Source of the DNA: Citrobacter freundii
GTDB taxonomy: Bacteria; Pseudomonadota; Gammaproteobacteria; Enterobacterales; Enterobacteriaceae
Length of the DNA stretch: 64,000 nucleotides
NCBI RefSeq assembly: GCF_011077955.1
Contig: NZ_JAALBX010000002.1
Span: 124,001 to 188,000, forward strand
Reading direction: 5' to 3'
Both the position numbers and the translations under genes were made by a program. The notes below the pieces were generated by a model. That model was not told where the DNA came from and made no database searches. It saw only the letters and a program-made list of their open reading frames with translations. Shown one piece after another: positions 1-64,000 of this stretch. The first letter of the stretch is position 1. Each line of letters begins with the position of its first letter.

Positions 1-600
1 TGGTAAATAATTTGTTGTAACCGCAATAATGCACCCCGTTTTGTTGTCAGCGGTAATTATAACGTAAAGCTGATTATTGCTGTTGTTATAACTGACGGTA
101 AATGTGGCGGTAGAAAACGACGCTTCCAGGGATGTGAATTGTATTTTTGCCTGAGCAAGGCGTGCTAAAAAAGAGAGGTGCACCACGTCACTTCGGATGC
201 CTGAGGGTTTTTTTTCTGCATACGAGTGAAGTTCACCTGTCGCAATGGCCTTTCTGAGAGGTTCTGATTTTTTTTCGGCAGCCGCAGTGAGTTTGTAAGA
301 GGTGAATGAAAAATCGCATGCCCGGCAATACCAGCGCAGATGCCCATTGGCACTTTGGCCATGCCGGATTAATGTTCGGGATTGGCGGCATCCGGGGCAG
401 AAATGAAAGATGCCAGGGTAATATTTGTTACTGTGCAGCGTAAAGGCGGCCAACGCAGCCGGTGAAATAAAAGGGAATACCTGACTGCATTCGGGGCAAT
501 GATAGTTTCCCTCTTTAAATTTATAATGCGGGCTGTTTACCACCCCAAAAAAAGAACAACCGATGGTTTTACAGCAATTAATATGCCCCCAGTGCTCCAT
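1..600 (-). CDS. Double zinc-ribbon protein of sulfatase cluster (partial, 3' end outside window)
   Basis: An ATG at 600 with an AGGAG-type ribosome site just upstream opens 200 codons without a stop to the window edge, so the C-terminus is missing. Cysteines at 9/10, 15, 35 and 38 form one likely zinc ribbon, and C68-x2-C71 with C92-x2-C95 a second. The second ribbon (CPGC, RHG, RWYCRAC) resembles the DNA-binding ribbon of IS1 InsA-type proteins. No transposase catalytic domain or inverted repeats are visible. It lies 11 bp past the maturase stop codon and is probably cotranscribed with the sulfatase genes. A DNA-binding regulator is possible by inference; the function is not known to me. 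Confidence 0.7.
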   Translation of the reverse strand, partial: MEHWGHINCCKTIGCSFFGVVNSPHYKFKEGNYHCPECSQVFPFISPAALAAFTLHSNKYYPGIFHFCPGCRQSRTLIRHGQSANGHLRWYCRACDFSFTSYKLTAAAEKKSEPLRKAIATGELHSYAEKKPSGIRSDVVHLSFLARLAQAKIQFTSLEASFSTATFTVSYNNSNNQLYVIITADNKTGCIIAVTTNYLP

Positions 601-611
601 CACGCTCTCTC

Positions 612-1754
612 CTAATCAGCCAAAAACTGATGAATATCTGCGGGTCTGTAACCATTTTCATGCAAACTTTTCATCATCAACATATAGGGCTCAGAATAGA
701 TAAAGAAGCTTTTATAGCTGCTGCAGAAATAGTTAAGCTCAGATAATCCGCGTGATGAAAGCGCGATTCTGTCTTTTGGGCATCCACCGTGACAAAGAAA
801 TTTGACGCGGCATGAGCCGCATTCCGGCGCCTGGGGTTGTTTTGCCTCGCCAAACGTTTTACAAGCTTTGCGGGCCATGATGTCTTTAATGTGCTCGTGA
901 TGAATGTTACCTAAAAGATATTCAGGCGAAACGAAATGGTCGCACTGGTAAACATCACCATTTAGCTCCAGCGCAAAAGCATAACCACAGGAGGGGGCGA
1001 ATTCACACGTCACAGCAGGTAACCCACACCATGCGGCAAACGTATGTTCAAAAAAGGGGATTTCTATCATCCCGATATCCTGACGCACCCAGTGATAAAA
1101 AATCGTTTTCAGAAACGTTGCCAGTTTTTCTGGCTCAACGCTGCGTTCGCTGACCCCCTCTTTTGTGCTTTCAAGCAGTGGAATAAACTGCATGTGGCGA
1201 CTGCCGAGTTGCTTGAGATACTCATACACCTCAAGGGGATAACAACTATTAACGGCATTAACGACGGTCAGCGTATTGAATTCGACATGATGTTTATTTA
1301 ATAAGGAAACGGCTTCTGCGACGCGTTTATGCGTGGGTTTGCCGGCGATGGTTTTTCGGTATTTGTCATGCAGAGCCGCATCGCCATCAATCGATATACC
1401 CACCAGAAAAGCATGCTGGTGGAAGAAACGACACCATTCATCATTCAACAAAATACCGTTGGTTTGAAACGTATTCTGAATAGTTTTTCCCTGACTGAAG
1501 CGCTGTTGTAAGTCGACTGCTTTTTGAAAAAAGGATAACCCCGCGAGAGTAGGTTCCCCACCTTGCCAGGCGAAAAGCACCTGATCGGTATCCTGGGCGT
1601 CTATATGCTGGATAATATAATTTTCGAGTGTGGCATCATCCATGCAACGTGATTTTCGATGTGGGTATAGCGTGCTTTTATCAAGATAAAAACAGTAATC
1701 ACACGCCAGATTACATAACGATCCGGTGGGTTTTGCCATAATGTGACAGCGCAT
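612..1754 (-). CDS. Anaerobic sulfatase-maturating enzyme (radical SAM, anSME)
   Basis: 380 aa. The radical-SAM motif C14-x3-C18-x2-C21 sits at the N-terminus, and the C-terminal half carries the cysteine-rich SPASM region (CEFAPSCGYAF, CDHF, CGSC, CHGGCPKDR) that binds two further Fe-S clusters. Enzymes of this family convert the active-site Cys or Ser of a sulfatase into C-alpha-formylglycine. The neighbouring sulfatase, 55 bp upstream in transcription, has the matching CSPSR target, so the pair is a substrate-enzyme unit. The start at 1754 has AAGGAG about 8 bp upstream; an internal Met6 is a weaker alternative. It probably acts in the cytoplasm before export of the sulfatase. Confidence 0.93.
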   Translation of the reverse strand: MRCHIMAKPTGSLCNLACDYCFYLDKSTLYPHRKSRCMDDATLENYIIQHIDAQDTDQVLFAWQGGEPTLAGLSFFQKAVDLQQRFSQGKTIQNTFQTNGILLNDEWCRFFHQHAFLVGISIDGDAALHDKYRKTIAGKPTHKRVAEAVSLLNKHHVEFNTLTVVNAVNSCYPLEVYEYLKQLGSRHMQFIPLLESTKEGVSERSVEPEKLATFLKTIFYHWVRQDIGMIEIPFFEHTFAAWCGLPAVTCEFAPSCGYAFALELNGDVYQCDHFVSPEYLLGNIHHEHIKDIMARKACKTFGEAKQPQAPECGSCRVKFLCHGGCPKDRIALSSRGLSELNYFCSSYKSFFIYSEPYMLMMKSLHENGYRPADIHQFLAD

Positions 1755-1809
1755 AAGAACTGCTCCTTATGAAATGGCCCGGCAGTATCAATGCAGGGCC
1801 ATCTTCCTT

Positions 1810-3303
1810 TTAGTTCCAGTTAACCGGTTCCGGTTTTTCGCCTCTGGCTTTCATCAGCGAGTCATGTTCAATGCTGTATTTATAGCTTTCAAACTCAGCG
1901 ATCATTTTTTTCTCAAGGGCCGGTTGTTTGCCCAGCTGATTCACGACTTCACCGCGATCGTCTTTCAGGTTGTAGAGATATTTAGGTTTACTGTCGCGGT
2001 CGAAAATCATTTTCCAGTCACCCTCACGGATTGCCCACATATCCGTCGGATCGTCCTGAAAAGGCATATCAATCGCGAACAGCAGCGGCTTATGGCGTTC
2101 CAGCGAGTTCCCCTTCAGTACAGGAACAATGGATTCACCATCAATGACCCGATCGTTTGGCAAGCTAAAATGTGTGAGTTCAGCAATGGTGGGTAAAATA
2201 TCAAGCCCGCTAACCGGCGTGTCAGAGACACTGCCTGGGGTGAAATGCTTGCCGTATTTTACAATGGCTGGCACGCGAATCCCGCCTTCCCATAGATTAT
2301 CCTTGCGACCTCGTAATCCATCGGTTTCCCCGGCCATATTCAGTTCATACCACTTACGAGCCTCCCGTGTTACCGGGCCGTTATCACTGGTAAATACAAT
2401 GATGGTATTATCTTCTTGTCCCATCGATTTTATTTTTTCCAGGATTTTGCCGACCTGCGCGTCCATGAAGCTGATGTTCGCGTAATATTCGCCAGGGCCG
2501 CGATAGGGTTTATCTGTCCAGTCCGCATAGAACATATCGGGATGCTGTCGTTCATATTCCGTCATGAAATCTTTATACATATCGAGATATTTTCTCGGCG
2601 ATGCAAGGGGAGTGTGAACTTCGGTAAAAGCGACATACATAAAGAATGGATTATTATCTTTTTTCTTCGTCAACCAGTTAATGGCGTCCTGGCTTACAAA
2701 TTCCCCACTTATCTGGTTCACTGTTCCTAACGGCTTCCCGTTGCGATAAAAACCGTTAGGGTAAACCACGCCGTTGCGCGGACGCTCCTTTGCTTTATCC
2801 AAATCACTGGTTACAAATCCAGCCGCATTCACTAACGTGTAGTCGAATCCGGCATCTTCCGCCTGAGGTTGATCGTGGCGATCGGCGCCGGCATTTAGAT
2901 GCCATTTGCCCATGACAGCGGTATCGTAACCCTGGTCTTTAAGATAGCTGGCAATGGTTTTTTCATTACGACCAAGGGCAACATTTTTTGAAGTCGGGAT
3001 CCAGGAGCGAATACCGGTGCGGAACGGGCTTCTCCCGGTCAGCAAACCCGCGCGTGAAGGGGAGCAAAGAGGCGCTGGCGCGTAATACTGTGTAAAACGC
3101 ATGCCTTCTTTTGCAAGTTTATCGATATTTGGGGTTTTCACCACGGGGTGACCATATACACCCAGATCCCCATACCCGAGGTCATCAGCCAAAATGATAA
3201 CGACATTCGGTTTCGTTGCAGCTTGAGAGGCCTGCGCATAATTTGCCAGTAACCCCGTGCAAAGGACGGCATTAATAAATAATGCCAGATTGCGTTTTGT
3301 CAT
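1810..3303 (-). CDS. Secreted arylsulfatase, Cys-type
   Basis: 497 aa with an N-terminal signal peptide (hydrophobic stretch, then ANYAQA/SQA near residue 27). NVVIILADDLGYGDLG is the metal-binding start of type I sulfatases, and C80-S-P-S-R is the signature in which Cys80 becomes formylglycine. Later DNGP and GGIRVPAIVKY motifs fit the same fold. It should hydrolyse sulfate esters in the periplasm; the substrate is not predictable from sequence. The start at 3303 is preferred because AAGGATG precedes it; an in-frame ATG at 3327 would overlap the channel gene stop. It is followed by its maturase. Confidence 0.92.
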   Translation of the reverse strand: MTKRNLALFINAVLCTGLLANYAQASQAATKPNVVIILADDLGYGDLGVYGHPVVKTPNIDKLAKEGMRFTQYYAPAPLCSPSRAGLLTGRSPFRTGIRSWIPTSKNVALGRNEKTIASYLKDQGYDTAVMGKWHLNAGADRHDQPQAEDAGFDYTLVNAAGFVTSDLDKAKERPRNGVVYPNGFYRNGKPLGTVNQISGEFVSQDAINWLTKKKDNNPFFMYVAFTEVHTPLASPRKYLDMYKDFMTEYERQHPDMFYADWTDKPYRGPGEYYANISFMDAQVGKILEKIKSMGQEDNTIIVFTSDNGPVTREARKWYELNMAGETDGLRGRKDNLWEGGIRVPAIVKYGKHFTPGSVSDTPVSGLDILPTIAELTHFSLPNDRVIDGESIVPVLKGNSLERHKPLLFAIDMPFQDDPTDMWAIREGDWKMIFDRDSKPKYLYNLKDDRGEVVNQLGKQPALEKKMIAEFESYKYSIEHDSLMKARGEKPEPVNWN

Positions 3304-3326
3304 TATTACATCCTTATTGATAATCA

Positions 3327-4082
3327 TCAGAAATCATAGCCGAACATATAAATTAATTGGTCGCCGAAATTATCGTAACCAAGCTTATTATCGAAATAAC
3401 GCCAGGTAACACTGGCTTTCAAATGAGGATAAAATTTCCAGGTAAGCGTCAGGCCGCCGTTAATACCATTTTTCCCGTGCTGCTGTTCGGCATAGGCGTC
3501 GTTACGGTCGAGTTCAAATTCATTCCAGTCGGAAAGCACCATTTTTTCTTTCCAGAGATCGAAAAACCATGCGCTGGTCCAGCCGACTACATATCCATTA
3601 AGTCCGTTGGCTTGCCCGTATCGGTTAGAGACATAATCTGATGAGAGGTTATGTAAGGCAATATAGGGTTTAAAGAAGCCAGATGGTCCTGACCAACCAA
3701 GATAGCCGAAACCATACATCATATTTAACTCATCACCCCACGTATTCTCAAACTGTCCATATACTTTCCCCATAAAGCTAAAATCTGAATTAAACAAACG
3801 AATATGGGCTAAAGCAGAAACAGTATGGTTCCTTCCTTCTACGGGATGATTTAACACGTTGCTTTCATAAAACGAATAAAACTCTCCTTTATCAAACTGG
3901 GCGCCGAAATCGGCCATGGCTTTCCACACCTCTCCCCGATGGGTATTTTCAAAGCCTGTATTCCAGTTGGCGTAGCCTGCATTAATCGAGCCATAGGAGT
4001 TTATTAATTCGAGCGCATGGGTATAACCAGAAAAAAGGCAAGGTAATAGCAGAGCGCATTTTATAGAGCGAGAGAAGTTCAT
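3327..4082 (-). CDS. Tsx/OmpK-family outer-membrane channel
   Basis: 251 aa with a signal peptide ending around HA-LELINSYG, followed by alternating aromatic beta-strands (NAGYANWNTG, YGFGYLGWSG, WRYFDNKLGYDN) and a terminal Phe, the usual outer-membrane barrel ending. The overall pattern matches the nucleoside-specific channel (Tsx/OmpK) family. It is the first gene of the leftward sulfatase operon; its stop lies about 20 bp before the sulfatase start. By context it may admit the sulfated substrate or its product instead of nucleosides; that is inference. A CRP-type site lies about 60 bp upstream. Confidence 0.82.
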   Translation of the reverse strand: MNFSRSIKCALLLPCLFSGYTHALELINSYGSINAGYANWNTGFENTHRGEVWKAMADFGAQFDKGEFYSFYESNVLNHPVEGRNHTVSALAHIRLFNSDFSFMGKVYGQFENTWGDELNMMYGFGYLGWSGPSGFFKPYIALHNLSSDYVSNRYGQANGLNGYVVGWTSAWFFDLWKEKMVLSDWNEFELDRNDAYAEQQHGKNGINGGLTLTWKFYPHLKASVTWRYFDNKLGYDNFGDQLIYMFGYDF

Positions 4083-4143
4083 TCTTGTCCCTGAACAGAA
4101 AAATTAATTATTCCGAATGATACAAATAGCCTTGAGACAGAAG

Positions 4144-4159
4144 TGTGATATAGCTCACT
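4144..4159. promoter_or_regulatory. CRP-type binding site upstream of sulfatase operon
   Basis: TGTGA-N6-TCACT, one mismatch from the consensus TGTGA-N6-TCACA. It lies 62 bp upstream of the channel gene start and about 300 bp from tsgA, so it most likely serves the leftward operon. The rest of 4083-4453 is AT-rich and holds no gene. Confidence 0.6.
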
Positions 4160-4453
4160 GATAAGTCTTGCTCTGTAGCTTTACGACGCCAGGTCGCTAA
4201 AAGTGGGTTTTTTTATGTCTAACTTATTGATTTGTTTTGAATGGGTAAACCTATTTACAGTGAAGGTATGTTTTATTCTCATTTCCAGCCTAAGCCTTAT
4301 TAGGAAAAGATTTAAATGTAACGATGCCAATAAAGAATTTAGCATTTATTTACACATTCATTTCAAATAAATATTTAATAGTCTCGTTTTAATGAATAAC
4401 ATCTTTTTCCCAACTGCTTTTTAAATGCATTTTTTATTATGCACGGATCCAAT

Positions 4454-5623
4454 ATGACAAACAGTAATCGTTGTAAACTAACCTGGTTTGGTTTTTTATC
4501 TTATGCCCTGACTGGCGCATTGATCGTTGTCACAGGCGTGGTGATGGGAAATATCGCGGCGTCTTTTCATCTGCCCGTGTCGAGCATGAGTAATACTTTT
4601 ACATTCCTCAATACCGGCATCCTGATTTCTATATTTCTGAACGCGTGGCTAATGGAGATTATACCGCTTAAAACTCAGTTGCGGTTTGGTTTTGTCCTGA
4701 TCATTTTGGCCATTGGCACGTTAATGTTTAGCCATAGCCTGGCGCTGTTTTCCGTCGCCATGTTTGTTCTGGGACTGGTGAGTGGAATAACCATGTCGAT
4801 TGGTACTTTTATCATCACCCATATTTATGAAGGTCGGCAGCGTGGCGCCCGGTTGTTACTCACAGACTCTTTCTTCAGCATGGCGGGGATGATTTTTCCG
4901 ATGTTGGCTGCGTATATAGTAGCCAGTCGTATCGAATGGTATTGGGTTTATGTCTGTATCGGTCTGGTCTACGTGGTCATTTTTATTCTTACGTCGAGCT
5001 GTGAATTTCCTCTGCTGGGTCAGCATGCAACAGTAAATACTGTTCAGGCTCCGAAAGAAAAATGGGGTATTGGCGTACTTTTTCTGTCGATTGCGGCGCT
5101 GTGTTATATCCTCGGTCAACTGGGGTTTATCTCCTGGGTGCCTGAATATGCGAAAAGTTTTGGGATGGATCTCAACGCGGGTGGTCAGCTTGTGAGTGAC
5201 TTTTGGCTCTCTTATATGCTCGGTATGTGGGCTTTCAGCGTAATCCTGCGGTTTTTTGATTTGCAGCGCATGGTGACGCTGTTAGCGGGGCTGGCAACGT
5301 TACTGATGTATTTATTTATCAGGAGTTCAGTAACGTATATGGCCGAATTTATTATGGCGTTGGGCTTTTTCTCCAGCGCTATTTATACCTCTATTATTAC
5401 CCTCGGTTCCCAGCAGACCAAACAGTCGTCTCCTAAGCTTGTAAACATGGTACTGACCTGCGGCACAATCGGAACCATGTTGACGTTCGTGGTAACTGGC
5501 CCCATTGTCGCGCATAGCGGAACAAGAGCCGCACTGTTGACTGCTAACGGCCTCTATGCCGTTGTCTTTATCATGTGTTTTGTTCTGGGATTCGTTTCCC
5601 GACATCGACAGCACGCTGCGTAG
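4454..5623 (+). CDS. tsgA: TsgA-like MFS transporter
   Basis: 389 aa, about 12 membrane segments, nearly colinear with E. coli TsgA from MTNSNR through [42 protein letters not shown] and GFVSRHRQH. The start at 4454 gives the usual N-terminus; the ATG at 4439 would add five residues and has no better ribosome site. TsgA is an MFS protein of uncertain substrate. In E. coli it precedes nirBDC, but here no nir gene follows and a sulfatase operon lies on the other side, so this may be a relocated gene or a second copy. Confidence 0.88.
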
Positions 5624-6221
5624 CTTTTCATTATTTCCCGCACCATAACCCGTGTTCTGCGCGCTCAGAAATTAAGTATGTTTGCGGGTCGTTCGGTAGA
5701 CGCGTTCATTAAAAGCAGGGTGAGGTGAATTGCCGTGCCAGAACCCTCAAGTGTGACGCCGTGTTTTGTGGATCATCCGGCAAGCGTCTGCGCGACATAT
5801 TTCCTATTACTGGTCATGTTAAGCATGGCCAGAAAGGCCCAATTTGCGCGCCTTGTACTCTTTCCATGACGGGTAGTGCGAGAACTTTCATCGGGTAACG
5901 GTTCCGCTTGTGGGTTTGTGCCTGTGCTGTAAGGCTCGGCACCATATTATGTAATCGTATCAAGCTAGCATTCGTGCGGGATGGTTACCCGACGTGCGCA
6001 GGTAGCAACTGGTTTTGGAAAGCGTCAGGGCGCCAGGTTCAGGCCTGCGAAGGGTGCCTGAACGCGTTGTAAGCGGGCACGTTGTTTATACTCCCGCCCG
6101 TTTCGTTAAATTACACACCGTCATTCCCCGTCAGGATGGGTCGCAACCTGTGCGGTTGATTAATATTACTCTTTAGATTATTGTCATCAGCATATCTGTT
6201 TATTGCTGGTGCGTATTAACG
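5624..6221. other. Gene-free interval between tsgA and acetyltransferase
   Basis: About 600 bp with no convincing ORF on either strand and no clear terminator after tsgA. Its composition resembles former coding DNA more than a promoter region, but I could not match any fragment. The last 100 bp are AT-rich and probably hold the acetyltransferase promoter. Confidence 0.5.
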
Positions 6222-7031
6222 ATGAAATCTAAATTATATACTTTTAATGAAACGGGAAATAAAAAGCGCACATTTCGGTGGACAAAAAAGCATTATGAAT
6301 ACTGCATGGATAATCATATTTATCTGAACCATCGCGGCAAAAAAGTCTATAAAGAAAAGAACCTTTTGCTTTTTGTGAAAGGGGATAAAATTAAAATAGA
6401 TGACCATGTTATCGCCGAGCAATATTCCACTATGCCGGTTAAGAATTTTTCAAGCGTAGGGGCTTTTTCTTTTCCTACCTGCCATTTCGACGGTAATGTC
6501 AAAATAGGCCGCTTTTGTAGTATTGCGGGCAATGTAAAAATCATGGGGGGCAATCATCCCATGAACCGTTTTACCACCCATATGCTGACTTATAATGGTG
6601 AATTCGATAAGTTTGCCAAAACCGAGTTTAACCAGTCGTGGACACTGAAACCGTTCGACACTACCCCGAAAAATCCGGTTATCGGTAATGATGTTTGGAT
6701 AGGAAATGACGTGGTACTCAAAGGCGGGATCACTATTGGTGATGGCGCCGTTATCGCTGCCAATTCGGTAGTGACTAAAGATGTCCCTCCCTATGCGATA
6801 GTCGCAGGCGTCCCCGCCAAAATAATCCGGTACAGGTTTAATGCGGATATTATTAACGAACTGTTGAAAATACAGTGGTGGAATTACAATTACGCTGACT
6901 TGCCGGATAATAACAAATGCGATGACATTGACTATTTCGTGAGTGAAATGAATACCCTGATTGCCAGGGGGAGCATCAAAGAAAAAAACTATAAAAAGTT
7001 CAATCTCTCAGAAGATTTCCTTACGCTTTGA
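6222..7031 (+). CDS. CatB-type hexapeptide-repeat O-acetyltransferase
   Basis: 269 aa. A left-handed beta-helix is indicated by hexapeptide repeats (VKIGRFCSIAGNVKIMGGNH; VIGNDVWIGNDVVLKGGITIGDGAVIAANSVVTKDVPPYAIVAGVPAKIIR). The His in GGNH or the one in FTTHM is the likely catalytic base, as in the xenobiotic/CatB acetyltransferases. The N-terminal 80 residues are lysine/tyrosine-rich and not typical of CatB. The coding sequence is clearly more AT-rich than its neighbours, suggesting transfer. The acceptor (a sugar of surface polysaccharide, or a drug) cannot be told; there is no polysaccharide locus around it. Confidence 0.82.
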   Translation: MKSKLYTFNETGNKKRTFRWTKKHYEYCMDNHIYLNHRGKKVYKEKNLLLFVKGDKIKIDDHVIAEQYSTMPVKNFSSVGAFSFPTCHFDGNVKIGRFCSIAGNVKIMGGNHPMNRFTTHMLTYNGEFDKFAKTEFNQSWTLKPFDTTPKNPVIGNDVWIGNDVVLKGGITIGDGAVIAANSVVTKDVPPYAIVAGVPAKIIRYRFNADIINELLKIQWWNYNYADLPDNNKCDDIDYFVSEMNTLIARGSIKEKNYKKFNLSEDFLTL

Positions 7032-7039
7032 TTTTTACC

Positions 7040-7080
7040 ATCAGGCCGGTATTTATTATTAACACATAACTGGCCTGATA
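7040..7080 (+). terminator. Possible hairpin after acetyltransferase
   Basis: ATCAGGCC and GGCCTGAT form an inverted repeat with a loop of about 20 nt just after the stop codon. No T-tract follows, so this is weak as an intrinsic terminator. Confidence 0.3.
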
Positions 7081-7124
7081 TCTTTCTTACGCGGCAAGTA
7101 AACTCAGAATACGGTAAGTCCATA

Positions 7125-7154
7125 AAAAACCCCGACTATAAGGCCGGGGTTTTA
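7125..7154. terminator. Bidirectional terminator between acetyltransferase and lacI-type gene
   Basis: AAAACCCCG and CGGGGTTTT form a GC-rich stem with A and T tracts on both sides. It lies between two convergent genes and can end transcription from both. Confidence 0.8.
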
Positions 7155-7174
7155 TTCGCATTGATGTCAGAAAA

Positions 7175-8143
7175 TTACCGGTTCGCTTTGCGGCGAACAT
7201 CGGGAATAAATAAATCACCGCGCATCAGTTGGGTACCCAACATATCGTGGGTGGTTTGCGTAAGCCAGTTGACGATCCGCGCCGCCATCGCTTCGATGGG
7301 GTATTCAATGGCGGGAATGACGGGCACACCTGGAAGTTGCAGCGAGCCCCCAAGGCTAAACACCATAATGTCATCCGGTACCGATTTATTAAACGCCTGC
7401 AACTGCGGAATGATGTGCTGAGCTTCATGCTCATCTGCCACCATCAGCGCATTAAAATTCACCGTAGCGGAATTATTCAGTAACTCCTGTAAAGCCACCG
7501 ATGAAGAGGTCGCTTCCAGAAACACCAGATTGCGGTTAAAGGGCAGGAAGTTTTTTTCCAGCGCATGTTTATAGCCAAGCAACACCTGATCCGCAAAACC
7601 ACTGCCTTTCGGCTGGATCATGGCAATCTGCCGCCGCCCCTGGCTTATCAAATAATTACAGGCCGTTTCCGCCGCAAAAGCATGATCAAACTGAATGCTG
7701 TTGACGTTCTCAGCCTCAGCCTCCATGCAATCCACCAGCACGACATTTTCCTGGTCAATATCGAGCGCGAAGCGCGCGCCGATAATTAAAATATCATCGC
7801 ACAGACCGCAGTTCAGCTCATCAAGGGCATTCAGCACAGCGCTTTTGGTATTGGCAAAACGCAGCAGCAGATGTTTTTGATGCTGGCTAAGATGTTTTTC
7901 CAGCGCATACAAGTAGCCGGTCGTCTGATTAATATTTTCCTGGGCGCAAATCACGCCAATACAGCCTGTAGACTGACTCAGCAACGACTGGGCAATAACA
8001 TTTGGACGATAATTCAGTTCATCAACGGCTTTCAGCACCGCCAGGCGGCTGGCTTCCTTTACCCCGCGCGAACCACTCAACACCCGTGACACTGTGGCCT
8101 TAGAGACCCCAGCCAAACGTGATACATCGTTGATTGTTGACAT
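7175..8143 (-). CDS. LacI-family repressor of the beta-glucoside PTS operon
   Basis: 322 aa. The N-terminal MSTINDVSRLAGVSKATVSRV is a LacI-type helix-turn-helix and hinge (YRPNVIAQSL), followed by a periplasmic-binding-like effector domain. The start at 8143 has AGGGGA upstream; the ATG at 8167 would add eight residues ahead of the conserved N-terminus. It diverges from the PTS genes and resembles AscG/GalR-type regulators. It probably binds the two GAAACC-type palindromes in the 291-bp gap and is released by a phosphorylated or free beta-glucoside. Confidence 0.9.
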   Translation of the reverse strand: MSTINDVSRLAGVSKATVSRVLSGSRGVKEASRLAVLKAVDELNYRPNVIAQSLLSQSTGCIGVICAQENINQTTGYLYALEKHLSQHQKHLLLRFANTKSAVLNALDELNCGLCDDILIIGARFALDIDQENVVLVDCMEAEAENVNSIQFDHAFAAETACNYLISQGRRQIAMIQPKGSGFADQVLLGYKHALEKNFLPFNRNLVFLEATSSSVALQELLNNSATVNFNALMVADEHEAQHIIPQLQAFNKSVPDDIMVFSLGGSLQLPGVPVIPAIEYPIEAMAARIVNWLTQTTHDMLGTQLMRGDLFIPDVRRKANR

Positions 8144-8239
8144 CTTTTTCCCCTGACAGGCGCCCACGTCGCCTGTAAATCCTGATAAAACCAGTAGTGC
8201 AAATTATCACCATCCGCAGTATAGCCGTTTCCGTTTTTG

Positions 8240-8258
8240 ATGGAAACCGATTTTCCAT
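8240..8258. promoter_or_regulatory. LacI-type operator 1
   Basis: ATGGAAACCGATTTTCCAT is a near-perfect inverted repeat with the central CG of LacI-family operators. It is about 100 bp upstream of the repressor start and shares the half-site ATGGAAACCG with operator 2. Confidence 0.7.
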
Positions 8259-8364
8259 ATCGACGCCAAAGAAGCAAATCCACATGAAAACTGTGATGCC
8301 AATCCAAAGAAAGCGCTTGTTATTTTGATTATTTTGATAGCAATCACACTTCTGGCCTTAATAA

Positions 8365-8383
8365 ATGGAAACCGGTTTCCGTG
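8365..8383. promoter_or_regulatory. LacI-type operator 2
   Basis: ATGGAAACCGGTTTCCGTG contains the perfect palindrome GGAAACCGGTTTCC. It is 52 bp before the IIB start and 125 bp (centre to centre) from operator 1, a spacing compatible with DNA looping by a tetrameric repressor. Confidence 0.75.
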
Positions 8384-8434
8384 TGATGTCCAATCGTGTC
8401 CTGCAATAACTTTTAACAACTTGAGGTACGTCAG

Positions 8435-8749
8435 ATGTACAGGATTATGTTGTGTTGTTCGGCGGGAATGTCCACCAGCTTACTGGTCAGAAAAATGGAA
8501 GAAGTCGCGCAGGAGCGGGGGCTTGAGGTGACAATCAATGCCTTTGGCGTGTCCGAATTTGATACCCAGTTTCCAAACTATCAGGTTGTGCTCATTGGGC
8601 CGCAGGTTAAGTATATGTTAAATACCTTGTCGGCAAAAGCGGCGCCTCACAGCATTCCCGTCCAGCCTATTGATATGATGGATTACGGTATGCAGCGCGG
8701 TGATAAAGTTCTCGACTATGCTCTGTCGCTGATTGCAGCGGCACATTAA
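8435..8749 (+). CDS. PTS system lactose/cellobiose-family IIB component
   Basis: 104 aa, usual length. The N-terminal MLCCSAGMSTSLL is the P-loop of the ChbB/CelA family; Cys8, directly before SAGMSTS, is the phosphorylated residue that passes phosphate from IIA to the incoming sugar. It is the first gene of the rightward operon, 52 bp after operator 2, with IIC starting 13 bp later. The specificity is probably cellobiose or another beta-glucoside, given the linked 6-phospho-beta-glucosidase. Confidence 0.93.
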   Translation: MYRIMLCCSAGMSTSLLVRKMEEVAQERGLEVTINAFGVSEFDTQFPNYQVVLIGPQVKYMLNTLSAKAAPHSIPVQPIDMMDYGMQRGDKVLDYALSLIAAAH

Positions 8750-8762
8750 TCAAGGGGTTTCC

Positions 8763-10091
8763 ATGAGTTCTCTCTACCAGTCAATGATCGCGGTTATTGA
8801 GCATTCCATCACACCGCTGGCCGGGCGCCTGGGGCAGCAAAAGTATGTTATTGCGATCCGCGACGGTTTTACTGCCGCGCTGCCGTTTATGATTATCGGC
8901 TCGTTTATGCTGGTGTTTATTTTCCCGCCGTTTTCTGCAGACACCACCAACAGTTTCGCTCGCGGCTGGCTCGATTTCTCTCAGACCTACCGCGAACAGT
9001 TGATGCTGCCTTTTAACCTCAGCATGGGCGTGATGACGTTTTTTATTTCAGTCGGCATCGGCGCCAGTCTGGGGCGGCAGTTTAATCTCGATCCGGTGAT
9101 GTCGGGTCTGCTGGCGTTTATGGCATTCTTGCTGGTCGCCGCGCCCTATGCTGATGGCAAAATCTCCACCCAGTATCTGTCAGGGCAGGGGATTTTTACG
9201 GCGCTGATTACGGCGATTTACTCGACCCGTGTCTACGCCTGGCTTAAGCAGAACAACATTACTATCCGCCTGCCAAAAGAAGTGCCGACCGGTGTTGCGC
9301 GCTCCTTTGAAATTCTGATCCCGGTTGTGGTGGTGATGGGTACCCTGCATCCTCTGAATCTGTTCGTGGAAGCCCAAACCGGCATGATCATCCCGCAGGC
9401 TATTATGCATCTGCTGGAGCCGCTGGTTTCCGCGTCCGATTCCTTACCGGCAATTTTACTGTCTGTGCTGTTGTGTCAAATCTTCTGGTTTGCGGGCATC
9501 CACGGTTCGCTGATTGTTACCGGCATCATGAACCCGTTCTGGATGGCCAACCTGTCTGCAAACCAGGCGGCGCTGGCGGCGGGCACTGTACTGCCTCACG
9601 TATACCTGCAAGGTTTCTGGGATCACTATCTGCTGATTGGCGGCGTAGGTTCAACATTACCGCTGGCCTTCCTGCTGCTGCGTAGCCGCGTCACGCACCT
9701 GCGTACCATCGGCAAAATGGGCGTGGTGCCGAGCTTCTTTAACATCAACGAACCGATCCTCTTCGGTGCGCCGATCATCATGAACCCGATGCTGTTCATT
9801 CCGTTTGTGTGTGTGCCGCTCGTTAACGCCGTACTGGCGTATACCGCGACCCGTCTGCACTGGCTGCCGCAAGTCGTTTCACTGACGCCGTGGACCACAC
9901 CTGCCCCAATCGGTGCGTCCTGGGCGGCAAACTGGGCGTTTAGTCCGGTGGTTATGTGCCTGATTTGTATGGTGATGTCGGCCCTGATGTATCTGCCTTT
10001 CCTGCGCGCTTATGAACGTTCGCTGATGAAAACTGAAGAGCAGAAAGCGCAAAGCGCCGCGCCGATGGCTGAACCGGCCAAAAGCAACTGA
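8763..10091 (+). CDS. PTS system lactose/cellobiose-family IIC permease
   Basis: 442 aa, about ten membrane segments, ChbC-like from ITPLAGRLGQQKYVIAIRDG through the family motifs WFAGIHGSL and FFNINEPILFGAPI, where the NEP segment takes part in sugar binding. The start at 8763 has AAGGGG upstream; an earlier in-frame ATG at 8733 overlaps the IIB gene and is unlikely. It translocates and, with IIB, phosphorylates a beta-glucoside at the inner membrane. Confidence 0.93.
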   Translation: MSSLYQSMIAVIEHSITPLAGRLGQQKYVIAIRDGFTAALPFMIIGSFMLVFIFPPFSADTTNSFARGWLDFSQTYREQLMLPFNLSMGVMTFFISVGIGASLGRQFNLDPVMSGLLAFMAFLLVAAPYADGKISTQYLSGQGIFTALITAIYSTRVYAWLKQNNITIRLPKEVPTGVARSFEILIPVVVVMGTLHPLNLFVEAQTGMIIPQAIMHLLEPLVSASDSLPAILLSVLLCQIFWFAGIHGSLIVTGIMNPFWMANLSANQAALAAGTVLPHVYLQGFWDHYLLIGGVGSTLPLAFLLLRSRVTHLRTIGKMGVVPSFFNINEPILFGAPIIMNPMLFIPFVCVPLVNAVLAYTATRLHWLPQVVSLTPWTTPAPIGASWAANWAFSPVVMCLICMVMSALMYLPFLRAYERSLMKTEEQKAQSAAPMAEPAKSN

Positions 10092-10106
10092 TATCTGGAG
10101 TAAGTG

Positions 10107-11501
10107 ATGAGCATGAAATATACCTTTCCTGAACATTTCTGGTGGGGCAGCGCCAGTTCCGCGCTGCAAACCGAAGGGGAAAGCCTGCGCGAAGGCAAAG
10201 GGCAAACAACCTGGGATCACTGGTTCGCAACGCAACCGTGGCGTTTTCATAACGGTGTAGGCCCTGATGAAACCTCGACGTTTTATCGCAACTGGCGAGA
10301 AGACATCGCGCTTTTGAAAACGCTCAACCACAACAGTTACCGTACTTCCATTAGCTGGGCGCGCTTGATCCCGGACGGTACAGGGGAAGTAAACCCGCAG
10401 GCGGTCGCGTTCTACAATCAGGTCATCGACGAGCTTATTGCGCAGGACATAACGCCGTTTATCACGCTGTTTCACTTCGATATGCCGATGGCGATGCAGC
10501 AAAAAGGCGGTTGGGAAAGCCGCGAGGTCATCGACGCCTATGCCCGTTACGCGCAAATCTGCTTTGATCTGTTTGGTGACCGGGTGCTTCACTGGTTTAC
10601 CTTCAATGAGCCGATTGTGCCGGTGGAAGGGGGATACCTGTATGATTTCCATTATCCCAACGTCGTGGACTTCAAACGCGCGGCAACCGTCGCCTTGCAC
10701 ACCATCCTGGCGCATGCGTCGGCGGTGAAGGCATATCGGGCTGGAGGATATGCCGGTGAAATTGGCATTGTCCTGAACCTGACGCCGTCTTATCCGCGTT
10801 CGCAAAACCCGGCGGATGTGAAGGCCGCGAATTATGCCGACCTGTTATTTAACCGCAGTTTCCTGGATCCGGTGCTGTGCGGAAACTATCCCGCTGAACT
10901 GATTGAGGTACTTAAAGAGTACGATCAGTTGCCTGTCTGCCAACCGGGCGATAAGGCATTAATCGAAGAAGGTGTTATCGATCTGCTGGGTATAAATTAT
11001 TACCAGCCACGGCGGGTTAAATGCCGCGACAGCGCAATTAATAAAGATGCGCCGTTTATGCCGGAATGGTTATTTGATTATTACGAAATGCCTGGCAGAA
11101 AAATGAATCCCTATCGCGGTTGGGAAATATATGAACCGGGGATTTACGATATTCTTACCACGCTTCGTGAAAAATATGACAACCCACGCTGCTTTATTTC
11201 TGAAAATGGCATGGGCGTGGAAAACGAACAGCGTTTTGTTCAGGACGGACAAATTAACGATCAGTATCGTATCGACTTCGTCGCAGGGCATTTACAGTGG
11301 TTACATAAAGGGATTGCCGAAGGCAGCCGTTGCCTTGGTTACCATATGTGGACCTTTATCGATAACTGGTCCTGGTGCAACGGTTATAAAAACCGGTATG
11401 GCTTTATTGAGCTGGACCTGGCAACACAGCGGCGCACGATTAAACGTAGCGGCGAATGGTTTGCAAGCGTCAGCGCTAACAATGGTTTTGATAAGGAGTA
11501 A
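10107..11501 (+). CDS. 6-phospho-beta-glucosidase, glycoside hydrolase family 1
   Basis: 464 aa, full length for GH1. FPEHFWWGSASSALQTEG is the family N-terminus, TFNEP holds the acid/base Glu and FISENG the nucleophile Glu. Hydrolyses the phosphorylated disaccharide delivered by the PTS to glucose-6-phosphate and a glucoside part. The ATG at 10107 has GGAG six bases upstream; a GTG three bases earlier is also in frame. It lies between IIC and IIA, so the operon can take up and cleave the sugar on its own. Confidence 0.93.
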   Translation: MSMKYTFPEHFWWGSASSALQTEGESLREGKGQTTWDHWFATQPWRFHNGVGPDETSTFYRNWREDIALLKTLNHNSYRTSISWARLIPDGTGEVNPQAVAFYNQVIDELIAQDITPFITLFHFDMPMAMQQKGGWESREVIDAYARYAQICFDLFGDRVLHWFTFNEPIVPVEGGYLYDFHYPNVVDFKRAATVALHTILAHASAVKAYRAGGYAGEIGIVLNLTPSYPRSQNPADVKAANYADLLFNRSFLDPVLCGNYPAELIEVLKEYDQLPVCQPGDKALIEEGVIDLLGINYYQPRRVKCRDSAINKDAPFMPEWLFDYYEMPGRKMNPYRGWEIYEPGIYDILTTLREKYDNPRCFISENGMGVENEQRFVQDGQINDQYRIDFVAGHLQWLHKGIAEGSRCLGYHMWTFIDNWSWCNGYKNRYGFIELDLATQRRTIKRSGEWFASVSANNGFDKE

Positions 11502-11507
11502 TGACAG

Positions 11508-11810
11508 ATGGTGGTATTAGAAGAAGCGGTAATGGAAATAATTGTCAATGCCGGTCAGTCCCGCAGCCTGTGCTTTGAAGCGCTGCACGCCGCACGGCTG
11601 GGCAATTTTGATGAGGCGAAAAGCCTGCTGCGCGAAGCCGATGGCTACTCGCGCCAGGCGCATCGCATGCAAACCAAATTAATAGAACAGGATGCGGGCG
11701 AGGCTAAACAGCCGATGACCTTAATAATGGTTCATGCGCAGGATCATTTAATGAATTCGCTTTTAGCCCGTGAACTGTGTGAAGAAATCCTGCATTTATA
11801 TCAGCGTTAA
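11508..11810 (+). CDS. PTS system lactose/cellobiose-family IIA component
   Basis: 100 aa, helical, ChbA/LacF type. VHAQDHLMNSLLA contains His76, the likely phosphorylated residue, and His80. It receives phosphate from HPr and hands it to Cys8 of the IIB protein. It follows the glucosidase by six bases with AAGGAG nine bases before the ATG, completing the PTS set. The 150 bp after it separate the porin gene and may hold a further promoter. Confidence 0.92.
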   Translation: MVVLEEAVMEIIVNAGQSRSLCFEALHAARLGNFDEAKSLLREADGYSRQAHRMQTKLIEQDAGEAKQPMTLIMVHAQDHLMNSLLARELCEEILHLYQR

Positions 11811-11960
11811 TTGCTTTCATTATTTATTACCGGAGTTGTTGTAACGAGAATATTTTATCCATTCTGTACCCTAAATAATTAAATAACTTGTTTTGGTGAT
11901 AGCGATGTCATTCTCTACCAGAGCAGGGACTGTTATTATTAAAATTACATAGAGAATATT

Positions 11961-13340
11961 ATGAATACGATAAAAAAACTTCCATTAACCATGGCGGTTA
12001 TCGCCGCGCTTTGCCCATTTTCTGCTCTGGCTCAGGAATTCACCCAGGAGCAAATTGACGCCATCGTCGCCAGAGCGGTAGATAAAGCGCTGGCTGAACG
12101 GCAGGCGAAAATGGATGCGGCAATAAATAAAAAGGCCGATGTGATAACGGAGCCGCAAACCCCGGCGCAAACGCCGGATATGGCTATTCCCTTTGGCGTG
12201 AAATTCAGTGGCTATGCGCGTTACGGCGCGCATTTCCAGACCGGCGATCAGAAATATGTCGCGGTGGACGGTTCGTATAACGGCGCGTCGGCCATCGGTC
12301 GTCTGGGCAACGAAGGCAACGGCGGCGAGTTTCAGCTTTCCAAAGCGTTTAAGAGTGAAAATGGCGCGATTTGGGATGTTAACGTCATGATTGATCACTG
12401 GGGCGATGAGGTTAACCTCAAAAAGGCCTATGCCGGGGTGACCAATCTGTTTGCCTCTAATCCAAACGCCTATTTGTGGGCGGGCCGCGATTTCCATCAG
12501 CGTCCGCAACAGGGTATCAACGATTACTTCTGGATGAACCACGACGGCCAGGGCGCGGGTATTAAGAACTTTGATATCGGCGGCGTTCAGTTTGACGTGG
12601 CTACGGTTGCGGCGGTGGAATCCTGTAGCCCGGAAGTGATGGATGACGAGGCCAACCCGTCGCGCATTACCTGTACTGGCGGCTCCGGTACTGGCGATAA
12701 AGGTAACTATGCGCTGACATCGAAAGTTCACGGCATGAAAATTGGTCCGTTGGATCTGGAGCTTTACGGCAACTACGGCTTTGACTCCAAAGCCATCGAC
12801 AGCGACCAGCGCCTTAAAGCGTGGCAGGGCGGGGTGGTGCTGAGCCACACCAATGACAGCGGCGTCAATAAAGTGATTGCGCGCTACTCGGATAACTCAG
12901 ACAACAGCGTCTATAACAAAACCGATGATTTAACCACGATTTACGCAAGCTTCGAGGGCAGCCATAAATTTACCCAGCAGGCGCAAATCGAATACCTGTT
13001 AGCCTTCCATGATTACGACAACAGCACCAACAACCGTGATAACCGTCGTAACTATGGCGCTATCGTTCGCCCAATGTATTTCTGGAACGATGTGCACTCT
13101 ACATGGCTTGAAGCGGGTTACCAGCGCGTGGATTACGACAACGGCGGCGATAACAACGGCTGGAAAGTGACGCTGTCGCAGAACGTTTCCATTGCCATGG
13201 GGCCGGAATTCCGTCCGATGCTGCGCTTCTACGTGACCGGCGGCGAAGTGGATAATAAACGCACCGCACGCGTGAACGGCACGGACGATCAGCAACTGGA
13301 TTCGTTCAATATCGGCGCCATGTGGGAAGCGTGGTTCTGA
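11961..13340 (+). CDS. Carbohydrate porin, BglH/ScrY (LamB family)
   Basis: 459 aa with signal peptide (cut after SALA), then a polar, coiled-coil-like N-terminal segment (residues 25-70: EFTQEQIDAIVARAV, KALAERQAKMDA) as in ScrY and BglH, and an 18-strand LamB-type barrel starting at GVKFSGYARYG and ending in Phe (WEAWF). LAGRDFHQRP and YFWMNHDGQGAG-like motifs match maltoporins. It should pass beta-glucosides across the outer membrane to the PTS encoded just upstream. Confidence 0.9.
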   Translation: MNTIKKLPLTMAVIAALCPFSALAQEFTQEQIDAIVARAVDKALAERQAKMDAAINKKADVITEPQTPAQTPDMAIPFGVKFSGYARYGAHFQTGDQKYVAVDGSYNGASAIGRLGNEGNGGEFQLSKAFKSENGAIWDVNVMIDHWGDEVNLKKAYAGVTNLFASNPNAYLWAGRDFHQRPQQGINDYFWMNHDGQGAGIKNFDIGGVQFDVATVAAVESCSPEVMDDEANPSRITCTGGSGTGDKGNYALTSKVHGMKIGPLDLELYGNYGFDSKAIDSDQRLKAWQGGVVLSHTNDSGVNKVIARYSDNSDNSVYNKTDDLTTIYASFEGSHKFTQQAQIEYLLAFHDYDNSTNNRDNRRNYGAIVRPMYFWNDVHSTWLEAGYQRVDYDNGGDNNGWKVTLSQNVSIAMGPEFRPMLRFYVTGGEVDNKRTARVNGTDDQQLDSFNIGAMWEAWF

Positions 13341-13341
13341 T

Positions 13342-13376
13342 AAAAAAACGCCGGCGTGGTCATCACGGCGGCGTCA
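13342..13376. terminator. Terminator between porin and dgcP-like gene
   Basis: ACGCCG-g-CGTG and CACG-g-CGGCGT pair around a five-base loop. On the minus strand the stem is followed by seven T, a strong intrinsic terminator for the cyclase gene; it may also stop the porin transcript. Confidence 0.8.
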
Positions 13377-13383
13377 TGAACCC

Positions 13384-14394
13384 TTAACGCTGTCGGCGCG
13401 CATTTTTATCGATATACATATTGCTGTCGGCGTGGCGCAGCGCGCTATCGGGGGTTTCCTCGCCTGGATGGGCGACGTAAACCCCAATACTGGCCCCCCG
13501 GTAGTGCAACACCTTATCCCTGAGGATGTATTTGCCTTCCAGAAATCCATTGAGGCGCGCCTTTAGCATAGAGGCGCTTTTTTCTGATGCGGCATCCGAC
13601 AGGCCGCCCATTTCCGCCACTAAAAACTCATCGCCGCCCAGTCGGCCAATAATATCGTCCTGACGAACACTGACCGATAAACGATCGCTCACCTGACGCA
13701 AGAACAGGTCGCCGGTTTCATGGCCGTGCTGATCGTTAATCGCTTTAAACTCATCCAGGTCGATAAACGCAATGATGACCGTGCGTTGCCTGTGACGGGC
13801 GATGGAAAAGAGGGAGTCGAGATTTTTAAAAATCGCCCGACGGTTAGGCAGACCGGTGAGCGGATCGGTATAGGAGTGGGCAATCAGCGCAGCGTTGGCT
13901 TCCCGCAACTGCTCAAGCAGGGAGTCTTTCTGAATATATTGCGCAATCAGCCCGGCAAACAGACGCAACACATATTCCCCACGCATCGAGAGCGATTTTT
14001 TTTCACTGCTGGCAGCGCACAGCGTGCCGTACAACGTTCCGTCGTCCAGTTCCACGGGCGTACTGACATAAGTTTTAATCCCAAGCGCCTGCGCGGCTTG
14101 CGAATCCCCCCAACGCGAGACGACATCGTTGTTATACAGGCAGCCTTCATCCATGGCGCGCTTGCATAACGTATCTCCCCAGGGGACGCTCAATCCCTCC
14201 GGGATCTGCATCTCCTTACTGTTGCGGGAAAACAGAATGTGCTGCTTACCCTGTTCAATTTCTATTTTAGTGAGATAGGTAGAATCCATCTCCGTCACCA
14301 GTTCCAGCGTTTCGAGCAGCTTTCTCACCAGGCCTTCAAGCGAGTTTTCAGAGGCCAGGGTTTCTGAAATCTGTGACAGAAGAAAATCAGACAT
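13384..14394 (-). CDS. Diguanylate cyclase, GAF-GGDEF (DgcP-like)
   Basis: 336 aa: GAF domain (about residues 20-155) and GGDEF domain (175-336) with the intact catalytic motif GGDEF at 253-257. It aligns along its length with E. coli DgcP/YeaP (STYLTKIE, SLCKRA-type, LFAGLIAQYIQK, LREANAALIA, TDPLTGLPNRRAIF). RQDD at 244-247, five residues before GGDEF, is a complete inhibitory I-site. It makes cyclic di-GMP from two GTP in the cytoplasm. It stands alone, convergent with the porin gene and divergent from agp. In E. coli dgcP is not next to agp, so this copy is relocated or is a paralogue. Confidence 0.88.
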   Translation of the reverse strand: MSDFLLSQISETLASENSLEGLVRKLLETLELVTEMDSTYLTKIEIEQGKQHILFSRNSKEMQIPEGLSVPWGDTLCKRAMDEGCLYNNDVVSRWGDSQAAQALGIKTYVSTPVELDDGTLYGTLCAASSEKKSLSMRGEYVLRLFAGLIAQYIQKDSLLEQLREANAALIAHSYTDPLTGLPNRRAIFKNLDSLFSIARHRQRTVIIAFIDLDEFKAINDQHGHETGDLFLRQVSDRLSVSVRQDDIIGRLGGDEFLVAEMGGLSDAASEKSASMLKARLNGFLEGKYILRDKVLHYRGASIGVYVAHPGEETPDSALRHADSNMYIDKNARRQR

Positions 14395-14700
14395 TGCGAA
14401 TGTTCGCTCCAGACAGCTTAAAAAGATAATTTTAGCCTCAGGTCCGCGACGGCAGCGGCTATCTTAATAAATATCCTCCCTTTTCAGACTATCCCCGACC
14501 CGTACCCGTCAGTTTTACTGTTTTATCTGTGTCACGACCGCGATTGAACACGCGTAGCGCTGGGTAACCTGCTGTCATGAAAGGAAATGGGAAAAACTGT
14601 CATCCATCCGCCATTTTTAAACACCTTGCCGGGGCGGTTCGGATTTTTCTGCCACACTTGATGCGACATCGTTTTGTTTTAATCGTCTGAGGAATCTGAA
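14395..14700. other. Intergenic region between dgcP-like gene and agp
   Basis: 306 bp between divergent genes. It must contain both promoters. I see no clear operator; the last bases GAGGAATCTGAA supply the agp ribosome site. Confidence 0.5.
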
Positions 14701-15939
14701 ATGAATAAAAAAACGATCGCGTTAGCGCTCTCCTCGATTTATTTCTTGCCGGCAATGGCAGCCGCACAAACCGCGCCAGATGGGTATCAGCTTCAACAAG
14801 TGTTATTAATGAGCCGTCATAACCTGCGTGCGCCGCTTGCTAATAACGGCAGCGTGCTTGAGCAGTCCACGGCGCAGAAATGGCCGGAATGGGAAGTCGC
14901 CGGCGGTTTGCTCACCACGAAGGGCGGCGTGCTGGAAGTCTATATGGGGCATTATTTCCGGGAATGGCTTGCCGGTGAAGGGCTTGTGAAAAGCGGCGAA
15001 TGCCCTACGGCGCATCGCGTCTATGCCTATGCCAACAGTCTGCAACGCACCGTCGCCACCGCACAATTTTTTATCACGGGCGCGTTTCCAGGCTGTGATA
15101 TTCCGGTTCATCATCAGGAAAAAATGGGCACCATGGACCCGACGTTTAATCCGGTGATTACCAATGATTCCCCTGAATTCCTGCAATCGGCCCTGAATGC
15201 GATGGAAACCGAGCGCAGCCACTTACAGTTAGATGAAAGTTACAAGCTGCTGGAAACGGTGACTGATTATTCTCAGTCTCCCGCCTGCAAAGAGAAGCAG
15301 GTGTGCGATTTAACGGCGGCGAAATATACCTTCAGCGCCAAACCTAACGAGGAGCCGGGCGTTAAGGGGCCATTGAAAGTGGGTAACTCGCTGGTGGATG
15401 CCTTCACGCTGCAATATTACGAAGGCTTCCCGATGAATGACGTGGCGTGGGGGCAGATTAAAACCGATAAGCAGTGGACCGTGTTATCGAAGCTTAAAAA
15501 CGGCTATCAGGATACACTGTTTACCTCGCCTGCGGTCGCGCGCAACGTTGCCGCGCCGCTGGTGAAATACATTCAAAAATCACTGGTCTCTGAAAAACCG
15601 GGGCCCGCCGTGACGATATTAGTGGGGCATGATTCTAATATCGCCTCACTCCTGACGGCGCTTGATTTCAAACCTTATCAGCTACCCCACCAGTATGAGC
15701 GCACGCCTATCGGCGGCAAGATCATGTTCCAGCGCTGGCATGACAGCAAAGGCAATCGCGATTTGATGAAGGTGGAGTATGTCTATCAAAGCAGCGACCA
15801 GTTGCGTGACGCCACGCCGTTGAGTCTGGAAAGCCCGCCGCAGCGCGTCACGCTGCAACTCAATGGCTGCCCGGTTGACAGCGATGGCTTCTGCCCGTGG
15901 GATAAATTTACTGGCGTGCTGGATGAGGCGGTGAAATAA
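14701..15939 (+). CDS. agp: Glucose-1-phosphatase
   Basis: 412 aa, periplasmic histidine acid phosphatase. Signal peptide ends near AMAAAQ. RHNLRAP (His39 region) is the catalytic RHGxRxP-type motif with Asn in place of Gly, typical of Agp, and GHDSN near residue 310 holds the proton donor. It removes phosphate from glucose-1-phosphate. The order agp-yccJ-wrbA is the same as in E. coli. Confidence 0.95.
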
Positions 15940-15944
15940 AACAA

Positions 15945-15970
15945 CCCCCGCCGTCAGGCGGGGGATTTTG
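15945..15970. terminator. Bidirectional terminator agp/yccJ
   Basis: CCCCCGCC and GGCGGGGG around a four-base loop, followed by TTTT on the plus strand. It separates convergent agp and yccJ. Confidence 0.85.
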
Positions 15971-15972
15971 TG

Positions 15973-16200
15973 TCACACGTTCTTGCGTTCGATGGTTTGT
16001 TCGCCCCAGAACAGGGAGTCTTTGTCGGTTTTTTTAAAGGCGCGAATCAGCACTTCATCGCTACCTTCTTCCCAAATCTTCTCTGCCAGCTTTTCGTCAT
16101 ACTCTGCGACTTCGAAAATGGCTTCCGCGATTTCGGGCGAGGTATTTCGCAAACTGGCCCATTCACCAACGTGATGTGCTTTAGATTCTTGATTCGGCAT
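15973..16200 (-). CDS. yccJ: YccJ family protein
   Basis: 75 aa, small acidic protein nearly identical to E. coli YccJ ([34 protein letters not shown]). Its function is unknown. It lies 19 bp after wrbA on the same strand and is probably cotranscribed with it, as in E. coli. Confidence 0.95.
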
Positions 16201-16219
16201 CAGTATTCCTCCTGTTCCC

Positions 16220-16837
16220 TTAGCCTTTAAGTTTTACCGCCAGGCTGGCGACATGTTGGCCCTGATAGCGGGCAATGGATAGCTCTTCTTCACTGGGCTG
16301 ACGCGAACCGTCACCGCCCGCGATAGTGGTAGCGCCGTACGGCGTGCCGCCGCGCACCTGCGAAATATCAAACAATTCTTTAGTGCCGTAGCCAATAGGC
16401 ACAATCACCATGCCATGATGGGCAAGCGTCGTCCAGGTGGACGTAATGGTCTGCTCCTGGCCGCCGCCTGTTCCGGTGGAGCTAAAAACGCTGGCGATTT
16501 TCCCGTACAACGCGCCCGATGCCCACAGCCCACCCGTCTGGTCAAGGAAGGTGCGCATCTGGCCTGCCATGTTGCCAAAGCGGGTTGGGGTGCCAATGAT
16601 AATGGCATCGTAATTCGCAAGCTCCTGAACCGTGGCTTCCGGCGCGCTTTGCGCTTTACCGCCAGCTTTTGCGAACAGGTCGGCGGGCATGGTTTCGGGG
16701 ACGCGCTTGATATCTACCTGCACCCCTTCAATGCCGCGGGCTCCTTCAGCGACAGCCTGCGCCATGGTCTCGATATGCCCGTACATAGAGTAATAAAGCA
16801 CCAGTATTTTGACGCTACCCTGTTCATTGTTTTGCAT
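16220..16837 (-). CDS. wrbA: NAD(P)H:quinone oxidoreductase
   Basis: 205 aa flavodoxin-like protein. [14 protein letters not shown] is the FMN phosphate-binding loop, and [19 protein letters not shown] and [11 protein letters not shown] are WrbA signatures. It reduces quinones by two electrons with FMN, a stress-phase enzyme. The ATG at 16837 with GAGG upstream gives an N-terminus about seven residues longer than E. coli WrbA. Confidence 0.95.
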
Positions 16838-17321
16838 AATTAATCCTCATGTTGCGACCCATGCCTACAGAAAAGCGTAGCACATCAAATGTTCTGCTCA
16901 TGGGATAACAAGAATGAGGCTAGCGCCTCCGGGTCTTTTTTTTGCGCCCTTAAGTGCGGGTTAACCCGTGACGCATAAATTTTTACCGATACGCGGCCTT
17001 TAATCATTTACTCATTGGGGTTAATACGGTAACCCACTTAGGCGCTACGCGAAGGCATTGCTTTTGTCGCATTGGCATACATTTTTAGGGTGGTTAATTT
17101 TATGAAGCATTAGATAAACTTAAGAGTAAAAATGGCTTTTCTGTACCCGCTTACGCGCTGATATGTTGCACAATGTAACAGCAAAATGATCTTTAGCCGC
17201 TTGTAGACTAGGATTTAAGATACGCGGCAAGCCAAACAAGTCTCTTGTCATCCGCGAACTGTAACGCCGTTTTTATTGAAAACTCTATGATAGCTAATGT
17301 ATTTCTTAGCGGAGGTTAGTT
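16838..17321. other. wrbA-ymdF intergenic region with inverted repeats
   Basis: 484 bp with no gene. It contains GAGGC-tagc-GCCTC at 16916-16929 shortly before an eight-T run, the palindrome CGGGTTAACCCG at 16957-16968, and GGGTTA-N6-TAACCC at 17018-17035. Both divergent genes are stress-related, so the repeats may be regulatory. Confidence 0.5.
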
Positions 17322-17501
17322 ATGGCAAATCATCGTGGTGGTGCGGGCAACTTTGCAGAAAACCGTGAACGCGCAGCCGAAGCAGGCCGTAAAGGCGGCC
17401 AGGCAAGCGGTGGGAATTTCAAAAATGATCCGCAACGCGCCTCTGAAGCGGGTAAAAAAGGCGGAAAAAACAGCCACAGCGGTAATCGTGGCAGTGAATA
17501 G
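17322..17501 (+). CDS. ymdF: KGG-repeat stress-induced protein, YmdF/YciG type
   Basis: 59 aa, Gly/Lys-rich, with repeated RKGGQASGGNF and KKGGKNS motifs (KGG, stress-induced bacterial acidophilic repeat). Start has GGAGG upstream. E. coli has ymdF directly after wrbA, supporting the name over YciG. The function is not established; paralogues are induced in stationary phase and linked to motility and acid stress. Confidence 0.88.
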   Translation: MANHRGGAGNFAENRERAAEAGRKGGQASGGNFKNDPQRASEAGKKGGKNSHSGNRGSE

Positions 17502-17568
17502 CCTTTTACGAAAATGATTCTGGCTCCCTGTGCGCCAGTCAGCCACTGTTGCGCTTAACCAGAAAACG

Positions 17569-17596
17569 CCGCCGGACCTTCCGGCGGTTTTCGTTT
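17569..17596 (+). terminator. Terminator after ymdF
   Basis: CCGCCGG-acctt-CCGGCGG followed by TTTTCGTTTTT. Confidence 0.85.
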
Positions 17597-17660
17597 TTGC
17601 CGTTGCGCCTGTTAATAATTCATCGCAAACTTGAGGGCTGTCACATTTTCGGATGCCCCC

Positions 17661-18578
17661 ATGTCATTACTCCCTCAACGCTATCAGTTTTCGGTCAAGC
17701 CCCAGGAAGCCCTGTTGATGTTAATCACCATGTTCTGGGGTGGAACATTTCTGGCGGTACAGTACGCCGTTACGCTTAGCGATCCGTTCTTTTTTGTCGG
17801 GCTACGTTTTGCCACGGCGGCCCTGGCGGTGGGGATGCTGTCGATAAAATCACTTCGCGGCCTGACGCGCCTTGAGTTGAAAGCAGGCGTGTCTATTGGT
17901 ATTGCGATTGCGATGGGCTACAGCCTGCAAACCTGGGGGCTTCAGACTATCCCCAGCAGCAAATCCGCTTTTATTACGGCGATGTATGTGCCGCTGGTGC
18001 CGCTTTTGCAATGGCTGTGCCTTGGCAAAATGCCCGGACTGATGTCCTGGCTTGGCGTGGCGCTGGCCTTTATAGGGCTGGTATTTCTCGCCGGGCCTGA
18101 TGGTAATTTGTTGGCGTTAGGGCAGGGTGAAATCATCACGCTTATCGGCGCGCTGGCGATAGCGGCAGAAATAATTCTTATCAGCGCCTGGGCCGGAAAA
18201 GTGGATATTAAGCGCGTCACCGTAGTCCAGCTTGCCGTCGCGTCGTTGGTGTCGTTTATGATGATGGCCCCAGCCGGTGAGCGCCTTCCGCCCTTATCAC
18301 CAGGGCTTCTGATCGTGGCGCTGGGGCTTGGCATTTTTAGCGCTATTATTCAGGTGACCATGAACTGGGCGCAGCGCAGTGTGTCGCCGACGCGGGCCAC
18401 GGTCATCTACACCGGCGAGCCCGTGTGGGCCGGGATTTTTGGCCGCATTGCCGGGGAACGTCTGCCCGCCATCGCCCTGCTGGGTGGGGCGTGCATCGTG
18501 CTTGGCGTATTGGTGAGCGAATTAAAACTCAGGCGAAAACCCGCCGGTGAGCCGTCAGTCGGGCAGTCAGAAGGATAA
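17661..18578 (+). CDS. DMT-superfamily (EamA) transporter
   Basis: 305 aa, ten membrane segments in two EamA repeats (MLITMFWGGTFLAVQYAV; VGLRFATAALAV; SPTRATVIYTGEPVWAGIFG). Proteins of this type mostly export metabolites. The ATG at 17661 is preferred over an in-frame TTG at 17631. It ends 13 bp before rutR and is probably cotranscribed with it, in the place where E. coli carries the rut pyrimidine operon. The substrate is unknown. Confidence 0.85.
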   Translation: MSLLPQRYQFSVKPQEALLMLITMFWGGTFLAVQYAVTLSDPFFFVGLRFATAALAVGMLSIKSLRGLTRLELKAGVSIGIAIAMGYSLQTWGLQTIPSSKSAFITAMYVPLVPLLQWLCLGKMPGLMSWLGVALAFIGLVFLAGPDGNLLALGQGEIITLIGALAIAAEIILISAWAGKVDIKRVTVVQLAVASLVSFMMMAPAGERLPPLSPGLLIVALGLGIFSAIIQVTMNWAQRSVSPTRATVIYTGEPVWAGIFGRIAGERLPAIALLGGACIVLGVLVSELKLRRKPAGEPSVGQSEG

Positions 18579-18591
18579 CGGGAGCGAGGGT

Positions 18592-19230
18592 ATGACAGAG
18601 GGATGCAAAGGCGTCGGGAAAAGATCACAGGCGGTCGCAGCCAAACGCGACGCTATTTTACAGGCGGGTCTGAGCGAGTTTTCGAAATATGGCGTGCACG
18701 GCGCGACGCTTGAAAACATCGCAGACATCGCAGGCGTGTCAAAAACCAATCTGCTCTATCACTTCCCTTCTAAAGATGCTTTGTATATTGCGGTGTTAAA
18801 GCAAATTCTCGCCGTCTGGCTCGCGCCGTTGCGGGCATTTCGCAGCGATATTGAGCCGCTCACCGCCATTGGCGAATACATTCGTCTCAAAATGGACGTG
18901 TCCCGGGAGCATCCGCAGGCCTCGCGGCTGTTCTGCATGGAGATGCTACAGGGCGCGCCGCTGTTGATGGGCGAACTTGCAGACGACGTCAGACCGCTGG
19001 TGGCTGAAAAGTCCGCCATCATAGCCGAGTGGGTGGCACAGAGAAAACTGGCCCCGGTCGACCCCCATCATCTGATCTTTATGATTTGGGCGACCACCCA
19101 GCACTACGCGGATTTTGCGGTGCAGGTGGAAGCGGTAACAGGCGCCAGCTTAAACGATGACGCCTTTTTCCGGCATACGGTGGAAAACGTTCAGCGTATG
19201 GTTATCGAAGGCATACGCCCGCGTTATTGA
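18592..19230 (+). CDS. rutR: TetR-family regulator RutR
   Basis: 212 aa. The helix-turn-helix TLENIADIAGVSKTNLLYHF and the rest (YIAVLKQIL, SREHPQASRLFCMEMLQGAPLLM, DPHHLIFMIWATTQHYADF) match E. coli RutR throughout. RutR senses uracil/thymine and represses rutABCDEFG and other pyrimidine-related genes. No rut gene is in the window, so it is retained without its classical operon here. Its 3' end overlaps the convergent LprI-type gene by seven bases. Confidence 0.92.
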   Translation: MTEGCKGVGKRSQAVAAKRDAILQAGLSEFSKYGVHGATLENIADIAGVSKTNLLYHFPSKDALYIAVLKQILAVWLAPLRAFRSDIEPLTAIGEYIRLKMDVSREHPQASRLFCMEMLQGAPLLMGELADDVRPLVAEKSAIIAEWVAQRKLAPVDPHHLIFMIWATTQHYADFAVQVEAVTGASLNDDAFFRHTVENVQRMVIEGIRPRY

Positions 19231-19625
19231 CTCGCCGCAGGAGGCAGCGGGCAGCTTAAATCCCCTTCGCCGCACTGCAGCAATGATTCCAGGTACGCGG
19301 TGCGCTCACGGGTTTTATCCGTCAGGCACTGGCTGTAAATCATTGGCTGAATGCTGCCGCCTTCCACGCCGGAGGCGATAAAATCACAGTCCGCGTCACG
19401 CAGTTTGATCCAGGCGTTTTGCGCATTCTTCAGGATATCGTGCTGCTGTTTGCTGGCAAGCGTAAAGACCTTTTTATAGGCGGCATTTAGCTCGCTATCT
19501 GCTTTCTTATACTCGCTTGCGGCGCACTCGTTCAGCTCCAGTTGCGTTTGCGCTTTTTCACAATCCTGCGCCAGCGCGGCGGAAGACATCAGCAGCGCGA
19601 TAACTGTTAATCCCACTCGTTTCAT
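19224..19625 (-). CDS. LprI-type (DUF1311) periplasmic protein
   Basis: 133 aa with signal peptide cut at ALAQ-DCEKAQTQ. DCEKA, LNECAASEYKKADSELNAAYK and WIKLRDADCDF are the conserved pattern of the lysozyme-inhibitor LprI N-terminal family, with six cysteines (mature part), likely disulfide-bonded. Whether it inhibits lysozyme is inference from the family. It starts just past the putA terminator, so it needs its own promoter. Confidence 0.82.
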   Translation of the reverse strand: MKRVGLTVIALLMSSAALAQDCEKAQTQLELNECAASEYKKADSELNAAYKKVFTLASKQQHDILKNAQNAWIKLRDADCDFIASGVEGGSIQPMIYSQCLTDKTRERTAYLESLLQCGEGDLSCPLPPAASQ

Positions 19626-19636
19626 AACCCATCCCC

Positions 19637-19663
19637 AAAAAAAAAGCTCCTGAAAGGAGCTTT
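19637..19663 (-). terminator. putA terminator
   Basis: AAAGCTCC and GGAGCTTT pair; read on the minus strand the stem is followed by a run of T. Confidence 0.85.
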
Positions 19664-19679
19664 GAAGAGTAGCGAAGCG

Positions 19680-22600
19680 TCAGCCAATTGTCATCAGGCT
19701 TGCGTTACCGCCCGCAGCGGCGGTGTTGACGCTGAGTGAGCGTTCAATCCACAACCGTTCCAGCAGGAGATTGGTTTCACCGCGCGCAAACCCTTGTACC
19801 GACACAATCGCGCCGTCCCGGGCCGCCACGTGCTCGCAAAGCGTACGCAACTGATCGGAATCCCCATGATAGATAACCGCATCAAAGTGCTGACTCATCA
19901 GGGCGTCTGCGCCTGCGAAATCAATTCGCGCTGCAACCGCTGAAGGCAGTTTTGCCGCCAGTTCGCGATGCAGTTTATCCTCCGGCCACAGCGCTCGGCT
20001 GGCGCTACTGGTGACGGCGGCAAGTTGCACCAGCGCATCGTCCTCATTATCCGCAAGGCACAACACCCGCTCGCGCGGTAGCAGCGTATAGGTGTTGCGC
20101 TCACCGGTAGGCCCCGGCAGAACGCGCTGAACGCCGCTTTGCGCCTGGGCGCCATACGCATCACAAACGGCTTTCAGCCCCGGGCGATTAGCCGCCCATT
20201 GCGTCAGCGCTTCATGAGGCTGCAACAGGGTAGTGCGCAGTTGGCTGTCCACCGGCAGGGTGTTGGTGCGGTTAAAGGTTGTAGTGACGGCGTTTTCCGG
20301 GCGATGCGCCAGCAGGCGATACAGATAAAGCGGGCCGCCAGCTTTCGGACCCGTGCCGGAAAGCCCTTCACCGCCAAACGGCTGCACGCCGACCACGGCC
20401 CCCACCATATTACGGTTTACATACATATTGCCGACGTGCGCGCTGCCGGTTACCTGGGCGATGGTTTCATCGATACGGGTATGTACACCCAGCGTCAGGC
20501 CATAACCCGCGGCATTAATCTGGGCGATCAAGGCTTCAAGGTTATTGCGGTTGTAGCGCACCACGTGCAGCACCGGGCCGAAGACCTCTTTTTGCAGTTC
20601 GTCGAAGCGCTCAAGTTCAATCAGGGTCGGCTTCACGAAGGTACCGCTCTGCCATTCGCGCGCATCATCCTGATGTTCACGAACCGCCTGGAATACCGGT
20701 CGGCCTTTCGCGCGCATCGCCTGGATATGCTTTTCAATATTTTCTTTAGCTTCGGCATCAATAACCGGGCCGATATCCGTGGTCAGTCGTTCCGGATTGC
20801 CCATACGGCACTCCGCCATCGCACCGCGCAGCATTGTCAGGGTGTGATCGGCAATATCTTCTTGCAGGCACAACACACGCAGCGCCGAACAGCGCTGACC
20901 GGCGCTGTCAAACGCTGAGGACACCACATCCACCACCACCTGCTCGGTCAGCGCGGATGAGTCCACGATCATGGCGTTCATCCCGCCGGTTTCAGCAATA
21001 AGCGGCGTTGGACGCCCCTGAGGGTCGAGACGGGTAGCGATACTCCGTTGTAACAGGGTTGCCACCTCGGTGGAGCCGGTAAACATCACGCCGCGCACCC
21101 GCTCATCGCCGGTCAACTGCGCGCCGACGGTTTCACCGCGACCCGGCAGTAATTGCACAACACCCGCCGGTACGCCCGCATCCAGCAGGATCCGCACGGC
21201 CATGGCTGCAATCAACGGCGTTTGCTCGGCGGGTTTCGCCAGCACACTGTTGCCTGCGGCGAGGGCGGCTGCGACCTGGCCTGTAAAAATGGCAAGCGGG
21301 AAGTTCCATGGGCTGATGCACACCACCGGGCCAAGTGGGCGATGGGTTTCGTTGTCGAAATCGTCGCGGACCTGGCCTGCGTAGTAGCGCAGAAAGTCCA
21401 CCGCTTCACGCACTTCGGCGATAGCGTTACTGAAGGTTTTCCCCGCCTCGCGCACCAGTACGCCAATCAGCGTTTGCATCTGGTCTTCCATCAGCACCGC
21501 GGCACGTTCCAGGATCGCGGCGCGCTCCTGTGGCGGAGTGGCAAACCAGATTGGCGCGTGATTTACCGCGCTTTGCAATGCCACGCTCACTTCTTGCGGG
21601 GTGGTTTCACGGGTGTAACCGACAATATCCAGCGGTTCCGCCGGGTTAACCACCGGCGTCATCTCACCGTCCTGTACGGCCTCTTCAAGCACAGGCTGCG
21701 CCAGCCATTTCTGTGAGGCGCTGTTCAGCAGGGCGGAGGAGAGCGAGGCCAGACGATGTTCATTCGCCAGATCAAGACCGGCGGAATTCGCGCGGCCATT
21801 ACCGTAAAGCTCTACCGGGCGCGGAATTTTCGGATGCGGCAGGCCGGGGATACCTTCCTGAGCGGCGAGTTTTTCCACGGCGGCAATCGGGCATGCTACC
21901 AGCTCATCAAGCGGCAAAGTCGTATCGGCGATGCGGTTAACGAAGGAGGTGTTCGCCCCGTTTTCCAGCAGGCGGCGCACCAGATAAGCCAGCAGCGTTT
22001 CATGGGTGCCCACCGGCGCGTAAATACGGCACGGACGATTGAGTTTTCCGTCCGCTACTTTACCCACCACCTGCTCATAGAGCGGTTCGCCCATGCCGTG
22101 CAGGCACTGGAACTCGTACTGGCCCGGATAATAGTTTTGCCCCGCCAGATGATAGATAGCCGATAGCGTATGGGCGTTATGCGTGGCGAACTGCGGATAA
22201 ATCAGATTCGGCACCGCCAGCAGTTTTTTGGCGCAGGCAAGATAAGAGACATCGGTATAGACCTTGCGGGTATAGACCGGATAACCTTCAAGCCCGTCGA
22301 CCTGGGCGCGCTTGATTTCGCTGTCCCAGTACGCGCCTTTAACCAGGCGGATCATCAGACGGCGGCGGCTGCGGGTAGCAAGATCAATAAGATAATCGAT
22401 AACGAACGGGCAGCGCTTCATATAAGCCTGGATCACGAAACCGATGCCATTCCAGCCGGCGAGTTCCGGTTCAAAACAGAGCTTCTCAAGCAGGTCGAGA
22501 GAGATTTCCAGGCGATCGGCTTCTTCTGCGTCGATGTTAATCCCGATATCATACTGGCGCGCCAGCAGCGTCAGAGATTTCAGGCGCGGATAAAGCTCTT

Positions 22601-23642
22601 CCATAACGCGATCGTACTGGGCGCGGCTGTAACGCGGATGCAGCGCCGAAAGCTTGATGGAAATCCCCGGGCCTTCATAAATGCCCCGGCCATTGGAGGC
22701 TTTCCCAATGGCATGAATGGCCTGCTGATAGGACACCATATACGCCTGGGCGTCGGCGGCGGTAAGCGCGGCCTCGCCAAGCATATCGTAAGAGTAACGG
22801 AAACCTTTCTCTTCCAGTTTGCGGGCATTCGCCAGCGCTTCGGCAATGGTTTCGCCGGTCACGAACTGCTCGCCCATCAGACGCATCGCCATATCCACGC
22901 CTTTGCGGATAAGCGGTTCGCCGCTCTTACCGATGATACGGTTCAGGGAGCGCGACAGGTTTTCTTCGTTATGGGTAGAGACGAGGCGACCGGTAAACAA
23001 CAGCCCCCAGGTGGCGGCGTTCACAAACAGTGACGGGCTGCGGCCAATATGGGATTGCCAGTTGCCGTTACTGATTTTGTCGCGAATAAGCGCGTCGCGC
23101 GTGGCTTTATCGGGAATACGCAGTAACGCTTCCGCCAGACACATCAGGGCTACGCCCTCCTGGGAAGAGAGCGAGAATTCCTGCAACAGGCTTTGCACCA
23201 TCCCGGCGCGTCCGGTGGCGGTTTTCTGGTTACGCAGTTTGTCTGCCAGTTTCCAGGCCAGTTGATGGGTCTGGGCTGAGACTTCCGGCGACAGACGTGC
23301 CTGTTCCAGTAGCATGGGAACAGCATCCGTTTCCGGACGACGCCAGGCGGCGGTAATGGCCGCGCGATTGACCGACTGCGGCAGGATCTGTTCAGCGAAT
23401 TCCAGAAATGGCTGGTGGTTTTCATCGCCGCTGGCGCTGGTGTTTTCTTCGCTCTCGTTAGCGGCACCCGCGAGCAGGGCAGGGAGTTCCGGTAACGTAT
23501 CGTTATTTTCCAGCCGTTCGAGATAGTTGAAGATGGCTTGTTTAATTAGCCAGTGGGGTGTGCGATCGATTTTCGAGGCGGCAGATTTAATGCGCTCCCG
23601 CGTCGCGTCATCCAGTTTAACGCCCATGGTGGTCGTGCCCAT
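19680..23642 (-). CDS. putA: Proline dehydrogenase / P5C dehydrogenase / put repressor
   Basis: 1320 aa, same length as E. coli PutA. Residues 1-47 (MGTTTMGVKLDDATRERIKS) form the ribbon-helix-helix DNA-binding domain; the proline dehydrogenase barrel spans roughly 260-570; the aldehyde dehydrogenase part (about 650-1130) has GQRCSALR with the catalytic Cys; a C-terminal domain follows. It oxidises proline to glutamate at the membrane and represses putA/putP when proline is low. The start at 23642 with GGGAG upstream gives the standard N-terminus; 69 extra in-frame bases upstream are not coding by homology. Confidence 0.97.
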   Translation of the reverse strand: MGTTTMGVKLDDATRERIKSAASKIDRTPHWLIKQAIFNYLERLENNDTLPELPALLAGAANESEENTSASGDENHQPFLEFAEQILPQSVNRAAITAAWRRPETDAVPMLLEQARLSPEVSAQTHQLAWKLADKLRNQKTATGRAGMVQSLLQEFSLSSQEGVALMCLAEALLRIPDKATRDALIRDKISNGNWQSHIGRSPSLFVNAATWGLLFTGRLVSTHNEENLSRSLNRIIGKSGEPLIRKGVDMAMRLMGEQFVTGETIAEALANARKLEEKGFRYSYDMLGEAALTAADAQAYMVSYQQAIHAIGKASNGRGIYEGPGISIKLSALHPRYSRAQYDRVMEELYPRLKSLTLLARQYDIGINIDAEEADRLEISLDLLEKLCFEPELAGWNGIGFVIQAYMKRCPFVIDYLIDLATRSRRRLMIRLVKGAYWDSEIKRAQVDGLEGYPVYTRKVYTDVSYLACAKKLLAVPNLIYPQFATHNAHTLSAIYHLAGQNYYPGQYEFQCLHGMGEPLYEQVVGKVADGKLNRPCRIYAPVGTHETLLAYLVRRLLENGANTSFVNRIADTTLPLDELVACPIAAVEKLAAQEGIPGLPHPKIPRPVELYGNGRANSAGLDLANEHRLASLSSALLNSASQKWLAQPVLEEAVQDGEMTPVVNPAEPLDIVGYTRETTPQEVSVALQSAVNHAPIWFATPPQERAAILERAAVLMEDQMQTLIGVLVREAGKTFSNAIAEVREAVDFLRYYAGQVRDDFDNETHRPLGPVVCISPWNFPLAIFTGQVAAALAAGNSVLAKPAEQTPLIAAMAVRILLDAGVPAGVVQLLPGRGETVGAQLTGDERVRGVMFTGSTEVATLLQRSIATRLDPQGRPTPLIAETGGMNAMIVDSSALTEQVVVDVVSSAFDSAGQRCSALRVLCLQEDIADHTLTMLRGAMAECRMGNPERLTTDIGPVIDAEAKENIEKHIQAMRAKGRPVFQAVREHQDDAREWQSGTFVKPTLIELERFDELQKEVFGPVLHVVRYNRNNLEALIAQINAAGYGLTLGVHTRIDETIAQVTGSAHVGNMYVNRNMVGAVVGVQPFGGEGLSGTGPKAGGPLYLYRLLAHRPENAVTTTFNRTNTLPVDSQLRTTLLQPHEALTQWAANRPGLKAVCDAYGAQAQSGVQRVLPGPTGERNTYTLLPRERVLCLADNEDDALVQLAAVTSSASRALWPEDKLHRELAAKLPSAVAARIDFAGADALMSQHFDAVIYHGDSDQLRTLCEHVAARDGAIVSVQGFARGETNLLLERLWIERSLSVNTAAAGGNASLMTIG

Positions 23643-23704
23643 GTTGTTAACTCCCGTATTTAACTTGTGCTGTTTTGTAATCAAGTACCGGCAATATCCA
23701 TCAT

Positions 23705-23881
23705 GTTGCAACTTTGTGCAACCATGTTAAATGTGACTTAGATAGCAAGCTAAAAAATGAATGAATTGTTAAATAAGAAAACGCGATGATCGCAAACACG
23801 ATTGACGCTGTAGCCTAAGAAATACGGCATGCTTAACACTTTTTCGAGGTGCAACCGTGAAAAAGCGTGAGCGAGTGCAAC
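23705..23881. promoter_or_regulatory. put control region with PutA operators
   Basis: The 425-bp divergent putA/putP gap holds four exact GTTGCA/TGCAAC sites, the known PutA recognition sequence: 23705-23710 (part of palindromic GTTGCAAC), 23717-23722, 23850-23855 and 23876-23881. They form two pairs, one near each gene side, as expected for repression of both promoters. Confidence 0.75.
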
Positions 23882-24067
23882 CTCTGAAAATAACGTGCAA
23901 TTTCTGGGGTGAATTTGTTGTGAATGAGGTGTTAAATCGATTGTGAATAAAAACCGCATACGGCAGGATACTGCTCCTTAAAGACTGATGATAACGAAGC
24001 TGCTGCGTTCCGGTAGCCAATAAACGTGCGGTATTAGCCGTCCGTAATCCCATTTGGAGAGATTTGC

Positions 24068-25576
24068 ATGACAACAAGCACACCGATGGTGGTGACTTTC
24101 CTGGTTTATATTTTTGGCATGATATTGATAGGGTTTATCGCCTGGCGTTCAACCAAAAACTTTGATGACTACATCCTTGGCGGCCGTAGTCTGGGAAGCG
24201 TGGTCACGGCGCTGTCAGCAGGGGCATCAGACATGTCCGGCTGGTTATTAATGGGCCTGCCGGGGGCGGTGTTCATCTCTGGCATTTCGGAAAGCTGGAT
24301 TGCCATCGGCCTGACGGTCGGGGCATGGATCAACTGGAAACTGGTAGCAGGGCGTCTGCGTGTTCATACCGAATACAACAATAACGCGTTGACCTTACCG
24401 GACTATTTCACCAGCCGTTTTGAAGATAAGAGCCGTGCGCTGCGTATTATTTCGGCGGTGGTGATTCTGCTGTTTTTCACTATCTATTGCGCCTCCGGCA
24501 TTGTTGCTGGCGCTCGCCTGTTTGAAAGCACCTTCGGGATGAGTTACGAAACGGCATTGTGGGCAGGTGCGGCGGCAACCATTCTTTATACCTTTATCGG
24601 CGGGTTCCTGGCTGTTAGCTGGACCGACACCGTACAGGCAAGCTTAATGATTTTCGCGCTGATCCTCACGCCTGTTATCGTGATTTTCGCGGTAGGCGGC
24701 CTCGGTGATTCGCTGGAAGTGATCAGGCAAAAAAGCATTGAGAATGTCGATATGCTGAAAGGCCTGAATATGGTGGCGATTATTTCCCTGATGGGCTGGG
24801 GCCTCGGCTACTTCGGTCAGCCGCACATTCTGGCGCGCTTTATGGCGGCAGACTCCCACCACACCATTGTTCACGCCCGCCGCATTAGTATGGCGTGGAT
24901 GATCCTGTGTCTGGCAGGCGCTGTGGCGGTAGGTTTCTTCGGCATCGCCTACTTTAACAATAACCCATCGCTTGCCGCCTCGGTTAACCAGAACAGTGAG
25001 CGCGTATTTATTGAACTGACGCAGATCCTGTTTAACCCATGGATAGCCGGTCTTCTACTGTCAGCGATTCTGGCGGCGGTAATGTCTACCCTGAGCTGCC
25101 AGTTACTGGTGTGCTCAAGCGCCATTACGGAAGATTTGTATAAAGCTTTCTTTCGCAAAAACGCCAGCCAGCGTGAACTGGTATGGGTGGGGCGCTTTAT
25201 GGTGCTGGCCGTTGCGCTGGTGGCCATTGCCCTGGCATCGAACCCGGAAAACCGCGTACTGGGTCTGGTAAGCTACGCCTGGGCAGGTTTTGGCGCCGCG
25301 TTTGGCCCGGTGGTGCTGTTCTCGGTAATGTGGTCGCGTATGACCCGCAACGGCGCGCTGGCAGGTATGATCATTGGCGCGGTAACTGTTATTGTCTGGA
25401 AACAGTTCGCGTGGTTCTCGCTTTATGAAATCATTCCGGGCTTTATCTTTGCGAGCCTGGGTATTGTGGTGGTGAGCCTGATGGGTAAAGCGCCATCCTC
25501 AACCATGCTCAAACGCTTTGAGAAAGCCGATGAGGTCTACCACACCCCTGCGCCGACTAAAGCGCACGCGCAATAA
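24068..25576 (+). CDS. putP: Sodium/proline symporter
   Basis: 502 aa, SSS family, 13 membrane segments, same length and sequence pattern as E. coli PutP (FDDYILGGRSLGSVVTALSAGASDMSGWLLMGLPG; ILAAVMSTLSCQLLV). Imports proline for PutA, encoded divergently. Ends with the terminator at 25593. Confidence 0.97.
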   Translation: MTTSTPMVVTFLVYIFGMILIGFIAWRSTKNFDDYILGGRSLGSVVTALSAGASDMSGWLLMGLPGAVFISGISESWIAIGLTVGAWINWKLVAGRLRVHTEYNNNALTLPDYFTSRFEDKSRALRIISAVVILLFFTIYCASGIVAGARLFESTFGMSYETALWAGAAATILYTFIGGFLAVSWTDTVQASLMIFALILTPVIVIFAVGGLGDSLEVIRQKSIENVDMLKGLNMVAIISLMGWGLGYFGQPHILARFMAADSHHTIVHARRISMAWMILCLAGAVAVGFFGIAYFNNNPSLAASVNQNSERVFIELTQILFNPWIAGLLLSAILAAVMSTLSCQLLVCSSAITEDLYKAFFRKNASQRELVWVGRFMVLAVALVAIALASNPENRVLGLVSYAWAGFGAAFGPVVLFSVMWSRMTRNGALAGMIIGAVTVIVWKQFAWFSLYEIIPGFIFASLGIVVVSLMGKAPSSTMLKRFEKADEVYHTPAPTKAHAQ

Positions 25577-25592
25577 GTCATAATGAAGACAA

Positions 25593-25620
25593 TCAGCCGG
25601 GTTTCCCGGCTGATTTTTTG
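25593..25620 (+). terminator. putP terminator
   Basis: TCAGCCGGG-ttt-CCCGGCTGA followed by TTTTTT. Confidence 0.9.
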
Positions 25621-25733
25621 ACCAATAGTCCCTTCTTTCCCCGCTGCGTTTCGGCAAATTGTCGCAATTTCTCACGATTTACCCATAAATTTTTTGTATG
25701 ACTATATGATTGAAATAAATCTGTAAAATTTCT

Positions 25734-25749
25734 CTGTCATAACTGTCAC
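25734..25749. promoter_or_regulatory. Pho-box-like repeat upstream of phoH
   Basis: CTGTCAT-aa-CTGTCAC: two copies of the PhoB half-site, but 9 bp apart (start to start) instead of the usual 11. It is about 410 bp upstream of phoH in a 580-bp gap with no convincing gene. phoH belongs to the phosphate regulon in E. coli. Confidence 0.5.
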
Positions 25750-26156
25750 ATCGCCGGGTTTGCGCTATCGTTGTAAATAAGTAAAAAAATTGTTGTAGTT
25801 ATGCTAATTTTTAGTTTAAAGATGGCGTGTGCGGTAGTTCCCGGTTGTGAACCTGGATTCACTATGGAGATCGCGAATGACAGCGTCCTGTACTGGACAA
25901 ACCTTACAACAACGTTTGACTCCCTCACCGGGTGAACCCTCTCCCGGTCGCGCTTTCTTCACCATTAACTTTCCCGAATTTGAATGTTTAACCGATGTTA
26001 TTGATGCGGCGGGTAAGGCGTTTGCGTTGACCCGACGTATCACTCTAACCGGCAGTCTATGGCTTACAAGGAAGCCAAACCTCATATGTTCGTGCGCATC
26101 AACGCGCGCTTTAGGGCGTCGCGTAATATGTAAACCAACTATTCAAGGTGCCATCC

Positions 26157-26945
26157 ATGGGAAGACAAAAAGCAGTGATCAAAGCTCGTCGCGAAGCAAA
26201 ACGTGTGCTGAGACGCGACTCACGTAGCCATAAACAACGTGAAGAAGAATCGGTCACCTCGCTTGTGCAAATGAGTGGTGTTGAATCTATTGGGATGGCG
26301 CGAGAAGGTCGCGACGCCTCGCCAATAGTGGCGCGCACCGACGCGCAGGAGCTTTACCTCAACGCCATTGAGAATAAGAAATTGATATTCGCCACTGGCG
26401 AAGCCGGATGCGGCAAGACGTTTATCAGCGCGGCTAAAGCCGCAGAGGCCCTGATCCATAAGGATGTCGACAGGATTATCGTGACCCGCCCGGTATTACA
26501 GGCCGACGAAGATCTCGGCTTTTTGCCCGGCGACATCTCCGAGAAGTTTGCCCCGTATTTTCGCCCCGTCTATGACGTGCTGGTGAAACGCCTCGGCGCA
26601 TCCTTTATGCAGTACTGCCTGCGACCGGAGATTGGTAAGGTTGAGATCGCGCCCTTTGCTTACATGCGCGGTCGTACCTTTGAGAATGCGGTGGTGATTC
26701 TGGACGAGGCTCAGAACGTCACAGCGGCCCAAATGAAAATGTTTTTAACCCGCCTCGGGGAAAACGTCACGGTTATCGTCAATGGCGATATCACCCAGTG
26801 TGATTTGCCATCTGGAGTCCGCTCAGGATTGAGCGATGCGCTCGAACGTTTTGATGATGATGAAATGATTAGCGTAGTGCGCTTTAGCAAAGAGGATTGT
26901 GTGCGTTCGGCCCTGTGCCAGCGTACGCTGCTCGCCTACGGCTAA
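26157..26945 (+). CDS. phoH: PhoH-family ATPase
   Basis: 262 aa. Basic N-terminus (MGRQKAVIKARREAKRVLRR), Walker A GEAGCGKT at 81-88, Walker B VVILDEAQN. Phosphate-starvation-induced ATPase with predicted RNA-related function. The ATG at 26157 has AAGGTG upstream; a GTG three codons earlier is also in frame, with a TAA upstream of that closing the frame. E. coli has efeUOB between putP and phoH; these are absent here. Confidence 0.93.
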   Translation: MGRQKAVIKARREAKRVLRRDSRSHKQREEESVTSLVQMSGVESIGMAREGRDASPIVARTDAQELYLNAIENKKLIFATGEAGCGKTFISAAKAAEALIHKDVDRIIVTRPVLQADEDLGFLPGDISEKFAPYFRPVYDVLVKRLGASFMQYCLRPEIGKVEIAPFAYMRGRTFENAVVILDEAQNVTAAQMKMFLTRLGENVTVIVNGDITQCDLPSGVRSGLSDALERFDDDEMISVVRFSKEDCVRSALCQRTLLAYG

Positions 26946-26974
26946 CGCTTTTGCTTACTGAATCTATTTAATAC

Positions 26975-27000
26975 ATAAACCCGCGTTATCGCGGGTTTAT
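26975..27000. terminator. Bidirectional terminator phoH/dcu
   Basis: ATAAACCCGCG-ttat-CGCGGGTTTAT, a perfect 11-bp stem between convergent genes. Confidence 0.85.
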
Positions 27001-27012
27001 CGTTGTTACGTA

Positions 27013-28356
27013 TTAGAACAGCACGGATACCAGCAGGTAACTTGCCAAACATGCGCAGCTCACCCCAATCAGGCCGGGAATAATAAAGCTGTGGTTGATG
27101 ATAAATTTCCCGATGCGGGTGGTGCCGGAACGGTCGAATCCGATACAGGCCAAATCGCTTGGGTATGTCGGCAGGACAAAGTAGCCGTAAGAAGCCGGGA
27201 AAAACGCAATCAGCATTTTAGGCTCAACGCCCAGCATCAGGCCCATCGGTGCCACCGCGGTTAACGCCGCCGCCTGGCTGTTCACCAGTTTTGATACCAG
27301 GAACAACACCAGTGCATAGGTCCACGGCTGGCTTTTCACGACGCCTTCCAGAGCGATTTTCAACTCTTCGAGGTGGGCCTGGAAGAACGTATCACTCATC
27401 CATGCGACGCCAAACACTGAGAAAATCGCCACCATCCCTGCTTTAAACACCGCGCCGCTGGAAATTGAGGCGGGATTAACCTTACAGACGATCAGCATCA
27501 CCGCACCGGCAATCAACATCATCATCTGAATAACGAGGTTCATAGAAAGGGGTTTCATCACGCCTTTGACTTCAAAGGCCGGACGCAAATCCTGCACCGC
27601 ACCCAGCAATACCACTACCAGAATGCCTGCAAAGAAAATCCAGGTCGACCACCAGGCCTGTTTCGGGAATACCTGGTTCATCAAGGTTTCTGTGGAACCA
27701 AAGATAAATTCGCGCTGTTTAGGATCTTTGATTTTTTCCTGGAATTCCTGGTCGTCCTCAAGGTTTTTACCGCGACGCAGACTCCACAGGGCTGCAATCA
27801 GGACGCCGAAAAGCGAGGCCGGGACGGATACCGCCAAAATCTCCAGAATGCCGAACGCCTGACCCACACCGTGGTTCGCCGCAATAATCGACACCAGTGA
27901 AACCACCGCGACGGACACCGGCGAGGCGGTGATGGCCATTTGCGAGGCGATGGACGCCACCGCCATAGGGCGTTCCGGGCGAATGCCTTTTTTAAGCGCG
28001 ATATCGGCGATAATCGGGAACATGGTGTAAACCACATGACCGGTGCCACACAGGAAAGTAAGCGTCCAGGTGGTGAACGGGGCGAGCAAGGTAATATGCT
28101 GCGGATGGCGGCGCAGCAATTTTTCCGCGAACTGCATCATGACGTTAAGCCCGCCTGCGGTTTGCAGCGTCGCAGCGCAGCCAATCACCGCCAGGATGGT
28201 CAACATAACATCGACCGGCGGTTTCCCCGGTTCAAGCCCGAAAATAAAGGTGAGAATAAATAAACCAATGCCGCTAATGAGGCCCAGTCCCATACCGCCG
28301 AAGCGGGTGCCTACCAATAGACAAAGAATAATGACAATAAACTCGACGGTAATCAT
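27013..28356 (-). CDS. Anaerobic C4-dicarboxylate transporter, DcuA/DcuB family
   Basis: 447 aa, 10-12 membrane segments. Family motifs EPGKPPVDVMLTILAV, LCGTGHVVYTMFPII, ASQMAITASPVSVAVVSL, LVNSQAAALTAVAP and PTYPSDLACIGFDRSGTTRIG are all present. Exchanges or imports fumarate, malate, aspartate and succinate. The start at 28356 with AAGGATT upstream removes 18 non-conserved residues. The overall pattern resembles DcuB somewhat, but a two-component DcuSR pair or fumarase is not adjacent, so I do not assign A or B. Confidence 0.9.
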   Translation of the reverse strand: MITVEFIVIILCLLVGTRFGGMGLGLISGIGLFILTFIFGLEPGKPPVDVMLTILAVIGCAATLQTAGGLNVMMQFAEKLLRRHPQHITLLAPFTTWTLTFLCGTGHVVYTMFPIIADIALKKGIRPERPMAVASIASQMAITASPVSVAVVSLVSIIAANHGVGQAFGILEILAVSVPASLFGVLIAALWSLRRGKNLEDDQEFQEKIKDPKQREFIFGSTETLMNQVFPKQAWWSTWIFFAGILVVVLLGAVQDLRPAFEVKGVMKPLSMNLVIQMMMLIAGAVMLIVCKVNPASISSGAVFKAGMVAIFSVFGVAWMSDTFFQAHLEELKIALEGVVKSQPWTYALVLFLVSKLVNSQAAALTAVAPMGLMLGVEPKMLIAFFPASYGYFVLPTYPSDLACIGFDRSGTTRIGKFIINHSFIIPGLIGVSCACLASYLLVSVLF

Positions 28357-28686
28357 AACAATCCTTGAAGTTAATCGTGTTAATGGCCTGATGATTACAA
28401 ATTGTCTCAATAATCATTGAGAGGTAGATCTTATTTATGCAAAGAAAAGATTAACATTCTGATAATTACTTTTTGTTAACAATAAAGGGCAGAATAAATA
28501 ACGTTGTCAGCGTATTAATAAGTAAAAATATATATTTCTGAAAGGCGGTGGGTGGTGTGGATAATTAATAAACAGATTAAATACAGCTAAGGCAGGATGA
28601 TATAAAAATAATAAGTCAAAAAATCATGACGAGATAGGGACGATGAAAACCTTCATAGCATAAACGTCGGTTTCTGATGTAAAACA
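28357..28686. other. AT-rich interval between dcu-type gene and ftnB
   Basis: No gene seen. The right part near 28356-28500 should hold the transporter promoter. This is also a synteny junction: phoH-side genes and ftnB-side genes lie far apart in E. coli. Confidence 0.45.
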
Positions 28687-28728
28687 GATTTCTCGAGGAG
28701 GCGTAAAACCTCCCCAGTCGGAGAAATT
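28687..28728 (-). terminator. Nested hairpin after ftnB
   Basis: ATTTCTC and GAGAAAT enclose an inner GGAGG/CCTCC stem; on the minus strand CTGTTTT follows. Candidate terminator of ftnB. Confidence 0.5.
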
Positions 28729-28731
28729 GAT

Positions 28732-29232
28732 TTAATGATAGAGATCGATAACGTCGACCAGATGTTTGTCGGTCTGCTGCATGTTGATGCCCGCTTTTCT
28801 GGCGCTGCGCACTTCATCAAGGATAATCTGTAATAGTGTACCGTCCTCAAGTTCTTCTTTTTTTAGGGTATTCAGAAAGTTAACTATTGAAGGGTCGTTG
28901 GTTTTTTGCGCTTCAGTTGTCAGGGTGGTCAGTGCATTAATGCGATGTTGATAATCCTTGACCGTATGTTCAAACAGCTCTTCAAGCGTTGCGAAACCGT
29001 CACAATGGGTACAGGTTTCGTTAATCACGGGCATGGCGCCGCGCTGTTTAATGTATTCAAACATGCGCATCATTTGGGTAACGGTGTTTTGCGCCTGATG
29101 CCGCAAAAAAAGCGCTGTGCCATTAAGGCTGTTCTCGCTACACCACTGGCTGAGCTGGAGATACATATTGGATGTATAGAACTCATGATTCATCTGAGTA
29201 TTGAGTTTTTGTACCATTCCGCTAGTGATCAT
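28732..29232 (-). CDS. ftnB: Ferritin-like protein FtnB
   Basis: 166 aa four-helix ferritin. It matches E. coli FtnB along its length (KLNTQMNHEFY, WCSENSLNGTA, VTQMMRMF, LLQIILDEVRSA) and, like FtnB, lacks several ferroxidase ligands of FtnA. A CTHCDGF segment near residue 75 differs from E. coli. The start has AAGGACG upstream. E. coli also has ftnB divergent from araF. Confidence 0.92.
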   Translation of the reverse strand: MITSGMVQKLNTQMNHEFYTSNMYLQLSQWCSENSLNGTALFLRHQAQNTVTQMMRMFEYIKQRGAMPVINETCTHCDGFATLEELFEHTVKDYQHRINALTTLTTEAQKTNDPSIVNFLNTLKKEELEDGTLLQIILDEVRSARKAGINMQQTDKHLVDVIDLYH

Positions 29233-30045
29233 AGGACGTCCTTATTTACCTTTTTGAAAACGCTATCTCATCGAACGTGCAGTAAAAGCAACGGCTAATT
29301 ATGCAGCGTCCTTTTCACGCCGTAGTGGCGGCAACGTAAATAGTGAATGAATGTGGCGTGCTCCTTTTTTAATTTCCTGGTTCCACTTTCGCATTAATTT
29401 TGGTTACGGTTCTGTGATATTGCTAGAATATTGACGCCCGGTTTACAAATATTCACCACATTATAACGCCTGCGCTTGCAGGCCTATTATGCGGTTAGCT
29501 CTTTATTGATAATCATTATTGTTCTTTATGGTGAGGTAATGCATAACAAAACGGTTGTGTCGTAGCCACGTAACCACACTGCGACGCATAACGCGCCTGC
29601 GCCGGGTTTCGGGGCGAAGGCACAAAATTCTTGAAAGAAAGCAGTAAACCGAAAGATACCTTTTTTGCCTAAATTTCCATCGTTTTAAGCCGTTCCCCAC
29701 ATCACTTTTCATCCCCTTTAACGCCCGCTTACCCTCACTCATTTTACGACATGAAAATCTGGCAAGGATTGGTGAGCTATGGATATGGACAATTCGGTGA
29801 TCGTCAATTTATTTGTCGTACATATCCGCCAAAAATTATGTGCTTAATCGCTGAATCTATGCACTGTTTTACTGTAATTCTGTGATGTGATTTCGCTCTC
29901 CTATGGATAATCAATTTCCCGCTAAAACTAAGCTCAGCAATAGCACTGTAGTCCTCTTAAAAGCTAATGCGTTGTTTTAAGGCCTTTTAGTAAAGATTTA
30001 ATGATTCATTACCCTGCAAAAAGAAAACTAAAGCTGGAGTTGCTC
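29233..30045. promoter_or_regulatory. ftnB-araF intergenic region with AraC-type half-sites
   Basis: 813 bp without a convincing gene. Three TATGGA motifs (29778-29783, 29784-29789, 29902-29907) match the TCCATA half of AraC sites, and TGTGA near 29882 is a CRP half-site. These fit arabinose and CRP control of araFGH, but the full AraC consensus is not complete at any one site. Confidence 0.45.
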
Positions 30046-31035
30046 ATGCACAAATTTACTAAAGCTCTGGCGGCCATCGGTCTGGCTGCCGTTATGTCAC
30101 AATCCGCTATCGCCGAAACCATGAAACTCGGTTTTTTGGTTAAGCAACCGGAAGAGCCGTGGTTCCAGACCGAATGGAAATTCGCTGATAAAGCCGGTAA
30201 AGATTTAGGTTTTGAAGTTATCAAAATTGCGGTGCCTGACGGCGAGAAAACCCTTAACGCCATTGATAGCCTTGCGGCAAGCGGCGCAAAAGGGTTCGTG
30301 ATTTGTACGCCTGACCCGAAACTGGGTTCAGCGATTGTGGCGAAAGCGCGTGGCTATGACATGAAAGTCATCGCAGTCGATGACCAGTTTGTTAACGCTA
30401 AAGGCAAACCGATGGACACCGTTCCGCTGGTCATGATGGCGGCGACCAAAATCGGCGAACGTCAGGGTCAGGAACTGTATAAAGAGATGCAAAAACGCGG
30501 TTGGGATGTGAAAGAAACCGCTGTGATGGCTATCACCGCCGATGAGCTGGACACCGCCCGTCGTCGTACCTCTGGTTCCATGGAAGCGCTGAAAGCAGCG
30601 GGTTTCCCGGAAAAACAAATCTATAAAGTTCCTACCAAATCAAACGACATCCCGGGCGCTTTTGATGCCGCCAACTCTATGTTGGTACAGCATCCGGAAG
30701 TGAAACACTGGCTGATTGTCGGCATGAACGATAACACCGTACTGGGTGGCGTACGCGCAACCGAAGGTCAGGGCTTTAAAGCACCGAACGTTATCGGTAT
30801 CGGCATCAACGGCGTGGATGCGGTGAGTGAATTGTCTAAAGGCCAGGCCACTGGTTTCTACGGCTCTCTGCTGCCAAGCCCGGACGTACACGGTTATAAA
30901 TCAAGCGAAATGCTCTACAGCTGGGTGACCAAAGGCGCTGAGCCTGCGAAGTTCACCGAAGTGACTGACGTGGTGCTCATCACCCGTGACAACTTCAAAG
31001 AAGAGCTCGCTAAAAAAGGATTAGGCGGTAAGTAA
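30046..31035 (+). CDS. araF: L-arabinose-binding periplasmic protein
   Basis: 329 aa, same length as E. coli AraF with only scattered changes. Signal peptide cut at AIA-ETMKLGF; KQPEEPWFQTEWKF and the ligand-site segments (TPDPKLG, ARRRTSGS, MNDNTVLGG) are present. Binds arabinose and delivers it to AraGH. The start at 30046 has GGAG upstream; the in-frame ATG at 30001 adds 15 non-conserved residues. Confidence 0.96.
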   Translation: MHKFTKALAAIGLAAVMSQSAIAETMKLGFLVKQPEEPWFQTEWKFADKAGKDLGFEVIKIAVPDGEKTLNAIDSLAASGAKGFVICTPDPKLGSAIVAKARGYDMKVIAVDDQFVNAKGKPMDTVPLVMMAATKIGERQGQELYKEMQKRGWDVKETAVMAITADELDTARRRTSGSMEALKAAGFPEKQIYKVPTKSNDIPGAFDAANSMLVQHPEVKHWLIVGMNDNTVLGGVRATEGQGFKAPNVIGIGINGVDAVSELSKGQATGFYGSLLPSPDVHGYKSSEMLYSWVTKGAEPAKFTEVTDVVLITRDNFKEELAKKGLGGK

Positions 31036-31043
31036 TGTCGTTG

Positions 31044-31064
31044 GGCGGGCACGTTGTGCCCGCC
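31044..31064 (+). other. Intercistronic hairpin araF-araG
   Basis: GGCGGGCAC-gtt-GTGCCCGCC, a perfect 9-bp stem with no T-tract. Such stems between a binding-protein gene and its ATPase gene usually stabilise the upstream mRNA and lower downstream expression. Confidence 0.7.
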
Positions 31065-31088
31065 TTATAGGTGGTTTGTGGAGGCGTT

Positions 31089-32603
31089 ATGCAGCAATCA
31101 ACACCCTGGCTCTCTTTTCGCGGTATCGGGAAAACCTTTCCCGGCGTGAAAGCGCTATCAGATATAAGTTTTGACTGCCATGCCGGGCAGGTTCATGCGC
31201 TGATGGGCGAAAACGGCGCGGGGAAATCGACCCTGCTGAAAATTCTCAGCGGCAACTACTCACCGACCACAGGGACTATCGCCCTGAAAGGTCAGGATGT
31301 CGCGTTTGCCGACACCACCCAGGCACTGAATGCTGGCGTGGCGATTATCTACCAGGAACTGCACCTGGTGCCGGAAATGACCGTGGCCGAGAACATCTAT
31401 CTGGGCCAGATCCCGCACAAAATGGGTTTTGTGAACCGCTCGCTGCTCAATTATGAAGCCAAGTTGCAGCTTGAGCATTTAGGTCTCGATATCGACCCGC
31501 AAACGCCGCTGAAATACCTGTCTATCGGGCAGTGGCAGATGGTGGAAATCGCCAAAGCCCTGGCGCGCAACGCCAAAGTAATAGCGTTTGACGAACCTAC
31601 CAGTTCGCTGTCGGCGCGTGAAATCGAAAACTTATTCCGGGTGATCCGCGAGCTTCGCAACGAAGGGCGCGTCATCCTGTATGTTTCACACCGTATGGAA
31701 GAAATTTTCGCCCTCAGCGATGCCATCACGGTCTTCAAAGATGGCCGTTACGTCTGCACCTTCGATGATATGGAGCAGGTGAATAACGATAAGCTGGTGC
31801 AGGCGATGGTGGGACGCGAAATCGGCGACATCTACGGCTGGAAACCACGTGAATACGGTCCAGAACGGTTACGTCTGGAAAACGTAAAAGCGCAGGGCGT
31901 GCGCACCCCGATTTCTCTTGCGGTACGCAGTGGTGAAATCGTTGGCCTGTTCGGGCTGGTTGGCGCCGGACGCAGCGAATTAATGAAAGGGATGTTCGGC
32001 GGTACGCGCATTACCGAGGGGCAGATCTATATAGACGGCCAGCCGGTTAGTATTCGGGTACCGGCCGATGCAATCCGTTCCGGCATGATGCTGTGCCCGG
32101 AAGACCGTAAAGCGGATGGCATTATTCCGGTGCACTCGGTCCAGGACAACATCAATATCAGCGCCCGTCGTAAACATATCAGCGCCGGGTGTTTGATTAA
32201 TAACAGTTGGGAAGCGCAAAACGCGCAGCACCATATTAAGTCCCTCAATATTAAAACCCCGACCGCCGGGCAGTTGATCATGAATCTCTCCGGGGGCAAC
32301 CAGCAGAAAGCCATTCTCGGCCGCTGGCTCTCGGAAGACATGAAAGTCATTTTGCTCGATGAACCGACGCGCGGTATCGACGTCGGGGCGAAGCATGAAA
32401 TTTACAACGTTATCTATGCGCTGGCGGCACAGGGCGTGGCGGTGCTTTTCGCATCCAGCGACCTGCCAGAGGTGCTCGGGGTGGCAGACCGCATCGTGGT
32501 AATGCGCGAAGGGGAAGTCGCCGGAGAGTTACTGCATAACGAGGCTTGCGAAAAAGACGCGCTGAGCCTTGCTATGCCAAAAATCAGCCAGGCTGTCGCC
32601 TGA
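31089..32603 (+). CDS. araG: L-arabinose ABC transporter ATPase
   Basis: 504 aa with two ABC domains. Walker [10 protein letters not shown] at 40-48, signature LSIGQWQ, Walker [10 protein letters not shown] in the first; [19 protein letters not shown] and [10 protein letters not shown] in the second. It powers arabinose import by AraFGH. The start at 31089 has GGAGG upstream. Confidence 0.96.
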
Positions 32604-32616
32604 TACAGGAGAGTTT

Positions 32617-33603
32617 ATGTCTGCTTTAACCACATCCGGTGCGCCAAAGTCAAAGTCATCAATGACTCTCGGCCGTATCTGGGACCAGTACGGTATGCTG
32701 GTCGTGTTTGCCGTGTTGTTTATCGCCTGTGCGATTTTTGTACCTAACTTCGCCACCTTCATAAATATGAAGGGCCTGGGACTGGCGATTTCCATGTCGG
32801 GCATGGTGGCCTGTGGGATGTTGTTCTGTCTGGCATCGGGTGATTTCGACTTGTCTGTCGCATCCGTTATCGCCTGTGCGGGTGTGACCACCGCCGTTGT
32901 TATCAACATGACGGAAAGCCTGTGGATTGGCGTATTCGCGGGTTTGATGCTGGGCGTCGTCAGCGGTTTCGTGAACGGCTTTGTTATCGCCAAACTGAAA
33001 ATCAACGCCCTTATCACCACCCTTGCCACCATGCAGATTGTGCGCGGTCTGGCATACATTATCTCTGATGGTAAGGCTGTTGGTATTGAAGACGAGAGCT
33101 TCTTTACCCTGGGTTACGCTAACTGGCTGGGCCTGCCGGCGCCAATCTGGTTAACCGTGGCGTGCCTGATTCTCTTCGGCTTCCTGCTCAATAAAACCAC
33201 CTTCGGTCGTAATACTCTGGCGATTGGTGGCAACGAAGAAGCGGCGCGTCTGGCGGGTGTGCCTGTGGTACGCACCAAAATCATTATTTTCGTGCTCTCG
33301 GGCCTGGTGTCAGCTGCCGCAGGGATTATCCTTGCCTCACGTATGACCAGCGGCCAGCCCATGACCTCCATCGGTTATGAGCTTATCGTGATTTCCGCCT
33401 GCGTATTGGGCGGGGTGTCGCTCAAGGGTGGTATCGGTAAAATCTCTTATGTGGTTGCCGGTATTTTGATTCTGGGTACGGTTGAGAACGCCATGAACCT
33501 GCTCAATATCTCTCCGTTCGCCCAGTACGTCGTCCGTGGTTTGATCCTGTTGGCGGCGGTGATTTTCGACCGCTACAAACAAAAAGCGAAACGTACGGTG
33601 TAA
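32617..33603 (+). CDS. araH: L-arabinose ABC transporter permease
   Basis: 328 aa, eight to ten membrane segments, nearly identical to E. coli AraH (ISMSGMVACGMLFCLASGDFDLSV region; ending KQKAKRTV). The start at 32617, 13 bp after araG with AGGAGA upstream, gives the usual N-terminus. Confidence 0.96.
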   Translation: MSALTTSGAPKSKSSMTLGRIWDQYGMLVVFAVLFIACAIFVPNFATFINMKGLGLAISMSGMVACGMLFCLASGDFDLSVASVIACAGVTTAVVINMTESLWIGVFAGLMLGVVSGFVNGFVIAKLKINALITTLATMQIVRGLAYIISDGKAVGIEDESFFTLGYANWLGLPAPIWLTVACLILFGFLLNKTTFGRNTLAIGGNEEAARLAGVPVVRTKIIIFVLSGLVSAAAGIILASRMTSGQPMTSIGYELIVISACVLGGVSLKGGIGKISYVVAGILILGTVENAMNLLNISPFAQYVVRGLILLAAVIFDRYKQKAKRTV

Positions 33604-33662
33604 GATTTTTTATAGCGTCACCGTTACTTTTTGCAGGTAATTCAAGCAGATTATTAATTGAG

Positions 33663-33692
33663 CGCCGACCTCTTGAGGTCGGCGTTTTTTTT
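33663..33692 (+). terminator. araFGH terminator
   Basis: CGCCGACCTC-tt-GAGGTCGGCG followed by eight T. Confidence 0.92.
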
Positions 33693-33800
33693 GCGTTTTT
33701 CAGACTAATCCAGCGCTGGCAAGCCTTCCAGAGGCGTCATGTGAATGGCGAGCCTCGTCACACTGTCTATACTTACATGGCTATTGATAATGGCAGGTAA

Positions 33801-36045
<2,245 letters not shown>

Positions 36046-36063
36046 CCCTTCACGTCCGTAACC

Positions 36064-36101
36064 TGAAATGACGGCGGGGCATCCGCGCCGCCGTCATTTC
36101 A
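36064..36101. terminator. Hairpin between otsA and uspC
   Basis: TGAAATGACGGCGG and its exact reverse complement, 14 bp each, separated by 10 bases. It includes the uspC stop codon and sits between convergent genes. There is no long T-run, but the stem is strong. Confidence 0.65.
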
Positions 36102-36516
36102 GCGAAACCAGCAATACATCTACCGCGCAGGATTGCACGACGCGTTTGGCGCTACAGGTGATTTTGCTAAAAAAGCTTTGGTTGTGATTGCCGCAAATCA
36201 CCAGATCAATCTTCTTTCTCACGCAAACATCAAGAATATGCTCGCTAAGCTCCCCGGTGGCGACAATGGTCTCTTCTATTGGGTAATTCGCCTGATCTTT
36301 CAGGGCATGCAAAAACAAGTGTGTCTCTTCCAGCATCAGCTCGCGCAGATTTTCCATCATCGGCCCCGCTAATTGGTTATACATTTCAGGATCAGAGGCG
36401 AGGGTGATTAAGGTGACAGTGCCGTTAACCGGCCTTGCAATCGACACGGCCCTTTCTACCAAATGATGACTTTCGGGCGTCGGCGCGACGGCAACTAACA
36501 GATGTGAATAGCTCAT
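36094..36516 (-). CDS. uspC: Universal stress protein UspC
   Basis: 140 aa. SHLLVAVAPTPESHHLV N-terminus, LITLASDPEMYNQLA and DLVICGNHNQSFFS match E. coli UspC, which also lies between otsA and flhD. Lacks the ATP-binding G-x2-G-x9-G(S/T) motif, as expected for the UspA/C/D class. Linked to UV resistance, KdpD scaffolding and motility. Confidence 0.95.
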   Translation of the reverse strand: MSYSHLLVAVAPTPESHHLVERAVSIARPVNGTVTLITLASDPEMYNQLAGPMMENLRELMLEETHLFLHALKDQANYPIEETIVATGELSEHILDVCVRKKIDLVICGNHNQSFFSKITCSAKRVVQSCAVDVLLVSLK

Positions 36517-37018
36517 GGAACGCTCCTTTCTCGCATGAGAGTGAACCGCTTTTATACCAAGCGAATACGCGCTTTTTAGCGATTTCGCAAGAGGAACGCG
36601 GCGATAGCGTCACATTTTGCTAATAAATATTAATTTTTCTTATATAAGTGGCCTGCAGCGATGTGAATTTTTTCCTTAAGAAAAGGAATACTCATAAAGC
36701 GGTAATTTCATGCTTTTGGTAACACTTCAATAAAATAGTTACAAAAATATAGTCTGGCGCACATTTTTCTCATAACGCTTTGATTTGTATGTTTTATCTT
36801 CAAAATGTGCTGGCGAAGAGGGGGGGATGTCAATGTTTAAGAAAAGTTAATAAAAGTCAAATAAAAGGTTCGCTACAGACCCCATGGATAGGGGGTTTGG
36901 GGCCATTAACCTGCATGACTATTCGTTCTGGCAATCAACCATAAGTGCTAATTTTGGTTAAAAAGCGCACAAATCTATAGCTTTCCTGATTGATTTTTGC
37001 GACTATTTATTTCTGTTT
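36517..37018. other. Upstream region of flhDC
   Basis: About 500 bp of AT-rich DNA between uspC and the flhD promoter, with no gene. In some E. coli strains insertion elements sit here; none is present in this window. Such a region is where many flhDC regulators bind in other enterics, but I cannot name sites. Confidence 0.5.
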
Positions 37019-37034
37019 TGTGATGTACGTCACA
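37019..37034. promoter_or_regulatory. CRP site of flhDC promoter
   Basis: TGTGA-TGTACG-TCACA, a perfect consensus. TACAGT at 37085-37090 is a reasonable -10, putting the start near 37097, about 70 bp from the CRP centre, as in E. coli. That leaves a leader of about 215 nt before flhD. Confidence 0.85.
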
Positions 37035-37313
37035 TATTTCTCAAATTTTCCTCATGCTCTCATTGTATGTGAAAATCCGTACGAGTACAGTTTGCTCGTT
37101 TTAGGAAAAGTCTTAGTTTTTTCGTAAGGGAAAAAAGAATTGTCTTCAAATAAGTAACTTTTTGTAAGGTTTGCCCCGTCGGGTGCGCTTTACAATAACA
37201 ACTTGTTTTATTGCAACATTAGGCCCTTATTTTTATTTTCCAGATCTTATCTGGTGACATCACGGGGTGCGGGAAACCGCATAGTACATAGCTGGTTATT
37301 CTGGATGGGAAAA

Positions 37314-37664
37314 ATGCACACATCCGAGTTACTGAAACACATCTACGACATTAATCTGTCGTATCTCCTCCTGGCGCAAAGACTGATTAGCCAGGATAAG
37401 CCGTCCGCCATGTTTCGCCTGGGCGTGACTGAAGAAATGGCCAATACCCTCGGCGAGCTCACGCTTCCGCAGATGGTTAAATTAGCCGAAACCAATCAGC
37501 TTATTTGTCAGTTCCGTTTTGACGATCACCAGACCATTACCCGCCTGACGCAAGAATCACGCGTTGACGATTTGCAGCAGGTACATACAGGGATCCTTCT
37601 TTCAACACGCCTGCTTAATAATGCGAATGCAGCTGACACCGTCAGCAAAAAGAAAAGGGCCTGA
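37314..37664 (+). CDS. flhD: Flagellar master regulator subunit FlhD
   Basis: 116 aa from [29 protein letters not shown] stands seven bases upstream. An ATG three codons earlier (MGKMHTSE) is an older annotated start. FlhD4C2 activates class 2 flagellar promoters with sigma-70. The flhC start follows after two bases. Confidence 0.96.
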
Positions 37665-37666
37665 TT

Positions 37667-38245
37667 ATGGTCGAAAAAAGCATTGTGCAGGAAGCGCGCG
37701 ACATACAGTTGGCAATGGAACTGATCTCGTTGGGTGCGCGTCTTCAAATGCTGGAAAGCGAAACGCAGCTCAGCCGTGGCCGTTTAATAAAACTTTATAA
37801 AGAATTGCGCGGCAGCCCACCACCAAAAGGCATGCTGCCGTTTTCAACAGACTGGTTTATGACGTGGGAACAGAATATCCACGCTTCGATGTTCTGTAAC
37901 GCATGGCAATACTTGCTACGTACCAAACTCTGCTCGGGCGTAGATGCGGTCATTAAAGCGTACCGTCTCTATCTTGAGCAATGTCCTTCCCAGGATGACG
38001 GCCCGCTGCTTGCGCTGACGCGCGCGTGGACCTTAGTTCGCTTTGTTGAAAGCGGAATGCTTGAGCTTTCCAAATGCAACTGCTGTGGTGGGAACTTTAT
38101 TACTCATGCACATCAACCTGTTGGCAGTTTCGCCTGTAGCCTTTGCCAACCGCCGTCTCGCGCAGTAAAAAGGCGTAAACTTTCCCAGGATACTGCCGAT
38201 ATTAATTCACAACTGCTGGATGAACAGGTCGAACAGGCCGTTTAA
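37667..38245 (+). CDS. flhC: Flagellar master regulator subunit FlhC
   Basis: 192 aa, same length as E. coli FlhC. The C-terminal [13 protein letters not shown] and FACSLCQPP supply the four zinc-binding cysteines; FlhC carries most of the DNA contacts of the complex. The 3' end contains the motA sigma-28 promoter. Confidence 0.96.
38176..38202 (+). promoter_or_regulatory. Sigma-28 (FliA) promoter for motABcheAW, inside flhC
   Basis: TAAACTT-N12-GCCGATAT, one mismatch from consensus in each box (TAAAGTT, GCCGATAA). Located about 170 bp before motA within the flhC coding end, the same place as in E. coli. Confidence 0.75.
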
Positions 38246-38269
38246 GCTTCAGATGTGGTGAAACACTCC

Positions 38270-38302
38270 AGCAGCGCCAGGTTTCCTGTCGCTGCTTTTT
38301 TA
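38270..38302 (+). terminator. Terminator-like hairpin after flhC
   Basis: AGCAGCG and CGCTGCT pair with a 13-base loop, followed by TTTTTT. Lies between the sigma-28 promoter and motA, so it must be leaky or weak. Confidence 0.6.
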
Positions 38303-38372
38303 TTTCCCTCTTCAGAGCTTATCGCCTTCGCTTGCCAATCCTTGTCCCAGCCAACAGCGGAAGGAAGATGTC

Positions 38373-39260
38373 GTGCTTGTTTTATTAGGTTACCTGGTCG
38401 TTCTTGGAACAGTTTTCGGCGGTTATATGATGACCGGCGGACACCTTGGCGCACTCTATCAGCCCGCTGAACTGATCATCATTGGTGGCGCGGGGGTAGG
38501 AGCATTCATCGTTGGCAATAACGGCAAAGCGATTAAAGCAACACTGAAAGCGCTGCCGCTGCTGTTTCGTGGGTCGAAATACAATAAAAGCGCATATATG
38601 GACCTGATGGCGCTGTTGTATCGACTGATGGCTAAATCGCGCCAGCAAGGGATGTTCTCTCTTGAGCGCGATATTGAAAATCCGAAGGAAAGTGAAATCT
38701 TCGTCAGCTATCCGCGCATTCTTGCCGATAAAGTTATGCTCGAATTTATTACCGACTATCTGCGTCTTATCATCAGCGGCAACATGAATACCTTCGAAAT
38801 CGAAGCGCTGATGGACGAAGAGATCGAGACCCACGAGCATGAATGCGAGATCCCGGCTAACAGCCTCGCGATTATGGGGGACTCCCTGCCGGCATTCGGC
38901 ATCGTGGCGGCAGTCATGGGCGTAGTACACGCCCTGGCCTCGGCGGATCGCCCTGCGGCAGAGCTGGGGGCGCTTATCGCCCATGCGATGGTGGGGACCT
39001 TCCTCGGGATTCTTTTGGCGTATGGTTTCGTGTCGCCGCTGGCGACCGTGTTGCGCCAGAAGAGCGCTGAAACCACCAAAATGATGCAGTGCGTTAAAGT
39101 CACACTGCTGTCGAGCCTGAATGGTTACGCACCGCCAATAGCCGTGGAATTTGGCCGTAAAACGCTCTATTCCACTGAGCGTCCATCGTTTACCGAGTTG
39201 GATGAACATGTTCGCGCCGTGAAATCACCGAACCAGCAATCGACGACGGAAGACGCATGA
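38373..39260 (+). CDS. motA: Flagellar stator protein MotA
   Basis: 295 aa, four membrane segments, same length as E. coli MotA; GTG start preceded by [35 protein letters not shown] and [15 protein letters not shown] form the proton-channel helices, with the prolines at about 173 and 222. Overlaps motB by four bases. Confidence 0.96.
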
Positions 39261-40186
39261 AGAATCAAAATCACCCGATCGTTATCGTCAAAAAACGCAA
39301 AAGTAAAGGGCACGGCGGCGGCTCACACGGTTCGTGGAAGATTGCTTATGCCGACTTTATGACTGCGATGATGGCGTTCTTTCTGGTGATGTGGCTGATT
39401 TCACTCGCTACCCCTAAAGAATTGGTACAAATTGCCGACTATTTTCGTACACCGCTTTCCGCAGCGATTACTGGCGGACAGCGCATCGCTGACAGTGAAA
39501 GTCCAATTCCTGGCGGCGGTGATGATTACACCAAATCGCAAGGCGAAGTAAAAAAAGAGCCGAATATCGATGAGCTGAAAAAGCGCATGGAGACCAACCG
39601 GCTTAAGAAATTGCGCGGCGACCTGGACCAGTTGATTGAATCTGATCCGAAATTGCGTGCCCTGCGCCCGCACTTACGCATCGACCTGACGCCAGAAGGG
39701 CTGCGTATTCAGATAATCGACAGCCAGAACCGCCCGATGTTTAAAACCGGGAGTGCCGAAGTGGAGCCCTATATGCGCGATATCCTGCGCAGTATCGCGC
39801 CAGTGTTAAACGACATTCCCAATCGAATCAGCTTATCTGGCCATACCGACGATATCCCATACGCTTCAGGCGAGCGTTATTACAGTAACTGGGAATTGTC
39901 CGCGGATCGCGCGAACTCCTCGCGCCGCGAATTGGTCATAGGCGGCCTTGACGACGGCAAAGTGCTGCGCGTAGTAGGCATGGCGGCCACCATGAAATTG
40001 GCCGATAAAGGTCCTGATGAGGCCATAAACCGTCGCATCAGTATTTTGGTCCTAAACAAGCAAACCGAGCAATCGATATTGCATGAGAATGCCGACAGCC
40101 AAAACGGCGATCTCAGTGATCTAGCCCAACCGGGAGCTGTGCCCCCGGCGACTAACCCAACACCGCCACAACCGGGTCCGAGGTGA
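39257..40186 (+). CDS. motB: Flagellar stator protein MotB
   Basis: 309 aa. One membrane helix at residues 29-49 with the proton-carrying Asp33 ([19 protein letters not shown]); E. coli numbering is D32, one residue shorter. The C-terminal OmpA-like peptidoglycan-binding domain has LSGHTDD and [10 protein letters not shown]. Followed by cheA after four bases. Confidence 0.96.
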
Positions 40187-40190
40187 TAGC

Positions 40191-42227
40191 GTGAGTATGG
40201 ATATCAGCGATTTTTATCAAACGTTTTTTGATGAGGCTGACGAACTGTTAGCTGATATGGAGCAGCATCTGCTCTCATTGGCGCCTGAAGCTCCGGATTC
40301 GGAGCAACTAAACGCCATTTTCCGTGCTGCTCACTCCATAAAAGGCGGTGCCGGCACATTCGGTTTTAGCGTGCTGCAGGAAACCACCCATTTAATGGAA
40401 AACCTGCTTGACGAAGCCCGGCGCGGTGAGATGCAACTTAACACCGATATTATCAACCTGTTTTTGGAAACCAAAGATATCATGCAGGAACAGCTCGATG
40501 CGTATAAAAGTTCTGTAGAGCCCGACGCTGCCAGCTTCGAATATATCTGCCAGGCCCTGCGTCAGCTGGCGCTGGAAGCGAAAGGTGAAACCAGTGCCGA
40601 AGCGGCTCCGCTTACACTGGTGACGGCGCAAGCGCAAACGTCCGCATCTGTCCCTGCGGCCGGCGATGGAAAGCTGCGTATAACCTTAAGTGGCTTAAAA
40701 GCCAGCGAAGTGACATTGCTACAGGATGAGTTAGCCAACTTAGGCGAGCTGAGCGATGTTGTGCAGGGCGAAAGTACCCTGACGGCTACCCTGGCGACCA
40801 GCGCCAGTGCTGATGATATCAGCGCGGTACTCTGTTTCGTGGTGGAACCTGAACAGATATCCTTTGGTGGCCCTGCAATCGACGCCGCGCCTCAGCAGTC
40901 CGTAGCTGAGCCTGTTGCGGTTGCTGAAGAACCTGCTGAAGAGGTGGTTGAAGCGCCTGCCGCTCCGCGTACTGTTGTTCCGCTGGCTGTCGTTCCGGCA
41001 CGTGCTGAACGTGAGCAGAAGCCCGCGCCGCGCGAGCGTGAAAACACCAGCATCCGCGTAGCGGTTGAGAAAGTCGATCAGTTGATAAACCTGGTAGGTG
41101 AACTGGTGATCACCCAGTCCATGTTAGCCCAACGTTCTAACGAACTGGACCCGGTGACGCACGGTGACTTAATCAGCAGCATGAGCCAACTTGAGCGTAA
41201 CGCCCGCGATCTGCAAGAGTCGGTGATGTCGATTCGTATGATGCCGATGGAGTATGTATTCAGCCGCTTCCCGCGTCTGGTACGCGATCTGGCGAGCAAG
41301 CTCGGTAAGCAAATTGAGCTTACGTTGCAGGGCAGTTCGACTGAACTCGACAAGAGCCTGATTGAACGCATTATCGATCCGCTGACTCACCTGGTGCGTA
41401 ACAGCCTCGATCACGGCATTGAAATGCCAGAAGACCGCGAGGCCGCTGGTAAATCGCCGGTGGGTAACCTTATCCTTTCCGCAGAACACCAGGGCGGTAA
41501 TATCTGCATCGAAGTTACCGACGACGGCGCAGGGCTGAATCGTGGCCGTATTCTGGCTAAAGCGATGTCCCAGGGGCTGCCGGTAAGTGAAAACATGACC
41601 GATGAAGAAGTCGGTATGCTGATTTTCGCACCGGGTTTCTCTACCGCTGAAGTGGTGACTGATGTCTCCGGCCGCGGCGTGGGAATGGATGTGGTGAAAC
41701 GAAATATCCAGGAGATGGGCGGCCACGTTGAAATTCAGTCCAAACAGGGCGTAGGCACTACGATTCGTATCCTGCTGCCGCTGACGCTTGCCATCCTTGA
41801 CGGCATGTCCGTGAAGGTGAATGAAGAAGTCTTCATTCTGCCGCTCAACGCGGTAATGGAATCGTTACAACCGCGTGAAGAAGAATTACACCCGCTGGCA
41901 GGCGGCGAGCGCGTACTGGAAGTACGTGGTGAATACCTGCCGCTGGTGGAAATGTGGAAAGTGTTCAATGTAGAAGGCGCGAAAACCCAGGCCACCCAGG
42001 GCATTGTGGTGATCCTGCAAAGCGCTAACCGTCGCTACGCACTGTTGGTCGATCAGTTAATTGGTCAACATCAGGTCGTGGTGAAGAACCTTGAAAGTAA
42101 CTACCGTAAGGTGCCGGGTATTTCTGCCGCCACCATTTTAGGTGATGGGAGCGTGGCGCTGATCGTTGATGTATCCGCGCTGCAAAGTATTAACCGTGAA
42201 CAACGTATGGCGCAGACAGCCGCCTGA
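40191..42227 (+). CDS. cheA: Chemotaxis histidine kinase CheA
   Basis: 678 aa, somewhat longer than E. coli CheA (654), the extra length being in the P2 and its Ala/Glu/Pro-rich linker (about residues 130-285). P1 carries phospho-His48 in AAHSIKGGAGT; P3 dimerisation, P4 ATPase (LVRNSLDHGIE, DDGAGLN, GFSTAE, SGRGVGMDVV) and P5 CheW-like domains follow. Start is GTG. Phosphorylates CheY and CheB under receptor control. Confidence 0.97.
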   Translation: MSMDISDFYQTFFDEADELLADMEQHLLSLAPEAPDSEQLNAIFRAAHSIKGGAGTFGFSVLQETTHLMENLLDEARRGEMQLNTDIINLFLETKDIMQEQLDAYKSSVEPDAASFEYICQALRQLALEAKGETSAEAAPLTLVTAQAQTSASVPAAGDGKLRITLSGLKASEVTLLQDELANLGELSDVVQGESTLTATLATSASADDISAVLCFVVEPEQISFGGPAIDAAPQQSVAEPVAVAEEPAEEVVEAPAAPRTVVPLAVVPARAEREQKPAPRERENTSIRVAVEKVDQLINLVGELVITQSMLAQRSNELDPVTHGDLISSMSQLERNARDLQESVMSIRMMPMEYVFSRFPRLVRDLASKLGKQIELTLQGSSTELDKSLIERIIDPLTHLVRNSLDHGIEMPEDREAAGKSPVGNLILSAEHQGGNICIEVTDDGAGLNRGRILAKAMSQGLPVSENMTDEEVGMLIFAPGFSTAEVVTDVSGRGVGMDVVKRNIQEMGGHVEIQSKQGVGTTIRILLPLTLAILDGMSVKVNEEVFILPLNAVMESLQPREEELHPLAGGERVLEVRGEYLPLVEMWKVFNVEGAKTQATQGIVVILQSANRRYALLVDQLIGQHQVVVKNLESNYRKVPGISAATILGDGSVALIVDVSALQSINREQRMAQTAA

Positions 42228-42245
42228 GCTTAGGAATATATGCAA

Positions 42246-42749
42246 ATGACCGGTATGAGTAATGTAACCAAGCTGGCCGGAGAGCCGTCTGGCCAGGAAT
42301 TTCTGGTATTCACCCTCGGCGACGAAGAGTACGGTATCGACATTCTGAAAGTGCAGGAGATCCGTGGTTATGATCAAGTAACCCGTATCGCCAACACACC
42401 TTCGTTTATCAAAGGCGTGACCAACCTGCGCGGCGTTATTGTCCCGATTGTCGATTTACGTATTAAATTCAATCAGGAAGACGTGGAATACAACGATAAC
42501 ACAGTGGTGATTGTGCTGAATTTTGGCCAGCGCGTAGTGGGTATCGTTGTGGATGGCGTGTCTGACGTATTGTCGCTGACGAACGATCAAATCCGCTCTG
42601 CGCCGGAATTCGCCGTGACGCTGTCGACCGAATACCTGACCGGCCTCGGCGCGGTAGGCGATCGCATGCTGATCCTGGTGAATATCGAAAAACTGCTTAA
42701 CAGCGAAGAAATGGCACTGGTAGACAGCGCCACCGCTCGCGTAGCGTAA
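42246..42749 (+). CDS. cheW: Chemotaxis coupling protein CheW
   Basis: 167 aa from [19 protein letters not shown], nearly the same as E. coli CheW ([31 protein letters not shown]). Links CheA to receptors. An ATG at 42240 is closer to the AGGA at 42232-42235, so two codons more are possible. Confidence 0.96.
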
Positions 42750-42754
42750 TCATT

Positions 42755-42791
42755 AAAAAGCCCGGCGAGCGTCGCTTGCCGGGCTTTTTTT
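42755..42791 (+). terminator. Terminator after cheW
   Basis: AAAAAGCCCGGC and GCCGGGCTTTTT with an 11-base loop, followed by more T. Ends the motA-cheW transcript. Confidence 0.9.
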
Positions 42792-44280
42792 ATGTGTCTT
42801 GCGCTATCTGGTTATCATTCAACGCCACCCGGCGATTGCATTTCCCGCATGCCGATAATCGTTGAGCGCGCCTGACAAATTATACCCCCCGCAAACCTGC
42901 TTATTTTCTCCTCCGGTAAAGGCCATAAATCCATCGCTGCCAGGCGCCAGTAATTTTATCGTTATGGTATGAACCCTGCCGGTAACAGGCGTTTGTAGCG
43001 CACGGCATGCGTCAGGGAGTTCACCCCATGGCACTGCATGCACACGCCTCTTAATTCGCGACCGACACCGCTTACATGAATTCCTCCATGGCCCAGCTCG
43101 CGCGACCTTTGTCTGGCAAAACCGGGAAAGCGAGGCTGCGCGCAAAATACAGGCATGGCTGCCACGTACGGGCTATGCACGTGATTCCCAGCGCATATCG
43201 CTTTGAGCCTGTGAGGCGTTTCTCAACGGGTTTCGCGTTATGCTTGCGCGCAGGGGCTGGCCGGTTAAGCGTTAACGTGCTAATCCAGCCGCTGACTGGT
43301 CTCGTGTAGCGATGTAATCGCAGTCGTACTGAGGAAAACCGCGATGAACAAAAGGGCTTATCCCTCGGCCAGGAATACGGGTTTTAGCCCCCACGAGTTG
43401 GTGGAAAAGTGGTGACCGGGCTTACAATAAATATCTTTCACGCGTTAAGAATAAGTCTCAGTCTGTCGGGTGTGATGATAAGACCAGTCACCTGATTATG
43501 ATGCTCAAGAAATAAGCGCCTGCTTTTATAGAAAAAATATTATCTACATCGCTTAAGCGCGTGATTAATTCGCAACCGAATGTCGGGGATTTGGTCATTA
43601 TTCTCACCACCAAAACGGGCACGCGTATTAACTATTTTGGCCAGAAGAAACGTTGAACGGATATATCAGGTTAATACAGCAGTAAACAAATAGGTTACTA
43701 AGTATTGTTGCGGAAATAATAATCGGTTACCGGGTAGCCAATTGTTCACCCAGGCGTTAAAAGTAATACAGGTTAATCAACATACTATTCTGTCGCGGGT
43801 CACATTTGTTGTAAATGCGCGGCTTCGCTTAGCGAAAATGTTAGCCGGGTAATGAAAATCGTATAAAAAATAAATCGATTTTTTGAACGGCGGTTATCTT
43901 CACCGGCTGATTTTCTTACTGGTAGATATCGGTATTGGGTGGCAGATCTCAAAAATAAATAAAGCCATGGGCAGTGCAAAATTAGCAATTAAAGAAATCT
44001 GTAAAACCTATTGCTGTTACTGAACAACGCCACGCATCTTTAATCACAGGTGATAACGGTGAGGTTAATTTAACCTCTTTTTTTTGCGCCATTACGTCGC
44101 AAGTGTAGGCAGCACGCGCCTTGCGACAGAATGTAGTGATAAAGGATAACGGTGCGACGCGTGTCGTTCCGCCTTCAACAGCGCGTCAGCGGACGACACT
44201 TGCCGGAAAAAAATAGCGCTTCGCTTCATGGCTGGCGCGCTTTTTAAGCTCATCGGAGGTGTAGCAAATTGCGTTAGGGA
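42792..44280. other. Gene-poor, apparently decayed interval between cheW and tar
   Basis: About 1.5 kb; in E. coli this gap is near 0.15 kb. No intact gene. On the plus strand a frame open from 43348 to 43653 is broken only by TAA at 43513-43515, giving protein-like pieces (SGDRAYNKYLSRVKN; NVGDLVIILTTKTGTRI), and another frame is open at 43874-44020. A minus-strand frame at 42819-43145 is possible but unsupported. A sigma-28 -10 octamer GCCGATAA lies at 42851-42858 with no -35, and a good terminator closes the stretch at 44061. I cannot name the lost gene or genes. Confidence 0.6.
44061..44085 (+). terminator. Orphan terminator upstream of tar
   Basis: GAGGTTA-att-TAACCTC followed by eight T. 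No intact gene precedes it on the plus strand, so it probably belonged to the decayed gene in the cheW-tar interval. Confidence 0.8.
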
Positions 44281-44282
44281 AA

Positions 44283-44309
44283 TAAAGTTCCTCAACCATG
44301 TGCCGATAA
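44283..44309 (+). promoter_or_regulatory. Sigma-28 (FliA) promoter of tar
   Basis: TAAAGTT-N12-GCCGATAA, a perfect match to the sigma-28 consensus, 37 bp before the tar start. Confidence 0.92.
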
Positions 44310-44345
44310 CAGCGACAGTAGACCTGCTAATAAGGCGTTATCTGT

Positions 44346-46022
44346 ATGCTAAACCGTATCCGTGTCGTCACACTGTTATTGATAGTTTTGGTCGTCTTTG
44401 CCCTACTGCAACTTATTTCCGGCGGTCTGTTTTTCTCGTCGGTGAAACAAACCCAGGAAACGCTTGGCATTTCCCATGAGCTGCGCATTCAGCAAGCGGA
44501 ACTGAACCAGACCTGGGAAATGATGTTACAAACGCGTATCAACCTGAGCCGTTCAGCAGCACGCATGCTGATGGATCCTAATAATCAACAAAGCAGCGCT
44601 AAAACCGATTTACTCAACAGCGCCAAAACGTCGCTGAAAAATGCACAAGACCATTTCGCCGCTTTTCAGAGCAGCCATGTCAATCTGGAAGCACTTACTC
44701 AGTCTATAGCCGATGTAGAAAAAGCGTATCAGGACTATAACAGCGCGCTGACTGAACTGGTGCAGTTTCTCTCAACCGGAAATATGGATGCTTATTTTGC
44801 TCAGCCAACCCAGGGAAAACAAAATGCGCTCAATACGGCTATCAAAGCGTATGACGCGTTAAACGTACAACTTTATCAGGCCTCGTATGAGGGCAGTAAA
44901 TCAGACTACCGAATGGCGCTCTGGCAGTTGGGTTCGCTTGCTGTCGCGTTACTGATTGTTGTTACGCTGGTATGGGTCGGGATGCGTTCCGCCTTGCTGC
45001 AACCGCTTAGCAATGTGATTAACCATATTCGCAAAATTGCCAGTGGCGATCTTACCCCAACCCTTACCGTTTCCGGGCGTAATGAAATCAGCGCGCTTGC
45101 CGAAACCGTTCGTCATATGCAAAAGGAGCTTATCGACACGGTCACCAGCGTGCGTGAAGGTTCTGATGCGATTTATACCGGCACCAGTGAAATCGCCGCC
45201 GGGAACAATGACCTGTCTTCCCGTACTGAGCAGCAGGCCGCGGCGCTTGAAGAAACCGCTGCCAGCATGGAGCAGTTAACCGCGACGGTGAAACAGAACG
45301 CCGAGAACGCGCGTCAGGCATCGTTACTCGCACTCAGCGCGTCAGAAACGGCCGGGCGTGGCGGTAAGGTGGTGGACGGTGTGGTGAAAACCATGCATGA
45401 CATCGCCGCCAGCTCTAAAAAGATTTCCGATATTACCAGCGTCATCGACGGCATCGCCTTTCAGACCAATATTCTCGCCCTTAACGCCGCCGTAGAAGCG
45501 GCCCGCGCAGGCGAGCAGGGTCGGGGTTTCGCCGTCGTCGCAGGGGAAGTGCGTAACCTTGCCAGCCGCAGCGCCCAGGCCGCAAAAGAGATCAAAGGAT
45601 TAATAGAAGATTCCGTATCACGCGTAGATACCGGCTCGGCGTTGGTCGAGACGGCGGGCGATACCATGTCTGACATCGTCAATGCCGTAACCCGCGTTAC
45701 CGACATTATGGGTGAAATCGCCTCGGCGTCGGATGAACAGAGCCGTGGCATTGATCAGGTGGCGTTGGCGGTTTCCGAGATGGACCGCGTTACCCAGCAG
45801 AACGCCTCGCTGGTTCAGGAATCTGCCGCCGCGGCGGTGGTTCTGGAACAGCAGGCCAGCCTGCTTACACAGGCGGTATCCACGTTTCGTTTGCACACAC
45901 AGTCAGCAGCACACCAGGACGTGAATACAGGCCGGGTAGAAAACCCAAAAGAAGACGCACCGGTCGTGCCTACACGTAAAGCTCTTGCCGGCGGCCAGAG
46001 CGAGAACTGGGAAACATTTTAA
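44346..46022 (+). CDS. tar: Methyl-accepting chemotaxis protein, aspartate-type (Tar)
   Basis: 558 aa. TM1 at 7-30, periplasmic four-helix sensor, TM2 near 190-212, HAMP, signalling domain with the invariant tip ([20 protein letters not shown]) and C-terminal NWETF that docks CheR/CheB. The sensor keeps R64, R69 and R73 and FAQPTQG, and the first 80 residues ([25 protein letters not shown]) are closer to Tar than to Tsr. The position before cheR agrees. Ligand is likely aspartate; maltose sensing is not predictable. Confidence 0.9.
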
Positions 46023-46041
46023 ATACTGCCCTGAGTACATT

Positions 46042-46501
46042 GCGCGTTTAGGTGAGTAGGGGCGCGGATTCGCTGTCGTCGCCTGGGGAAGTCTGTACTC
46101 AGGCGAGCCGCAGCGCACAGGCCGCGAAAGAAATTAACGTGTTGATCGACGAGTCGATTTTCCGTGTGCAGCAAGGGTCTCAATTGGCGGTCACCGCCGC
46201 CAATACGATGACTGAGATCGTACGTTCGGTGACGCAGGTCAACGAGATGATGGGGGAGATCGCCTCGGCTTCTGATGAACAGCGCCGTGGCATTGAGCAG
46301 GTCGCTCAGGCGGTAAGCCAAATGGATCAGGTGACGCAGCAAAACGCCGCGTTAGTAGAAGAAGCCGCTGCCGCGACCGGTTCGCTGTCAGGTCAGGCCG
46401 AGCGTCTTACCACGCTGGTATCGGCATTTAATATAGAAAATATTGTCCCTGAGGACAAAGACATCGCACTCACCCTGCAACGGGTGCCGGTTTTAACCTG
46501 A
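46042..46501 (+). pseudogene. tap: Remnant of a second MCP gene (probably tap)
   Basis: The sequence encodes only the last third of an MCP signalling domain. It begins ARLGE[12 protein letters not shown], where TAG replaces the Gln codon of AGEQGRGF; then one inserted base after GRGFAVVA shifts the frame before [17 protein letters not shown], which runs to 46501 through [20 protein letters not shown] and TQQNAALVEEAAAA. The N-terminal sensor, membrane segments and hairpin tip are missing. It ends without a CheR-binding pentapeptide. It lies between tar and cheR, where E. coli has tap. An ATG at 46052 could still express 149 aa, but nothing supports this. Confidence 0.9.
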
Positions 46502-46521
46502 ATCCATGTAAAGAAGGCGCT

Positions 46522-47388
46522 ATGACAACACCAATGCCTAACGGGCAAACGTCATTACTGTTTCAGATGACCCAGCGCCTTGCGCTGTCCGACGCGCATT
46601 TTCGTCGGATTTGCCAACTGATTTATCAGCGCGCGGGGATCGTACTGGCTGAGCATAAACGGGACATGGTCTACAACCGTCTTGTTCGGCGGTTACGATC
46701 CCTCGGTCTCGACGATTTTGGCCGCTATTTGAGTATGCTTGAAGCAAACCCGAATAGCGCTGAGTGGCAGGCGTTCGTCAACTCCCTGACAACGAACCTG
46801 ACGGCATTCTTCCGTGAGGCGCACCATTTCCCGGTGCTCGCGGAACATGCGCGTAAACACAGCGGGGAGTATCGGGTCTGGAGCGCCGCCGCCTCAACGG
46901 GCGAAGAGCCGTACTCGATTGCCATCACGCTTGCTGACGCACTGGGGATAGCCCCGGGTCGTTTCAAAGTGTATGCCAGCGATATTGATACGGAAGTGCT
47001 GGAAAAAGCCAGGAACGGGATTTATCGCCAGGAAGAGCTTAAAACGCTCTCGCCGCAGCAGTTGCAACGGTACTTTATGCGCGGCACGGGTCCGCATGAT
47101 GGGCTGGTGCGTGTACGTAGTGAGTTGGGCAATGCTGTCGAATTCGCTTCGATGAATTTGTTGGATAAGCAATACAACGTTCCCGGCCCGTTTGATGCCA
47201 TTTTCTGCCGCAACGTGATGATTTATTTCGATAAAGAAACACAGCAGGAGATCCTCAAACGCTTTGTGCCGTTACTCAAACCGGGGGGATTATTGTTCGC
47301 CGGGCATTCAGAGAATTTCAGTAATCTCAGCCGCGATTTCTGGCTCCGTGGTCAGACGGTATACGCACTGAGTAAGGAAAGACAATGA
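46522..47388 (+). CDS. cheR: Chemotaxis protein methyltransferase CheR
   Basis: 288 aa. N-terminal helical domain, then SAM-dependent methyltransferase fold with [30 protein letters not shown] and [13 protein letters not shown]. Methylates receptor glutamates. GAAGG stands six bases before the ATG; overlaps cheB by four bases. Confidence 0.96.
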
Positions 47389-48434
47389 GTAAAATCAAGG
47401 TGCTGTCTGTAGATGACTCTGCGTTAATGCGTCAGATTATGACGGAAATCATCAATAGTCACAGCGACATGGAAATGGTGGCGACCGCTCCCGATCCGTT
47501 AGTTGCGAGAGATTTGATCAAAAAATTCAACCCTGACGTGCTCACGCTTGATGTCGAGATGCCGCGCATGGATGGACTGGATTTTCTTGAAAAATTGATG
47601 CGCTTGCGTCCGATGCCAGTGGTGATGGTGTCTTCGCTGACGGGTAAAGGATCGGAAGTCACGTTGCGTGCACTGGAGCTCGGCGCGGTGGATTTTGTCA
47701 CGAAACCGCAACTGGGCATCCGCGAAGGCATGCTGGCTTACAGTGAAATGATTGCCGAGAAAGTCCGTACGGCTTCGCGGGCTAAAGTCGCAACGCGTGC
47801 CCAGCAGGCGGTGCCCGCAGCGCTTAAAGCAGGCCCGATGCTCAGCTCGGAAAAACTCATTGTTATTGGCGCATCTACTGGCGGCACTGAAGCGATCCGC
47901 CATGTGCTGCAACCGCTGCCGCTTTCTTGCCCGGCGGTGTTAATCACACAGCATATGCCGCCTGGGTTTACCCGTTCTTTCGCCGAGCGTCTTAATAAGC
48001 TATGTCAAATTAGCGTAAAAGAGGCAGAAGACGGTGAACGTGTACTTCCAGGGCATGCGTATATAGCGCCGGGCGACCGACATATGGAACTGTCGCGCAG
48101 TGGGGCTAACTATCAAATAAAAATCCATGACGGCCCGGCGGTAAACCGCCATCGGCCAGCGGTGGACGTACTGTTTTATTCTGTCGCTAAACATGCGGGG
48201 CGCAACGCCGTTGGGGTGATCCTCACCGGTATGGGCAACGATGGCGCGGCAGGGATGTTGGCGATGCATCAGGCGGGCGCCTGGAATATCGCTCAGAACG
48301 AGGCAAGTTGTGTGGTGTTCGGCATGCCGCGTGAGGCCATCAACATGGGTGGTGTCAGCGAAGTGGTCGATCTAAGCCAGGTCAGCCAGCAAATGCTGGC
48401 GAAAATCAGTGCCGGACAGGCAATACGTATTTAA
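47385..48434 (+). CDS. cheB: Chemotaxis methylesterase CheB
   Basis: 349 aa. Receiver domain with phospho-Asp56 ([12 protein letters not shown]), linker, and esterase domain with catalytic Ser164 ([10 protein letters not shown]), His190 (TQHMPPGFT) and an Asp in [10 protein letters not shown]. Removes methyl groups from and deamidates receptors. Confidence 0.97.
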
Positions 48435-48449
48435 TTAAGGAGTATTTAG

Positions 48450-48839
<390 letters not shown>

Positions 48840-48849
48840 GGAGCGCGTG

Positions 48850-49494
48850 ATGATGCAACCTGCAATGAAACCAACAGAAGAACTTTCTGCCGCCGACATT
48901 ATCGCTCGTATCGGCAGCCTGACCCGCATGCTGCGCGACAGCCTGAGGGAACTTGGGCTCGATCAAGCGATTGCGGAAGCAGCGGAAGCGATCCCGGATG
49001 CTCGCGATCGTCTTGATTATGTAGTGCAAATGACCGCACAAGCGGCAGAGCGCGCGCTTAACAGTGTTGAAGCGTCACAGCCTCATCAGGACGCACTGGA
49101 AAAGGGTGCTAAAACGTTAAGTAAGCGCTGGGACGACTGGTTTGAAAACCCAATTGAACTGAGCGACGCCCGTGAACTGGTTACCGAAACCCGTCAATAT
49201 CTTGCCGATGTGCCGGAACATACCAGCTTCACCAACTCGCAACTGCTTGACATCATGATGGCGCAGGATTTCCAGGATCTGACCGGTCAGGTTATTAAGC
49301 GCATGATGGACGTGATTCAGGAAATTGAACGGCAGTTACTGATGGTGCTGCTGGAAAATATGCCGGAACCCAACGCGCGCGCGAAACGTGAAAGTGACAG
49401 TTTGCTTAACGGCCCGCAGGTGGATACCACCAAAGCAGGCGTTGTGGCAAGTCAGGATCAGGTCGACGATTTGTTAGATAGCCTGGGTTTTTAA
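48850..49494 (+). CDS. cheZ: Chemotaxis phosphatase CheZ
   Basis: 214 aa, same length as E. coli CheZ. Long helical hairpin with [15 protein letters not shown], which contains the phosphatase Asp/Gln pair, and the CheY-binding C-terminal helix [17 protein letters not shown] lies about eight bases before the ATG at 48850; a GTG at 48847 is in frame too. Confidence 0.96.
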
Positions 49495-49509
49495 TTCCGG
49501 CTTTCCTCG

Positions 49510-49546
49510 AAACCGCCTCTTGGCCAGTGCTGGCGAGAGGCGGTTT
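49510..49546 (+). terminator. Terminator-like hairpin after cheZ
   Basis: AAACCGCCTCT and AGAGGCGGTTT enclose a second stem GCCAG/CTGGC. Marks the end of the chemotaxis operon, just before the convergent fimbrial genes. Confidence 0.75.
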
Positions 49547-49550
49547 ATGA

Positions 49551-50675
49551 CTATTTAATTTCCATTTTGACCGTGACGTTACCCTCATACTCTCCTGCGG
49601 CAGGCGGCGCATCTTTGGTGCCCACCGGCGCGGCAGTCATTTTTATATGGCCATTTCCGTCCTGATCCAGCGTAACGGGAAACTCCACGGAGCCATCGAG
49701 TACCACATTATTATCGTTTTCATCAAACATCCGCACGCCAACATCATCCCGGCCAATCATTTTGGCAATCAGGCTGTTACTGCCTTCAACCACCCCCTGA
49801 TCGGCGGAAAGCATCAGCTTAATTTTATCCGAAGTGCCTTTTGCGTCAGGATCGTCGCAGTGATAGCTAATGTCGACATCCCTTAGCCGGTATCCCGAGG
49901 GAATTTTCCCTTTCTGCATAAATTGCGGGGTATTGACCTCCCCTAAATCGATTTCAATCGTACTGCCTTGATTGATAGTGCAACTGAGCGGGGCGGTAAT
50001 CAGACCGCTGAGCGTGACATCGGAAACATGTTGCATATCCGCCTGGGTGCAGGCGCTGCTGTAATAGAGGCAGGCGTAATACTGTGCCACCACGGTCGGC
50101 GGAATGGTTTCGCTGCCAAATATTGGCCGCGTAATATAAAAGTTAACGCTCACCGTGTTCCAACGGAATTGCCTTTTCGTCGTCGAACCGCCGGAGGGAC
50201 GGGTATCATCGCTGCATACACTGGCGGTTTTCTCGTTATTTTTTATATCTAGCCTGCTTTCCATTTGATCGGGCGGCGTGGGATAAACGTAGATGGGTAT
50301 CAGCGTCAGATTGTTATTACTTGCAATGGCATCGGTATAACCACTCACAATCGCATCAAGATGACTGGTCAGGTAACCGCGACCGCTCCCACCGGCAGGA
50401 AGCGGGCTTCCGACCGAGGTAAATTCGTATACATAGGTCGACGCGCTTATACCGCCGGTACATTTACAGTTTGCCTGCTGGGAGGGACCGTCACCACTGA
50501 GGTAATTAACCTGAAAGGTTGAGCTTATTTGATTTTCCGCCGCGCTTAATTCTCGGTTGTACACGGCGTTGTAATTCACCGGCGCGGCAAAGCAGTTTTT
50601 CAGGGCAGTGGCCTGACTGGCTAGTGGTACCAGCGCAAGTAAGGCAAGATAAAGTAATTTCAGCCAGCTTCTCAT
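49551..50675 (-). CDS. Fimbrial tip adhesin / minor subunit
   Basis: 374 aa with signal peptide (LALVPLASQATA). The N-terminal half (about 27-225) is cysteine-containing (NCFAAPV, NCKCTGG, YACLYYSSAC) and likely the receptor-binding lectin-type domain; the C-terminal part (from SGLITAPLSCTINQGSTIEIDLG) is a pilin domain ending in a beta strand (GNVTVKMEIK). This two-domain design is typical of FimH/YehA-type adhesins. It is the last gene of the four-gene leftward operon. The receptor cannot be predicted. Confidence 0.8.
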   Translation of the reverse strand: MRSWLKLLYLALLALVPLASQATALKNCFAAPVNYNAVYNRELSAAENQISSTFQVNYLSGDGPSQQANCKCTGGISASTYVYEFTSVGSPLPAGGSGRGYLTSHLDAIVSGYTDAIASNNNLTLIPIYVYPTPPDQMESRLDIKNNEKTASVCSDDTRPSGGSTTKRQFRWNTVSVNFYITRPIFGSETIPPTVVAQYYACLYYSSACTQADMQHVSDVTLSGLITAPLSCTINQGSTIEIDLGEVNTPQFMQKGKIPSGYRLRDVDISYHCDDPDAKGTSDKIKLMLSADQGVVEGSNSLIAKMIGRDDVGVRMFDENDNNVVLDGSVEFPVTLDQDGNGHIKMTAAPVGTKDAPPAAGEYEGNVTVKMEIK

Positions 50676-50710
50676 CGCTGTCCCTCAGTAAGAAAAAGTA
50701 AGAAAGTGGA

Positions 50711-53230
50711 TTACTGACATAGTGCGTTGGCAAAAATAATGCGTTTTGACGGGTCGTCAGGCAGAGAGACGTCTGCGTGACAACGCTGTTTCGCCTCATT
50801 TCCCCACGCTATCGTTAAAGAAAAATGGTCTTGCACACCGGAAAGATAAAGTGTGCCGCTATCATCAACGATGCCGTTGATGCCCGTTTCGTCGACCGTC
50901 GCCAGGGCGCCGAAAGGCACAGGGCGTCCATCTGCGCGTTTTAATGAAATCATCGCGCGATGGCCTACCCGGGCATTAAAATGCGCCTCAACAGCCGCAT
51001 TACGTCCGGGAATAACAGAGATTGCCGTGTCGGTACTGTCCACATTGTCAGGCAGGCTGGTGGTATCAATGCGGATGACGTTTTCCTGATAGGGACTGAG
51101 CGAGGGAATAATGGCGTTACCAAACCAGTCGGTTTGCACGCCTCGCTGATTAGTAAAACGAATGCCCGAAGCGCCGTTGGCGTTTACGATCGCGAATTCA
51201 TTGCCAAGGGGCTGCGAGAGCGTGACACCGCCGGGATGCGCGACTATGCCGCCATTTAAACCGTAATTAAGTTGCTTAGAATTATCAGAAGAGGTGTAGT
51301 AACCGGCGTTCATATCCGCATAACGCGAACGGTAGCTGCCATAAAGACTGCTGTTATCAGTCCCGCCATGATTAGTATGGCTTTGCTGCACGGAATAGCT
51401 GAGTCTGTTGTCGTCAAGCATCGTACCGGAAAGGCCGACGTACTGACTGGTATCTTTGCCTTTGGCGCTACTGATGTTGTAGCTCGCCCAACTGTTAGGC
51501 AACCATTGTCCCAATGGCACGCTAATGCCAAAAGAAAGCATCTGGTCGCTCGGCGAATCGCTGGTTTTGCTGTAGCTATAGGCCAGATTGACGTTCACGC
51601 CGTAAATGGCAGTATTAATGCCCGCCGACAGGCTTTTTTCAGTACGGTCGCTTCCCCAGTAATCCTGCTGATAACCATTAAGATAAACACTACTGTCGAG
51701 TACCGTTTGGCTGATGCTGACCTGAAATCTGCTGCGTTTATTGTAATTAAATGACCAGTCGTCTTCGTTGCCTGAATAGTGTTTGTTGGCATCCGCAAAA
51801 CTGTAGTAACCACTGGTGGAATAACGATAACTCGCAAGGGTGAAATTGGTGTCGGTGGTTTCTATCTTCCCGGTATACATCAACCGATACGATTGCCCGG
51901 ATTTTTGTTCGTCGTTATCAAGGGTGGCGCGTGAGTGGGTGACATCCGCAGAGATAGAACCTAAGGTGCCGAGCGCGATGCCCGTCCCCAGGTTCGCGGC
52001 AGTATAGTTTTCAGCGCCGGTTACGCCGCCAAAAAGCGTCAGGTAGTTATTAATGCCGTAAATGACGGTCCCCTGACTAAACAGAGGATCGTTGGCATCC
52101 TGGCCATTATCCGGCTGATACCGCCCGGCGGTGAATTCATATTTCATATGACCGGGGCGCTGCATAATATTGATGGCTGAGTAAGGTTGTGTGAAATGAT
52201 GCTCCGAACCGTCAGCTTCTTTTATAGTGACCTCTAAATCGCCGCTATTCGTTGTGGAGTACAGATCGTTTATTTCGAAAGGCCCCGGGGCCACGGTGGA
52301 CTGATAAATCAAATACCCATTCTGGCGGACCGAAACTTCTGCGTTTGAATTAGCGATACCACGAATCGTGGGAGCGTAACCCCGCTGGCTATAGGGAAGC
52401 ATCTCCTCATCCGAGGCGATATTCACACCGCGGTATTGCAGACTGTCGAAGACTTCCCCACGGGTATTATTTTGACCAGCCGTAAACTGCGCTTTAAGCA
52501 GTTTTATATCATGCTGGATCCAGGTATTGATGGCTTCCCAGGATTGACCTTCTTCAGCGTTATTCCAGGTCGAATAGTTGCGAATCCGCCAGCCGCCGAG
52601 GTTAGCGCCGTTTCGCAAATTGAGGTACTGATTTGTCGAATGATGATTGTCGTCGTCACGCTCGGTTCCTGAGAAAGAATAATCAGTAAACAACACCGCA
52701 ACGCCATCATCCCAACGTGAAGGATCGATATAGCCATTACTGTTTCTGATAATCGCGGCCTGGGGAAAACTGAGTGATAGCGTCAGGGTATTGAAATCAA
52801 AATCCGCCGAGGCGAAAGGAATATAGTGGCTAACCGGCTCCGTGAGCGGCTTTTCAGGCGGCAGGGATGCAAGTGCTGGATAATCATCCACTTTTACGCC
52901 CCACTGGCGCAGCATAGCGGGCGTTAACTGCGGTTGAAGCCCGCCTTTTTCGCCACTGATATAGGTAATGCTTTCGTCTTTCAGGGACTGCTTATTCAGC
53001 CGAATCTTTGAAAGATACGTTCCCGGGAGTTGTGCGTTACTTTTTGAGAACAGCGCTAAATCAACGTCCTCTCGGGATAAATTGTCGCCCTCAAGGGACG
53101 ATGGTTCGAAGTAATATTCCCGGGCATAGAGATAATCGGACGCGAAAAAAAGCGCGCCGCTAAGGCAATGCAATAGCGCTTTGTAGCGCCAGCCAGTGTA
53201 ATAATGATTTTTGGCAAACGGCGAAACCAT
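50711..53230 (-). CDS. Fimbrial outer-membrane usher
   Basis: About 839 aa. N-terminal chaperone-binding domain (YYFEPSSLEGDN-LSREDVDLALFSKSNAQLPGTYLSKI), 24-strand barrel with plug domain, and C-terminal domains ending VSLPDDPSKRIIFANALCQ. Assembles and secretes subunits. The ATG at 53230 fits AGGGAG spacing better; a GTG at 53242 overlaps the chaperone stop (GTGA) and would add four residues. Confidence 0.92.
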   Translation of the reverse strand: MVSPFAKNHYYTGWRYKALLHCLSGALFFASDYLYAREYYFEPSSLEGDNLSREDVDLALFSKSNAQLPGTYLSKIRLNKQSLKDESITYISGEKGGLQPQLTPAMLRQWGVKVDDYPALASLPPEKPLTEPVSHYIPFASADFDFNTLTLSLSFPQAAIIRNSNGYIDPSRWDDGVAVLFTDYSFSGTERDDDNHHSTNQYLNLRNGANLGGWRIRNYSTWNNAEEGQSWEAINTWIQHDIKLLKAQFTAGQNNTRGEVFDSLQYRGVNIASDEEMLPYSQRGYAPTIRGIANSNAEVSVRQNGYLIYQSTVAPGPFEINDLYSTTNSGDLEVTIKEADGSEHHFTQPYSAINIMQRPGHMKYEFTAGRYQPDNGQDANDPLFSQGTVIYGINNYLTLFGGVTGAENYTAANLGTGIALGTLGSISADVTHSRATLDNDEQKSGQSYRLMYTGKIETTDTNFTLASYRYSTSGYYSFADANKHYSGNEDDWSFNYNKRSRFQVSISQTVLDSSVYLNGYQQDYWGSDRTEKSLSAGINTAIYGVNVNLAYSYSKTSDSPSDQMLSFGISVPLGQWLPNSWASYNISSAKGKDTSQYVGLSGTMLDDNRLSYSVQQSHTNHGGTDNSSLYGSYRSRYADMNAGYYTSSDNSKQLNYGLNGGIVAHPGGVTLSQPLGNEFAIVNANGASGIRFTNQRGVQTDWFGNAIIPSLSPYQENVIRIDTTSLPDNVDSTDTAISVIPGRNAAVEAHFNARVGHRAMISLKRADGRPVPFGALATVDETGINGIVDDSGTLYLSGVQDHFSLTIAWGNEAKQRCHADVSLPDDPSKRIIFANALCQ

Positions 53231-53238
53231 GAAGAGGC

Positions 53239-53931
53239 TCACTCCCTTGAAAGCGGAGCGGTATTGGGTGTTGAGGCATTACCGAAATCCGTTATGCATC
53301 GCCATGTCACAGTATTGCCAACCGTCTTCGCCGCAACGGGGATCGTCGCTGTTGATTTCGGGGCGACCATATCTGCTTTTTTAACCGGGACGGCACCCAC
53401 AGAAAGGCTGTCAAAGACGCTATAAAAATCGCCATCATTAATAATCTGTAATTGCGTTCCCATCAGTCTGAAACGCAAGTTTTGGCAGGTTTCGCCGGGC
53501 GTTCCCTTTAAAGACTCTGGCCGCCAGAACATTTTTAGACGGGTTTTAAAAATCAAACGCAGTTTGTTTTTAGTTTCATCTTCTTTGGCAGTTGCGGGGA
53601 TGGTGCGAACGTTTAAATAAAAAAGGGACTCCCGATCCGTGGGTAATGGCACGCCATTCCAGGTAATGCGTAAACTTTGCTCTTTTTGCGGATCAAGACG
53701 GAACAGTGGCGGTGTAATGATAAAAGGGCCACGTGTTTTTTCATCGCCATTATCTGTCCAGGATTGAACTAACCACGGCAGGTCTTGCTCTTTATTCACA
53801 AGCGTCAGCGCAACTTCTTTGGCCTTTTCTTCATAAATAATACGGGTTCTACCAATTTGTATGCCTGCGGCATGGCAATTAACCATAGGCATAAAAGCGA
53901 TTAAATAAAAAAACAAAATGATTATGCGCAT
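53239..53931 (-). CDS. Periplasmic fimbrial chaperone
   Basis: 230 aa with signal peptide (FMPMVNCHA). Two immunoglobulin-like domains; GIQIGRTRIIYEEKAKEVALTLVNKE holds the conserved Arg of the subunit cleft, and PPLFRLDPQKEQSLRI is the PapD-family signature. Lends a strand to fold subunits before usher delivery. Confidence 0.93.
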   Translation of the reverse strand: MRIIILFFYLIAFMPMVNCHAAGIQIGRTRIIYEEKAKEVALTLVNKEQDLPWLVQSWTDNGDEKTRGPFIITPPLFRLDPQKEQSLRITWNGVPLPTDRESLFYLNVRTIPATAKEDETKNKLRLIFKTRLKMFWRPESLKGTPGETCQNLRFRLMGTQLQIINDGDFYSVFDSLSVGAVPVKKADMVAPKSTATIPVAAKTVGNTVTWRCITDFGNASTPNTAPLSRE

Positions 53932-54065
53932 GAATATTACCCTGCTTCATTTTAAAACGGCAATAAATCAGAAGTAACTCTGATTTATTGCGCGATTTTG
54001 ATAAGCAATGTCAATTAATCAAAGAGTAAGATTAATTTCTTTGGCCTATGTATCGTATGTAATTA

Positions 54066-54647
54066 TTAACGATAAAGAATATTTACCGTTAAGTCGGCAT
54101 CGGCAGGGCCTGCTGTGACGGTATCTGAGAATGATTTATATCGTGCATTGAAGTCTGCGCTAATATCGGTGGTCGCTTCTTTTGCAAGCTCAATCCACAC
54201 CTGATCTTCACTCCCGTCAAATGCAATATACGTTTGGCTATCACTAATCGGTGAGACAGCGATGCCGACGCCCGTCGCGGCGGTGGTGCCAGGTAAGGTG
54301 GTAATGCTGCTGACATCCAGTAACGTCTTAGATGCCGTCAGTGTGGTGGTACCATTAAAGGTTAGTTGTACCGACGGCAAGCCTTCGCTTGTTGCAGGGC
54401 ATCCTGTTAACTTAATCGAGAAGGGAATAAGCGGAGACTCGTCGCCTGATTTAGCAAATAACGTGGTGGGATAGGTTCCTAATGGCACGGTGCTGTCATG
54501 ACCAGTATCGCCTTTAATTTCACAAGAAGGGGTAATTATTTGGCCCGTAAAATGGATTTTGCCAGCACCCGTTTCATCGGCAAATGCCTGAGTAACGATA
54601 CCGGTAAAAAAAAGCGCGGTGTAAAGCGTGAATTTTACTGTTTTCAT
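54066..54647 (-). CDS. Major fimbrial subunit
   Basis: 193 aa with signal peptide (VTQAFA). GKIHFTGQIITPSCEI and the Cys in LTGCPATSEG form the conserved pilin disulfide; it ends with a Tyr-containing terminal strand (ADLTVNILYR). First gene of the operon, 134 bp before the chaperone; the gap may limit downstream expression relative to this subunit. The order subunit-chaperone-usher-adhesin is the same as E. coli yehDCBA; relation to a named fimbria is not certain. Confidence 0.88.
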   Translation of the reverse strand: MKTVKFTLYTALFFTGIVTQAFADETGAGKIHFTGQIITPSCEIKGDTGHDSTVPLGTYPTTLFAKSGDESPLIPFSIKLTGCPATSEGLPSVQLTFNGTTTLTASKTLLDVSSITTLPGTTAATGVGIAVSPISDSQTYIAFDGSEDQVWIELAKEATTDISADFNARYKSFSDTVTAGPADADLTVNILYR

Positions 54648-55120
54648 ATCCGTTATGTTTCATCCTTAAATGACACGTAAAAGAAAGCTGTAATAAGGAA
54701 AGCTTACTGGTCCGCTGATAAACAACCTTCAGCGTTTACTGTGTTAATAGTATCCATAAGATAAACAGAAGTTTATAGAGAAATGATCAAACAAAAAAGG
54801 ACATCGTAAAAAATAGCACTCCCTGTCTTCTCAAAACCATATACATAATCATTATTACTTAAATATAGTATTTGCGAGTAATATATTTGAGTGCGCGACA
54901 GGCTTTTTATTAATCCGCTTTGTCGAACTTTTTTATATGAGACAACCTCAAATATTCAAAATAATTCTGTTTTGACGCGTTTAGTAACTAAATAAAATTA
55001 ATTTTATATAAAATTACTTATTTTATGAATATCTATTTCAGAATGAACGAAAACAAAAAACACCGGTAAGTGTGTTTTTTTAGACGCTATTGAGCTTTGT
55101 GGTAATGAAAGCGCTAAGAA
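54648..55120. other. AT-rich fimbrial promoter region
   Basis: No gene. Very AT-rich, suggesting H-NS silencing. No fimS-like inverted repeat pair or recombinase gene is seen. A weak A/T-flanked CAC/GTG hairpin lies at 55055-55082. Confidence 0.5.
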
Positions 55121-55150
55121 GAAAGGGCCACTCTGAAAGAGCAGCCCTGT
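55121..55150 (-). terminator. Terminator of ABC transporter operon
   Basis: On the minus strand GGGC-t-GCTCT-ttc-AGAG-tg-GCCC followed by TTTC. Confidence 0.7.
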
Positions 55151-55161
55151 TTGAAAAAACA

Positions 55162-56127
55162 TCAGGAGGCGCGTCTGAATCCCGACACGTTTATCCCTTT
55201 AAGGAAAATAAAGGCCAGGAGCAATCCGCCCCACAGCGCCATGGTGATATAGCTGCTCACGCCCAAAATATTCAAACCGCTTTCCAGCATTTGCAGCAGG
55301 ACCAAGGCCATGACCATACCGAACACTCGTCCGAAGCCGCCGTCTGGGTTAATGCCACCTAACACTGCTGCCAGAATGGATACCAGCAAGTAAGACTCAC
55401 CATAAGAGGCTTTCGCGGAGTTGAGTTTCGACATCATCAAAAGACCTGCTATCACGCATAACACCGAGGAGAGGATATACACCCAAATTAACGTCTTGCG
55501 CGTATTGATCCCCGAGTACTGGCTGGCCTGTTCATTGGAGCCTATCAGATAGATGGTGCGTCCGAACGCGGACTTCTCAAGAATAATCCACATCACAAGC
55601 ACCACGGCGAAAAAGACCAGCAGCGGGGTGGGGATGCCCAGCACGCTTGAGCTGTTGATAGCCAGGATGTAATCGGGAAAGTGGGTTATCGATGAGCCAC
55701 GGGAAATGACGATATTGATACCGTTTAACAAGGTCATGATGCCAAGCGTCGCCAGAATCGGTGACACTCGCACCACGGCAATCAATATGCCGTTAATAAA
55801 CCCGATGATCAGCGCGGCGGCAAAACCTGCAAGCAGTACCAGCATCGCCGAAGTCGCACCCGGTGGGTAGTGCGTCGCCACCCACGCCATAATCAACGCA
55901 CAGGCGTTCATGGTGGCGATAATCGACAGATTGATCCCGCCGGTTAACATGGTGACCGCCATCGCAAGCGCCAGCACGCCAAGGATTGGCATTTGCGAGG
56001 CGATAGACTGGAAGTTAGCCGCCGACCAGAACACCGAGGGTATCAGGAAACTGAACGCCACCACGGTAATGCCAATCAGAATGCTCAGGTAGATTTCTAC
56101 GTTATCTTTAATTTTACGCTGACTCAT
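55162..56127 (-). CDS. Sugar-type ABC transporter permease 2
   Basis: 321 aa, RbsC/LsrD-type with eight to ten membrane segments; AMAVTMLTGGINLSI and ESYLLVSILAAVLGGINPDGGFG are the conserved family motifs. Overlaps the preceding permease gene by four bases. Forms the channel with the other permease as a heterodimer. Confidence 0.9.
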   Translation of the reverse strand: MSQRKIKDNVEIYLSILIGITVVAFSFLIPSVFWSAANFQSIASQMPILGVLALAMAVTMLTGGINLSIIATMNACALIMAWVATHYPPGATSAMLVLLAGFAAALIIGFINGILIAVVRVSPILATLGIMTLLNGINIVISRGSSITHFPDYILAINSSSVLGIPTPLLVFFAVVLVMWIILEKSAFGRTIYLIGSNEQASQYSGINTRKTLIWVYILSSVLCVIAGLLMMSKLNSAKASYGESYLLVSILAAVLGGINPDGGFGRVFGMVMALVLLQMLESGLNILGVSSYITMALWGGLLLAFIFLKGINVSGFRRAS

Positions 56128-57104
56128 AGCGTGACTCCCTGGGTTTTACGTTGGCCCCACGCGGTGGTGCTGATACTGATGACGATAACAAGACCCGTCA
56201 CGACGGTATGCCAGTAAGACGAGATGCCGAGCAAGTTAAGGCCGTTTTGCAGCACCGCCAGTAAAATAACCCCGAGCAGCGTACCCAGCAGCGTGCCGCG
56301 CCCGCCGATAATGCTGGTGCCGCCAAGTACCACGGCAGCCAGCACCGTCAGTTCATAGCCCAGCAGTGAGTCAGGCGCGACGGTCAACACCGTTGCCGAC
56401 TGCACCACGCCTGCGACGCCAGACATCAGGCCCATATAGCCATAGACGAAGAGCTGAAGTTTGAAAATGCCAAACCCCATGCGCGACGCCGCTTCCCGGT
56501 TGCCACCCATGGCGTAAATCATCCGACCAATACTGGTCTTGTTCATAATGATGCCGGTCAGCGCCACCACCACAATCAACGTCAGGATTTGCAGGCTCAG
56601 CCCGTAGTCGTAACCGTCGGCGGCGGTGAATTTAAACAGCATCACGCCTTGCTCAAACCACGCGGGATAGCTGTACAGCCAAACGCCTTTAGTAAAATAG
56701 AGCAGCAGGCCGTAAAAAATATTCAGCGTAGAAATGGTGATAATGATTGAAGGCACACTCAACCGATTAACCAGAACCGCATTGACTAAACCCAGCAACA
56801 GACCGATGCCGCCGCTTAACGCGAAGGCGAGGGCGAAGTTGCCGGTGGTGTTTTGAATCAGCGTGACCATCACGTACTGCGAAATTATCGTCATGGCGGG
56901 AAAAGAGATATCAATCCCGCCGGAAATCAACACGATAAACAGGCCACATGCCAGAATGGTCAGCATGGCGTAGTTGTTGATTAAATCGTAAACGTTACCC
57001 AGTGTCATAAAATCGGGGCTGGCAAATGTCAGGTAGCCGCCGATGATGAGGATGGTTATCCCCAAAAAGAGTTCATGCTTTTTTATGCCGAATTTGTTAA
57101 CCAT
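56124..57104 (-). CDS. Sugar-type ABC transporter permease 1
   Basis: 326 aa, same family (CGLFIVLISGGIDISFPA; YELTVLAAVVLGGTSIIGGRGT). Start overlaps the ATPase stop by eight bases. Two different permeases per operon is typical of LsrCD and YtfT/YjfF-type importers, but not of AraH. Confidence 0.9.
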   Translation of the reverse strand: MVNKFGIKKHELFLGITILIIGGYLTFASPDFMTLGNVYDLINNYAMLTILACGLFIVLISGGIDISFPAMTIISQYVMVTLIQNTTGNFALAFALSGGIGLLLGLVNAVLVNRLSVPSIIITISTLNIFYGLLLYFTKGVWLYSYPAWFEQGVMLFKFTAADGYDYGLSLQILTLIVVVALTGIIMNKTSIGRMIYAMGGNREAASRMGFGIFKLQLFVYGYMGLMSGVAGVVQSATVLTVAPDSLLGYELTVLAAVVLGGTSIIGGRGTLLGTLLGVILLAVLQNGLNLLGISSYWHTVVTGLVIVISISTTAWGQRKTQGVTL

Positions 57105-58584
57105 TGACGACCTCTGCCAGCTCGGCTTCCGTGGTTTTTGTAGGCCAAAACTCTGCGGTTATTTCCCCTTTGCGCATCACAAGAATGCGGTGGCTGTTGA
57201 AAAAGGCTTCGTCAATTTCATCTGTCACCATCAACACCGCAATGCCATGCTGCGCCAGTGCAGTCACAATCTGGTAAATTCCTGCTTTGTTTGCGATATC
57301 AACGCCAACCGTCGGGGAATCGAGGATCAAAACCTTCGGTTTAATGGCTAACCATTTTGCGATGGCGACGCGCTGCGCGTTGCCGCCAGAAAGGGTGTTG
57401 ACCGGATGATGAACGCTGCCGATTTTAATGGTCAGTTGTTTCACCAGGTCTTCCACCACCGCATCAGATTTACGCTTATCAAGCAGATGCCAGGGCGTTT
57501 TCAGACGGGGAAGTATGGTTGAAATAATATTGTCGTTAATGGATTGCGCCATAACGAGGCCGGTACCCATACGGTCTTCGGAAACATAGCCGATGCCCGC
57601 GTTGATCGCGTCACGGTTGCTTCTAAACGCGACCGGTTTGCCGTCGACCAAAATCTCGCCGCGATCCGGTCGGGTTAAACCACACAGGCTTAAACACAAT
57701 TCGGTACGTCCCGCGCCGAGCAATCCGGTGATCGCCACGATCTCGCCTTTATGCACCCGCAGTGAAACATCGTAATACTCGTCGTGACGACTCAGGTGTT
57801 TGACTTCCAGCGCTACCTCGCCTGGCGCCTCGCGCGGCGGCAGGCAGGCATAAGAAAAGGCAAGCCCGGTCATCAAATAGGCGAGCTTTTTATTATCGAT
57901 TTCAGCCGCAGGCCAGGTGCCAACCAGTTTGCCGTCTTTCAGCACTGTGATGCGATCGGAGATCGCCATGACTTCAACAAGACGGTGACTGACGAACACC
58001 ACGCAGATCTGACGCTGCTTAAGATCGTTGACCACCTTGAGCAAGCCTTTAACTTCCTGCATGGTCAGTGATGCGGTGGGCTCATCCATAATAATTAACC
58101 GGGCTTCCTGGGCCAACGCGCGACAGATAGCCACAATCTGGCGCTGGGCGATGGGCAGAGACTCCACGCTGGCGTCCAGATCCAGCGTCGCGCCGATGCT
58201 TTGCAAGGTTTTCGCGGCAATCTCGCGGATCTCGCGCTGATTGACCCAGGATTTTTTATGGTACTGATGAATCGCAATGTTTTCGGCAACCGTCAGATTG
58301 GGAAACAGCGACAGATCCTGATAAATAACCTGAATGCCGGCTTTTACCGAATCGACAGGGGAGAGGCGAGAGACCGGGGCGCCGTCGATAGTAATTGTGG
58401 CTCCGTCGTCGGGCTGATAAACCCCGGAGATAATTTTGATAAGGGTCGATTTGCCACAGCCATTTTGCCCGGCCAGGCAATGCACTTCGCCGGGCGACAG
58501 GGTCAGGGCGACATTATCCAGCGCTTTCACGCCATAAAACGTTTTGCTAATACCGGACAGCGAGATAAAGGGCTTTATGTCCAC
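57097..58584 (-). CDS. Sugar-type ABC transporter ATPase, two ABC domains
   Basis: 495 aa from a GTG at 58584 with AGAGGTGG upstream; the longer frame begins with a TTG at 58605 and is less likely. Domain 1: GQNGCGKST at 39-47 and Walker B IIMDEPTASL. Domain 2: GLLGAGRTE, signature LSGGNAQ, and Walker B LILDSPTVGVD, in which the catalytic Glu is replaced by Ser. AraG in this window has LDEPTRGID there. The hydrolysing site may be only the first domain. Confidence 0.9.
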   Translation of the reverse strand: MDIKPFISLSGISKTFYGVKALDNVALTLSPGEVHCLAGQNGCGKSTLIKIISGVYQPDDGATITIDGAPVSRLSPVDSVKAGIQVIYQDLSLFPNLTVAENIAIHQYHKKSWVNQREIREIAAKTLQSIGATLDLDASVESLPIAQRQIVAICRALAQEARLIIMDEPTASLTMQEVKGLLKVVNDLKQRQICVVFVSHRLVEVMAISDRITVLKDGKLVGTWPAAEIDNKKLAYLMTGLAFSYACLPPREAPGEVALEVKHLSRHDEYYDVSLRVHKGEIVAITGLLGAGRTELCLSLCGLTRPDRGEILVDGKPVAFRSNRDAINAGIGYVSEDRMGTGLVMAQSINDNIISTILPRLKTPWHLLDKRKSDAVVEDLVKQLTIKIGSVHHPVNTLSGGNAQRVAIAKWLAIKPKVLILDSPTVGVDIANKAGIYQIVTALAQHGIAVLMVTDEIDEAFFNSHRILVMRKGEITAEFWPTKTTEAELAEVVNG

Positions 58585-58608
58585 TTCACCACCTCTTAGA
58601 GACAATTA

Positions 58609-58679
58609 ACGCCGGACGCGTGAACGCCCGGCGTATAAGGAAACAACCAGGCCCGCTTATGCCCGTGGGCTTAAGCGGG
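58609..58679 (-). other. Two hairpins between binding-protein and ATPase genes
   Basis: ACGCCGG at 58609-58615 pairs with CCGGCGT at 58628-58634, and CCCGCTTA at 58652-58659 with TAAGCGGG at 58672-58679. No T-run. They probably protect the upstream binding-protein mRNA, like the araF-araG stem. Confidence 0.65.
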
Positions 58680-58691
58680 ACGACGCCGTTA

Positions 58692-59675
58692 TTAATACAG
58701 GCTGTCGATATTGTCTTTCGTCACACGCAGAACGTTATGGAATTTGATAATACGTTTATCGGTGTCCACATCAGCTTTACCCAGTTTCGGGATATCGAGA
58801 CCTTGTTTGATCTCTTCGCCTTTAATGACTTTGTCCGCAACCGCCGTCAGCGCATAACCCGCAGTGGCAGGATCGTATGTCACGCCCATGGTGATATCGC
58901 CGCTCTTGATAAGCGAAGCCGCCTGAGACGGGATCATCATGCCAAACACGAACACTTTGCCGCGGGCGCGTTTTTCTTTAACTGCGCGACCTGCGCCGAT
59001 TGGGCCTTGTGAACCGAAGGAGATAACGCCTTTCAAATCCGGGTGCGCTTTCATCAAATCAAGCGTAGTGCGACGCGCATCATCGATATTTTCAGCCACC
59101 GGCATACGGGTGGTGACTTCATGCATTTCCGGGTAATGGGCTTTCTGGTACTTCACGAACAGGTCAGCCCACAGGTTATGTTGAGGCACGGTCAGGCCGC
59201 CTACGTAAATCACATAACCGCCTTTACCGCCCATGGCTTTCGCCATTTCTTCCACGTTATCTGCGGCGAATTTTTCGTTATCAATGATTTCCACGTCCCA
59301 GTTAGCGGACGGTTGTCCCGGGGATTCGTTGGTCAGCACCACAATGCCCTGATCGCGCGCTTTCTTAAACACCGGCTCCAGCACGTTGGCATCGTTCGGC
59401 ACGATAGTGATAGCGGAGACTTTTTTGGCAATCAGGTCTTCGATGATTTTTACCTGTTGCGGGGCATCGGTACTGGACGGCCCAACCTGATAGGCATTAA
59501 TCCCTAAATCTTTCCCGGCATTGGTAACGCCTTCGCCCATACGGTTAAACCATGGCATCCCGGCGATTTTAGAAATATTAACCACTTCCACCTCTTTAGC
59601 CATGGCGGAACTGGCGCAAACCGTCAAGCCGAGTACGCTTGCGCAAAGTAATTGTTTTAAATTTATCTTACTCAT
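58692..59675 (-). CDS. Sugar-type ABC transporter substrate-binding protein
   Basis: 327 aa with signal peptide (ASSAMA-KEVEVVNISK). Type I periplasmic-binding fold of the RbsB/LsrB/rhamnose-binding cluster: MPWFNRMGEGVTNAGKDLGI, AITIVPNDANVLEP, GVISFGSQGPIGAGRAV. The start at 59675 has AGAGGTG upstream; 29 further in-frame residues are non-conserved. First gene of the leftward operon. Ligand unknown; a pentose, deoxysugar or furanone-type ligand is possible. No metabolic genes or regulator accompany the operon. Confidence 0.9.
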   Translation of the reverse strand: MSKINLKQLLCASVLGLTVCASSAMAKEVEVVNISKIAGMPWFNRMGEGVTNAGKDLGINAYQVGPSSTDAPQQVKIIEDLIAKKVSAITIVPNDANVLEPVFKKARDQGIVVLTNESPGQPSANWDVEIIDNEKFAADNVEEMAKAMGGKGGYVIYVGGLTVPQHNLWADLFVKYQKAHYPEMHEVTTRMPVAENIDDARRTTLDLMKAHPDLKGVISFGSQGPIGAGRAVKEKRARGKVFVFGMMIPSQAASLIKSGDITMGVTYDPATAGYALTAVADKVIKGEEIKQGLDIPKLGKADVDTDKRIIKFHNVLRVTKDNIDSLY

Positions 59676-60297
59676 CGAACACCTCTGAGTGGTGACATAA
59701 GTTATAGGGTTAATCGTGTAAACGCGTAACAGTGAAGGAGTGAGTCGTTTTGTGACTTTCACGGTCGAAATGCGCCGTTAGAACATCAAGGCGTGTAGTA
59801 GAAATGAGATTGCCTGCTGAGTGTTTCCATCTGACATACATTCCGTTAAGACACTTCTTAGGTTAAACGACTTAACGACTGTAGGAGTTAATGCATCAAA
59901 TAGTTATGTGTTTTACTGTCAAAAGTATGGATAAAATTGTTGCAAAACGGTTTTGAGAAGAGAGTCACATTTAGTGGTGGAATGATTGCAACATGTTGCA
60001 AAGTATGTGCTGTTGATCGGGTGTTAGCCTGTAAAATCGGGGGGTTGTGGAATCGCTTACACAAATATTATCTCGAAAATGTGCAAATAAACGTGATAAC
60101 TGTACAAGTTTTCCCAGAAAAGTATATGGACAAGCCTGTTGTAACAGTGAGAACGTTTGCCGTTTTGTTATTAAGTGACCATGTCACTTAAATCTGACTT
60201 AAATCCTGAATTCCCCGTGTTTCCCTGCGCTTTTCTGGCGATTGAATCCCATATCGTTACGCATAATAGTCGATGATGAACTTACGGAACCTCTATT
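59676..60297. other. Divergent region ABC operon / flhB with palindromes
   Basis: 622 bp, no gene. Perfect palindrome TTGCAACATGTTGCAA at 59986-60001 and odd palindrome CAAAAC-g-GTTTTG at 59943-59955. These lie about 300 bp from each gene and may be operators of the ABC operon. No sigma-28 or clear FlhDC site could be assigned for flhB. Confidence 0.5.
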
Positions 60298-61449
60298 GTG
60301 GCTGAAGATAGCGACCAGGAAAAAACAGAGGCCCCCACACCCCACCGACTTGAAAAGGCGCGTGAAGAGGGGCAAATCCCCCGTTCCCGTGAACTGACCT
60401 CGCTGCTTATGCTGCTGGTGGGGATCAGCATTCTGTGGACCGGTGGGGAGCCGCTTGCCCGAAATCTGGCGGCGATGCTTACTTCCGGGCTGCATTTTGA
60501 CCACAGTGTGATTAATGACCCCGGCCTTATTGTTCGCCAAATCAGCAGCCTGATTAAGCAGGCGCTGACCGCGATACTGCCGCTTATCGTAGGCCTGGTG
60601 CTCGTGGCGCTTGCGTCGCCAATGCTGCTCGGCGGGATCATGTTTAGCGCCAAATCAATAGCGTTCAATCCAGGAAAACTCAACCCTATCTCGGGAGTAA
60701 AGCGCCTTTTTTCTTCCCAGGCACTCGCGGAGCTTCTGAAAGCCATACTGAAAGCCACGCTTGTGGGTAGCGTTACCGGCTGGTATCTGATGCACAACTG
60801 GCCCGAAATGCTGCGACTGGTAAGCGAGTCGCCGGTCTCTGCGCTCAGCAATGCGCTCAATCTGGTCGCGCTCTGCGGCTTTTTAATTGTGCTCGGTCTG
60901 GTCCCGATGGTCGGATTTGACGTGTTCTGGCAAATCTACAGCCATATCAAAAAATTGCGTATGACCCGTCAGGACATTCGCGATGAATTTAAAGATCAAG
61001 AGGGCGATCCCCACGTTAAAGGACGCATTCGTCAACAGCAGCGTGCCGCCGCCCGTCGACGCATGATGTCTGACGTGCCGAAAGCTGACGTCATCGTTAC
61101 CAACCCGACGCATTACGCCGTGGCGCTGAAGTATGACGAAAACAAAATGAGCGCGCCGAAAGTGCTGGCGAAAGGCGCAGGTCTGGTGGCGCTGCGTATA
61201 CGCGAAATTGGCAACGAACATCGCATCCCGATGCTGGAAGCGCCGCCGCTGGCGCGTGCGCTGTGGCGTCATGCTGAAATTGGCCAGCAGATCCCAGGCC
61301 AGCTTTACGCCGCCGTGGCAGAAGTGCTTGCCTGGGTGTGGCAGTTGAAACACTGGCGCGCCACGGGCGGACTGATCCCGAAAAAACCGCAAAACCTACC
61401 GGTGCCTGAGGCGCTGGATTTTATCAATGAGAAGGACACCGATGGCTAA
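60298..61449 (+). CDS. flhB: Flagellar type III export protein FlhB
   Basis: 383 aa. Four membrane segments, then a cytoplasmic domain with the self-cleavage motif NPTH (about residue 270; VIVTNPTHYAVALKY). GTG start. Controls the switch from rod/hook to filament export. The 3' end overlaps flhA by eight bases. Confidence 0.96.
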   Translation: MAEDSDQEKTEAPTPHRLEKAREEGQIPRSRELTSLLMLLVGISILWTGGEPLARNLAAMLTSGLHFDHSVINDPGLIVRQISSLIKQALTAILPLIVGLVLVALASPMLLGGIMFSAKSIAFNPGKLNPISGVKRLFSSQALAELLKAILKATLVGSVTGWYLMHNWPEMLRLVSESPVSALSNALNLVALCGFLIVLGLVPMVGFDVFWQIYSHIKKLRMTRQDIRDEFKDQEGDPHVKGRIRQQQRAAARRRMMSDVPKADVIVTNPTHYAVALKYDENKMSAPKVLAKGAGLVALRIREIGNEHRIPMLEAPPLARALWRHAEIGQQIPGQLYAAVAEVLAWVWQLKHWRATGGLIPKKPQNLPVPEALDFINEKDTDG

Positions 61450-63520
61450 TCTGGTGGCGATGCTGCGCCTGCCCAGCAATTTTAAATCAACACAATGGCA
61501 GATCCTGGCAGGGCCGGTTCTGATCATGCTGATTTTGTCGATGATGGTATTGCCGCTACCGGCATTTATCCTCGACATGCTGTTCACTTTTAACATCGCG
61601 CTATCGATTATGGTGCTGCTGGTGGCGATGTTCACCCAGCGAACCCTCGAATTTGCGGCTTTCCCGACCATCCTGCTGTTCACCACGTTGCTGCGCCTGG
61701 CGCTGAACATCGCCTCCACCCGTATCATCCTGATGGAAGGCCACACCGGCGGCGCGGCGGCGGGTAAAGTGGTCGAGGCCTTTGGCCACTTCCTGGTAGG
61801 CGGCAACTTCGCCGTGGGCATCGTGGTGTTTATCATTCTGGTAATCATCAACTTTATGGTTATTACCAAAGGTGCGGGACGTATCGCGGAAGTGGGCGCG
61901 CGTTTTGTACTGGATGGGATGCCAGGCAAACAAATGGCCATTGACGCCGATCTTAACGCCGGGATTATTGGCGAAGATGAAGCGAAAAAGCGTCGTTCTG
62001 AAGTCACCCAGGAAGCGGATTTCTACGGCTCGATGGACGGTGCCAGTAAATTCGTGCGCGGTGATGCGGTCGCGGGCCTGCTGATCATGGTGATTAACGT
62101 CATCGGCGGCCTGCTGGTGGGTGTTATTCAGCATGGCATGCCGATGTCGCAAGCGGCGGAAAGCTATACCCTGTTGACCATCGGTGATGGTCTGGTTGCC
62201 CAGATCCCGGCATTGGTTATTTCTACCGCAGCGGGCGTTATCGTCACCCGCGTCAGCACCGATCAGGATGTTGGCGAGCAGATGGTAGGCCAGCTCTTCA
62301 ATAATCCTCGCGTCATGCTGTTAAGCGCCGCGGTGCTCGGTCTGCTCGGTTTGGTGCCGGGCATGCCGAATCTGGTGTTCTTAATGTTCACCGCCGCGCT
62401 GCTGGCGCTCGCCTGGTGGCGACGCGGACGTGAAACGGATCAGGCGCCTGAAGCGCCGCAAATCAAGCAACCGGAAAATACCCAGGCGGTGGAAGCCACA
62501 TGGAGTGATGTGCAGCTTGAAGATCCGTTGGGCATGGAAGTGGGCTATCGGTTAATCCCGATGGTGGATTTCCAGCAAGATGGCGAGCTACTGGGCCGCA
62601 TTCGCAGTATTCGTAAAAAATTCGCGCAGGATATGGGTTTCCTGCCGCCGGTTGTGCATATCCGCGACAACATGGACATGCCGCCAGCCCGCTACCGCAT
62701 TCTGATGAAAGGGGTGGAAATCGGCAGCGGTGAAGCCTATCCGGGGCGCTGGCTTGCCATCAACCCGGGTACGGCCGCGGGGTCGTTGCCGGGTGAGCAG
62801 ACTACCGATCCGGCCTTTGGGCTTGCGGCAATCTGGATTGAAAGCGCCTTAAAAGAGCAGGCGCAGATCCAGGGCTTTACCGTCGTGGAAGCCAGTACCG
62901 TGGTGGCGACGCATCTTAACCACCTGCTGGGCCAGTACGCGCCGGACCTGTTTGGTCGTCAGGAAGCGCAACAGCTTCTTGATCGCGTCACCCAGGATAT
63001 GCCGAAACTGACCGAAGATTTAGTGCCGGGCGTAATTACGCTCACCACACTTCATAAAGTGTTGCAAAGCCTGCTGGCTGAGAAAGTGCCTATCCGCGAT
63101 ATGCGCACTATTATCGAAACGCTGGCAGAACATGCGCCGCTTCAAAATGATCCGAATGAGCTGACGACCGTGGTTCGCGTGGCATTAGGCCGGGCAATCA
63201 CCCAACAGTGGTTCCCGGGTAATGGCGAAGTGCAGGTGATTGGTCTGGATACGGCGCTTGAGCGCTTGCTGCTTCAGGCATTGCAGGGCGGCGGCGGACT
63301 GGAGCCAGGCCTTGCCGACCGCCTGCTTGAGCAGGCGCAGGAGGCGTTACAGCGCCAGGAAATGCTGGGCGCGCCGCCGGTCCTGTTGGTCAATCATGCT
63401 TTACGTCCGTTGTTGTCGCGCTTCTTGCGTCGCACGCTCTCGCAGCTGGTGGTGCTTTCTAATATGGAACTGTCGGAAAACCGCAATATTCGCATGACGG
63501 CGATCATCGGAGGTAAATAA
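61442..63520 (+). CDS. flhA: Flagellar type III export protein FlhA
   Basis: 692 aa, same length as E. coli FlhA. About eight membrane segments, the FHIPEP signature (TRTLEF-FPTILLFTTLLRLALNIASTR region) and a long cytoplasmic C-terminus (GYRLIPMVDFQQDGELLGRI to NIRMTAIIGGK). The start at 61442 has GAAGGAC upstream. Proton-driven export gate component. Confidence 0.97.
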   Translation: MANLVAMLRLPSNFKSTQWQILAGPVLIMLILSMMVLPLPAFILDMLFTFNIALSIMVLLVAMFTQRTLEFAAFPTILLFTTLLRLALNIASTRIILMEGHTGGAAAGKVVEAFGHFLVGGNFAVGIVVFIILVIINFMVITKGAGRIAEVGARFVLDGMPGKQMAIDADLNAGIIGEDEAKKRRSEVTQEADFYGSMDGASKFVRGDAVAGLLIMVINVIGGLLVGVIQHGMPMSQAAESYTLLTIGDGLVAQIPALVISTAAGVIVTRVSTDQDVGEQMVGQLFNNPRVMLLSAAVLGLLGLVPGMPNLVFLMFTAALLALAWWRRGRETDQAPEAPQIKQPENTQAVEATWSDVQLEDPLGMEVGYRLIPMVDFQQDGELLGRIRSIRKKFAQDMGFLPPVVHIRDNMDMPPARYRILMKGVEIGSGEAYPGRWLAINPGTAAGSLPGEQTTDPAFGLAAIWIESALKEQAQIQGFTVVEASTVVATHLNHLLGQYAPDLFGRQEAQQLLDRVTQDMPKLTEDLVPGVITLTTLHKVLQSLLAEKVPIRDMRTIIETLAEHAPLQNDPNELTTVVRVALGRAITQQWFPGNGEVQVIGLDTALERLLLQALQGGGGLEPGLADRLLEQAQEALQRQEMLGAPPVLLVNHALRPLLSRFLRRTLSQLVVLSNMELSENRNIRMTAIIGGK

Positions 63521-63912
63521 TGCGCGTATTGGCAGGACTTTTACTTCTCGCCCCGCTGCTTGCCCAGGCGGCGGAAGGCGCATGGCAGGACAGCGCCGTG
63601 GGCGCGACCCTCGGCTGGCGTGGGCAGGCGGTTTCTTCATCGCCGCTGGCACCTGCAAATCCCGTGTCCGGTCTGATGACAATGGTGGCCTGGCGCTATG
63701 AATTAACTGGCCCAACGCCTTCAGGGTTACAGGTGCGCTTATGCAGTCAACAACATTGTGTGCCCATCGAAGGCCAGAGCGGGACCACGCAAGGCTTTGC
63801 CAATATTGCCGCCAGCGAACCGCTGCGCTTTATCTGGGAAGTGCCGGGAGGCGGGAAATTGTTCCCGGTTCTGCGAGTGCGCTCCAATGAGGTGATTGTG
63901 AATTATCGCTAA
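63520..63912 (+). CDS. flhE: Flagellar protein FlhE
   Basis: 130 aa periplasmic protein with signal peptide (LLLAPLLAQA), same length as E. coli FlhE; conserved TLGWRGQAVSS, CSQQHCVPI (disulfide pair) and PLRFIWEV. Thought to prevent proton leak through the export gate. Start overlaps flhA stop (TAATG). Confidence 0.95.
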   Translation: MRVLAGLLLLAPLLAQAAEGAWQDSAVGATLGWRGQAVSSSPLAPANPVSGLMTMVAWRYELTGPTPSGLQVRLCSQQHCVPIEGQSGTTQGFANIAASEPLRFIWEVPGGGKLFPVLRVRSNEVIVNYR

Positions 63913-63948
63913 GCCTGACGCCGTTTCGATACAACTTTATGACCCATC

Positions 63949-63972
63949 AGCCCGCGTTTGCGGGCTTTTTTT
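63949..63972 (+). terminator. Terminator of flhBAE
   Basis: AGCCCGC-gttt-GCGGGCT with seven T. Confidence 0.92.
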
Positions 63973-64000
63973 CGCTTAGCCGCACCCTCGTCCCATTACT

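Follow-up and report, generated by a model that had tools for sequence, protein, structure and literature searches.

Remnants of an accessory gene pair at an Atlantibacter cheW–tar insertion site that has very probably decayed

The interval between cheW and tar in the 64,000-nucleotide stretch analyzed here (the window, part of contig 22 of a 4.5-Mb genome) is very probably an old Atlantibacter insertion site for accessory genes, degraded in the present genome through deletion. Judged by homology, its left third is a gene graveyard with what is left of two ordinary accessory genes that form a pair, one encoding an exported nucleotidase and the other a neighbor labeled p434, a 434-aa protein encoded divergently from the nucleotidase and elsewhere named "cytoplasmic protein." From the sequence evidence below, the interval most likely yields no product, and transcription of tar most likely starts at its own sigma-28 promoter, which is intact. 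This account corrects the attractive but unsupported reading of the interval as a lost sigma-28 chemotaxis gene. The Atlantibacter cheW–tar gap emerges as a variable site that has gained and lost a nucleotidase pair and a fimbrial operon; apart from a scrap of carB and an A+T-rich piece, its content is ordinary. Among the papers listed in literature searches, none concerns the cheW–tar interval, as judged by title.

Gene content of the cheW–tar gap

The gap runs from the end of cheW at 42749 to the start of tar at 44346 and measures 1,596 bp, compared with 144 bp in Escherichia coli SMS-3-5 (cheW end 1826, tar start 1971 of L042), in agreement with the tenfold excess over E. coli recorded in the first-pass annotation. 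That annotation had also proposed a comparison of close relatives, for which our set comprised four other genomes of the same genus, Atlantibacter (G001–G004), and which revealed variable gene sets, with the nucleotidase and p434 genes whole in A. subterranea. The latter genome, G001, is A. subterranea ZYL01 (p434 locus 100% identical). Between cheW and tar, it carries the nucleotidase gene (minus strand), the divergent p434 gene, and a fimbrial operon encoding two spore-coat-U subunits, a chaperone, an usher, and a tip protein. G002 contains the nucleotidase, split by a frame change, and p434, with nothing else; G004 contains the fimbrial operon alone. The 275-bp gap of G003 retains a scrap, 79 bp long, of the fimbrial tip gene (score of 51, reached by 0/300 mononucleotide shuffles, the best of which scored 18.5). 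Among the five genomes of the genus, the window's included, there are five different contents at this site, and the same-genus gaps span 275 bp to 8.5 kb. The cheA gene of G002 is also broken into several frames (L012, 3–1487), suggesting sequence errors in the assembly; because of this, the frame change in the G002 nucleotidase may likewise reflect sequence quality. The borders of the site are recognizable (Table 1). On the left, the cheW terminator aligns with and is largely kept in G001, G002, and G004 and is different in G003.

Table 1. Features of the cheW–tar gap, in window coordinates
Feature	Position	Strand	Basis or remark
cheW intrinsic terminator, left border	42755–42789	+	16-pair stem, U run
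5'-Nucleotidase 3'-end remnant, codons about 462–515 of 518, with indels	42797–42962	−	tblastn, DNA alignment
GCCGATAA octamer, judged fortuitous	42851–42858	+	Within antisense nucleotidase remnant, without TAAA upstream, not conserved
p434 remnant piece 1, codons about 104–126	42960–43030	+	tblastn, DNA alignment
carB-like 32-bp scrap between the two p434 pieces	43053–43084	+	31/32 bases identical to own carB
p434 remnant piece 2, codons about 359–422	43113–43298	+	tblastn, DNA alignment
A+T-rich stretch, about 890 bp, no convincing homologue or clear coding signal	43299–44190		42.8% G+C
Terminator-like stem and T run, modest	44061–44085	+	Stem 44061–44077, 7 pairs, 3 G-C
Conserved tar upstream region, right border	44239–44345	+	82–86% identity to four same-genus genomes starts about here
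tar sigma-28 promoter, TAAA-N15-GCCGATAA	44283–44309	+	Pattern search of window

The nucleotidase of G001 is a 518-aa protein encoded on the minus strand, with Metallophos (PF00149) and 5_nucleotid_C (PF02872) domains. Its residues 462–504 match window positions 42834–42962 by tblastn (72% over 43 aa, E 3e-15), and the DNA alignment of the remnant covers 42797–42953 with a score of 74. At the DNA level, homology extends over 42750–42953 for G001 and 42812–42953 for G002. Homology to the C-terminal 5_nucleotid_C domain is present in the window remnant by way of its match to the G001 gene; on its own, the remnant matches no Pfam family. An intact nucleotidase with a metallophosphatase domain is absent from the site, and a search of the window's own genome returned no nucleotidase match at E ≤ 1e-100. 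The protein pieces had gone unrecognized in the first-pass annotation, which overlooked this minus-strand homology; it is the homology that identifies the interval. The broader proposal of a decayed gene interval is borne out by homology to genes occupying the same site in same-genus genomes.

The p434 pieces stand in the correct order and on the correct strand beside the nucleotidase tail, and the resulting layout is that of G001 minus its middle. For piece 1, the DNA score was reached by 0/500 shuffles with each of two queries; for piece 2, by 0/500 with the G001 query and 6/500 with the G002 query. Scored as a colinear protein pair, the two pieces were equaled by 0/1000 dinucleotide shuffles with each query (55.0 versus at most 42.3 and 58.9 versus at most 43.1). 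An intact p434 frame is absent from the window, with codons about 126–359 gone and one stop within each piece, and the nucleotidase and p434 pieces alone yield no Pfam or NCBIfam family score. The whole G001 protein matches no Pfam family at E 0.001 and its faint resemblances to transposase zinc ribbons all score under the NCBIfam cut-offs.

The arrangement is consistent with two deletions. The first would have fused nucleotidase codon ~462 to p434 codon ~104, and the second would have taken p434 codons ~126–359, leaving a filler, 32 bp of it a copy from carB; the right part, rich in A+T, may be further unrecognizable wreckage or another acquired piece. We infer the order and timing of these deletions, and the comparison covers one strain of the window's species.

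Beyond the genus, 295 sampled genomes of the family included 20 with a p434-like protein (E ≤ 0.001), 18 with the nucleotidase (E ≤ 1e-100), and 16 with both. The loci examined were stretches from 11 foreign genomes of those lists and one from the window's own genome. Both genes occurred in nine of the 11 foreign loci, divergently in 9/9, and the nucleotidase alone in two. Neither cheW nor tar was present in the flanks of the 11 foreign loci, which spanned about 0.1 to 9 kb, and neither was among the annotated neighbors in E. coli UTI89 and Citrobacter. One weak cheA match (24%) in the foreign-locus flanks likely represents another kinase. The UTI89 pair (UTI89_RS21925 and RS21920) and the pair on the Citrobacter freundii plasmid NZ_CP151862.1 (WKF27_RS25240 and RS25235) belong to the same families, lie head-to-head, and are found near metL and metF; relative to G001, the nucleotidases are 71% and the p434 proteins 39–40% identical (tblastn). 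By contrast, A. subterranea and G002 have the pair in the cheW–tar gap, and the window, unlike UTI89 and Citrobacter, retains it cut down to three fragments. The pair is accessory and known elsewhere in the family; among the loci examined, it lies between cheW and tar in Atlantibacter only. A. subterranea and G004 have the same cheW–tar insertion site occupied by a spore-coat-U type chaperone-usher operon, of which the window, unlike these two genomes, holds no significant remnant. Remnants of pseudogenes at variable insertion sites in the chromosome form a general class in enterobacteria. The present remnants are likewise whole in some relatives and fragmentary in the window genome, and they differ in that a scrap of the genome's own carB sits between two of the fragments.

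The carB scrap and the A+T-rich stretch

DNA searches of the window's own genome matched the scrap to carB with E values of 2.8e-7 and 7e-8; at E ≤ 10, besides self and carB, nothing fell under E 0.8. Agreement over the same 32 bases in the carB genes of the sister genomes is lower, at 29 (G004), 27 (G001), 27 (G003), and 26 (G002). The simplest account would be short templated or captured filler at a deletion junction. A more specific version, to which we give rather less than even weight, is that end-joining with copying repaired the damage, placing 32 bp of the distant carB between the two pieces of the broken p434, with the A+T-rich orphan possibly a larger acquired patch. If true, a bacterial deletion would here have received a templated filler insertion at its junction. 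The scrap gives a small hint of the way in which deletions in bacteria may be sealed.

The A+T-rich stretch accounts for about 890 of the 1,596 bp and has no counterpart in the insert of any relative, with no match in the four same-genus genomes. Its G+C content of 42.8% compares with 53.5% in the cheA/cheW region (41000–42749), 55.2% in the left part of the gap (42750–43298), and 53.7% in tar. These features, together with the terminator-like stem at 44061, would suit the independent acquisition of a foreign gene or small element, now broken or still the source of a short product or of an RNA, with its end at that stem, a reading that we regard as possible yet doubtful. Against it, the stretch has no credible Pfam, NCBIfam, or PHROGs match and no Rfam match at gathering score, and its longest open frame is equaled or exceeded in 275/300 shuffles (see below). 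DNA searches among phages, plasmids, and E. coli gave no match, and no credible relative was found in 391 other genomes of the family sample and 246 genomes of the order sample, which overlap and were scored for two candidates per genome; three matches of 24–44 bp to 0.5–0.6-Mb genomes (E 2e-4 to 5e-4) were judged to be chance. The same judgment applies to a single Pfam zinc finger (E 0.5) among ten window pieces compared with Pfam and NCBIfam profiles, and to two foreign matches (E 0.004 and 0.009) of one 55-aa piece searched against the 295 family genomes.

Specific origins were considered and rejected. For a phage origin, PHROGs gave one match at E 0.14 and phages one at E 0.6, otherwise none; among viral contigs, 23 stretches fit a pattern and none was confirmed. 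For a plasmid origin, there was nothing save six Rhizobium matches at E 0.8, judged to be chance. A known small RNA in the interval was dismissed with the lack of any Rfam match at gathering score; eight of the ten sub-threshold matches in 42700–44400 overlap the cheW terminator. When the A+T-rich part was aligned with five fimbrial genes on both strands (60 shuffles each), the score was reached by 3–59 shuffles in nine of ten tests (the lowest, 3, for the usher on the plus strand), while the tenth, a 26-bp minus-strand match to the chaperone gene (43584–43608), was reached by 0/60. In a two-strand comparison with the p434–tip gene part of the G001 insert, 9/60 shuffles scored as high; a fimbrial-operon origin is therefore not claimed. 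A tip-gene remnant at about 44193–44238, suggested by a first alignment, failed its shuffle control: 171/500 and 279/500 shuffles scored as high, and no fimbrial remnant was demonstrated in the window.

Sigma-28 signals, the broken frame, and the terminator-like stem

The first-pass annotation had read the gap as the leavings of a lost sigma-28-driven gene, citing an octamer at its left end, a frame broken by a single stop, a strong terminator at its right end, and the tar promoter beyond. The sigma-28 (FliA) promoter consensus is TAAA-N13..17-GCCGATAA. The octamer is indeed present at 42851, one of nine in the 64-kb window, a count above chance for the window as a whole (100 shuffles averaged 3.1 and reached 7 at most). 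Two of the nine, at 44283–44309 (plus) and 8893–8919 (minus), have TAAA 13–17 bp upstream, and the 42851 octamer is not one of them; the bases aligned to it in G001 and G002 are TCAGATAA. A sigma-28 promoter at 42851 is unlikely because the octamer, the one element that speaks for it, is part of the antisense nucleotidase remnant, lacks a properly spaced TAAA, and is not conserved. The tar promoter had been correctly placed at the right end of the gap, and both of its boxes are kept in 5/5 genomes of the genus. The other perfect TAAA-N15-GCCGATAA pattern, at 8893–8919, lies within an ORF on the opposite strand that we take, by eye, to encode a PTS permease.

The broken ORF exists as described, with a TAA at 43513 within 102 codons (43348–43653, that one stop included), but its length is no greater than chance: a one-stop frame that long occurs in 234/300 dinucleotide shuffles of 43260–44200. 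Of those 300 shuffles, 275 contain an uninterrupted frame no shorter than the longest one in the stretch, at 67 codons. A codon-usage score was trained on 24 window genes, cheW and tar among them and the control fimbrial gene not. With this score, the left part of the gap shows no codon signal (139/200 shuffles score as high), the right part is reached by 12/200, and the controls cheW, tar, and the fimbrial gene by 0/200. Coding as gauged by ORF length or codon score was rejected on these figures. The stem at 44061 is real and is followed by a T run, although "strong" was a generous term for it: with a centroid energy of −7.5 kcal/mol, it is matched by 14/200 shuffles of the 46-nt stretch (z −1.76).

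That a sigma-28-driven gene, such as an extra chemoreceptor, once spanned 42851 to the 44061 stem and has since decayed appears highly improbable. The octamer and the stem are both present, tar close by has a sigma-28 promoter, and the right-half codon score is slightly above that of shuffles. Set against these are the context of the octamer and its replacement by TCAGATAA in G001 and G002, and the recognized pieces, which belong to the nucleotidase and to p434; the plus-strand p434 is divergent from the nucleotidase in every examined foreign locus that has both, with no cheW or tar in the flanks of the 11. None of the ten gap pieces searched matched a chemoreceptor or, in Pfam or NCBIfam, anything credible. 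The ORFs are no longer than expected by chance, the terminator is barely beyond chance, and nothing joins the two into one gene. Just as improbable is a role of the interval as a functional spacer or a region that regulates tar: the tar promoter at the right end is intact and conserved, but the remainder is conserved in neither length nor content, as the range of same-genus gap sizes attests. The decayed insertion site remains the preferred reading.

Other features of the window

Behind tar, the tap gene is cut to codons about 397–514 in E. coli numbering (window 46085–46438). In each of the four same-genus genomes, tar is followed by a stop-to-stop frame of 534 residues that matches Tap, and the Tap chemoreceptor has probably been lost by deletion in the window genome. 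A distant paralogue of p434 reaches into the left edge of the window (positions 1–612; G000:C22:123359–124612, minus strand) as a 425-aa open frame (E 4e-37), adjoined by genes that, named by eye, we presume to be radical-SAM-like, sulfatase-like, and porin-like. Directly downstream of cheZ, a separate fimbrial cluster occupies 49551–54647 on the minus strand; it includes one Pfam Fimbrial protein, and its other ORFs are, presumably and again by eye, usher-, chaperone-, and subunit-like. Finally, the Yersinia small RNA family Ysr251 (RF02855) has a full-length match at 26747–26940 on the minus strand, with 142.9 bits and an E value of 1.3e-37.
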